A stretch of DNA of 40,908 bases from Caldifarciminota bacterium (GTDB taxonomy: Bacteria > Hydrothermota > Hydrothermia > LBFQ01), in contig JALWZG010000096.1 of assembly GCA_027002825.1 (NCBI GenBank), forward strand, positions 1-40,908. The letters run 5' to 3'. Position 1 is the stretch's first letter, and every line of letters begins with the position of its first letter. Both the position numbers and the translations under genes were made by a program. This document shows positions 1 through 40,908 of the stretch, piece by piece. The notes under the pieces are model-generated. The model searched no databases. It had not been told where the DNA came from and saw nothing but the letters and a program-made list of their open reading frames with translations.

Positions 1-42
1 CCTCTAAGGGATGTCCCCCGACCACCCTGAGATAGGACAAAG

Positions 43-115
43 TGGGCCGTGCAGGAATCGAACCTGCGACCCCCGGATTAAAAATCCGGTGCTCTACCTA
101 CTGAGCTAACGGCCC
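43..115 (-). tRNA. tRNA-Lys (anticodon TTT)
   Basis: Minus strand GGGCCGTTAGCTCAGTAGGTAGAGCACCGGATTTTTAATCCGGGGGTCGCAGGTTCGATTCCTGCACGGCCCA folds as a cloverleaf; anticodon loop TTTTTAA; T-loop GGTTCGATTCC; CCA not encoded. Confidence 0.95.
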
Positions 116-127
116 GCTGAAGTGTGT

Positions 128-133
128 ATTATA
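128..133 (-). promoter_or_regulatory. -10 box (TATAAT) of tRNA-Lys
   Basis: Minus strand TATAAT just upstream of the tRNA 5' end. Confidence 0.6.
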
Positions 134-149
134 CAACGGAAAAAGGTTT

Positions 150-1460
150 TCAGCTTACCCATAGGGGAAACACCGACAGGAAAAAGGATAGCAATATGAC
201 CGCTAACGTCAAAAGACTCTCTTTTGAAATCCTGCAGCATCTCAAACTCCAATACAGGACGGAGAGTGTGTTTGAAATTGAAACCGTGTAGGCTATTCCA
301 ATTGCGCCCAAAACGGCGGCCATGGGAAAGACGAGCAGGAGGTTTGTAAGAGTTGAGACCAAAAATCCTATATTGGCCTCCCTTCTGCGGAAGAGGGCGA
401 AGAGATATGAGAGATAGACTGAGGAGAAGGCGAAGGCCGGGATCGTGGGCAGGTATCCCAGAAGGATCTCATAAGTGCGACGGGCGTCTTCCGGGGTAAA
501 CCTCCCCCGCACGAAAGCCAGCTTTACAACGGGAAGACCCAAAACGGCGTAAAGGATCGCAACGCTCAGTGTGGTAAAACTTACAAAGAGCAGACCTTTC
601 CATAGGTACTTCCGTGCGTTCCCTTCATCTTCGGAGACGCTCTTTGTCAAGACGTTTGCCGTTGCAACACCGAAGAGGCCCTGTGGAAGGTGGATGAGCC
701 TGAAGGCGTAGCTGAGGTAGGCCAGAGTACCGGTTGCGAGGAAGGAGGCTGCTATGCTGTTTATAAGGGTTGAAATCTGAAGGAATCCGGAGTTCAGACT
801 CATGGAAAGCCAGTTTTTCAAAAACTCTTTTACGGCCGGGTGCTTGAAGTTGGGCCTCTGGAATCCGACCCGCGAAAAGTAAAACAGGAAGAGAAACTGC
901 AGGAATGTGCCGAACGTAAAGGCGAACGCACCCAAGAGGGGGTTTTTGTACGCGAACAGCAAAACGACAATACTGCCCATGTTGAAGAAAACGGGTGAGA
1001 GTCCCGTTTTGAAAAACTCACCTCTGGTATTAAGAATACCCATGCTTATCGCGGCCGCACTTATGAAGAAGAGGGAAGGAAAGGTTATCCTCAAAGCCTT
1101 TACGGTGAAGGCGTATTTTTCCGGATCGGAGAGGAAGCCGGGGGCTATGATTTTAACGATCATCGGGGATAGAACCTCACCTGCGGGTATGACCAGGAGG
1201 ACAGCACCGACTATTATGAATGTAATGGCCCACAGAAGTGATAGGTCCTGCCATCTCTTTAGGACGGGAACAAAGGCGTTTTGGGATACACCCTCGGCCA
1301 ACATTCCCCTGAGCATGGTGGGTATGCGCACCGCCACGACGACGGCATCCGCGTAGGCCGTCGCCCCCAGGGCGTAGGCAAACACCAGCTCGCGCACAAA
1401 TCCCAGGAGCCTGCTCAGAAGCGTCCCAAAGGAAAAGGAGAGGATTGACCTTATCCTCAA
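150..1460 (-). CDS. murJ: Lipid II flippase MurJ (MviN family)
   Basis: 436 aa polytopic protein; N-terminus SFGTLLSRLLGFVRELVFAYALGATAYADAVVVAVRIPTMLRGMLAEG is MurJ-like; overlaps the topA stop. Confidence 0.93.
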   Translation of the reverse strand: MRIRSILSFSFGTLLSRLLGFVRELVFAYALGATAYADAVVVAVRIPTMLRGMLAEGVSQNAFVPVLKRWQDLSLLWAITFIIVGAVLLVIPAGEVLSPMIVKIIAPGFLSDPEKYAFTVKALRITFPSLFFISAAAISMGILNTRGEFFKTGLSPVFFNMGSIVVLLFAYKNPLLGAFAFTFGTFLQFLFLFYFSRVGFQRPNFKHPAVKEFLKNWLSMSLNSGFLQISTLINSIAASFLATGTLAYLSYAFRLIHLPQGLFGVATANVLTKSVSEDEGNARKYLWKGLLFVSFTTLSVAILYAVLGLPVVKLAFVRGRFTPEDARRTYEILLGYLPTIPAFAFSSVYLSYLFALFRRREANIGFLVSTLTNLLLVFPMAAVLGAIGIAYTVSISNTLSVLYWSLRCCRISKESLLTLAVILLSFFLSVFPLWVS

Positions 1461-3151
1461 CCCGTGTCTTTCTCCGCCTTTTTTATCTTTTCGCTCAGGT
1501 TTGAGTAAAATTCCCTTATGAGGCCTATGTACGTCCCCTTGCCTTCCTCTATGAGGTCAAGATCCTTCTCCATGTTGGCCGTGAAGTTCTCCTCAAAGAG
1601 GTCGGGGAAGTCCTTGAGGAGCTGTTGAAGCACCTTTCTGCCCTTCTCCGTAGGGGCGAGGGCCTTTCCCCTCCTGTAAATGTACTTCCTCTTAAAAAGG
1701 GTTGAGATGATGGTGGCGTAGGTTGAAGGCCTTCCTATGCCCTTCTTTTCCAGCGTCTCAACAAGGGTCGCCTGTGTGTACCTCGGAGGCGGTTTCGTGT
1801 GATCCTTGACCAGATCCAGTTTCTTCGGTGTGAGGGTCTCCCCTTCCTCAAGGTGAGGGATTTCACTTTCCTTCGCGTTGTAGGGGAAAACCCTGCTCCA
1901 ACCGTCAAATGTTATCCTTATACCCTCGGCCTTGAACTCCACACCCTCAACCTCCAAAATCACCTCGGTCTTCTCATACCTCAGGGCGGACATCTGACTG
2001 GCTATCGCCCTCCTCCATATGATCTCGTAAAGCCTTACGGCATCCTCGTCCAACTTGCCCTTAAGTGAGTCCGGGGTTATGCTTGGATAGGTGGGCCTTA
2101 TGGCCTCGTGGGCGCCTTGAACGTTCGCCTTCCTTTCGCCGTAGGTTCTGCCCCTTTTTGGGAGATACTCCTGTGGGAAGTTCTCCTTTATGAACTTCCT
2201 GAGGTAGCTCACGCCCTTCTTTGAAAGCCTCGTAGAATCCGTCCTGTGGTAGGTTATGAGTCCCACACGCTTGCCGTCTATCTCAACTCCCTCAAAGAGC
2301 ATCTGGGCTATGCGCATGGTTTTCTCCGCAGAGAAACCGAGAAGGCTGTTGGCGAGCTGCTGCAGGGTGGACGTCTTGAGGGGTGGGGGAGGGTTCTTTT
2401 TCACCTCTCGCCTCTCAAACCTCTTGACGACAAAAGGCTTACCCTTTACGTTCTCAAATTTTTCCTTGGCCTCCTCTTCCCCTTTGAACTCCTTGACGGT
2501 CTTGGCCGTGAATTCAACACCCCCCTTTTCAAAAGTTGCGATTATGTGCCAGAAGGGGCGGGGTTTGAACCTGAGTATCTCATCCTCCCTTTCAACTATG
2601 AACCTCAGGGCTACGGTTTGAACCCTTCCGGCCGAGAGACCCCACCCTTTGAGCTTCCTCCACAGGAGTGGGCTTATGAGGTAGCCGACGAGGCGATCGA
2701 GGACCCTCCGGGCCTTCTGGGCCTCAACCTTTTTCTCGTCTATCTCCGTGGGATTTTCAACGGCCTCCCTGACGGCCTCCGGCGTTATCTCGTAAAAGAG
2801 GACACGTTTTATGGGTTTTTTTAACTTCTTCAGCTCCTGCGCCAGATGGTGGGCTATGGCCTCACCCTCCCTGTCGGGGTCGCTACCTATGAGTATGTAA
2901 TCGCTCTCCTTCGCCACCTTTTTTATGAAATCGACCGTCTTTTTCTTCCCCCTGATGAACACGTACTTCGGCTCAAATGTCCTGAGGTCAACGCCCAACT
3001 CCTTGGGAGGCAGATCCTTTATGTGGCCCTTGCTCGCGAGGACGGTGAATTTACCCTTCAGGTACTGGGCGAGGGTACGGGCCTTGGTCGGGGACTCCAC
3101 GAGGAGAAGAGGGCGTCCCTTTTTGGAATTCCCTTTACCTTTCCCCCTCAT
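1457..3151 (-). CDS. topA: DNA topoisomerase I (type IA), short form without obvious C-terminal zinc ribbons
   Basis: Toprim LLVESPTKARTLAQYL, SDPDREGEAIAHHLAQEL, catalytic-Tyr region GLITYHRTDSTRLS; protein ends right after the core. Confidence 0.95.
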   Translation of the reverse strand: MRGKGKGNSKKGRPLLLVESPTKARTLAQYLKGKFTVLASKGHIKDLPPKELGVDLRTFEPKYVFIRGKKKTVDFIKKVAKESDYILIGSDPDREGEAIAHHLAQELKKLKKPIKRVLFYEITPEAVREAVENPTEIDEKKVEAQKARRVLDRLVGYLISPLLWRKLKGWGLSAGRVQTVALRFIVEREDEILRFKPRPFWHIIATFEKGGVEFTAKTVKEFKGEEEAKEKFENVKGKPFVVKRFERREVKKNPPPPLKTSTLQQLANSLLGFSAEKTMRIAQMLFEGVEIDGKRVGLITYHRTDSTRLSKKGVSYLRKFIKENFPQEYLPKRGRTYGERKANVQGAHEAIRPTYPSITPDSLKGKLDEDAVRLYEIIWRRAIASQMSALRYEKTEVILEVEGVEFKAEGIRITFDGWSRVFPYNAKESEIPHLEEGETLTPKKLDLVKDHTKPPPRYTQATLVETLEKKGIGRPSTYATIISTLFKRKYIYRRGKALAPTEKGRKVLQQLLKDFPDLFEENFTANMEKDLDLIEEGKGTYIGLIREFYSNLSEKIKKAEKDTG

Positions 3152-3254
3152 CCCACCCGTCCTTTTTGACGAGTATCATGTACATGCTCCAAAGGAACAT
3201 GGAGGTCACAACAGTCCAAGACACACCCATCATCAACAAGGCGTCCAAACTCAT
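3135..3254 (-). CDS. Small single-TM protein, 39 aa
   Basis: MSLDALLMMGVSWTVVTSMFLWSMYMILVKKDGWDEGER; TATAAT (3262-3267) lies 7 nt upstream of the ATG; overlaps the topA start. The 99 aa ORF track start is not supported. Confidence 0.6.
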   Translation of the reverse strand: MSLDALLMMGVSWTVVTSMFLWSMYMILVKKDGWDEGER

Positions 3255-3289
3255 GGGAGGTATTATACAACGGAAACAAGGAGGTAAAT

Positions 3290-3561
3290 GTGAGCGAGGA
3301 CCAGACGCTTTATATCGTGGGGATGTGGGCGGGCAGGGACCCCCTCCAGAAAGACGGACTAACCAAGCCGCCTGATCCTCCGCTCTACGGTTGTGCGTGG
3401 CCTCCGCATCCTCGTGATAGACGACGTAATCCACACCGGCCGCACTATGAGAAGGGTAGTCCGAGCCTTAAGGACGTGCCGGAGCTGAGCGTATAACCTT
3501 CCTCGCAATCGCTGACGCCACAAAGTCCAACCCCGAAGACTTACAGCCTTATAATCCCAAC
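3290..3561 (+). pseudogene. Degenerate, frameshifted phosphoribosyltransferase gene
   Basis: SD AAGGAGG before GTG 3290 (VSEDQTLYIVGMWAGRDPL, frame 2). The PRPP-loop motif LRILVIDDVIHTGRTMRRVVRALR is in frame 0 (about 3402-3473). AERITFLAIADATKSNPEDLQPYN continues in frame 1 directly into the 3562 ORF. Stops separate the segments. Confidence 0.6.
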
Positions 3562-4101
3562 GTGAATCCGGATCTGGACGAGGCCACTGAAAAACTCCTG
3601 AACCAAATTGAAAACCCTGATCTGAAAATCCTCGCCCTGATATTACTGAAAAAACTTAACAAACTGGACGAGCTCTCAGAAATCAGGAGGCTCCTACAAA
3701 GCGAGCTGTGGCACAGGGAACTACACCTCATATCCAACAGTGCGGTAAAGCCGAAGGGCCTTAAGGCCGTCTTGAAGCCCGACCTTGACACCTCACAGAA
3801 ATACGCCGACGTCGTTTATATCTACGAGGAGAACGGCCAAACCGTAGCCCGCATAGTGGAGACCAAGGGTCTTGTGTCCAAGGACAGCGAAGAGGATATA
3901 AGGGAGAAGTTTCGGAACACCGTAGAGTATATCAAGGGGCTGGGATTTGAAGTAGACCGCTATGAGCTTTATCTTGTGATACCCAAGCGTTTGGAGGAGT
4001 ATATAACCGTTCCCGATATAGAGGGGGTAGAAGTAGTCAAGGTAAACCCGGAGGTCGTAAATGATATGCAGCACCCCATATATCCCGAAAATCACCCTTA
4101 G
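3562..4101 (+). CDS. Uncharacterised protein with possible PD-(D/E)XK nuclease-like core
   Basis: GTG start with TATAAT 3550-3555 (6 nt gap); motif KYADVVYIYEENGQTVARIVETKG resembles D-x(n)-ExK. Confidence 0.55.
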   Translation: MNPDLDEATEKLLNQIENPDLKILALILLKKLNKLDELSEIRRLLQSELWHRELHLISNSAVKPKGLKAVLKPDLDTSQKYADVVYIYEENGQTVARIVETKGLVSKDSEEDIREKFRNTVEYIKGLGFEVDRYELYLVIPKRLEEYITVPDIEGVEVVKVNPEVVNDMQHPIYPENHP

Positions 4102-4111
4102 AATGTAGGAG

Positions 4112-4537
4112 ATGGTTCTTCTCGTTTCCATGAGCGCTTGGGATGCTCAGACGTTGCACAGGTACACGGGCTATACCGTGGCCATCGGTGGGGTTTTCAA
4201 CGTCCTCTTGGGGCTGCACGTAAAGGGGATGTACGATCACTCCAAGACTCCGCCGAGCGGTTTGAGGTACCTCCACAGGGCGGTGGGCTACACGGTTATA
4301 TCCTCCTCAACCCTTCAAAGCGCCCTCGGCGTGTACAACCTCTCAACCCTATGGAGGAAGGGAAACCTTTTCAAGAAACTCCTTCACGCCTCTTTAGGTC
4401 TGGCGGCGACGGGCCTGTACGTCTACGGCGGATACCTCGCCCTTGAGGGAAACCACACCCGCCATCGCGACCTCATGTTCGGCGCCTCCGCCCTCTCCGC
4501 CGGTGCCGCCCTCGTCTGGTTGCTGCCTTGGAGATGA
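4112..4537 (+). CDS. Four-helix membrane protein with conserved His, cytochrome b561-like
   Basis: LHRYTGYTVAIGGVFNVLLGLHVKG, LHRAVGYTVISS, LLHASLGLAATGLYVYGGYLAL, HRDLMFGASALSAG; TAGAAT 4099-4104, 7 nt before the ATG. Confidence 0.55.
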   Translation: MVLLVSMSAWDAQTLHRYTGYTVAIGGVFNVLLGLHVKGMYDHSKTPPSGLRYLHRAVGYTVISSSTLQSALGVYNLSTLWRKGNLFKKLLHASLGLAATGLYVYGGYLALEGNHTRHRDLMFGASALSAGAALVWLLPWR

Positions 4538-4956
4538 GAGGACCTTTCCTTTTAACCCTTTTGATCGCTGTGGTGGGGTGCAGGGAGGGGAGAGAGGAGA
4601 CCTCCCCTTACGGACCGGATCACGCCACCGCGATCGGCGGAGACGTAAAGTACAGGAAGGACTGTCTGTCCTGCCACGATTTCACCTATGCCGGAACGGT
4701 GTGGGATACGCTCAACGGCAGAACACTTCCGAACGTGAAGGTGGTGATAAAGGCCCTCTCCTCCCCCGACTCCATCGTCCTGTCCACGGACTCTTTCGGC
4801 AACTTCTACACCGACATGACCCTTCCCTCGGACGGGTTTGAGGCTTACGTGGACTGCGGTTTGATCAGAAGGATGCCCCTAACACCGAACTACGGAGGGT
4901 GCAACGACTGTCACCGACCGGGAGGTGCGGCCGGCAGGGTGATAGTGTGTAGGTGA
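4534..4956 (+). CDS. Diheme c-type cytochrome lipoprotein
   Basis: Lipobox-like LLIAVVGC; two CxxCH motifs (CLSCH, CNDCH); ATGA overlap with the upstream membrane gene. Confidence 0.7.
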   Translation: MRGPFLLTLLIAVVGCREGREETSPYGPDHATAIGGDVKYRKDCLSCHDFTYAGTVWDTLNGRTLPNVKVVIKALSSPDSIVLSTDSFGNFYTDMTLPSDGFEAYVDCGLIRRMPLTPNYGGCNDCHRPGGAAGRVIVCR

Positions 4957-4957
4957 T

Positions 4958-5590
4958 TTACACCCCCCTCAAGAGGGCCAGTACCTCTTCGTCCGTGAGC
5001 TGGTGGAAGTCCCTGTAGAAGGCGCCCACCGCGAAGAAAGGGGTTTCAACCACCCGTGGGCATACCACGCTATCATAAACCTTTTGGACGGACCTGTAGG
5101 CGGAGGAAGACGCCACGGGAACGGCCAGGATCAGGCGGGATGCCCCGGCGTTTCGCAGGTATTCGGCCGCCGCCATCGCCGTATAACCGGTGGCCATACC
5201 GTCATCGACGACGAGGACGGTTTTACCCCTCGCCTCCTCGGGGCTTATACCCCTGAACTTTTTGTGCCTTTCAACGGCTTCCTTGAGGGCAAACCTTTTT
5301 ATCTCCTCAAGTTCCGCCTCGTCAACCCCTAACAGGTTCATGTAGCCCTCATCCACAACATAACTACCGTCGGCCGCCACGGCTCCAAACCCCGATTCCG
5401 GGGAGTAAAAGGGGGCCAACTTCTTAACCCCCACCGTTCTCAGGGGTAGGTTTAACTCAACCGCTATGGGATGGGCCACCTGAACTCCTCCTCTCGGAAT
5501 GGCGGCGATCACACCTCCTTCAACCTTTCCCCTTAGAAGTTCGGCCAGCACCCTACCGGCCTCCTCTCTGTTCCGGTATTCTCCAAACAT
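4958..5590 (-). CDS. Phosphoribosyltransferase (COG1926-like)
   Basis: AAIPRGGVQVAHPIA and PRPP motif KTVLVVDDGMATGYTAMAAAEYLR; TAAAAT (5599-5604) 8 nt upstream of ATG 5590 supports this start over 5635. Confidence 0.85.
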   Translation of the reverse strand: MFGEYRNREEAGRVLAELLRGKVEGGVIAAIPRGGVQVAHPIAVELNLPLRTVGVKKLAPFYSPESGFGAVAADGSYVVDEGYMNLLGVDEAELEEIKRFALKEAVERHKKFRGISPEEARGKTVLVVDDGMATGYTAMAAAEYLRNAGASRLILAVPVASSSAYRSVQKVYDSVVCPRVVETPFFAVGAFYRDFHQLTDEEVLALLRGV

Positions 5591-5601
5591 CTCCGTGGAT
5601 T

Positions 5602-6339
5602 TTAAAAGGGTTTGCGGGTCTTGATCTCCGACCAACCCGCCGTTGCCATATCCCTCGGAAGCAACAAGACCTTCCGGGGACGTATGTCCGTCCCGTAATC
5701 CCTCAGTATCCTCTCCCTGACCTCCTTGATCCTCCAGAAGAACATGAGCCTACCACCGTAGGGTGATGTTGTCCATCTTCCCAACCTCAAGGGGATTTCC
5801 CACCTCCTCATATCGTTGAGAAGGGGTATGTGAAACCTCTCCGTGAGGGGATGATCCCCCAACATCGCCATCTCCATCTTCACCAAGGCCTCCGTAAAGG
5901 ATCTACCCGCATAGCGTATCCTCTCCAGGGCCTCTTTGGGTATGCCGTCCCCCACGCTCAAAAACCCGGAAAAGGCCTCGGATTTGAAGGTGTCAACCTC
6001 ATAACCCGCCTTCAGGTCAAAAACCCCAACCGTGACCGTCTGAACCCCTCCGGGATCAAGAGGTACTACCTCCGGGAACTTCACACCTTTCAAAAAGGGA
6101 TACCTCTCCGAGACCATCCTCCAGACATCCTCCGCCACGTCTTCCGGGTTCAACCTACCCACGCTCAGATACCTCTTGATCTTCCCCTCCAACGCCTTGT
6201 CCCTCTTCACCAGATAAAAAACGACGGCGTCTTTTAGGGACTCCATCAGGTAGTCCCCCGGCAGGTATGGGTGTCCCTTCTCATCCCTTGGAAAGCGCGA
6301 CCTTCTGGCAAGGAGCCTGGACCACGTGAGCAGGTACAC
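5602..6339 (-). CDS. RAMP-superfamily protein, Csm5-like, stand-alone
   Basis: RSRFPRDEKGHPYLPGDYLMESLKDAV resembles the RAMP xxRDExGxPYIPGSSLKGALR motif; C-terminal IPLRLGRWTTSPYGGRL...RKVLLLPRDMATAGWSEI resembles the Csm5 RLGxGxG...PxTRxL...GWVxI tail. GTG 6339 preceded by TATAAT (6346-6351), 6 nt gap. Confidence 0.5.
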   Translation of the reverse strand: MYLLTWSRLLARRSRFPRDEKGHPYLPGDYLMESLKDAVVFYLVKRDKALEGKIKRYLSVGRLNPEDVAEDVWRMVSERYPFLKGVKFPEVVPLDPGGVQTVTVGVFDLKAGYEVDTFKSEAFSGFLSVGDGIPKEALERIRYAGRSFTEALVKMEMAMLGDHPLTERFHIPLLNDMRRWEIPLRLGRWTTSPYGGRLMFFWRIKEVRERILRDYGTDIRPRKVLLLPRDMATAGWSEIKTRKPF

Positions 6340-6480
6340 GAACGTATTATAAAGCTGGCGTAAACTATGCGGAAAAAACGAAAACATCCGCGTTTTCTGA
6401 TTTCACAGATCGGTTAACCTATGCGTGTTGTGGTGGGTTTACCCCGTGGGATTCCTCTCCCTTCTTTACAATAAAAGGTT

Positions 6481-7752
6481 GTGGGTGATCTTATCGTTCA
6501 GATCCTCGCCGTGGTTTTCGGGTTTAGCCTTCTCATAATCTGGCATGAGCTCGGTCATCTGTTGGCCGCCCTATCCGTAGGTGTAAGGGTTAGCGTCTTT
6601 TCCATAGGTTTTGGGAGGCGCATATGGGGCTTCAAATATCGGGGTATAGACTTCCGCATATCCTCCATACCCTTCGGCGGGTACGTCAGGTTCGCCGATG
6701 AGGGTGAGACCGGAATACCTCAGGAGTTCTTCAGAAGACCGTTCTGGCAAAGGGTCTGGATAGTTTTGGCCGGACCTCTGGCCTCGTTCCTGCTCGGACC
6801 GGTACTGATATCCATATCCCTGGCCCTCATAGGCAGAATCTCCCTTATGACCACGAAGGTTTGGAGATCCCACGTCTCGGAATTCGTGAAGGGGGACTCG
6901 GTCTTGAGTGTAAACGGGAGGTTTATGAGGAGCGGGGAAAGGGTTCTGAACCTCCTATCCGAGGAGGGGGAAAAACAGGTGGAGGTGTTGAGGGATAGGT
7001 TGTACCTGAGTGTCGTTTTGAACCGTCCCCTTGAACCTGAGAGTCTGGAGTTTTTCATACCCCCTGTCGTGGGGGAGGTGAGTAAGGGTTTTCCGGCGGA
7101 AGCGGCGGGTTTGAGGAAAGGGGATACGATCGTCCGACTTGACGGGGTTGACGTGGAGAGCTGGCAACAGGTGGTGGAGTACGTAGAGGAGAAGGGTGAA
7201 GGGGATACGGTCTCAATAACCGTCGCCAGAAACGGTAAGCTCTTGGACCTCAGGGTGGGGGTAAAAGAGGTGGACGGCAAGGGAAGGATAGGGGTTGTGG
7301 TGGCCTACAGGAGGTACCCCCTTTCCCCTGGGGAGCTCTTTGGGGAGACCTTCAGGTTAACCCTCAGGTTTTCCCTTCTCCTTGTGGAGGTGGTTGAGAA
7401 GATGATAAGCAGGGAGGTGAAGGTTGAGGAGACGGTGGGAGGCCCTATCACCATAGGTGTGGCCATGGCCTCCACGGCCCAGCAGGGTGTGGACAGGTAC
7501 CTCCTCCTCTTGGCCGTCATAACCCTTCAGTTGGCCGTGTTAAACCTCCTGCCCGTTCCCGGTCTTGACGGGGGACATATCCTCTTCTTCACGCTGGACG
7601 CGGTCTACTATCTGGTGAGGCGTAGGAGGATACCTGAGAGGGTTTACATATGGTCCCTGATGGTGGGCATAGGTCTCCTGATCCTCCTTGGAGTTTTGAT
7701 CATGGGGTACGACATACTGAGACTTTTCAGAGGTCAGTTCCCCGAGATGTAA
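6481..7752 (+). CDS. rseP: Site-2 zinc metalloprotease RseP with PDZ domain
   Basis: HELGH motif in IIWHELGHLLAALSVG, PDZ GFPAEAAGLRKGDTIVRLDG, NLLPVPGLDGGHI; TACAAT 6467-6472, 8 nt before the GTG. Confidence 0.95.
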   Translation: MGDLIVQILAVVFGFSLLIIWHELGHLLAALSVGVRVSVFSIGFGRRIWGFKYRGIDFRISSIPFGGYVRFADEGETGIPQEFFRRPFWQRVWIVLAGPLASFLLGPVLISISLALIGRISLMTTKVWRSHVSEFVKGDSVLSVNGRFMRSGERVLNLLSEEGEKQVEVLRDRLYLSVVLNRPLEPESLEFFIPPVVGEVSKGFPAEAAGLRKGDTIVRLDGVDVESWQQVVEYVEEKGEGDTVSITVARNGKLLDLRVGVKEVDGKGRIGVVVAYRRYPLSPGELFGETFRLTLRFSLLLVEVVEKMISREVKVEETVGGPITIGVAMASTAQQGVDRYLLLLAVITLQLAVLNLLPVPGLDGGHILFFTLDAVYYLVRRRRIPERVYIWSLMVGIGLLILLGVLIMGYDILRLFRGQFPEM

Positions 7753-8464
7753 GCCGGCTCGTCCTTCCCCGCAACACCTTCCAATCCGTCAGGTCAAGGC
7801 TAAGAGGTGTGATGGAAACGTAAAGGTTTAAAACCGCCCAAACGTCTGAACCCTCCCGCACTATGAACTCCGGCTTCCCGCCTATGGCAAACGTGCCATC
7901 ACCGTTCCTTTTCACCGGTTTGTTGTAGATCCTGTTCCCCAGATAGGTCCACACCTTTCCCCTGATATGCCCGTACGGAGCGGCGGGTATGTTCACGGAG
8001 AGGAGTTTGAAATCCCTCTTGGACGAAAACTCCGAGAGGACCTCCCGGCTGACCTTCTCGGCCGTGTCCCAGAACATGGGGTTGCTGTTTTCAAGGGAAA
8101 AGGCTATTGAAGGTATTCCGTAAAGCGCACCCTCCCTCGCGGCGGAAACGGTTCCGGAGTAGAAGACATCCTCTGCGAGGTTGAACCCGGCGTTTATACC
8201 CGATAAAACGAGATCGGGCCACTTCGGCATTATTCCGAAAAGGGCTATTAAAACCGAATCCGCCGGAGAACCCTCAACGCTGTAGAAGTTGTTCCCCACC
8301 TTCTTTACGCTCACACTCCGGCGCACGGATAGGCTGTGGCTGGCCGCGCTCATCTCATCGGAAGGCGCCACAACCCAAACCTCCCCAAAGTCCGCCGCCA
8401 CATCCGCCAAGATCCTTATCCCTTCGGAGTTCACACCGTCATCGTTCGTTATCAGGATTATCAA
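7727..8464 (-). CDS. surE: 5'/3'-nucleotidase SurE
   Basis: ILITNDDGVNSEGI, SGINAGFNLAEDVFYSGTVSAAREGALYGIPSIAFSL; TTG 8464 is 7 nt downstream of TAGAAT (8472-8477) and matches the usual SurE N-terminus. Confidence 0.93.
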   Translation of the reverse strand: MIILITNDDGVNSEGIRILADVAADFGEVWVVAPSDEMSAASHSLSVRRSVSVKKVGNNFYSVEGSPADSVLIALFGIMPKWPDLVLSGINAGFNLAEDVFYSGTVSAAREGALYGIPSIAFSLENSNPMFWDTAEKVSREVLSEFSSKRDFKLLSVNIPAAPYGHIRGKVWTYLGNRIYNKPVKRNGDGTFAIGGKPEFIVREGSDVWAVLNLYVSITPLSLDLTDWKVLRGRTSRLTSRGTDL

Positions 8465-8486
8465 GGCGGCCATTCTACTGCCGAAA

Positions 8487-8512
8487 AAAGAGGGGGGCGT
8501 CCGCCCCCCTCT
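8487..8512 (-). terminator. Rho-independent terminator of the YfdX-like operon
   Basis: Minus strand GAGGGGGGCGGACGCCCCCCTCTTTTTTCG: GC-rich hairpin plus T-run after the stop at 8512. Confidence 0.85.
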
Positions 8513-9369
8513 CAATCCGACCTCTTGCCCTTTACCTCCCCCTTCAGCTTCTGCAGGCCCTCTTTCAGGGTTGTTATGCGCTTTGAGGCCTTTTCCTTCC
8601 TCTTTACGCTTTTTTCTATGGAGCGGACCTGTTTGAGGAGTTCTCTGTACTGCTTCTTGTCTATGTATCCGAGGGCGTAGGCGAGGCGTATTTTCCTCCT
8701 CACCACCTTCAAAACCTCCAAGGCGAGGGATGTGTCCTCCTGTTGAACCTCGTCCACGGTGGTCAGCAAGTAATAGGCGTCAAACAGGGGTTTGGGGAAG
8801 ACGCTTTCAACGGTTTCAACCGAGCTGAGCATAAGGCTGAGGGCGTCTATGGCCTCCTTTGTGCGACCCTTTTCCAAGAGGCTCTTCGTAAGGGCGAGGG
8901 AGTTTCTCAGCACGTCAACGGGGACGACCACCGTGTGGACGACTATCTCGTTGCGCAGGAGGTTCAGGATTTCCCTCGCGGTGGGTATGTCGTTTTTGTT
9001 CAGGTACTTGCGGGCCTCCCTTACGAGTTTTTCGGCGCTGTCGGGGTTGTCCACGCCGAGGTAGAGGAAGACGGTGACCGAGATGGGGAGTTTATCGGCC
9101 TTGTAGTTTTTGGCTATCACGTCCGTTTTCCTTATTAGGGTGTCAAGGAGGGCGGAGGCGTGATCGGGTGAGCCGTACTGCAGGACGTTTATAAGTCGGG
9201 CTATGCCGTCCATTACGGACACAACCTCCCTCACTATCTTCTGCTCCTCCGCCGTACGTATCTCCTCCAGCCCCCTCTTGGCGCTTTCCTCAACCGCCTC
9301 TTGAACCCTCCTCTGCAGCGATGTGTCCGCCTGGGCGGACAGTAGGAACAGGGCGATTAAAGCCATCAC
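8512..9369 (-). CDS. YfdX-like protein, secreted paralog
   Basis: Signal-like MMALIALFLLSAQA; EIVVHTVVVPVDVLRNSLALTKSLLEKGRTKEAIDALSLML is YfdX-like and shared with the next gene. Confidence 0.6.
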   Translation of the reverse strand: MMALIALFLLSAQADTSLQRRVQEAVEESAKRGLEEIRTAEEQKIVREVVSVMDGIARLINVLQYGSPDHASALLDTLIRKTDVIAKNYKADKLPISVTVFLYLGVDNPDSAEKLVREARKYLNKNDIPTAREILNLLRNEIVVHTVVVPVDVLRNSLALTKSLLEKGRTKEAIDALSLMLSSVETVESVFPKPLFDAYYLLTTVDEVQQEDTSLALEVLKVVRRKIRLAYALGYIDKKQYRELLKQVRSIEKSVKRKEKASKRITTLKEGLQKLKGEVKGKRSD

Positions 9370-10157
9370 TCCACCTCCCCTTTGGTCTTGGCCAGCTCTT
9401 CTTTGAGCTCTGAAGCCTTTTCTTTACCCTCAGGTCCGCCTGCCACACGTTCAAAGGCCTTTATCTTCTCCTCAATATCCGAGATCTGCTTTTCATCGGT
9501 TATGTATCCGAGGATTTTGGCGAGTTCCAGCCTTTCACGGATGTATCTGGCGACCTCCATGGCCGTGTCCTTCTCCTCCTCCCGAAGTTTTTCAAGTTCG
9601 TCCGCGAGGTAGTACGCCTCCAGAAGGGGTCGGGGCAGGATGGTACGTACGGTTTCAACGGCCCCCAATATCAGGTTGAGCGTGTCTATGAACCTGTCAA
9701 GGTTGCCCCGTTTGAAGAAGGACCTGGCGAGGTTTATGGAATCCCTAAGCACCTCTAAGGGTATGACCTCCGTTTCTATGACGACCTCGTTTCTGAGGAC
9801 GTTTACGAGTGTTCTGGCCTTGGGTATTCTGCCCTCGTTGAGCGTCTTTTTCGCGTCCTCGTAGATCCTCTTGGCCGTTTCGGGGTCATCCACACCTATG
9901 ACGGTGTATACGGTGCTTTTGACGGGTAGAGTGGTATCGGCGTACCTCTGGTAAAGGTCCGCGACCCTCTTGCTCAGGTCCTCAAGGGTTTCCTCTATCC
10001 CCGTCAGCTCTCCCACCCTGACCTTTGAGACTATCTCTCCGATTTTACGCGTTATATAGACCGCCTCTTGGACGATCTTTCTCTCCTCAGCCTCTCTCGT
10101 CTCCCTTTCGGGTTTTGCCTTTGCCCGTGCGAGGATTTCCTTTGCCTTTGCCACCAT
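9366..10157 (-). CDS. YfdX-like protein, cytoplasmic paralog
   Basis: EVVIETEVIPLEVLRDSINLARSFFKRGNLDRFIDTLNLILGAVETV; no signal peptide; SD GGAGGT before ATG 10157; TATAAT 10185-10190. Confidence 0.6.
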   Translation of the reverse strand: MVAKAKEILARAKAKPERETREAEERKIVQEAVYITRKIGEIVSKVRVGELTGIEETLEDLSKRVADLYQRYADTTLPVKSTVYTVIGVDDPETAKRIYEDAKKTLNEGRIPKARTLVNVLRNEVVIETEVIPLEVLRDSINLARSFFKRGNLDRFIDTLNLILGAVETVRTILPRPLLEAYYLADELEKLREEEKDTAMEVARYIRERLELAKILGYITDEKQISDIEEKIKAFERVAGGPEGKEKASELKEELAKTKGEVE

Positions 10158-10251
10158 TTTTTTACCTCCTCTTTCCAAGATTGTATTATAAAGGCGAAAT
10201 TAACATAAGTTGTCCACCCCGCAGCGCCCCCCACCCTTAAAATCCCCGTCC

Positions 10252-10581
10252 ATGAAAACCCTACAGGAGAAGACCTTCAGATGGAAGCTCGTGGAGACGA
10301 AGACGGGGGCGGTCCTCCATCTCATAGAGGTGGACGAGGACCACTTCTTCATAGAACAGAACTACAAGAAACCCAGTAAATACGGTGTGGCCTACAGGAA
10401 CCTGAAGGAGAAGTTCCCCGACTTCTACATGTTCTGGGAGATAAAGAACAACAGGTACACGGGAAGACTCCTTGTAGGTGTGTTCCTGAGCAAGCGGGAG
10501 ATAGACGGGTTTATAACCTCCGTTTTGCAGAGTGAGGAGTACAAGAAACACGAGGACGTAAGGGATGAGATCCCGGAATAG
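10252..10581 (+). CDS. Conserved hypothetical protein, 109 aa
   Basis: MKTLQEKTFRWKLVETKTGAVLHLIEVDED; TAAAAT 10238-10243, 8 nt before the ATG. Confidence 0.75.
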   Translation: MKTLQEKTFRWKLVETKTGAVLHLIEVDEDHFFIEQNYKKPSKYGVAYRNLKEKFPDFYMFWEIKNNRYTGRLLVGVFLSKREIDGFITSVLQSEEYKKHEDVRDEIPE

Positions 10582-10608
10582 CCCCCCATCGCCTTTAAAA
10601 TCCCGTCT

Positions 10609-11010
10609 ATGGTGAGGCTTTCCCATGTCGCCCTGGCCGTATCCGCCGAGGATTACAAGAGCGTTAAGGAAAAGTTCAGCAGGATCCTCGGAGTGGAGGC
10701 GGAGGAGAAGGATCTACCCCACGCAAAGCTGCGCGTTGCCATCTTCAAACTCCCCAACACGTCCATAGAGATCCTGACACCCACGGCCGAAGGTTCGGAT
10801 ATAGACCGCTTCCTCCAGAAAAGGGGAAACGCCCTGCACCACATAGCCCTTCAGGTTGAGGACGTTGAAGGTGAGACGGAACGCCTGGAGAGGGAAGGGT
10901 TTGAGATAGCAAGACGGGGCTACAGAGGGGCTAAGGGTGGTAGCGTCTCCTTTCTACACCCCAAATCCACGGGTGGTTTTCTGATAGAGCTGGTTGAGGA
11001 GGAGTACTGA
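10609..11010 (+). CDS. mce: Methylmalonyl-CoA epimerase / VOC family
   Basis: LSHVALAVSAEDYKSVKEKFSRILG, GNALHHIALQVEDVE, KSTGGFLIELVE; TAAAAT 10596-10601. Confidence 0.88.
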   Translation: MVRLSHVALAVSAEDYKSVKEKFSRILGVEAEEKDLPHAKLRVAIFKLPNTSIEILTPTAEGSDIDRFLQKRGNALHHIALQVEDVEGETERLEREGFEIARRGYRGAKGGSVSFLHPKSTGGFLIELVEEEY

Positions 11011-11016
11011 GGAACG

Positions 11017-11943
11017 GTGGTACGTATGTATCCCGCCTACCTTGAACTCCACAGCAGGGGTGAGCTGGCGGAGAGGGTGGAACGGGCAAGGGAGCTATCG
11101 CGCAGGTGTGTTCTATGCCCGCGGGTGTGTGGGGCCAACCGTGTGGACGGGGAGGTGGGCGAGTGCGGTGTTGGAAGGTTCGCCGTCCTGTCATCCTACG
11201 GCCCCCACTTCGGTGAGGAAAGCGTTTTGAGGGGGTGGCGTGGGTCCGGTACGGTGTTCTTCGCCGGGTGCAACATGAGGTGCGTTTACTGTCAGAACTA
11301 CGAGATAAGCCAGTTGAGGTTCGGGAGGGAGGTTTCTCCGGAGGATCTCGCCGCCGTATTCCTTGAAGTGCAGGCCATGGGCTGCCACAACCTAAACCTC
11401 GTGACCCCCAGCCACGTCGTATGGCAGATTATGGAGGCCCTACTCATAGCCGTGGATAGGGGTTTTAGGTTGCCCATCGTGTACAACACCAGCTCTTACG
11501 ATTCCTTGCAGAGCTTGAGGTTGTTGGACGGTGTGGTGGACATATACATGCCCGACCTCAAGTACTCCGACTCGGAGGTTGCCCAGAGGTACTCCGGGGT
11601 TAAACGCTATTGGGAGGTTGCGAAAAAGGCCGTCAAGGAGATGTACAGACAGGTGGGGGATCTCGTGATAGGGGAGGACGGCTTGGCGAAAAGGGGTGTG
11701 CTTATAAGACATCTGGTGCTTCCCAACGGTGTGGCCGGAAGTAAGAAGGTTATGGAGTTCATAGCCGGCGAGCTCTCCAGGGATGCGTGGGTCAACGTAA
11801 TGGATCAGTACTATCCGACGTACAGAGCCTGGGAGTACGGGGAGATCTCCCGCAGAATAACCTCCGAGGAGTATTGGGAAGTGGTGGATCACGCGGCGAG
11901 GTTGGGGATCCACCGGGGCATACCCTTTACACACAGCGATTAG
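11017..11943 (+). CDS. Radical SAM protein, PflX/AmmeMemoRadiSam-like (COG1313)
   Basis: CVLCPRVCGANR, GTVFFAGCNMRCVYCQNYEIS (CxxxCxxC), VDIYMPDLKY. Confidence 0.88.
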   Translation: MVRMYPAYLELHSRGELAERVERARELSRRCVLCPRVCGANRVDGEVGECGVGRFAVLSSYGPHFGEESVLRGWRGSGTVFFAGCNMRCVYCQNYEISQLRFGREVSPEDLAAVFLEVQAMGCHNLNLVTPSHVVWQIMEALLIAVDRGFRLPIVYNTSSYDSLQSLRLLDGVVDIYMPDLKYSDSEVAQRYSGVKRYWEVAKKAVKEMYRQVGDLVIGEDGLAKRGVLIRHLVLPNGVAGSKKVMEFIAGELSRDAWVNVMDQYYPTYRAWEYGEISRRITSEEYWEVVDHAARLGIHRGIPFTHSD

Positions 11944-11963
11944 TTTCACCTTACAATACCTTC

Positions 11964-12812
11964 GTGGGTGGACTTGACCTGCTTTTCCTTTTGATCTTTC
12001 TCTTCAGCTTTCAGCCTGTGGTCTACCGCAAGATGTTGCAAAACGCCAGGTTGGCGAAGATCCGTGAGATAGGAAAGAAGAGGAAGAGCCGTGTTATAAC
12101 CATGATCCACCGTCAGGAGACCATAGGCTTTTGGGGAATACCTCTGGCGAGGTTCATAGACATAGAGGACTCCGAGGCCATAATAAGGGCCATAAACATG
12201 ACCGATGACGATACACCCATAGACCTCATAATCCACACACCCGGAGGTCTGGTCCTCGCCGCCGGACAGATAGCGAGGGCCCTCAAGAGACACAAGGCGA
12301 AAACCACGGTGATAATCCCCCATTACGCCATGAGCGGTGGCACACTGATAGCGCTCGCCGCGGACGAGATAATCATGGATCCCAACGCCGTACTGGGCCC
12401 GGTTGATCCGCAGCTGGGTTTTGGGGGTTCTGTGGTACCGGCGGCCTCCATTTTAAGGGTTCTCTCCGAAAAACCCGTTGACAAGGTGGAGGACAAAACC
12501 CTGATCCTCGCCGACATATCACGTAAGGCCATCAAACAGATGGAGTCCTTTGTTTACGCCCTCGTGAAGGACAAAATGCCCGAGGAAAAGGCCAAAGAGG
12601 TGGCCCACGAGTTGACCACGGGTAAGTGGACACACGATTACCCCCTGACCGTGGAGGAGCTGACGGCCATGGGTATAAAGGTGAACACCGATGTCCCCCA
12701 GGAGGTGTACGAGCTCATGGAACTCTACCGCGCGGAGTCCTCAGGTCTCAGAAGGCCATCCGTTGAGTACGTGCCCGCACCATCCGGCAGGATCAAGGAC
12801 CTATCTCTATGA
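11964..12812 (+). CDS. Membrane-anchored ClpP-like serine protease (SDH proteinase family)
   Basis: N-terminal TM GLDLLFLLIFLFSF; DLIIHTPGGLVLAAGQIARAL; PHYAMSGGTLIALAADEIIMDPNAVLGPVDPQ; GTG 11964, 6 nt after TACAAT 11952-11957. Confidence 0.88.
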   Translation: MGGLDLLFLLIFLFSFQPVVYRKMLQNARLAKIREIGKKRKSRVITMIHRQETIGFWGIPLARFIDIEDSEAIIRAINMTDDDTPIDLIIHTPGGLVLAAGQIARALKRHKAKTTVIIPHYAMSGGTLIALAADEIIMDPNAVLGPVDPQLGFGGSVVPAASILRVLSEKPVDKVEDKTLILADISRKAIKQMESFVYALVKDKMPEEKAKEVAHELTTGKWTHDYPLTVEELTAMGIKVNTDVPQEVYELMELYRAESSGLRRPSVEYVPAPSGRIKDLSL

Positions 12813-13014
12813 GCTCCTTTAACTCGTAGCCGGTCCTCTGTATAGCCTCTTTTACCTCGTATTCGTAAACCTCCTCCTCGCTTTTGAACCTCGCGTACCC
12901 ACCTTTGAGGTCCACAAGGACATCCTTCAAGCCCATGGATTCAAGGGCCTTCTTTACTTTCATGGCGCAGTGCGGGCAGGTCATACCCTCTATGCGTGCC
13001 TCGTACTCCCTCAT
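12793..13014 (-). CDS. Heavy-metal-associated domain protein, CopZ-like
   Basis: EARIEGMTCPHCAMKVKKALESM with MTCxxC motif; TAGAAT 13023-13028, 8 nt before the ATG. Confidence 0.88.
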   Translation of the reverse strand: MREYEARIEGMTCPHCAMKVKKALESMGLKDVLVDLKGGYARFKSEEEVYEYEVKEAIQRTGYELKELIEIGP

Positions 13015-13043
13015 AGTTTCACATTCTAAAGCCGAAAACCCAC

Positions 13044-15284
13044 CTAAATCACACCCCTAAACGTCCTAACCTCGTCCCCGATCCTGACCTTCAGCAGGTA
13101 TGTTCCCTTCGGCAGGTTTAGCCTGTACTCGTACCTCCCGGCTGGCAGGTAGCCGAGGCTGACACGCTTGACGAGTCTACCTGAGGGGTCGTAGACGTCA
13201 AAGCCCACATAAGAGGATGAGAATAGGCGCAGCACAAGCGCTCCCTCGGAAATCCCCACATCATAACCGGAGTGGACCCCCACCTCGGAAACGTTTAAGG
13301 ATGTGTCCGATGCTTCAAGGGCGTTCAGCAGACGTATCACAAACGCATCGTATCCCCCCGTAGTGCCGAAAACAACGCGGTTTACCGCGAAATCGGAGGA
13401 ATTTGAAGTCATACCGGCCGCAAAAACATGTCCCAAACCGTCCGTGGTGATTGAGAGGGCGTTATCCAAACCGCTTGAGGCTATGATCGCGGTTATCTGG
13501 TGGGTCGTGAGGTCTCCACTTATCTTGGTCACAAAGGCATCGGATAGAACTCCGCTCTGGTTTCCGAGAACAACCCTACTCGGTGCAAAATCGCTTGAGC
13601 TTTCCGTACCTCCACTGATAAAAACATCTCCTGCGCTGTTAATCGTTATGGACTCGGCGTAATCGGATCTGCTTGAGGCGAGTATGACCGTGGCCATGTG
13701 TGTGGACAGATCGCCCGTCAGCTTGCTAACGTAGGCATCCGTGAAACCCCCGGAGGTTCCGAAGACCGTTCTGTTTGGGGCGAAATCCGCGGGATTATTG
13801 GTAGAACCGGTTGCATAAACATTGCCGGAGTTGTCCACGGTTAGGGATTTCAGACCGTCTGCATCACTTGACGTCAGTATTGCCGTGGCAATATGGGTGG
13901 TCAAATCCGAGCTCAGCTTTGTAATGAAGGCGTCGTTGAATCCCGTCGTTCCGAAAACGTTCCTACTTGGGGCGAAGTCCGAAGAGTTACCCGTAACGCC
14001 CCCAACAAAGACGTTTCCGGAGTTGTCCAGGGCAACGGACGTTGCAAAATCCATTCCACTGGAGGTCAAAATGGCCGTGGCCAGGTGATTTGACAGGTCG
14101 TTATCCATCTTGCTCACAAAGGCGGCAAATGTGTTTGCGGTCGTTCCGAAGATGTATCTACTCGGTGCGAAATCCCCATAACTTGTGGTATAACCGGCGG
14201 CAAACACGTTCCCGTTATCGTCCAAGGCCAAGGAGGTAACCGCTTCATACCCACTTGATGTAAGGATGGCCGTTGCGATGTGCGAGTTTAAACCGTTGTT
14301 CAGCTTTGTTATGAAGGCGTCGTAAAATCCCCCAGGTGTCCCAAAATAGGTTCTGCTCACGGAGAAATCCGATGATCCCCACGTATAACCCCCGACAAAA
14401 ACGCTTCCGGAGGCGTCTACGGCAAGGGCATAAGCTATATCGTTCCCACTTGATGTAAGGATTACGGTGGCGATGTGCGTGCTTAAATCGTTGCTGAGCT
14501 TCGTTACAAAGGCGTCATAGGTCCCACCGGTTGTGCCGAGGATACCTGCCCCAGAGGAAAAATCCGTATAGTTTGTCGTATAACCCGCGACGAAAACGTC
14601 CCCAAAGGGATCCGTGGCCACGCAGTAGGCGTAATCGTCTCCACTTGATGCCAGTATGGCCGTCGCAACCGGGTCAATAACGAGCGTGTGCTTTCTGTCC
14701 CAGCTCTTAACGATGAACCTTACACCTTTGCCTTTAACCTCTGCTTTTACGTTTATCTCCTCTGCGCCTTGATAGGCCTTCAGATCGCTTACCCTGACGA
14801 GCTCTTTGCCTTCTTTGACGACGTATATGCCGTCTTCTTTTTGAACCACACGGCCATCGGTTTCAAGCCTTATCCGATGCGGATCCCCTCCCGGACGGAC
14901 GATAAACTGAAACTCCACCACACCCCTGCCATCTGCCGTGAGTATGGCGTCTACCTTCGGATATACCTCCTTTAACACAACACGCCTGTACGTCGGCACG
15001 TTGCTTATGGCCTTGTTTCGACCGAAGTAAGAAATCTTCGTCCTAAGCGGCATGTCTCCGGTTATAAACCTCGGTTTTGCTCCAAAAGATACCCTAACGC
15101 CGTTGATGTAAACCGTCCCATCCCTCAGGACGTAAACGACCGAAGGATGCATGCTGTAGAAGACGACGTCGTTGGAAAGCTGGCCGGCGTTTTGCACGAA
15201 GAGCATGTTTACGCCTCTGCTGTAGGTCTCTACGGCCTTTAGGTCGGCTTGCGGGTTTATATAAGAGCCGACAGCCCACAGCAT
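13044..15284 (-). CDS. SBBP-repeat beta-propeller protein with type IX-like C-terminal sorting domain
   Basis: Seven about 65 aa repeats (AILTSSGxDxAxSLAxDxSGNVFVGGYTxxSSDFAPSRxVFGTTGGxxDAFITKLSxDLSTHIAT); C-terminus VGFDVYDPSGRLVKRVSLGYLPAGRYEYRLNLPKGTYLLKVRIGDEVRTFRGVI. Confidence 0.85.
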   Translation of the reverse strand: MLWAVGSYINPQADLKAVETYSRGVNMLFVQNAGQLSNDVVFYSMHPSVVYVLRDGTVYINGVRVSFGAKPRFITGDMPLRTKISYFGRNKAISNVPTYRRVVLKEVYPKVDAILTADGRGVVEFQFIVRPGGDPHRIRLETDGRVVQKEDGIYVVKEGKELVRVSDLKAYQGAEEINVKAEVKGKGVRFIVKSWDRKHTLVIDPVATAILASSGDDYAYCVATDPFGDVFVAGYTTNYTDFSSGAGILGTTGGTYDAFVTKLSNDLSTHIATVILTSSGNDIAYALAVDASGSVFVGGYTWGSSDFSVSRTYFGTPGGFYDAFITKLNNGLNSHIATAILTSSGYEAVTSLALDDNGNVFAAGYTTSYGDFAPSRYIFGTTANTFAAFVSKMDNDLSNHLATAILTSSGMDFATSVALDNSGNVFVGGVTGNSSDFAPSRNVFGTTGFNDAFITKLSSDLTTHIATAILTSSDADGLKSLTVDNSGNVYATGSTNNPADFAPNRTVFGTSGGFTDAYVSKLTGDLSTHMATVILASSRSDYAESITINSAGDVFISGGTESSSDFAPSRVVLGNQSGVLSDAFVTKISGDLTTHQITAIIASSGLDNALSITTDGLGHVFAAGMTSNSSDFAVNRVVFGTTGGYDAFVIRLLNALEASDTSLNVSEVGVHSGYDVGISEGALVLRLFSSSYVGFDVYDPSGRLVKRVSLGYLPAGRYEYRLNLPKGTYLLKVRIGDEVRTFRGVI
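13310..14663 (-). repeat. Seven tandem about 195 bp coding repeats (SBBP units)
   Basis: In-frame diverged repeats visible in translation and in recurrent DNA such as ccacttgatgtaaggat.ccgttgc.atgtg. Confidence 0.85.
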
Positions 15285-15333
15285 AGCATATATTTTAAGG
15301 TCGTGGAATGTACAACTCCGGTGAAAACATCTC

Positions 15334-16263
15334 TCAAATCCCCCCTCTCCCCCTGCCCCTGTACAGCCTCCTCATCTTCCTGACCTCGTCATAAACCGAT
15401 GCCACTACCTCACCGAGAAGTCCGAGTATCCAAAATATGAGACCCGCTATGATCATCAGAACCACCAGGAAGAGCAGGGGTCTGTACCCGTGTCCCATAA
15501 GTCTCAGGATCACACCCACCAACCCCACGGCAAACCCGAAGAGTATTAGAACGCTTCCCATCCCCCCAAAGGTCAGAAGGGGTTTTCTTATGAACGTGGT
15601 GTAAAACCAGACGGCTATCAGATCCGCAACCCCGACGAATATCCTACCGAACCCCCTGTACTTTGAGACACCGTGCCTACGGGGTCTGAGCGTTATGTCT
15701 ATCTCACCGACGGAGTAGCCGTAAACCCACGCCAAGGCAACCATATACCTGTGCCAGTCCTTCCTTAGGGGGATGTCCTCAAGCACCTCCCTCTTCAAAA
15801 CCTTCATGGAGTTCATATCGGAAACGGGAATACCGAAAAGCCACCTGTTCAAGGTGTTGTACACACGGGAGACAAAGGCCTTTTCGTACCGCCCGACCTT
15901 TCTACCGGTTATGAGGTCATAACCCTCCCTTTCCATCTTTTCAACCATCCTGAGTATATCCTCCGGTACGAACTGCAAGTCGGCGTCATAGACGGCTATG
16001 TATCTCCCGGAGGAGTTCTCAAACCCCGTGAGTATGGCGGCCGTTTTTCCGAGATTTCTCCCATGCCTGAACACCCTTACAAAGGGGTAATCCCTGGCGA
16101 GCCTGAGAACCTCCTCGTAAGTGCCATCGGTTGAGCCGTCGTCCACGTATATCACCTCCCAGTCCTCCAAGCCGTACTTTTTAAAAAAACCGTCAAACTC
16201 CTTGAGGAGTGGACGGACGTTCTCCCTCTCGTTGTAAGCCGGAACTATTACGGAGACCCTCAA
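15334..16263 (-). CDS. Family 2 glycosyltransferase (DPM1/GtrB-like) with two C-terminal TMs
   Basis: RVSVIVPAYNERENVRPLLKEF, VIYVDDGSTDGTYEE, IAVYDADLQFVPEDI; TTG start 9 nt after TAAAAT (16273-16278). Confidence 0.9.
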   Translation of the reverse strand: MRVSVIVPAYNERENVRPLLKEFDGFFKKYGLEDWEVIYVDDGSTDGTYEEVLRLARDYPFVRVFRHGRNLGKTAAILTGFENSSGRYIAVYDADLQFVPEDILRMVEKMEREGYDLITGRKVGRYEKAFVSRVYNTLNRWLFGIPVSDMNSMKVLKREVLEDIPLRKDWHRYMVALAWVYGYSVGEIDITLRPRRHGVSKYRGFGRIFVGVADLIAVWFYTTFIRKPLLTFGGMGSVLILFGFAVGLVGVILRLMGHGYRPLLFLVVLMIIAGLIFWILGLLGEVVASVYDEVRKMRRLYRGRGRGGI

Positions 16264-16275
16264 GGACGGTGAATT

Positions 16276-16935
16276 TTAAGGTTGTCTTTGAGCATCCCCC
16301 TCCTCTATCATGCGCAGGATCTTTTGAAAGTAGGGCTGCAGCCTCCTCCTGTTCTCCTGCCATACGGCCTCCAACGTGTTCTGATAGCTCCCGGTTAAAA
16401 ACCTGTTCTGCCAGAAGAGAACCCACACACAGGCGTCCGCGTAATGGCGATTCCTCAGGGCGTACGTTATCCCCGCACAACCTATACCCACAGCGGCGCA
16501 GGTTTTGATCCCCTTCCAGGTTTGACCCGCGTATATCAGCCCTGCCCCCGGCAGAATGTTGAACACCATGGCCTTTGAGGGGTCCAGGAGGTTTGGCATC
16601 TGGGCCTTTAAGCTGTCGGAGAGAGGTCCTCCGACGAACCGCAGGGTGTAAGCCGAGAACAGTATCTGATCCCTGTAGGTGAAACACGAGGTGTCCCTCA
16701 GGAGGTCCTCCGCACCTTCCAGGTAAAACTTCGCCATAAGCAGGACAAGTCTGTACCTCTTCGCCCTGCAGTCCTGAAGCCTTGCCAGGAAGTTTATGGC
16801 TTTCAACGTGTCCCCCTTTAAGGCCAAGGCCTTCGCGTAATAAAAGGTATGTCCCACTCTTTTCGCCTCTATGAGCGCCCCTTGGCCGTCCCCAAGGCTT
16901 AAGAGCTTCAAAACAAGGAGCGTATCGGCAAGCAC
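16276..16935 (-). CDS. Hypothetical protein with TPR-like N-terminus and DUF5683-like TM region
   Basis: ILPGAGLIYAGQTWKGIKTCAAVGIG; GTG start 9 nt downstream of TAGAAT (16945-16950). Confidence 0.65.
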   Translation of the reverse strand: MLADTLLVLKLLSLGDGQGALIEAKRVGHTFYYAKALALKGDTLKAINFLARLQDCRAKRYRLVLLMAKFYLEGAEDLLRDTSCFTYRDQILFSAYTLRFVGGPLSDSLKAQMPNLLDPSKAMVFNILPGAGLIYAGQTWKGIKTCAAVGIGCAGITYALRNRHYADACVWVLFWQNRFLTGSYQNTLEAVWQENRRRLQPYFQKILRMIEEGDAQRQP

Positions 16936-16944
16936 GAGTAAGGT

Positions 16945-16972
16945 ATTCTAAAGGAAGAGGCAACCGTAAAAT
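16945..16972. promoter_or_regulatory. Divergent -10 boxes for the 16935(-) and 16979(+) genes
   Basis: ATTCTA (minus TAGAAT) 16945-16950 and TAAAAT 16967-16972, each 6-9 nt from its start codon. Confidence 0.6.
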
Positions 16973-16978
16973 ACCTTC

Positions 16979-17716
16979 GTGGGACGCGGTGATATGGACA
17001 GGTTGTTGGAAACCGTGGACATCCTGAGGAGGGAGTGTCCCTGGGACAGGGAACAGACCCTCTTTTCCATGAGATACCAGGCGCTTGAAGAGGTCTACGA
17101 GTTCATAGAAGCCCTGGAAAAAGGTGATAGGGAGAGGGTCTTGGAGGAGATAGGGGATCTCCTGACGGTGGCCTTGATGCTCTTGAAAATAGCCGAAGAT
17201 GAAGGGGTGGCGACTGCGGGTGAGATCGTTGAGAGAACGGTTCAAAAACTCGTGTACAAACACCCCCACATATTCGGTGATAAAAGGGGGTGGGGGATGA
17301 AGGAGGTCCTTGAAAACTGGGAGAACACAAAGAGGGACGGTATACTCTCCGGGGTGGACACGAGGAGACCCGCCCTTATAACCGCCCACAGGATAGGGGA
17401 GAAGGTGGCGAGGGTTGGGTTTGACTGGGAAAGGAGAGAGGACGTTCTGGAGAAGGTGAAGGAGGAGTTCAGGGAATTCCTTGAAGCCGGGGATGAGGAA
17501 AGGAGGAAGGAGGAGATGGGGGATCTCCTGTTCGCCCTCGCCCAGTACGCCAGGAAGGCCGGATACTACGCCGAGGACGCTTTAAGGGAGGCGAACCGGA
17601 AGTTCAAGGAGCGCTTCTCCAAGCTGGAAGGTGAGGCGAGGAGGAGGGGTAAGAGATTGAAGGACATGTCCTTAAGGGAGATGGACGAAATATGGGAAAC
17701 GGTAAAGGAGTCTTAG
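16979..17716 (+). CDS. mazG: Nucleoside triphosphate pyrophosphohydrolase MazG
   Basis: CPWDREQTLFSMRYQALEEVYEFIEALEKGD, EEIGDLLTVALML; second repeat EEMGDLLFALAQYAR. Confidence 0.94.
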   Translation: MGRGDMDRLLETVDILRRECPWDREQTLFSMRYQALEEVYEFIEALEKGDRERVLEEIGDLLTVALMLLKIAEDEGVATAGEIVERTVQKLVYKHPHIFGDKRGWGMKEVLENWENTKRDGILSGVDTRRPALITAHRIGEKVARVGFDWERREDVLEKVKEEFREFLEAGDEERRKEEMGDLLFALAQYARKAGYYAEDALREANRKFKERFSKLEGEARRRGKRLKDMSLREMDEIWETVKES

Positions 17717-18045
17717 TCGTACTGTGCACCGTCCCCACGGGAGAGGGGGAGAGGATCGCCAAGACCCTCGTTGAGAGGAGGTTGGCGGCCTGCGTAAACG
17801 TGATACCTTCCCTGACATCCTTTTACCGTTGGAAGGGTAAGATGGAGAGGGACGCCGAGGAGCTGCTCGTCATCAAAACGGGAGCCGAAACCTATGAAGC
17901 GTTGGAGAGGGTGTTGAAGGAGATACACCCCTACACCGTACCCGAAATCCTCGCCCTGGAGGTCGTAGGGGGGAACGACGATTACATCAAGTGGGTGTTG
18001 GAGCAAACCGCATCTTTAAATCCGAACCTTGACGAAGAACCTTAG
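17692..18045 (+). CDS. cutA: Divalent-cation tolerance protein CutA
   Basis: VLCTVPTGEGERIAKTLVERRLAACVNVIP...SFYRWKGK; HPYTVPEILAL. Confidence 0.95.
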   Translation: MGNGKGVLVVLCTVPTGEGERIAKTLVERRLAACVNVIPSLTSFYRWKGKMERDAEELLVIKTGAETYEALERVLKEIHPYTVPEILALEVVGGNDDYIKWVLEQTASLNPNLDEEP

Positions 18046-19450
18046 GGAAAACCTTTGGGACATCCTGTCCGCCGCGCTCGGCTCTCTCCCCGCCGTTTTT
18101 TTCGTAGTGCGCGACGGCCTCGGAATAACACCCGACTCCGTCTTCTACATGCAGATGGCCCAAAACATAGCCTCCCTCAAGTGTATCTCCTGCCTCGTAG
18201 GGGCGGGTGGGAAACCCGTACCCATCCAGCACTGGCCCCCAGGGTACCCCTTGGTAATAGCCGTCCTCGGAACGCATATCCCCGCCGTCCTCGGTGGATT
18301 CCTAACACTTCTCCTGCTCTCCATCGCCCTCAGGCGCATCGGTATAAAGGGTAAAGTCGCAAGGGGTGTAGTCCTGCTCCTTGTGGGTGTTTCCCCCGTA
18401 TTCCTTGAGGTCTTCACCCACGCTTGGAGTGAGAACGTGGCCATTCCACTCCTGCTCGCGGCCATCCTTCTTGCCGTATCCGGTAGGGTCAAACACTCAG
18501 TGTTCCTTTTTTCCGTCCTACCCCTCATAAGGTACGCCTTCCTCTCCTTCTCCTTCCTGAACCTCCTTCACAGGGGGAAGAGGCGACTTCTTTACCTCTC
18601 CATCTCCCTCCTACCGTTCCTCCTCTGGAGGGTTTACCTCCTCCTTTACGTCTCTCCCCACTCACCGATAAAGAGGGAGCTCGCCCTCCACCCACCCTCC
18701 GCACTGCACTGGACGACCCTATCCAAAACCATCCTCGCCTTCTTCGGCCTTCACAAGGTGTTGGGTTTCAAGGACCTCTCCTTCGCCGTGTTTACGGTTG
18801 CCCTGTTCCTGCTCGCGGTAGCCCTGCTCTTTATCGGGTACGGAAGCGACAGGCTTGTGAAGTGGAGCGTATCCGGGGCGATCGTCTACCTTGCGTTCCT
18901 CATGGTCAGCATAACCCTTTACGATTACGCTTCACTGCCGGACTACCGCCTCATGTCCCCCGTGTTCTTCCTGCTCCTACCGCCCTTCGTAAAATGGATT
19001 TCGCAGCTGAGGCGTACGGCAACCTACGCCATCACGCTCATCCTGGCGACTGGATACGCCCTACACGCGAAGGATCTCAGGGTTCAGGGGTACAACCAAG
19101 GGTACTGGAAGGACCCCCAGGCCGTTCTGCACCTCAAACGACTCAAGGGCGGTGTTTACTCCAACGCCCCGGACGCCGTGTGGTACATAAGCGGTGTGGG
19201 TGCGGATATGGTGCCGAGGTTTTACGATATCAACCAAAACCGACCAAACCCCTCCTTCAAAGAGGAGATGGAGGACCTGAAAAGGGAGTTCTCGGACAGC
19301 TGCCGCTACCTGGTATGGGTGAAACCCAAGAGGAGGGGGTACCTACCATCCCTCCAGTTCCTGTTGAAGGTAATGGGGGAAAGCCTCCACCCCCTTGCGG
19401 AGACCCGCCTGATCCTGGTGTTCGGATCGGAGGGGTGTGAACACCGTTAG
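18029..19450 (+). CDS. Polytopic membrane glycosyltransferase-like protein (GT39/PMT-like)
   Basis: About 10 TM segments; early [17 protein letters not shown] and [10 protein letters not shown]. Confidence 0.6.
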
Positions 19451-19460
19451 AATCACCCCT

Positions 19461-20180
19461 ATGCTCTGCAACTCCTGCGGTAGTGAAACCGAGGGTCAAC
19501 CGTGCGGTGTGTGCGGAGCCTACAACGTTCTGGACAGGGGGTTCGTGAGACTGGTGGAGTTTATGGGTGGGGACAGGGCGGTGGTTCAGGCCGCAAGGGT
19601 TTCCCTCGGTCAAGGACTCAAAACACCGGAGAGGGACAGGAGACTGATAAACTACCTCATGAAGCACGAACACGGCACCCCTTTTGAACACGCCGTCTTC
19701 AAGTTCCACGTCAAGGCCCCCATCTTCGTGGCACGGGAGTGGTTCAGACACCGCATCGCCTCCTACAACGAGATAAGTCAGAGGTACACGGAGGTGAAGA
19801 GCGAGTTCTACGTCCCCGCCAAACTCAGAAGACCTGTGAAGGGGAACAAACAGGCGAGTGAGGTCGCCGACTTTCCAAACGAAGAGGAACTCATGGGAAA
19901 AATTCGGGAAACCTACACCCTGGTTTACCGAACCTACCGTGAGCTTCTTGAGAGCGGCGTTGCCCGCGAGCTGGCCCGTATAGTCCTGCCCCTGGGAACC
20001 TACACACAGTTCTACTGGACGGTGAACGCCAGAAGCCTCATGAACTTTCTGAGGCTGCGTGAGGCCCCCGAGGCCCAAAGCGAAATACGGGAGTACGCAA
20101 AGGTAATACTGAGGATATTCCGGGAGAGAATGCCCTGGACGGCAGAGGCCTGGGAATCCCAGGGTAGGAAACGACCTTAA
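19461..20180 (+). CDS. thyX: Flavin-dependent thymidylate synthase ThyX with N-terminal zinc ribbon
   Basis: ThyX signature [15 protein letters not shown]-terminal [28 protein letters not shown] 19448-19453, 7 nt before ATG 19461. Confidence 0.93.
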
Positions 20181-20190
20181 AATCAAATCT

Positions 20191-20583
20191 ATGTTCGCGT
20201 TCGTCCTTTTATCCCCGGACAGCGTGATATTTGAAAGGGCCTTCCGCATACATCCAAGATACCACGAGACTTTTTCCCTAAAAGGCCTCCCCAAAGGTAA
20301 GGTGTTGACCCTGAAGGTCGCAAACGCACCCCCCCAGAGCTTCTCGGTGGTCATCTTTGACGAGAAGGGGTTTTCCCACTTCCGTAAGAGCGGAGATGCG
20401 AGCCTGAGCATGCACACCCTTGAGGGGGACAGCACCTTCACGTGTTTCCTGAACGAGAGCGGGTCTCTCCACTTCGTGATCTGGAACGTCTCGTATGAGG
20501 AGGTGTGGATCAACCCCACCGTCGTGATCTCCTTGGGGGAGGGAAGGGATACGACCGAATGCTTCCCGGAATACGGCGATTGA
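20191..20583 (+). CDS. Hypothetical protein, 130 aa, beta-rich
   Basis: TAAAAT 20178-20183, 7 nt before the ATG; no family recognised. Confidence 0.7.
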   Translation: MFAFVLLSPDSVIFERAFRIHPRYHETFSLKGLPKGKVLTLKVANAPPQSFSVVIFDEKGFSHFRKSGDASLSMHTLEGDSTFTCFLNESGSLHFVIWNVSYEEVWINPTVVISLGEGRDTTECFPEYGD

Positions 20584-20623
20584 AAAACACCACCCTTCCG
20601 CAGTATAATACAACCTTGCCGTT

Positions 20624-21718
20624 ATGAAAAGGGTTGTGTTGATCCTCCTGATAGGAGCGGTTTGGGTGTCGGGCGCTTATGCCGACGCCAACAGGGCGGG
20701 GGCCGTTGTTCTCACCATTTACCCCGGTGCGAAGGCGATAGGGATGGGAGGCGCCTTTTCCGCCGTGGCAGATGATCCTTCGGCTCTGTGGTACAGCCCG
20801 GCGGCCCTCGGCGCGCTGGAGGGCGGATCCCTCTACCTGGTACACTCCCCTTGGTTGAGGACGCTCGTGACCACCAACGACTCCTACTTTGAGTACGCCG
20901 CCCTGACGACGGCGACAAGGATAGGGACGTTTTCCTTCGGCATAACCTACCTCACCGTTGGTGAGGTGCAGGTCATGGACGGCGACCAGTCCTACGGCTC
21001 TGTGACCCCCTTTGACGTGGTCGCTACGCTGGGATACGGGAGAAGGCTTTTCAGCTCCCCATTGGGTGAGTTCTACTTGGGTGGAGCGGTAAAGGGGCTC
21101 TACTCCTTCCTCATATCAAGGGGGATACTCGATAAGATGGGAGAAGATCCCAACAGCGGAGACGCCTTTACGTTTGCCTTTGACGGGAGTGTTTACATCA
21201 GGAAGTGGCCGGGATACAGCCTTTCACTCGGGTTTATGAACGTCGGTCCGGGTCTGAGGTTCGGAGACCTACCCCCCGATCCCCTACCCTACAGCATACG
21301 CCTCGGTTTTGCCCTGGTACCCGTATATGACACCATAAACAAGCTCCAGATCGCGTTTGATATACACAAGGTGGCCGTGGGAATAACCGAGGAGTGGAAG
21401 AGGGGAGTTGAGTATTACGAAGGAGATGGGGCCGTTACCGTAAAAGGTTTAAGGGCAGTTCTCGTGGACGCGTGGTTCCACGCCGGTCTGGACTACACCT
21501 TTTACAACCTCGTATCCTTCCGCGTCGGATGGTTCTACGATAAGAGAGGTGCAAGGGTGGGTCCAACGTTCGGCGGAGGGATCTCCTACGGTGGCTTCAC
21601 CATAGACATAGCCGACGACACCCAGATATACGAGTTCAACAAGCAACAGGACATAGACGTGAAGAACAACCTGAGGTTTGGCTTCAGGTACACCAAGACG
21701 GATTTCAAGCTGTTTTAG
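20624..21718 (+). CDS. PorV/PorQ-family outer membrane beta-barrel (UPF0164-like)
   Basis: Signal peptide MKRVVLILLIGAVWVSGAYA; GAKAIGMGGAFSAVADDPSALWYSPAALG; TATAAT 20604-20609, 14 nt before the ATG. Confidence 0.85.
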   Translation: MKRVVLILLIGAVWVSGAYADANRAGAVVLTIYPGAKAIGMGGAFSAVADDPSALWYSPAALGALEGGSLYLVHSPWLRTLVTTNDSYFEYAALTTATRIGTFSFGITYLTVGEVQVMDGDQSYGSVTPFDVVATLGYGRRLFSSPLGEFYLGGAVKGLYSFLISRGILDKMGEDPNSGDAFTFAFDGSVYIRKWPGYSLSLGFMNVGPGLRFGDLPPDPLPYSIRLGFALVPVYDTINKLQIAFDIHKVAVGITEEWKRGVEYYEGDGAVTVKGLRAVLVDAWFHAGLDYTFYNLVSFRVGWFYDKRGARVGPTFGGGISYGGFTIDIADDTQIYEFNKQQDIDVKNNLRFGFRYTKTDFKLF

Positions 21719-21721
21719 AAA

Positions 21722-22780
21722 ATGCCTGCCGTACTGGTCGTTGATGACGAGGAGTACATACTCTACGGCCTGAGGAAAGCCCTCTCAAGGAGGGGGTGGG
21801 AGGTCCTGGAGGCCTCGTCCGTGGACGAGGCGAGGAGGATATTCAACATGAGACCCGTTGAGGTGGTCCTTACGGACATAAGGATGGAGGGGGAGAGCGG
21901 CCTGATGTTCCTCCAGGAGGTTAAGGCCACGCGTCCGGAGACGAGGGTGGTGGTTATGACGGCGAGGGGATCGGAGGAGATGGAGAAGGAGGTCCTGGCC
22001 CTCGGCGCGGAGGCCTACGTTGAGAAACCCTTTGACCTGAACTACCTTGACAGCGTTCTGAAAAAGGTGCTGAAGAGTCGCGGGTTTAAAGGTGTGGTGC
22101 AGGAGCTCTCCCTGATAGACATCCTCCAGCTCCTCGCCTACGAGAGCGGTACAGCCAAGATAGAAGTGAGTTCGGCGGAGGGTAAAGGGGCGATATTCGT
22201 AAAGGACGGCCGGGTGATACACGCGAAGTTTGAGGACCTGGAGGGACAGGATGCGTTTGACCGGATCATGGGTCTGGAGGGTGGGAGTTTCTCCGTAAGG
22301 CGCGGCGAACTCCCCCCAAAGGAAACCATGGATCAGGCCCTGGACGCCCTACTCCTAAAGGTTGTCGCATCAAAGGACGAGACCGTGGAGACCACATCCG
22401 AGGATACCCTAACCCTTGACAACGTTGATGAGTGGTCCTTCACCCAGGCCTTCGGACTTGCGGAGACCGCGTCCGTACCCGAGGAGGTGAAGGAGAGGGC
22501 GAGGGGAATCCTGGAGAGGCTCAAAGCCTTAAAAAACGCCCAAGCGGGTGGGGTCTTCTTTCCGGATTACGATTACACGGAGAAGTTCGGGGAAGTGTCC
22601 GTCCCTGAGGGTGTCCTGAAGGACATAGACAAGGTCTTGAAGGGGCTGAACAGGGAGGACATGTTCTGTGAGGGTGAGCCTTCCCTTTACTTCAGGTCAA
22701 AGGGAGATGTCCTGATATGGGTGGAAACAAAGACGATACCCCTCGTAGTCCTCAGGGTGGAGACCGGGAAGGTGTTTTAG
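21722..22780 (+). CDS. Response regulator with DUF4388/PATAN-like domain
   Basis: Receiver AVLVVDDEEYILYGLRKAL, VLTDIRMEGESGL, VVMTA, VEKPFD; then LSLIDILQLLAYESGTAKIEVSS...GAIFVKDGRVIHAKF. Confidence 0.9.
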   Translation: MPAVLVVDDEEYILYGLRKALSRRGWEVLEASSVDEARRIFNMRPVEVVLTDIRMEGESGLMFLQEVKATRPETRVVVMTARGSEEMEKEVLALGAEAYVEKPFDLNYLDSVLKKVLKSRGFKGVVQELSLIDILQLLAYESGTAKIEVSSAEGKGAIFVKDGRVIHAKFEDLEGQDAFDRIMGLEGGSFSVRRGELPPKETMDQALDALLLKVVASKDETVETTSEDTLTLDNVDEWSFTQAFGLAETASVPEEVKERARGILERLKALKNAQAGGVFFPDYDYTEKFGEVSVPEGVLKDIDKVLKGLNREDMFCEGEPSLYFRSKGDVLIWVETKTIPLVVLRVETGKVF

Positions 22781-23307
22781 GGGTCGCCCTCCTCAGGGGA
22801 CACTTCCTCCTGACCTCTGGGAAACACAGCGGTTATTACTTTGAGAAGTTCAGGGTACTGGAATCACCACACCTGCTGGCACAGGTTTTGCGTCCCCTGG
22901 TCGCCTTTTTCTCGGGGTTTCAACCCGACAGGATAGCAGGCCCCTTTACAGGAGGGGCCATAGTCGCCTACGAGGTGGCCCGCCGTTTGGGCGTAAAGGC
23001 GGCTTATGCCGAGAGGGAAGAGGGTAAAAGGGTGTTCAGAAGGGGGTTTGTCCTCAAAGGGGAAAGGGTGGCCGTGGTTGACGACGTCCTGACCACGGGA
23101 AAGTCCCTGATGGAAACGGTAAGAGCTGTGGAAGAGGCCGGCGGTAAGGTGGTGGCGGCGGGTGTGATGGTTCAAAGGGGTGATTTCCGGACGGGTATAC
23201 CCTTCAAACCCGTCCTCAGGCTTGACATACCCACATACGATCCTTCGAAATGCCCTCTCTGCAGGGCAGGCGTTCCCCTAAAGGTCCCCGGAAAGGGGAA
23301 GGTGTAG
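22717..23307 (+). CDS. pyrE: Orotate phosphoribosyltransferase
   Basis: GHFLLTSGKHSGYYFEKFRV, RVAVVDDVLTTGKSLMETVRAVEEAG; the exact start overlapping the upstream ORF is uncertain. Confidence 0.9.
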   Translation: MGGNKDDTPRSPQGGDREGVLGVALLRGHFLLTSGKHSGYYFEKFRVLESPHLLAQVLRPLVAFFSGFQPDRIAGPFTGGAIVAYEVARRLGVKAAYAEREEGKRVFRRGFVLKGERVAVVDDVLTTGKSLMETVRAVEEAGGKVVAAGVMVQRGDFRTGIPFKPVLRLDIPTYDPSKCPLCRAGVPLKVPGKGKV

Positions 23308-23311
23308 GGGA

Positions 23312-24703
23312 TCACCCGCGTTTTTTCTTCCGTTTTAACCCCATCAGGAGGTTTAGGATGCTCCTCAAAAGTCCAACACCCGTCGGCCTTATGACGGGTT
23401 TCACATCTTCAACCTCCGCACCTATTTCAACACCCACCGATGGCGATTTGCTTATGGCCACCCTCTGAGAGGGGTAGACGCTCCTGTGTCCCGTTATCAG
23501 AAAACTTATAACGCTTACTATGGCGGCGTAAGGTCCTATCTTGGGCCCGAATATCTCCACGGCCATTATGCTGGCCGATATGGGCGTATTGGCCGCTCCT
23601 GCGAGGACACCCACAAAACCGAGGGCGGCAAAGACCTTGGCGCTTAAACCCAGGGCCTTTGCGAGGAGTACACCGGACGTGCTACCCACGAAGAAAAGGG
23701 GGGTTATTATACCTCCGCTCCCACCGGCGGCGAGGGTTATGGACGTGAAGAGCATCTTTAGGAGGAAGTCATAAGGTCTGGCATCGCCGAGGGTTAAGGC
23801 GTCGTGCACCCTGTCCAAACCGAGTCCGAGGTAGTCATCCGAGAGGATGGAGGTCAAAAGCACAAGGACTACCCCACCTGCGATGGGCCTGATCCACCCC
23901 TTCATCTTTCCCATGTAGATGTGTGTTATCTTCAAAACCTCTATGAACACGCTCGCGACGATTCCGAAAAATATGCCCGCCAGGACACTGTAGAGCATGA
24001 AGTAGGGGACGGAGGGGGTGTAGAAGCTCAGGGGGAAGTACTCATAGGACACACCTAACATCCTTGCCGTGTGGTAGGCCACTATACCGGATACAAAGGA
24101 GGGAAGGATCACCTCGTACATCATACTGCCCAAGAAGAGGACCTCCATCCCGAAAAGCGCTCCTGAAAGGGGGGTTCCGAAGACGGAGGCGAACCCACCG
24201 CTTATCCCACATATCACAACCTTTTTCCTGTCCGTATCGCTCAGCCGGAAGAGGGTTGCCAGCAGCGACCCAACACCCGCCCCTATCTGTGCGGCCGGAC
24301 CCTCTTTTCCCACGGATCCTCCTGAGGCTATGGTTATCACGGTTGATAGGAGCTTGACCGGTATGACCCTCACGTCCATTCTGCCGCTCCTCTCGTGAAC
24401 GGCCTCTATGACCTTCTCCGTCCCGTGTCCCTCGGCCTCGGGCGCGATCCGCCTTATCACGTATGCGCTGAAGAGCAGGGCAAAGGGCAGAAGGAGGTAG
24501 TAATACGGGCCTTTGGACTGGAGGTGTAGGGCGGTGTTCAAAACCCTCAAGAAGAAGGCCGTGGAAATCCCCACGAGTATCCCCACGAGCGTGGCTATGA
24601 CCACCCACTTGAGGACGCTGAAGAACAGGACGAACTCTTCAAAAAAAAACGTCTCCAACTCCTCCCTCACAACCTCACCGAGAGCATCCTTCCTCTCTCC
24701 CAT
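23312..24703 (-). CDS. ClC-family chloride channel/antiporter
   Basis: ASGGSVGKEGPAAQIGAGVGS and GSGGIITPLFFVGSTSG selectivity-filter motifs. Confidence 0.93.
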   Translation of the reverse strand: MGERKDALGEVVREELETFFFEEFVLFFSVLKWVVIATLVGILVGISTAFFLRVLNTALHLQSKGPYYYLLLPFALLFSAYVIRRIAPEAEGHGTEKVIEAVHERSGRMDVRVIPVKLLSTVITIASGGSVGKEGPAAQIGAGVGSLLATLFRLSDTDRKKVVICGISGGFASVFGTPLSGALFGMEVLFLGSMMYEVILPSFVSGIVAYHTARMLGVSYEYFPLSFYTPSVPYFMLYSVLAGIFFGIVASVFIEVLKITHIYMGKMKGWIRPIAGGVVLVLLTSILSDDYLGLGLDRVHDALTLGDARPYDFLLKMLFTSITLAAGGSGGIITPLFFVGSTSGVLLAKALGLSAKVFAALGFVGVLAGAANTPISASIMAVEIFGPKIGPYAAIVSVISFLITGHRSVYPSQRVAISKSPSVGVEIGAEVEDVKPVIRPTGVGLLRSILNLLMGLKRKKKRG

Positions 24704-24813
24704 AAGGTTTCAGGGAAAAATTCTACCGCCGAAATCCTCCAACCACCACCACACCGTAAAGGACGTCTCCAACGCCCATCCGGAAACCCTGTTGAGGAGG
24801 TGGGGTGCGTGTT

Positions 24814-25002
24814 TCAGAACACCTTCACCGTTCTGGGGGATAACTTCTTCCAACCTACATCCCAATACCTGACGGTGTAATTCCCCCTCCATTCGGGGTT
24901 TTCCCTCCAATCGTCCCGCCAGTGGAAACGGTAATCCCCCGCCTCCGTTCCGTCCCTTGAGTAGTCCATCACGACTATGTCAAACCCCAAAACCCTAACC
25001 CT
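24814..25002 (-). pseudogene. Remnant of a GH114 (endo-alpha-1,4-polygalactosaminidase-like) gene
   Basis: Minus-frame RVRVLGFDIVVMDYSRDGTEAGDYRFHWRDDWRENPEWRGNYTVRYWDVGWKKLSPRTVKVF*; resembles GH114 DYSxDG...GEAEDYRxYW...ENPDWPGNYKVRYWDPxW with an internal deletion. Confidence 0.55.
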
Positions 25003-25060
25003 TCATTTGAAACGTGTGAAAACCCGTCTTTTTTACGTTGTGCGGGGTTTTGCAGCGTGA

Positions 25061-25090
25061 TTGAAGCGACCCGTATTACGGGTGTATAAT
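25061..25090 (+). promoter_or_regulatory. POR operon promoter with palindromic operator in the spacer
   Basis: TTGAAG (25061-25066), 18 nt spacer, TATAAT (25085-25090); perfect palindrome ACCCGTA-T-TACGGGT at 25069-25083. Confidence 0.7.
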
Positions 25091-25111
25091 AAAAGACCAA
25101 GGAGGGAAAAG

Positions 25112-25693
25112 ATGATAGAAATAAGGATTCATGGCCGCGGAGGGCAGGGAGGTGTGGTGGCCTCCGAGATCCTCGCAAAGGCCTTTTTCAAGGAGGGAAA
25201 GTACATTCAGGCTTTCCCCCACTTCGGGGTTGAGAGGCGTGGGGCTCCCGTTGCGGCATTCGTGCGCGTGGGTGAGCCGGGGAGCCTCTTCGTACGCACC
25301 AACATCTACGAGCCGGATCACATCATCGTTCTGGATCCGACCCTTCTCACGGCGGTTAACGTAATGGAAGGCCTGAAACCCGGCGGATGGATAGTCGTGA
25401 ACACCCCTCAAGATCCCGAAGAGCTGATCAAGGATGTGGGAATACCTCCGACGTACAAAGTTGCTACGGTTGACGCCACATCCATAGCCCTCAAACACCG
25501 CCTCGGAAACCGGATGAACCCCATAGTAAATACCGCCATACTCGGAGCCTTTTCCCGTGCCTTCGGTGCCCCCTCCCTTGAGAACCTCCTTGAGGCCATC
25601 AGGGAGGAGGTCCCCGTAAAGCCGGAGGAGAACGCTGCGGCCGCGAAGGAGGCCTACGAGAGTACGAAGATCCTGATACCACAGGAGGTGTAA
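25112..25693 (+). CDS. porG: Pyruvate/2-oxoacid:ferredoxin oxidoreductase gamma subunit
   Basis: IEIRIHGRGGQGGVVASEILAKAFFKEGKYIQAFPHFGVERRGAPVAAFVR; SD GGAGGG. Confidence 0.93.
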   Translation: MIEIRIHGRGGQGGVVASEILAKAFFKEGKYIQAFPHFGVERRGAPVAAFVRVGEPGSLFVRTNIYEPDHIIVLDPTLLTAVNVMEGLKPGGWIVVNTPQDPEELIKDVGIPPTYKVATVDATSIALKHRLGNRMNPIVNTAILGAFSRAFGAPSLENLLEAIREEVPVKPEENAAAAKEAYESTKILIPQEV

Positions 25694-25694
25694 G

Positions 25695-27329
25695 ATGGCA
25701 AAGAAGTACGATTTCAGAGCCTCGGAACTTCCCATATCACCCATGACCCTGACCACCACCCTTGAGAACCCGACGGGTGGATGGAGGAGCTTCAAGCCCG
25801 TTATAAAAAACAAGACCGCTCCCTGTACGGCTACCTGTCCCACCAAGGTTCTCATTCCCCACTTTATAGACTCCCTCGTAAAGGGCGACCTTGACATGGC
25901 GGCCAACCTCCTCCACAGGAACAACCCCTTCCCTTCCATTACCGGCAGGCTCTGTCACGCTCCGTGTGAACTTCCGTGTAACCGGGGCAAGTACGACGAG
26001 CCTATATCCATAAAGCAGCTGGAGAGGTTTGTCGGGGACTACCACCTTGACAGGAAGGGCAAGCCCCCGAGGAGGGAAACCGGTAAGAGGGTGGCCATCG
26101 TGGGCGGTGGTCTTGCCGGTATGTCCGCTGCCTACTACCTAAGATCTAAGGGACACGAGGTCGTCATATACGACAGGAACCCCAACCTCGGCGGTTACCT
26201 GAGGTACTACGTCCCGGAGTACAGGCTGCCCTTGGCGGTCCTTGATGCCGAGGTGGGCGCCCTTGAGAGGATGGGCGTCAAGTTCGTCCTCAACACGGAG
26301 GTCGGTAAGGACGTGAGCTTTGACGAGTTGAAGGAAAAGTACGACGCCGTTATCCTCGCCCACGGTTCGTCCAGACCCTATACGCCGGACTTTCCCGGTG
26401 TTGACCTCCTGAGGTCCGGATGGGACCTCATGAAGGAGGTCAGGGAAGGGGCCAGGCCCAAGATCTCCGGCAGGGTGGCCGTCCTCGGGAACGGGTACAC
26501 GGCCTTTGAGGTTGCCAGAGTCCTGCGGCGCCTCGGCGCCGATCCCTTCGTCGTTTATCCGACGGCGAAGATAAGGATACCCTTCAGCGACAGGGAGATA
26601 TTCACCCTCGCCGAGGAGGAGGGGGTCAAGTTCTTCTTCGCGAAGGTGCCGCTGAAGGCGGATAGGAGGAACGGAAAAGTGATCCTTACGGTCGCGGAGT
26701 GGGACGGCAAGGCTGTGGTCCCGGCCACAGAACACGAGATGGAGTTTGAGGAGGTGTTCCTCGCCTACGAGGGGACAGCAGATCACGGATTCCTTCCGGA
26801 CACCATAAGGTCCAACGGTACCCTAAAGGCAGACCGCAGGAGCGGTGAGACGCCCCTTGAGGGGGTGTTCGTGGCCGGTGAGTCCGTCTCCGGACCCTCC
26901 CCCGTTGTGAACGTCATATACTCCGGAAGGAGCGTCGCCGCCGCCGTTGACGCCTACCTCAGGGGACGAACCTACACCCCCGAAAACATGCCGGAGGTCG
27001 TGGGGTACGAGAGGATAGTAACGGATTACTTCCCGAAGGCTCCGAGAGTGCCCGAGATGAGGCTCTCTCCCACCGAGAGGATACACTCCCTCACCAGGGA
27101 GGAGGTCCTCGGGTACACGCAGGAGCTGGCCATGAAGGAGGCCGAGAGGTGTTTCAACTGCGGCTTCTGCAACGCCTGCGGCAACTGCTACGTCTTCTGT
27201 CCGGACTACACCATAAAGTGGGTCCACGGTCGCCCGAAGGTGGACTACGAGTACTGCAAGGGGTGCGGTGTATGCTCCGAGGAGTGTCCGAGGGGTGTTA
27301 TAGACATGGTGAAGGAGAGAGATTTTTGA
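25695..27329 (+). CDS. GltD-like FAD/NAD(P) oxidoreductase fused to PorD-type 2[4Fe-4S] ferredoxin
   Basis: CTATCPTKVLIPHFI, CHAPCELPCNRG, VAIVGGGLAGMSAAYYL, GRVAVLGNGYTAFEVARV; C-terminal CGFCNACGNCYVFCP...YCKGCGVCSEECP. Confidence 0.9.
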   Translation: MAKKYDFRASELPISPMTLTTTLENPTGGWRSFKPVIKNKTAPCTATCPTKVLIPHFIDSLVKGDLDMAANLLHRNNPFPSITGRLCHAPCELPCNRGKYDEPISIKQLERFVGDYHLDRKGKPPRRETGKRVAIVGGGLAGMSAAYYLRSKGHEVVIYDRNPNLGGYLRYYVPEYRLPLAVLDAEVGALERMGVKFVLNTEVGKDVSFDELKEKYDAVILAHGSSRPYTPDFPGVDLLRSGWDLMKEVREGARPKISGRVAVLGNGYTAFEVARVLRRLGADPFVVYPTAKIRIPFSDREIFTLAEEEGVKFFFAKVPLKADRRNGKVILTVAEWDGKAVVPATEHEMEFEEVFLAYEGTADHGFLPDTIRSNGTLKADRRSGETPLEGVFVAGESVSGPSPVVNVIYSGRSVAAAVDAYLRGRTYTPENMPEVVGYERIVTDYFPKAPRVPEMRLSPTERIHSLTREEVLGYTQELAMKEAERCFNCGFCNACGNCYVFCPDYTIKWVHGRPKVDYEYCKGCGVCSEECPRGVIDMVKERDF

Positions 27330-27353
27330 TAAAAGCAGAAACAGGAGGGTAGA

Positions 27354-28526
27354 ATGAAACTGATAGAAAAGAGCCAGTACACGGTTTTGAAGGGGAACTA
27401 CGCCGTAGCTTACGGCGTAAAGCTGGCACGGGTGGAGGTGATCTCGGCCTACCCGATAACCCCCCAGACGACCATATCCGAAAAGCTGGCCGACATGACG
27501 GCCACGGGGGAGCTCAAGGCCCGCTTCATAACGGTTGAGTCCGAGCATTCGGCCATATCCGCCGTTATAGCGTCTTCTCTGGCCGGCGCCAGGTCTTTTA
27601 CGGCCACGGCCTCTCAGGGTCTGGCCCTCATGCACGAGATGCTCCACTGGGCCACCGGCGCCCGCGCCCCCGTCGTGATGGTTAACGTGAACAGGGCGCT
27701 CGCCCCCTCTTGGAACATCTGGACGGAGCAGACGGACTCCCTCGCCCAGAGGGACACGGGCTGGCTACAGATATACAACGAGTCCAATCAGGAGGTTCTG
27801 GACACAACCATTCTGGCCTTCAAGATAGCCGAGAGGGTGTACCTGCCCACGATGGTGGTCCTGGATGCCTTCATCCTATCTCACACGTCCGAGCCGGTTG
27901 AGATATATCCGCAGGAGCTGGTGGACGAGTTCCTGCCCCCCTACGAGCATCCCAACGCCATAAACTTTGACGATCCGAGGGCGATAGGGGCCTTCGCCCG
28001 CCCGGACTACTACATGGAGTTCAGGTACAACATTCAGAAGGCCCACGAGGAGGCCCTTCGTGTCTTCAAGGAGGAGACGGAGCTGTTCGCCGAGATGTTC
28101 GGCCGCAAGTACGACACGGTTGAGGAGTTCATGCTTGACGATGCGGATTACGTCTTAGTGCTGGCCGGTAGCACGGCCACGACCGCCAAGTACGCCGTGG
28201 CGCAGCTAAGGGAGAGGGGTGAGAAGGTCGGAATAATGAGGATAAAGCTCTTCAGGCCCTTCCCCGTTGAGGATGTGCGCAGGGTCCTTTCCGGAAGGAA
28301 AAAGGTGGCCGTGATAGACAGGAACCTATCCTTCGGCCACTCCGGGATATTCTACATGGAGACCAAGGCCGCCATGTACGGGGCCAAGGACAGGCCCCCC
28401 ATCTTCGGCTACGTGGCCGGTCTCGGAGGCAGGGACATCCGTCCGCAGGACATAATAGACATGTACGAGGACATGAAGCGCAGGGAGGAGCCTGAGAACA
28501 TAATTTGGAAGGGGGTAAGAGTATGA
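27354..28526 (+). CDS. porA: Pyruvate/2-oxoacid:ferredoxin oxidoreductase alpha subunit
   Basis: GNYAVAYGVKLARVEVISAYPITPQTTISEKLADM, SEHSAISAVIASSLAGARSFTATASQGLALMHE. Confidence 0.95.
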   Translation: MKLIEKSQYTVLKGNYAVAYGVKLARVEVISAYPITPQTTISEKLADMTATGELKARFITVESEHSAISAVIASSLAGARSFTATASQGLALMHEMLHWATGARAPVVMVNVNRALAPSWNIWTEQTDSLAQRDTGWLQIYNESNQEVLDTTILAFKIAERVYLPTMVVLDAFILSHTSEPVEIYPQELVDEFLPPYEHPNAINFDDPRAIGAFARPDYYMEFRYNIQKAHEEALRVFKEETELFAEMFGRKYDTVEEFMLDDADYVLVLAGSTATTAKYAVAQLRERGEKVGIMRIKLFRPFPVEDVRRVLSGRKKVAVIDRNLSFGHSGIFYMETKAAMYGAKDRPPIFGYVAGLGGRDIRPQDIIDMYEDMKRREEPENIIWKGVRV

Positions 28527-29470
28527 GCTGGGCATGGGTAGAGGTAAAACCCAACGAAAACGACCTGTTGCACCCTGGCCACCTCGCGTGCCAGGGTTGT
28601 GGCGCGACCATAACGGCGCGCCTTGCGCTAAAGGTTTTCGGCAAAAACGCCGTTTTCGTGATACCGGCATCCTGCTGGAGTGTAATAGACGGGGCCTGGC
28701 CCCAGCACGCCCTTCAGATACCCGTATTCCACACCGCCTTTGAAACGGCAGCCATAGCCGCTACGGGCATTCGGGCGGCCCTTGACATGAAAGGCAGGCA
28801 CGACGTCCACGTCGTTGCGTGGGCCGGAGACGGAGGCACGTTTGATATTGGCCTTCAGGCCCTCTCCGGAGCCGCCGAGAGGAACGAGAACATCATATAC
28901 ATCACCTACGATAACGAGGCCTACATGAACACGGGAATACAGAGGTCCTCGTCCACACCTCTGGGGGCCTGGACTACGACGACGCCCGACGAGAGGCCGG
29001 AGGACAGACCCAAGAAGAACATGATGGAGATACTGGCCGCCCACAGGGTACCTTACGCCGCCACCGCCAGCATAGCCTATCCGGATGATTTCATACGCAA
29101 GTTAAAGAAGGCCACGCAGATAAAGGGGTTCAGGTTCATACACGTCTTCTCCCCCTGCCCGCCCGGATGGAAGATGGCATCCAACCTCTCCGTGAGGGTG
29201 GCCCGCATGGCCGTTGAGACCAAGGTCTTCCCCCTCTACGAGATAGAGGACGGTGAGGTCTACACCATCACCCACTGGCCCAAGGGCCTGCCCGTTGAGG
29301 AGTACTTCAAGCTTCAGGGCAGGTTTAAGCCCGTGCTGAAGGACCCCGAGAGGTTGGCCTACGTCCAGAGGTACATAGAGGCCCAGTGGGAAAGGCTGGT
29401 CAGACTGCACGAGGCAAGCCACGGCTACCTTCCCGAAGAGGCGAGGGCGACGCTGAGAAGCGCTATATAG
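28523..29470 (+). CDS. porB: Pyruvate/2-oxoacid:ferredoxin oxidoreductase beta subunit
   Basis: HLACQGCGATITARLALK, AWAGDGGTFDIGLQALSGAAERNENIIYITYDNEAYMNTGIQRSSSTP; ATGA overlap with porA. Confidence 0.95.
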   Translation: MSWAWVEVKPNENDLLHPGHLACQGCGATITARLALKVFGKNAVFVIPASCWSVIDGAWPQHALQIPVFHTAFETAAIAATGIRAALDMKGRHDVHVVAWAGDGGTFDIGLQALSGAAERNENIIYITYDNEAYMNTGIQRSSSTPLGAWTTTTPDERPEDRPKKNMMEILAAHRVPYAATASIAYPDDFIRKLKKATQIKGFRFIHVFSPCPPGWKMASNLSVRVARMAVETKVFPLYEIEDGEVYTITHWPKGLPVEEYFKLQGRFKPVLKDPERLAYVQRYIEAQWERLVRLHEASHGYLPEEARATLRSAI

Positions 29471-29488
29471 GATGGGGGTTTGTGATAA

Positions 29489-29517
29489 AAGGGGGGGCAA
29501 ACGCCCCCCTTTTTTTG
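29489..29517 (+). terminator. Rho-independent terminator of the POR operon
   Basis: aggggggg caaac gcccccc ttttttt. Confidence 0.92.
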
Positions 29518-29565
29518 TTTGGGGAGTCCCACAGAAACGGTTTTCACCTATAAAATACCTACCCT

Positions 29566-29859
29566 ATGAGGAAGATCTCAGCACTTTTCGTTGCGGCAGC
29601 TTTTGTGGGTTTTGGTGGGTGCTTCCAGCAAGACGCTGCGCAGAAGATAGAGGAGATAGAGGGTAGGATATCCGCCATAGAGGAGCAGCTGGGAGAGATA
29701 GAATCCCTCTCCAACCGCCTGGAGGAGCTGGAGAGCAAGCTGAACGAGCTCATGGCGGAGGAGAAGGAAGAGCATGAAAAGGCGGAGAAGAAGACGGGTT
29801 CTACGCCCGCTTCCAAGCCCAAGCCCAAGAAACAGCCCAAGCCTGGAAAGGTTAAGTAA
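29566..29859 (+). CDS. Coiled-coil lipoprotein with Lys/Pro-rich tail
   Basis: MRKISALFVAAAFVGFGGC; heptad-rich KIEEIEGRISAIEEQLGEIESLSNRLEELESKLNELM; tail PKPKKQPKPGK; TAAAAT 29551-29556, 9 nt before the ATG. Confidence 0.75.
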   Translation: MRKISALFVAAAFVGFGGCFQQDAAQKIEEIEGRISAIEEQLGEIESLSNRLEELESKLNELMAEEKEEHEKAEKKTGSTPASKPKPKKQPKPGKVK

Positions 29860-29877
29860 AAAAAGGAGGTGAAAGCC

Positions 29878-30642
29878 ATGAAAAGGTTGACGTTTGTTTT
29901 TCCTGTAATCGCGTTTGCGGCTTTTGCTGCGGGATGTAAAAATGGTGTTTCCGGTAATCCCGATGTGACGGCCAAGGCCACAAACAGCGGAGCGGATCTC
30001 CTGCTCGTATGGGCCACCGTTGAGGGCGCCAGCGAGTACACCATATACGGGGACGGTAACGAGATCGCGACCACGTCGGATACGTCCTACACCATATCCG
30101 GTGGTGCTAACTCCGTTTACGCGGAGGTCAAGGTTTGCGCCAACGGCAACGAGAACTGTACGTCGGTTGATCTCCGCCCATGGAGCGGTCAGGTTACGAA
30201 TCTCTGCTACAGCACGGAAAGCGGCTGTCCCTCTTGGGTAAAGATAGACTTCGGTGGTCCCTCGCTTAACGCCCTGCAGCAGGCAGATGTAGATCCGAAC
30301 GCCCCCAACACAGGCTACTTTATCATCTACAGCGACGGCAGTGTGGTTCAGTTCCAAGATGCGAGTGAGACCTCAAAAGGTCAGGCCAAGATGGAGCTCG
30401 CATTTACGGACAACACGACATCCTCTTTTGCACCTCCTTCCGGAAGCTACAACACGATTCGTGACGTTTCCCAGGACGGCACGTACATCTTCTGGGCGGA
30501 TAACACGTCCACGGGTTATGGCAACATGGACGAGAACGACTACTTTGGCGTTGTAAAGGTGGACAACCTCAGCAACACCGATACCGACCTGACCATATAC
30601 GTCCAGGACAAGGTTCCCGGTCTGCGCTGGCTGAAGAAGTAA
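29878..30642 (+). CDS. Lipoprotein with FN3-like N-terminal region, 254 aa
   Basis: MKRLTFVFPVIAFAAFAAGC lipobox; strong SD GGAGGTGA upstream; LLLVWATVEGASEYTIYGDGNEI. Confidence 0.75.
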   Translation: MKRLTFVFPVIAFAAFAAGCKNGVSGNPDVTAKATNSGADLLLVWATVEGASEYTIYGDGNEIATTSDTSYTISGGANSVYAEVKVCANGNENCTSVDLRPWSGQVTNLCYSTESGCPSWVKIDFGGPSLNALQQADVDPNAPNTGYFIIYSDGSVVQFQDASETSKGQAKMELAFTDNTTSSFAPPSGSYNTIRDVSQDGTYIFWADNTSTGYGNMDENDYFGVVKVDNLSNTDTDLTIYVQDKVPGLRWLKK

Positions 30643-30665
30643 AATCCGGACGCGAAAATGGGTGA

Positions 30666-30690
30666 GGGGGCCGTTCGGCCCCCTTTTTTT
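30666..30690 (+). terminator. Rho-independent terminator
   Basis: gggggccgttcggcccccttttttt. Confidence 0.92.
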
Positions 30691-30712
30691 GTTTCCACCT
30701 TAAAATAGGGGG

Positions 30713-30967
30713 ATGAAGAGGATACCCCTTTTCGGTTTCCTTTTTATCGTGGGATGTGCGACAGTTCCACAGTCCTATGTTGAGCGTCTAAAAAGGCTTG
30801 AGAGGGAGGTTGAGGAGCTCAGGCAAGAAAACAAAGAGCTCCTGGAGGAGGCGAGGAGGTTGAGGGAGGCCACCAAAAGGTCCGAGGAGTACGAGAAGAG
30901 GATAAGGGATTTCGTGAACGAGGAAAGACAAAGGAAAGGAATGCACAAGGCTCCGAGGGTGAAATAG
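30713..30967 (+). CDS. Small coiled-coil lipoprotein, 84 aa
   Basis: MKRIPLFGFLFIVGCATVPQSYVERLKRLEREVEELRQENKELLEEA; TAAAAT 30701-30706, 6 nt before the ATG. Confidence 0.75.
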   Translation: MKRIPLFGFLFIVGCATVPQSYVERLKRLEREVEELRQENKELLEEARRLREATKRSEEYEKRIRDFVNEERQRKGMHKAPRVK

Positions 30968-30998
30968 CGGAATAATCCACCCTTAGAATAAGCGGCTT

Positions 30999-31538
30999 AT
31001 GAGCCTGTACGAGAGGTACAAGAAGGAGATCCGGCCCAAACTCGCAAAAGAGCTTGGCCTTAACATAATGGCCGTGCCGAGGATAGAGAAGGTGGTGGTG
31101 CATGTGGGTTGGGGAAGGGAGGCCCTTGAGGACCCCAAGTCCCTTGAGGTGGTGGCCAAAGACCTCGCCATTATAACGGGACAGAAACCCATTATAACCC
31201 GCGCCCGCAGGCACGTCGCACAGTTCAAACTCCGCAAAGGCACACCCATAGGTGTGAAGGTCACCCTGCGTGGGAAACGGGCGTACGACTTCCTTGAGAG
31301 GTTGATAAACTTTGCCCTTCCACGTGTCAGGGACTTCAGGGGCCTGCCCAAGGACAGGTTTGACGGCAGGGGGAGCTACAACTTCGGCCTGGACGAACAC
31401 ACCGCTTTCCCGGAGATAGAGATAGACAAGGTCCAGAGGGTCTTCGGCATGGACATAAACATCGTCACGAGCGCGGACAACGACGAGCTCGCCTACAGGC
31501 TGCTTGAGGCCCTGGGATTTCCCTTCGCACGCTCATAA
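30999..31538 (+). CDS. rplE: 50S ribosomal protein L5
   Basis: MSLYERYKKEIRPKLAKELGLNIMAVPRIEKVVVHVGWG, TGQKPIITRARRHVAQFKLRKGTPIGVKVTLRG, DIVVTSA-type end DINIVTSADNDELAYRLLEALGFPF; TAGAAT 30984-30989. Confidence 0.95.
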   Translation: MSLYERYKKEIRPKLAKELGLNIMAVPRIEKVVVHVGWGREALEDPKSLEVVAKDLAIITGQKPIITRARRHVAQFKLRKGTPIGVKVTLRGKRAYDFLERLINFALPRVRDFRGLPKDRFDGRGSYNFGLDEHTAFPEIEIDKVQRVFGMDINIVTSADNDELAYRLLEALGFPFARS

Positions 31539-31559
31539 CCCACCTTAAAATGCCTTACC

Positions 31560-32957
31560 ATGTTTGGAAGGATATTGGCAATCGCCGGTTTTGTGATACT
31601 CCTGAGCTGTTCAACGACAGGTGGAAAGATGGATAGGACGGCTTCCCGGAAACCCATAACGGTTCAACCCCTCGTGAAGAAGGAGAAGACCCTACCAAAC
31701 GGCCTGCACATAATAGCAGTTAAGAAGGACAAGCTACCCATATTCCAGATGCAGCTGACCATAAAGGCCGGTTCCCTCCTCGATCCAGAGGGCAAAGAGG
31801 GTCTGGCCAACCTCGTAGGTGTGATGGTGGACGAGGGGACAAAGACGAAGACCTCCGAGGAGATAGCGGCTTACATAGAGGATCTGGGGGGTTCTTTCGG
31901 CGTAAGCGTGGGCAGGACCTACTCCGAGGTTTCGGTGAGGTGTCTGACATCCGACGTGGACTCCATGCTGAGCATAACGGCCGAGATCGTCATAGACCCC
32001 ACATTTCCGGAAAAGGAGTTCAAAAGGGAGAGGGACAGGGAGATCACGTCCATACAGAACAACATGAGCAATCCCAACTACGTTGCCTTTGTTCGCCTGT
32101 ACGAGCTCCTCTACGAGGGAACTCCACTCGCCCATCCGTCCGAGGGTTATGTGTCCTCCCTTAAGAACCTGAAGAGGGAGGACCTTGTTGAATTCCACAG
32201 GAAGTACTGGAGGCCGGACATCTCCTATGTGGTAGTGGTGTCCGCTCTTGAACCCGAAGAGGCCATAGCCAAGGTTGAGAGGTACTTCTCCAGGTGGGAA
32301 AGGGGGAACGTGGAGTTGCCGGACATCCCCCGGTTTCACAGGAGAAAGGTCGTTGAGATAAAACACATGCCCGGTCTCAACCAGGCCTACGTCAGGCTTT
32401 CGGCGTTTGTGGATATACAGAGGAACTCTCCGGACTGGAACGCCCTGAGGGTTGCGAACTACATACTCGGAGGTTCCGGATTCTCAAGCAGGATACTCAA
32501 AAAGATAAGGGTTGAAAAGGGCTATGCGTACTCCGCCTACTCCTATGTAATGCCAAACGTGGTCTGGAAGGATCAGAAACTGCCCTCGGTTTTCATAGCG
32601 GGGTTTGAGAGCAGGACGGAATCGGCAGAGGACGCCACACTTCTCCTCCTTAACATCATAAGGGAGGCGAAGGAAAAGGGCTTCACCGAGGAGGAGCTCA
32701 ACGCCGCCAAGAGTTTTTACTCCGGGTACATAGCCCGAACCTCGGAGACCTACTCTCAGGTGGCCGGTCTCATATCCACCCAGTACGAGCATAAACTCCC
32801 GGACATGTTCTGGTTGAAAGAGGTTGAGAGGATAAAGGGTTTGACACTTGAGGAGGTGAACGAGGCCGCCCGGAAGTACCTGAACACGGAGGATTACGTT
32901 CTGTTGATTTTGACGGATACGACGAGGTTCAAGGCGAGTAGGATAAAGCAACCGTAA
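31560..32957 (+). CDS. M16-family peptidase-like lipoprotein, apparently non-catalytic
   Basis: LPNGLHIIAVKKDKLPIFQMQLTIKAGSLLDPEGKEGLANLVGVMVDEGT; the HxxEH position reads NLVGV; TAAAAT 31546-31551. Confidence 0.88.
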   Translation: MFGRILAIAGFVILLSCSTTGGKMDRTASRKPITVQPLVKKEKTLPNGLHIIAVKKDKLPIFQMQLTIKAGSLLDPEGKEGLANLVGVMVDEGTKTKTSEEIAAYIEDLGGSFGVSVGRTYSEVSVRCLTSDVDSMLSITAEIVIDPTFPEKEFKRERDREITSIQNNMSNPNYVAFVRLYELLYEGTPLAHPSEGYVSSLKNLKREDLVEFHRKYWRPDISYVVVVSALEPEEAIAKVERYFSRWERGNVELPDIPRFHRRKVVEIKHMPGLNQAYVRLSAFVDIQRNSPDWNALRVANYILGGSGFSSRILKKIRVEKGYAYSAYSYVMPNVVWKDQKLPSVFIAGFESRTESAEDATLLLLNIIREAKEKGFTEEELNAAKSFYSGYIARTSETYSQVAGLISTQYEHKLPDMFWLKEVERIKGLTLEEVNEAARKYLNTEDYVLLILTDTTRFKASRIKQP

Positions 32958-33038
32958 ATCACCATCTGAACGCTCCGCAAAGAGGCGATTAACGGCATCG
33001 GGGCTTTCCTTTCCACGCAGGATGGTAAAATTGTTGAT

Positions 33039-33068
33039 ATGTGGGCTATACGCCTTTATAATAGATAG
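33039..33068 (+). other. Possible leader micro-ORF MWAIRLYNR*
   Basis: TAAAAT 33026-33031 lies 7 nt before ATG 33039; its TAG (33066-33068) directly abuts GTG 33069. Confidence 0.25.
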
Positions 33069-33920
33069 GTGCATCCAATAGCGGTTCTCTACTATCTTGC
33101 GAAAAAAAGGGAGAGCGGTAGGTTTCAGTTCGTCCCGGCCGACGGTAAAAACTACGGTGTTGTGAAGCTGGAGCTCGTAGATGGAAACCTCGTGGGATTT
33201 GACACGACGTGGGGAGCCGCGGTCGAAAATCTGGGTCGTATGCTCAAGTGGGAGAAGGCCCTGGTGAAAACCTTTGATATAACGTCAAGTACGAACATCG
33301 TTAGGATCTTCGTTCCGAGGGATGAGCTACTCGCCAGAATAGTCAGGTTTGACGTGGAAAGGATGCTTCCCAACCTGAGGGATCCCTCACCGGAGGAGCT
33401 GGTCGCCCTTTTGAAGACGAGGATCGGAAAGAGGATGTCCGCCACCTCGGATCTCATAAGGAAGGTGGAGGAGGGTGTGGAGATGGGTAGTTTTGTACTT
33501 CAGAGCGACAGGGGATACCTCTCCGTGATCCTCACCGGGAAGAGGGTATGCACCCTCAAGTTGAACGACGGTGTGAGGAGGATTTCACCGGAGGATTTCC
33601 CGTATGAAGACGCCCAGATCATAAAGATGGATCACCTCTTCGCCGTGAGCGGTTCAACCCCTCTGTTCACGGAGAGCAGGATCGTACCCAAGGAGGACAT
33701 ACTCCCCACGGTCAAACGCCTGAAATCCTCCCCCTCCTCCATATGGCACATGATCTTAGAGGTGGGGCACCGGGTTTACGTGTCCGTCCTCGGGTACAGG
33801 GGTGTCTTTTTGGGGGTGATACTGAGTGAGGGGGATGACGTGAAGGTGTACGATGAATCCGCTCTGAAGGTCATTTTGGAAAAGTTTGAAGTCAAAGGGA
33901 GGTTGAGTGAATATGCCTAA
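33069..33920 (+). CDS. Uncharacterised protein, possibly DUF4388-related
   Basis: HPIAVLYYLAKKRESGRFQFVPADGKNYGVVKLELVDGNLVGFD; TATAAT 33057-33062, 6 nt before the GTG. Confidence 0.65.
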   Translation: MHPIAVLYYLAKKRESGRFQFVPADGKNYGVVKLELVDGNLVGFDTTWGAAVENLGRMLKWEKALVKTFDITSSTNIVRIFVPRDELLARIVRFDVERMLPNLRDPSPEELVALLKTRIGKRMSATSDLIRKVEEGVEMGSFVLQSDRGYLSVILTGKRVCTLKLNDGVRRISPEDFPYEDAQIIKMDHLFAVSGSTPLFTESRIVPKEDILPTVKRLKSSPSSIWHMILEVGHRVYVSVLGYRGVFLGVILSEGDDVKVYDESALKVILEKFEVKGRLSEYA

Positions 33921-34584
33921 GATATGCGTGGCTTTAAATACCAACTCTTGGGATAAAGCATTTGAGATGGTGGAGATCCTGAAAGGAGAGGTTGACGTGT
34001 TTAAGGTAGGACTCCCCCTCTATCTGACGGAGAACGGGCGTTCAAACACAGAGAGGCTGATCCAGAACGGCCTAAGCGTCTTCTTGGACCTAAAGCTCCA
34101 CGATATACCCTCCGTGGTGGCCAAAACGGTTGAAACCCTTCCCGCCGTGGATTACCTTACAGTCCATCTCCTCGGTGGTAGCGAAATGCTCAAGGCGGCC
34201 GTTGAAACGAGACCGGATATAAAGATCCTCGGTGTCTCCATCCTGACGAGTCTTCCTAAGGAGGAGAGCCGTGAGGTCCTCAGGAGGTCAAGGAAAGGCC
34301 TGATCCTATCCCTGAGCAGGATAGCCATGGAAGGTGGCGCCTGGGGCATAGTCGTTCCGGGGGACGGTCTGGCGCGCATCGTGAGGCGGTACTTCAAGTT
34401 CATATCCATCGCCGTTCCCGGTATACGTATGAGGAGGAAGCCGGACGATCACAAGTGGGTCACCCACCCCAAATCCCTCACCTGGCTCAAGGACGAGGAC
34501 ATGATCATAGTCGGGCGGGAGATAACCAACTCCAAAAACCCCCTGAACACGTTGAGGAGGTTGAAATCCCACTTCCAGCGGTAG
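33913..34584 (+). CDS. pyrF: Orotidine 5'-phosphate decarboxylase
   Basis: ICVALNTNSWDKAFEM, VFLDLKLHDIPSVVAKTVE (DxKxxDI), AVPGIR, IIVGREITNSKNP. Confidence 0.9.
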   Translation: MPKICVALNTNSWDKAFEMVEILKGEVDVFKVGLPLYLTENGRSNTERLIQNGLSVFLDLKLHDIPSVVAKTVETLPAVDYLTVHLLGGSEMLKAAVETRPDIKILGVSILTSLPKEESREVLRRSRKGLILSLSRIAMEGGAWGIVVPGDGLARIVRRYFKFISIAVPGIRMRRKPDDHKWVTHPKSLTWLKDEDMIIVGREITNSKNPLNTLRRLKSHFQR

Positions 34585-34594
34585 AATAGGGGGA

Positions 34595-35794
34595 ATGAGG
34601 TTCAAGGAACACTTCCCGGCGATTGAGGATGGTTTGGTGTACTTGGACTCCGGGGCCACGTCCCTGAAGCCCAAACCCGTAATTGACGCCCTTACACGCT
34701 ACTACTACGGGTTTCCCGCAAACGTCCACAGGGGGGCCTATCCCTGGGCGGATAGGGCTACACGGGAGTACGAATCGGCGCGGGAGAAGGTGGCCAACCT
34801 CATCCACGCACGACCGGAGGAGGTGGTGTTCACCAAGAACGCCACGGAAGCCCTGAACCTCGCCGCCTCCATACTGGCCAACCGCATCGGAAAGGGGGAC
34901 AGGGTACTGGTGAGCGTAATGGAACATCACGCCAACTTCCTACCCTGGATGAGGTTGGCGAGGGAGAGGGGAGCGGAGTTCGTCGTCTTCAACATAACGC
35001 CCGAAGGGTATGTGGACCTAAAGGACTTTGAGAGAAAGCTGACGGGGAACACCAAAATCCTCGCCCTGACCATGACGTCCAACGTCCTCGGAACCGTTCC
35101 CCCGTTCAAGGAGATGGCCAAAATGGCGAAGGACATGGGGGCCTTTGTCGTCCTTGACGGTGCGCAGTACCTACCCCACCACAGGGTGAGGGTGAGGAGT
35201 ACGGGTGCGGATTTCATAGCCTTCTCAGGACACAAGGTGTTCGGACCTATGGGTACGGGCTTCCTGTGGGGCAGGGAGGAGATCCTAAGGGAAGGGAGGC
35301 CTCTCCTTGTCGGTGGTAGCATGATAAGGGATGTGAGCGTGGACGGGTACGAGATGGAGGACACACCCCAGAGGTACGAGGCGGGCACCCCCAACGTCGC
35401 CGGCGTTATAGGTCTTGGGGCAGCGGCCGACTTCATAACGTCCATAGGGTACGAGGAGATAGAAAGGCGGGAAAAGGAGCTCACATCCAAACTCTACCAC
35501 ACACTGAGGGGGATTGAAGGCGTTGAGATATACGGACCTCCACCGGAGGACAGGGGTGCGCTCATCAGCTTCAACCTGAAAGGGGTACACCCCCACGATG
35601 TGGCCTGGTATCTCGGAGAGCTCGGCATAATGCTCAGATCCGGAGGACACTGCGCCCATCCCCTGCACAAGTTCCTGAAAATCCCCTACAACCAGAGCGT
35701 CAGGGCGAGCCTCTCGTTTTTCAACGACGAGGAGGACATAGAAAGACTGGCGGAAGGCATAGAAAGGGTGAAAAAGGCCTTCAGGTTGACGTGA
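34595..35794 (+). CDS. sufS: Cysteine desulfurase, SufS family
   Basis: YLDSGATSLKPKPVIDAL, FTKNATEALNLAA, SVMEHHANFLPW, DFIAFSGHKVFGPMGTGFLWG, RSGGHCAHP; TAGAAT 34582-34587. Confidence 0.94.
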   Translation: MRFKEHFPAIEDGLVYLDSGATSLKPKPVIDALTRYYYGFPANVHRGAYPWADRATREYESAREKVANLIHARPEEVVFTKNATEALNLAASILANRIGKGDRVLVSVMEHHANFLPWMRLARERGAEFVVFNITPEGYVDLKDFERKLTGNTKILALTMTSNVLGTVPPFKEMAKMAKDMGAFVVLDGAQYLPHHRVRVRSTGADFIAFSGHKVFGPMGTGFLWGREEILREGRPLLVGGSMIRDVSVDGYEMEDTPQRYEAGTPNVAGVIGLGAAADFITSIGYEEIERREKELTSKLYHTLRGIEGVEIYGPPPEDRGALISFNLKGVHPHDVAWYLGELGIMLRSGGHCAHPLHKFLKIPYNQSVRASLSFFNDEEDIERLAEGIERVKKAFRLT

Positions 35795-36803
35795 TCTCCT
35801 TGAGGAAACCCCTCACGTTTTCCTCCCAATTGCAGAGCCTTATCACCTTTTCCTTGTTGAGCCTCCTCGCCTTTTCCCACCACCTCCAGGAGAACACCTC
35901 CTTGAACGCCGTGTACATCTCGCGGGCATCCGGCCGGACCAGTATACCGCTCTCACCGTCCACCCACTCCCTGTTTGCCGGTATATCCGAGACTATGGGA
36001 ACACAACCGCTCGCCATCGCCTCAAGGAGTGAGACCGAGAGTCCATCCCTGTGCGGTATTGATATGCAGAAGTGGGAGCCCCGTAGGACGTTCAGGTAGT
36101 CCTCGTATCTGAGGTTTCCGAGGAACCTAGGGTTTAACAGGAGGTCTCTTGCCGTTTTACCTATCCTCTCGGTTTCCGATCCCCCTTGGAGGTAAATCAC
36201 CTCTATTTCAAAGTCCCTTGATAGCATCTTCAGGAATTTCAGTATTTCCCCGTGGTTGAAGTCCCTTTCGTGCCTCCTTAGGGATACGAATCGCAAGGGG
36301 GATTTGGGTAGGTCTACCAGGTTTGAGAGCCTCACCTTTTGCGGGACGCCGAAGGGTATAACCCTTATCCTTTCGGGGTTTACGCCGAGTTTTTCAAGGA
36401 TTTCACGCATGAAACGGGCGTCCACAACGACGAAATCGTAGGATGAGAGTATGGAGGAGGAGAGCAACCTGTGGAGAGGGGTTTTAAACGTCCACCTCAG
36501 GAGATCGGATCCCCAGACGGCCAACACCTTCCTACCCGTCCTCAGGAATTTACCGATCAACCCGTAGTTGGGTATGAAGTGGGAGAAGACCAGGTCCGGA
36601 GAGAAAAACTCCTCCACCTCCCTGATCCTGGGAATTGCCGCTATGTACTTCAGCTTACCCAGTTTCCCCTCCAAGAACACGGAGTCCCCCCTCAACCCCC
36701 TCTCCAAGGATACGATCAGAACCTCGTTTCCCAACGCCCTCAGCGTGTCGGCCCACCTGTAGGTGTGGTAGGATGAGGCGTCCGCGAGCATGAGTATTCT
36801 CAT
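35781..36803 (-). CDS. Family 4 glycosyltransferase
   Basis: MRILMLADASSYHTYRWADTLRALGNEVLIVSLE; PERIRVIPFGVP; SVSLLEAMASGCVPIVSDIPANREWV. Confidence 0.9.
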   Translation of the reverse strand: MRILMLADASSYHTYRWADTLRALGNEVLIVSLERGLRGDSVFLEGKLGKLKYIAAIPRIREVEEFFSPDLVFSHFIPNYGLIGKFLRTGRKVLAVWGSDLLRWTFKTPLHRLLSSSILSSYDFVVVDARFMREILEKLGVNPERIRVIPFGVPQKVRLSNLVDLPKSPLRFVSLRRHERDFNHGEILKFLKMLSRDFEIEVIYLQGGSETERIGKTARDLLLNPRFLGNLRYEDYLNVLRGSHFCISIPHRDGLSVSLLEAMASGCVPIVSDIPANREWVDGESGILVRPDAREMYTAFKEVFSWRWWEKARRLNKEKVIRLCNWEENVRGFLKEITST

Positions 36804-37081
36804 GCGGTTATAAACCCGCTGTTGTCTACGCTCACGACCATTTTGAGGATTATCACCTCACTCAGGTCCTCGGTTTTTACGCTTATCTCCTTCACGTCTT
36901 CGGGTATGCTTTCGCCGTGGCGTAGGAGGTTCTCAAGGTGTCTCTTCAGTCTGTACTCCCCCTGCTGGACTACGTCGGCGAAGTTCATCCCCCTGACCCT
37001 CAAACCCTTGAACGCGGGGACCTCAAAGACGTAAAACCCCTCCGGATCCAGAACGATCTTAGCCGTGAACTTGAAGACCAT
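36800..37081 (-). CDS. HicB-like domain protein, 93 aa
   Basis: DPEGFYVFEVPAFKGLRVRGMNFADVVQQGEYRLKRHLENLLRHGESIPE resembles the HicB fold; ATGA overlap with the downstream glycosyltransferase. Confidence 0.55.
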   Translation of the reverse strand: MVFKFTAKIVLDPEGFYVFEVPAFKGLRVRGMNFADVVQQGEYRLKRHLENLLRHGESIPEDVKEISVKTEDLSEVIILKMVVSVDNSGFITA

Positions 37082-37084
37082 GGG

Positions 37085-37540
37085 TCACCCTCCTTCTATG
37101 GTGTAAAAGGCGTAAAGTATGACAAAGACCACGGCCGAGGATACCAAGATCTCAAACACCCCCCAAGAGGGTGTTTTCTCCGGGGAAATCCCCTCAACCC
37201 TCACGTTCTGCACCTCATGGGGCATTATGTGATCGCTGTAAACCCCCTTTATCTCCTCCCTTATGCCACAGCCGCTCACCAGAGCCTTAAACGTGGCCGT
37301 TCTCCTTATCCTCCAGAGGGATCTCGCGTACACGACCCTACTGTCCACGACGTTGATGAACGTGGTGCAGGGGAGGGGGTTGGAGTATTTAAACCTGATG
37401 TAATCTATTAGGTGCGATGAAAACCCCCCGTTCGCCCTTATGTTCTCCGAAAACTCGCACCGACCCCCTCTGCAGGCGCTGTCAACGGCAGCGTAAAGGA
37501 TTTCCAAATCGTTTGGGGGTAAGAGGAGAAGGAACAGCAT
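37085..37540 (-). CDS. Membrane-anchored hypothetical protein with signal peptide and C-terminal TM
   Basis: MLFLLLLPPNDLEILYAAVDSACRGGRCEF; C-terminal FEILVSSAVVFVILYAFYTIEGG. Confidence 0.7.
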   Translation of the reverse strand: MLFLLLLPPNDLEILYAAVDSACRGGRCEFSENIRANGGFSSHLIDYIRFKYSNPLPCTTFINVVDSRVVYARSLWRIRRTATFKALVSGCGIREEIKGVYSDHIMPHEVQNVRVEGISPEKTPSWGVFEILVSSAVVFVILYAFYTIEGG

Positions 37541-37543
37541 GCT

Positions 37544-38008
37544 TCAACCTTCCGCCCCCTCCCCCTCCCATTCGCTTCCCTCATCAAGATCCGGAATGTA
37601 CTCCGAGGCCACGTCCATAACGTGTGAGCTTACGAATACGGGAGCGTTTGCCCTCAAGGCCAGGGCTATGGAATCCGAAGGTCTGGCGTCTATGCTGTAC
37701 ATCCTTCCCTCGTGGTTCAGGATTATCCTCGCGTAGTAGGTGCCGTCTATCAGGTCGTTCACTATCACCTTTTCAACCGTCGCACCCAGGGTCTTTATGA
37801 CCTCGTGGAGCAGGTCGTGGGTCAGGGGTCTTGAAAACACCTCGCCGTTCAACGCCATGCTTATGGCCTTGGCCTCAAAGGGCCCTATTATTATGGTGAG
37901 GTGGCGGCTGCCCTCCTTCTCCTTCAGTATGACCGCAAGCCCAACGCCTCCCTCCATCCTGAGGACGGCTACGCCCTTTACCTCAACCTCTATGAGATTT
38001 TTCATCAC
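37544..38008 (-). CDS. Bifunctional nuclease family protein (DUF151)
   Basis: LTIIIGPFEAKAISMALNG, RPLTHDLLHEVIKTLGATVEKVIVNDLIDGTYYARI, IDARPSDSIALALRANAPVFVS. Confidence 0.92.
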   Translation of the reverse strand: MMKNLIEVEVKGVAVLRMEGGVGLAVILKEKEGSRHLTIIIGPFEAKAISMALNGEVFSRPLTHDLLHEVIKTLGATVEKVIVNDLIDGTYYARIILNHEGRMYSIDARPSDSIALALRANAPVFVSSHVMDVASEYIPDLDEGSEWEGEGAEG

Positions 38009-38460
38009 TCCTCGGCTTCCACCTTAACCCTTACCTTGGCGATGACTTCGGGATGCAGCTTAACCCCAACCTCAAAGCTTCCGAACTCCCCTATGTTGTC
38101 CTCAAGTAGGACCTGGGAATGTTCCACATCGTACCCCATCTCTTTGAGCTTGCGGGATATGTCCTTGGCGGATACGGAGCCGAAGGGTTTCCCATCTTCG
38201 TTGGCCTTGAGGACGAACAGGAGTTTTTCCTTGGAGAGCCTCTTGGCGAGCTCCTCCATCTTCTTCCTCTTGCGCTTGAGGGAGAGTTCTTTCATCTTCT
38301 TCTGGTTTTCCCACATCTTCAGGACGGAGGGCGTGGCCTCTAAGGCAAGTCCCTTGGGTATGAGGTAGTTCTTGGCATAACCCCACCTGACCCTTACCAC
38401 ATCGCCGGCCTTTCCGAGCTTGGGGACGTCCTGAACGAGTAGGACGTTTACCTGTTTCAT
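38005..38460 (-). CDS. rplI: 50S ribosomal protein L9
   Basis: [43 protein letters not shown]. Confidence 0.97.
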
Positions 38461-38651
38461 ACCACGTACTCCTTTATGAAGGGAAGGAGTGCCAGCATGC
38501 GCGCGCGTTTTATCGCACGGGCGAGTCTGCGCTGTTCTTTGGCCGTAAGGCGGGTGTACTTCCGGGGCAGAATTTTGCCCGTCGGTGATATGTACCTCTT
38601 CAAAGTCTCAACGTCTTTGTAGTCAAACGTCCTTTCCTTCCTCTTGCCCAT
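38457..38651 (-). CDS. rpsR: 30S ribosomal protein S18
   Basis: [50 protein letters not shown]. Confidence 0.97.
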
Positions 38652-38667
38652 GTTTCACCCCCTTTTT

Positions 38668-39120
38668 TCAAAAAGGCATTTCCTCATCCGGTAGTCCCAC
38701 GTCCTCCTCCGGTGGCAGGTACTCCTCAACGTCAACGGGTACGTCCGGGGCGGCTTCCCTAACCTCCCTCTCCAGGACCTGCACCCTGTAAGCCCTTATC
38801 TCGTAAGTGCTACGCTTTATGCCTTCGCTCTCCCACTCCCTGAAACGCAACCTCCCCTCCACGACCACGGGTGTGCCTTTTTGTAGGCGCTCCTTGAAGC
38901 TCTCGTTGAGGTCGTTTCTGCCGATGGAGTAGAGGACGTCTATGAAAACCGTACTCGTCTTCCACTCGTCTCCACTCCGATAAGGTGTGTCGGAAGCCAT
39001 CCTGAACTTTATGAAGTTCCTACCGTCGGACGTGTTCCTGAGTTCGGCGTCCGAGACCAGTCTTCCGGAGAGGATGATGAAGTTTATGTTCGGCAGCCTC
39101 AAGGTCTTACCCTCTCTCAT
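38668..39120 (-). CDS. ssb: Single-stranded DNA-binding protein
   Basis: NINFIILSGRLVSDAELRNTSDGRNFIKFRMASDTPYR; acidic tail ending DEEMPF. Confidence 0.94.
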   Translation of the reverse strand: MREGKTLRLPNINFIILSGRLVSDAELRNTSDGRNFIKFRMASDTPYRSGDEWKTSTVFIDVLYSIGRNDLNESFKERLQKGTPVVVEGRLRFREWESEGIKRSTYEIRAYRVQVLEREVREAAPDVPVDVEEYLPPEEDVGLPDEEMPF

Positions 39121-39407
39121 GTCTCATCCCTCCGGACGATCATGTACCTGAGGAACTTCCTCATAAGGCGTATGTGCGCGTTCAGGTCATAGGCCACCTG
39201 TGGTGGTGCTTTGAACTGTATGAAGTAATACCTGCCGTGATCTTCCTTCTTTATGGGATAGGCCAGCTCCCTAACACCCCAGTCCTCCTCCCCCAAGATC
39301 TCACCACCTCTTTTGGTGATGAACTCTTTGACCTCCTCTATGGACCCGGCCTGCTCCTCGTCGCTCTGCCGGGGGCTCAAAACAAGAGCCACTTCGTACT
39401 CCCTCAT
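39117..39407 (-). CDS. rpsF: 30S ribosomal protein S6
   Basis: MREYEVALVLSPRQSDEE, DWGVRELAYPIKKEDHGRYYFIQFKAPP; TATAAT (39416-39421), 8 nt upstream of the ATG. Confidence 0.96.
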   Translation of the reverse strand: MREYEVALVLSPRQSDEEQAGSIEEVKEFITKRGGEILGEEDWGVRELAYPIKKEDHGRYYFIQFKAPPQVAYDLNAHIRLMRKFLRYMIVRRDET

Positions 39408-39430
39408 AAGCGTCTATTATACTGCGGAAA

Positions 39431-40908
39431 CTACTCCCCTTTCAAGAACTTCAGCACAAAGGCGTACCGCATGGCCATCTCCTTCATGTACTGGTAGCGT
39501 CCCGCCCTTCCGAGATGGCCCGCTCCGAGGTCCGTCCAGAGAAGCACCGGGGTGTTGGCGAGGTTGTTCTCGCGCAGTTTCAGGACCCACTTGGCCGGCT
39601 CCCAGTAGCCCACGCGGGGGTCATAAAGGCCCGCCGTGGCCAAAACGGGGGGAAAGCTGTCGGGCTTTACGTTGTCGTAGGGGGAGTAGGACTTTATGTA
39701 CTCGTAGAACTTGGGGTCGTTGGGGTTCCCCCACTCGTCGTACTCCGGCACCGTCAGGGGGAGGTTGGGGTCCAGCATGGTGTTCAGGACGTCCACGAAA
39801 GGCACGACGGCCACGGCCGCCCCGAAGAGGTAGGGCTTCAGGTTCAACGCCCCTCCCACTATTATCCCACCGGCGCTGCCCCCGGTTATGGCGATCTTTC
39901 CCCTGTCCGTCCAGCCGTCTATTATGAGGTACTCCGCCGACTCAACGAAGTCGTATATGCTGTTCTTCTTCTTCAGGAACTTTCCCTCCCTGTGCCACCT
40001 CTCGCCGAACTCCCCTCCGCCCCTTATGTGGGCTATGGCGTAGGCGAAGCCCCTGTCAAGGAGGGAGATGACGTAGCGGTTGAATCGGGGGTCAAAGGGT
40101 GAGCCGTAGGCCCCATAGCCCGTCAGGTAGACCGGGTGCTTCCGGTTTCTCCTGAACTTATCTTTGCGATATACGAGGGTTATGGGGAACTTTACACCGT
40201 CGTAGCTGCGCGCCCAGAGTCTGACCACACGGTACTTCTTGGGGTCGTAGTTGGGTACAGGCTCCTGCCAGCGTTTGCGGAGTTTCCCCGTCTTTACGTT
40301 GTAGAAGTATATGCTGCTGGGGGTCGTGGGGGAGGTGTAGTGTATGCGGATGCTGTCTGTGTTGTACTCGTAGTTTCCGGATAGGCTCACCGTATAGGCG
40401 GCCTCTTTGAACTTCACCCGGTGGGTCCTGCTGGTTTTCTTCTCGTATATCCTTATGGCCTTAAGGCCGTTGTACCTCTCCTGGAGGGCTATGAAGTCCT
40501 TGAAGACGGTTATGTCCTCAATCGGGACGTCCTCCTCCTGTGGGATGATGACCCTCTCCTCACCTGTCCTCTCGTCCATCTCAAGGACCCTGTAGTTGGG
40601 GGCGTCCTCGTTCGTGAGGACGTAGAACTTCCCGTCCCCGTGATAGACCCAGTACTTAACCCCCTTCTTCCTCGGATAGAAGTCCCTCCTGTAGGGGTAT
40701 ATTAGGGCGGTGATGTTGCTCTCGGTGTTCCCGGACGTGGCGAAGACGTACCCGTCAAGGGAGGAGTATGCCCATACGAAATAGGATTCGTCGTCGTCCC
40801 GGAAAAGCTCTCTGTCGTTTTTGAGGTCGTCTCCTATCTCGTGTAGAAGTACCCTGTAGGGCCGTTTCGTCTTCTCCGTCTCAACGATGTATATGAGCCT
40901 GTTGTCCC
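39431..40908 (-). CDS. Oligopeptidase B / prolyl oligopeptidase family (S9A), truncated by window end
   Basis: HIRGGGEFGERWHREGKFLKKKNSIYDFVESAEYLI, ITGGSAGGIIVGGALN, LWTDLGAGHLG; frame stays open beyond the listed M at 40579 to position 40908. Confidence 0.93.
   Translation of the reverse strand, partial: DNRLIYIVETEKTKRPYRVLLHEIGDDLKNDRELFRDDDESYFVWAYSSLDGYVFATSGNTESNITALIYPYRRDFYPRKKGVKYWVYHGDGKFYVLTNEDAPNYRVLEMDERTGEERVIIPQEEDVPIEDITVFKDFIALQERYNGLKAIRIYEKKTSRTHRVKFKEAAYTVSLSGNYEYNTDSIRIHYTSPTTPSSIYFYNVKTGKLRKRWQEPVPNYDPKKYRVVRLWARSYDGVKFPITLVYRKDKFRRNRKHPVYLTGYGAYGSPFDPRFNRYVISLLDRGFAYAIAHIRGGGEFGERWHREGKFLKKKNSIYDFVESAEYLIIDGWTDRGKIAITGGSAGGIIVGGALNLKPYLFGAAVAVVPFVDVLNTMLDPNLPLTVPEYDEWGNPNDPKFYEYIKSYSPYDNVKPDSFPPVLATAGLYDPRVGYWEPAKWVLKLRENNLANTPVLLWTDLGAGHLGRAGRYQYMKEMAMRYAFVLKFLKGE

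What the first reader, a model, noticed from the sequence alone, without database searches (positions are those of the whole stretch)
3290..4101. Frameshifted phosphoribosyltransferase running into a PD-(D/E)XK-like ORF
A PRPP-binding motif (GLRILVIDDVIHTGRTMRRVVRALR) sits in frame 0 between stops. The preceding start, with a strong SD (AAGGAGGTAAATGTG), is in frame 2. The continuation AERITFLAIADATKSNPEDLQPYN is in frame 1, contiguous with the 3562 ORF carrying YADVVYIY...ARIVETKG. This looks like an ancestral PRTase-nuclease fusion undergoing decay, with the C-terminal module possibly rescued by a leaderless GTG promoter (TATAAT 3550-3555). Sequencing error or recoding are alternatives.
Basis: partly seen in the sequence, partly recalled or inferred. 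Interest (0 to 1): 0.6.

Follow-up and report, generated by a model that had tools for sequence, protein, structure and literature searches.

The report
Broken PRTase–nuclease gene with inner promoter
In a WOR-3 bacterium, a broken two-part gene still carries an intact DNA-cutting-type enzyme, and the sequence signals around it suggest this second half is switched on by its own promoter hidden inside the gene's codons.

Summary
A PRPP-binding motif (3399-3473) is cut off at its 5' end. It is out of frame with an intact PD-(D/E)XK-like ORF (3562-4101). In-frame PRTase–nuclease copies exist in the same genome (C53, 87% nt) and in a sister species (C83). Both PRTase and nuclease parts evolved under purifying selection between them (dN/dS 0.10 and 0.13), so the fusion was real and the window copy is decaying. 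The upstream SD-led start (3290) belongs to unrelated sequence, so there is one frameshift plus a junction, not two shifts. The nuclease family occurs in 7 of 147 genomes of the phylum, at scattered sites, with PRTase, with a phage-type DdrB-ParB region, or with no N-terminal domain. CCT-TAT-AAT (conserved "PYN" codons) lies 6 nt before a GTG. TAT-AAT is invariant across five diverged clades although AAT is about 9% of Asn codons here, and GTG is the first usable start in four copies with a broken or truncated N-terminus. TATAAT 6-9 nt before ATG is 7-16 times over-represented genome-wide. The likeliest reading is an autonomously expressed nuclease tail left from a viral-type polyvalent protein. 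Expression is untested.

The parts
3138..3254 (-). Conserved ~38-40 aa membrane ORF upstream of topA (left neighbour, context only)
   Evidence: tblastn hits 53-82% identity next to topA in all 7 relatives
3278..3387 (+). SD + GTG start (3290) and first part of a 68-aa ORF; unrelated to the PRTase, possibly spurious
   Evidence: No homology to C53 upstream of 3388; no significant match in 8 genomes; no Pfam hit
3388..3473 (+). 5'-truncated PRTase remnant with PRPP motif (3399-3473)
   Evidence: Alignment with C53; Pfam Pribosyltran in C53, profile 81-133 of 158
3472..3475 (+). Single-base length difference that breaks the frame relative to C53
   Evidence: Pairwise DNA alignment
3475..3561 (+). 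Rest of PRTase remnant (ERITFLAIADATKS) and conserved linker NPEDLQPYN, in the nuclease frame
3547..3555 (+). CCT-TAT-AAT: conserved P-Y-N codons that form a TATAAT -10-like box (3550-3555)
   Evidence: Same codons in all seven full copies and in C104, G003:C30, C11 and C62 (C55 has ATG instead of CCT); genome-wide TATAAT-N6-9-ATG excess
3562..4101 (+). Intact 179-aa ORF, GTG start 6 nt after TATAAT; coiled linker plus PD-(D/E)XK-like nuclease
   Evidence: family alignment A2; fold search
3574..3698 (+). Variable coiled linker, exchanged relative to C53 (mosaic)
   Evidence: Low identity to C53 with indels, between blocks of about 95% identity
3808..3867 (+). Putative catalytic D (3808-3810, YAD) and E-x-K (3859-3867, VETK)
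   Evidence: Invariant D89, E106 and K108 in A2
4045..4063 (+). AACCCGGAGG relic: SD of the overlapping HTH gene in other copies; HTH gene itself missing here
   Evidence: AAC CCG codons invariant in 7 copies; HTH ORF in C53, C50 and C117

Best explanation
The window holds a decayed, mosaic copy of a gene family restricted to one WOR-3 family: an upstream domain (PRTase here), a QPYN-NPDL linker, a variable coiled coil and a PD-(D/E)XK-like nuclease, normally followed by a translationally coupled small HTH gene. The parent proteins look like phage-type polyvalent proteins. In this copy the PRTase is dead (truncated and out of frame) and the HTH gene is gone. The nuclease ORF is whole and is probably transcribed and translated as a leaderless gene from TATAAT-N6-GTG at 3550-3564. 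That promoter is written in codons kept the same across the family, so the nuclease survives wherever its N-terminal partner is lost. Shown: homology, frames, codon invariance, genome-wide promoter signature, selection on relatives. Inferred: promoter activity, nuclease activity, phage origin of the fusion.
For: Intact paralogue and sister copy. dN/dS 0.10 (PRTase) and 0.13 (nuclease) between them; 0.14 for the G002/G005 orthologues at one conserved site, one of which has a stop upstream. GTG is the first usable start in the window, C95, C104 and G003:C30. TAT-AAT is invariant in 11 copies while 53 of 63 conserved residues vary in codon; chance about 1e-6 to 4e-5 across five clades. One further clade has TACAAT-N6-ATG, i.e. 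V replaced by M at the start. TATAAT-N6-9-ATG 147 vs 20 (shifted) and 9 (reversed) in the whole genome; GTG form 36 vs 13. DdrB-ParB in G006:C108 (69.8 bits) on a contig with resolvase, endolysin-like glucosaminidase and transposase; its C-terminal half is 73% identical to the N-terminus of the C50 nuclease fusion. Top PDB fold hits are mostly PD-(D/E)XK enzymes.
Against: No transcript or protein data. Window-lineage changes in the nuclease are 5 N: 5 S (P about 0.08), too few to show constraint. Fold matches are weak (best E 0.0047; mean pLDDT 67). G006 copies have ATG 12 nt, not 6 nt, after TATAAT. The GTG form of the promoter pattern is enriched only about 3-fold. The parent ParB contig ends before the nuclease, so a complete ParB-nuclease protein was not seen in one piece; C50 and C117 show only the joint.
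Confidence: 0.7

Rival explanations
1. Plain pseudogene: both PRTase and nuclease are dead or dying, and TATAAT is just two Tyr-Asn codons.
For: 5' truncation, frame break and loss of the HTH gene; other copies in G006 and a small remnant at C15 are plainly decayed; window lineage 5N:5S.
Against: Nuclease ORF open in all six full-length copies of the genus while their N-termini are broken or truncated in most; invariant rare codons at the -10 box; purifying selection in orthologues.
Confidence: 0.22
2. Sequencing or assembly error makes an otherwise intact fusion look broken.
For: Only one single-base length difference at a short run of G; metagenome-assembled genome.
Against: The copy also lacks everything 5' of 3388, has a different coil segment and has lost the HTH gene, none of which a one-base error explains.
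Confidence: 0.08
3. Programmed frameshifting joins PRTase and nuclease.
For: The nuclease frame stays open upstream to the break (open frame of 209 aa).
Against: C53 and C83 encode both parts in one frame without any shift; the segment 5' of 3388 is unrelated, so there is no upstream gene to shift from.
Confidence: 0.02
4. TATAAT and GTG are invariant because this short block is a recombination joint recently homogenised between copies, not because it is a promoter.
For: Different N-termini and cores meet at this linker; the 32-nt block is 87-91% identical between otherwise diverged copies; the window copy is mosaic.
Against: Inside the block other codons do vary (CAG/CAA, CCG/CCC/CCA, GAT/GAA), while TAT-AAT and GTG do not; spacing fits the genome-wide leaderless pattern.
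Confidence: 0.15

Closest known systems
Polyvalent proteins of phages and conjugative elements (Iyer et al. 2017, PMC5512222)
   Same: Multidomain proteins that use DdrB-like ParB and PRTase domains; DdrB-ParB lies near phage late genes; domains shuffle. A ParB member of this family sits on a phage-like contig.
   Different: PRTases there are reported mainly from Proteobacteria and Verrucomicrobiae. Here a WOR-3-only nuclease tail is shared by PRTase and ParB forms and persists alone on chromosomes with an apparent promoter of its own.
Leaderless (TA-led) bacterial genes (Zheng et al. 2011, PMC3160421; -10-motif of Deinococcus-Thermus, PMC12340547)
   Same: TANNNT about 12 bp before the start counted from its first T; here exactly 12 bp (3550 to 3562).
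   Different: WOR-3 is not among the groups named in the passages read, and here the box lies inside the coding sequence of a fusion gene rather than between genes.
PD-(D/E)XK nuclease superfamily (restriction-endonuclease-like)
   Same: Conserved D and E-x-K; beta-alpha core; PDB hits HamA, EcoO109I, BamHI, Nt.BspD6I, FokI.
   Different: No significant Pfam, PHROGs or PADLOC family hit for the window ORF; narrow to one bacterial family.
ShosT / PsyrT-type PRTases of defence systems
   Same: Best PADLOC matches of the C53 PRTase segment (E 4.4e-8 and 1.1e-5).
   Different: Only the C-terminal part of the profile is present; no partner antitoxin identified.

Membership tests
PD-(D/E)XK nuclease superfamily | D and (D/E)xK motif on adjacent core strands | tested here: met
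   D89 and E106-x-K108 invariant in 7 copies; model strands at 90-96 and 99-106
PD-(D/E)XK nuclease superfamily | Restriction-endonuclease-like fold | tested here: inconclusive
   pLDDT 67; top hits mostly this superfamily but best E 0.0047
PD-(D/E)XK nuclease superfamily | Metal-dependent DNA cleavage | not testable with these tools
   Needs a biochemical assay
Type I phosphoribosyltransferase | PRPP motif (hydrophobic run, DD, TG) | tested here: met
   LVIDDVIHTGRT at 3411-3446; Pfam 43.6 bits in C53
Type I phosphoribosyltransferase | Complete core domain in one frame | tested here: not met
   Window starts at 3388 and is broken near 3473; even C53 covers only profile 81-133 of 158
Polyvalent protein | Several conflict-type domains in one polypeptide of a phage or conjugative element | tested here: inconclusive
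   DdrB-ParB protein on a phage-like contig, cut by the contig end; C50 and C117 show the joint to the nuclease
Leaderless gene | TANNNT about 12 bp before the start codon, in a genome with a general excess of such sites | tested here: met
   3550 to 3562
Leaderless gene | Transcript 5' end at the start codon | not testable with these tools
   No RNA data

The most novel reading that the evidence does not exclude
A portable, self-expressing nuclease cassette: the conserved codons of the linker carry a leaderless promoter and start, and the last codons carry the SD of an HTH partner. The nuclease(-HTH) unit is therefore expressed wherever it lands and whatever is fused upstream, with interchangeable coils, nuclease cores and N-terminal viral-type domains.
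Probability: 0.35. Interest if true: 0.7.

Novelty: new variant of a known kind. Interest (0 to 1): 0.5.

Why it matters
It gives a concrete, testable case in which decay of a fusion gene need not kill its C-terminal domain, because an internal leaderless promoter is encoded in conserved codons. It also predicts that leaderless genes are common in an uncultured phylum (WOR-3), which affects how start codons and fused genes are annotated there.

Tried and rejected
No relatives in phage records or in viral contigs for P0001, the ParB protein or the neighbouring contig protein. The phylum-wide profile search found nothing outside one family. The orthologous topA and b561 loci of relatives do not hold the gene and are not adjacent there, so no clean empty site could be defined. 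A transposon with fixed ends was considered and rejected: copy boundaries vary. A CRISPR link, suggested by a repeat next to a G003 copy, was not pursued. AlphaFold of the C83 fusion was uninformative for the truncated PRTase (pLDDT 27-46). The C15 match is a tiny nuclease relic. No paper in the library links leaderless genes with WOR-3.

Full report
**What is there.** The window is contig C96 of a 1.72-Mb genome. DNA alignment to a paralogue at G000:C53 shows 87% identity from 3388 to 4054 with abrupt ends. C53 encodes a 254-aa protein in one frame: PRTase segment, linker, nuclease. A sister species (G002:C83) has the same arrangement, 81-87% identical. The window copy differs by missing everything 5' of 3388, by a single-base length difference near 3473, by a coil segment (3574-3698) that does not match C53 although both flanks are about 95% identical, and by loss of the HTH gene that overlaps the nuclease end in C53, C50 and C117. 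The SD-led ORF at 3290 has no relative.

**Was the fusion real?** Between C53 and C83, dN/dS is 0.10 for the PRTase part (17 syn, 6 nonsyn; P about 1e-6 against neutrality) and 0.13 for the nuclease. So both parts were kept as one protein for most of that time. Even these copies hold only part of a PRTase (Pfam positions 81-133 of 158). Its nearest PADLOC relatives are ShosT and PsyrT.

**Family and origin.** A profile of linker plus nuclease finds 7 of 147 genomes of the phylum, all in one family, in scattered contexts. Other copies have no PRTase. C50 and C117 carry a region that continues, on G006:C108, into a DdrB-ParB protein (69.8 bits over a cut-off of 27.6; 73% identity over the shared part). 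That contig also has a serine resolvase, an endolysin-like glucosaminidase, a transglutaminase-like protein and an IS110-type transposase. DdrB-ParB and PRTase domains are both described in phage polyvalent proteins (PMC5512222). C104 keeps the same linker and end but a different core. The topA and b561 neighbours of the window copy are separate and empty of the gene in relatives. In G006 several copies share internal deletions, so a decayed form has itself spread.

**Fold.** An AlphaFold model of the window ORF (pLDDT 67) shows a beta-alpha core after a long helix. The best PDB matches are mostly PD-(D/E)XK enzymes but weak (best E 0.0047). D (3808-3810) and E-x-K (3859-3867) are invariant in the family.

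**The leaderless start.** TATAAT 3550-3555 is the Tyr-Asn of the linker QPYN and lies 6 nt before GTG 3562. In all seven full copies and in C104, G003:C30, C11 and C62 these residues are coded TAT-AAT, and the preceding Pro is CCT except in C55. AAT is 9% and TAT 27% of their synonymous codons in this genome. Across five clades the chance is about 1e-6, or 2.5e-6 to 4e-5 given that one clade had it (this assumes synonymous saturation, supported by dS above 2 or undefined between clades). Of 63 conserved residues, 53 vary in codon; the ten that do not include these two and AAC-CCG at the end, which with the next bases spells GGAGG before the HTH start. A further relative has TACAAT-N6-ATG, methionine replacing valine at the start. 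In the window, C95, C104 and G003:C30 the GTG is the first usable start codon. Genome-wide, TATAAT-N6-9-ATG occurs 147 times against 20 at N18-21 and 9 for the reversed pattern; the GTG form occurs 36 against 13. In 134 predicted genes of loci from this genus, TATAAT-like boxes at spacing 6-9 number 46, against about 6 expected from other spacings. This matches the published definition of leaderless bacterial genes (PMC3160421).

**Selection on the window copy.** Polarised with C83, the window nuclease has 5 nonsynonymous and 5 synonymous changes, P about 0.08. This is too little to decide between a live gene and a young pseudogene. Orthologues at one conserved site in G002 and G005 (one with a stop upstream) are clearly constrained (dN/dS 0.14, P about 1e-6 to 1e-5).

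**Verdict.** Decay of a true PRTase-nuclease fusion: about 0.9. Nuclease of PD-(D/E)XK type: about 0.85. Independent leaderless expression of the nuclease: about 0.75, by inference only. What the nuclease does is not shown. A DNA-acting enzyme of viral or defence origin is the likeliest, paired in other copies with a small HTH protein.

Noticed in passing
G000 whole genome; window starts 6339(-), 33069(+), 3254(-) and others: Leaderless-type promoters look common in this WOR-3 lineage (147 TATAAT-N6-9-ATG sites). In 31 sites collected from fetched loci there is a strong C six bases before TATAAT (25 of 31, several of them copies of this family).
   Followed up: partly
3138-3254 (-): A ~38-40 aa single-helix membrane ORF directly upstream of topA is conserved in all seven relatives and is likely an unannotated small gene.
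   Followed up: no
L094 2152-4261 (-) (G000:C53): A DNA methylase fused to a DUF5618 (HEPN-like) C-terminus, followed by two DUF5618 paralogues, directly upstream of the intact PRTase-nuclease copy: possible defence cluster.
   Followed up: no
L092 (G006:C108): Phage-like contig with DdrB-ParB, resolvase, glucosaminidase, transglutaminase-like protein and uncharacterised possible virion genes; no relatives found in viral contigs.
   Followed up: partly
L053, L054, L055, L093 (G006): Decayed nuclease copies share identical internal deletions yet lie at different sites, so a broken derivative has been dispersed by an unknown mechanism.
   Followed up: partly
L057 5075-5692 (-) (G000:C104); L066 (G004:C65): Same promoter-linker module joined to a different PD-(D/E)XK-like core (YDVLIETNKGPIHAEVKTYL), suggesting exchangeable nuclease cores.
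   Followed up: no
L010 and L044 (G003): A palindromic repeat-like stretch (protein reading GFTVRPNSLQVK) recurs beside a nuclease copy and beside topA in G003; nature not examined.
   Followed up: no
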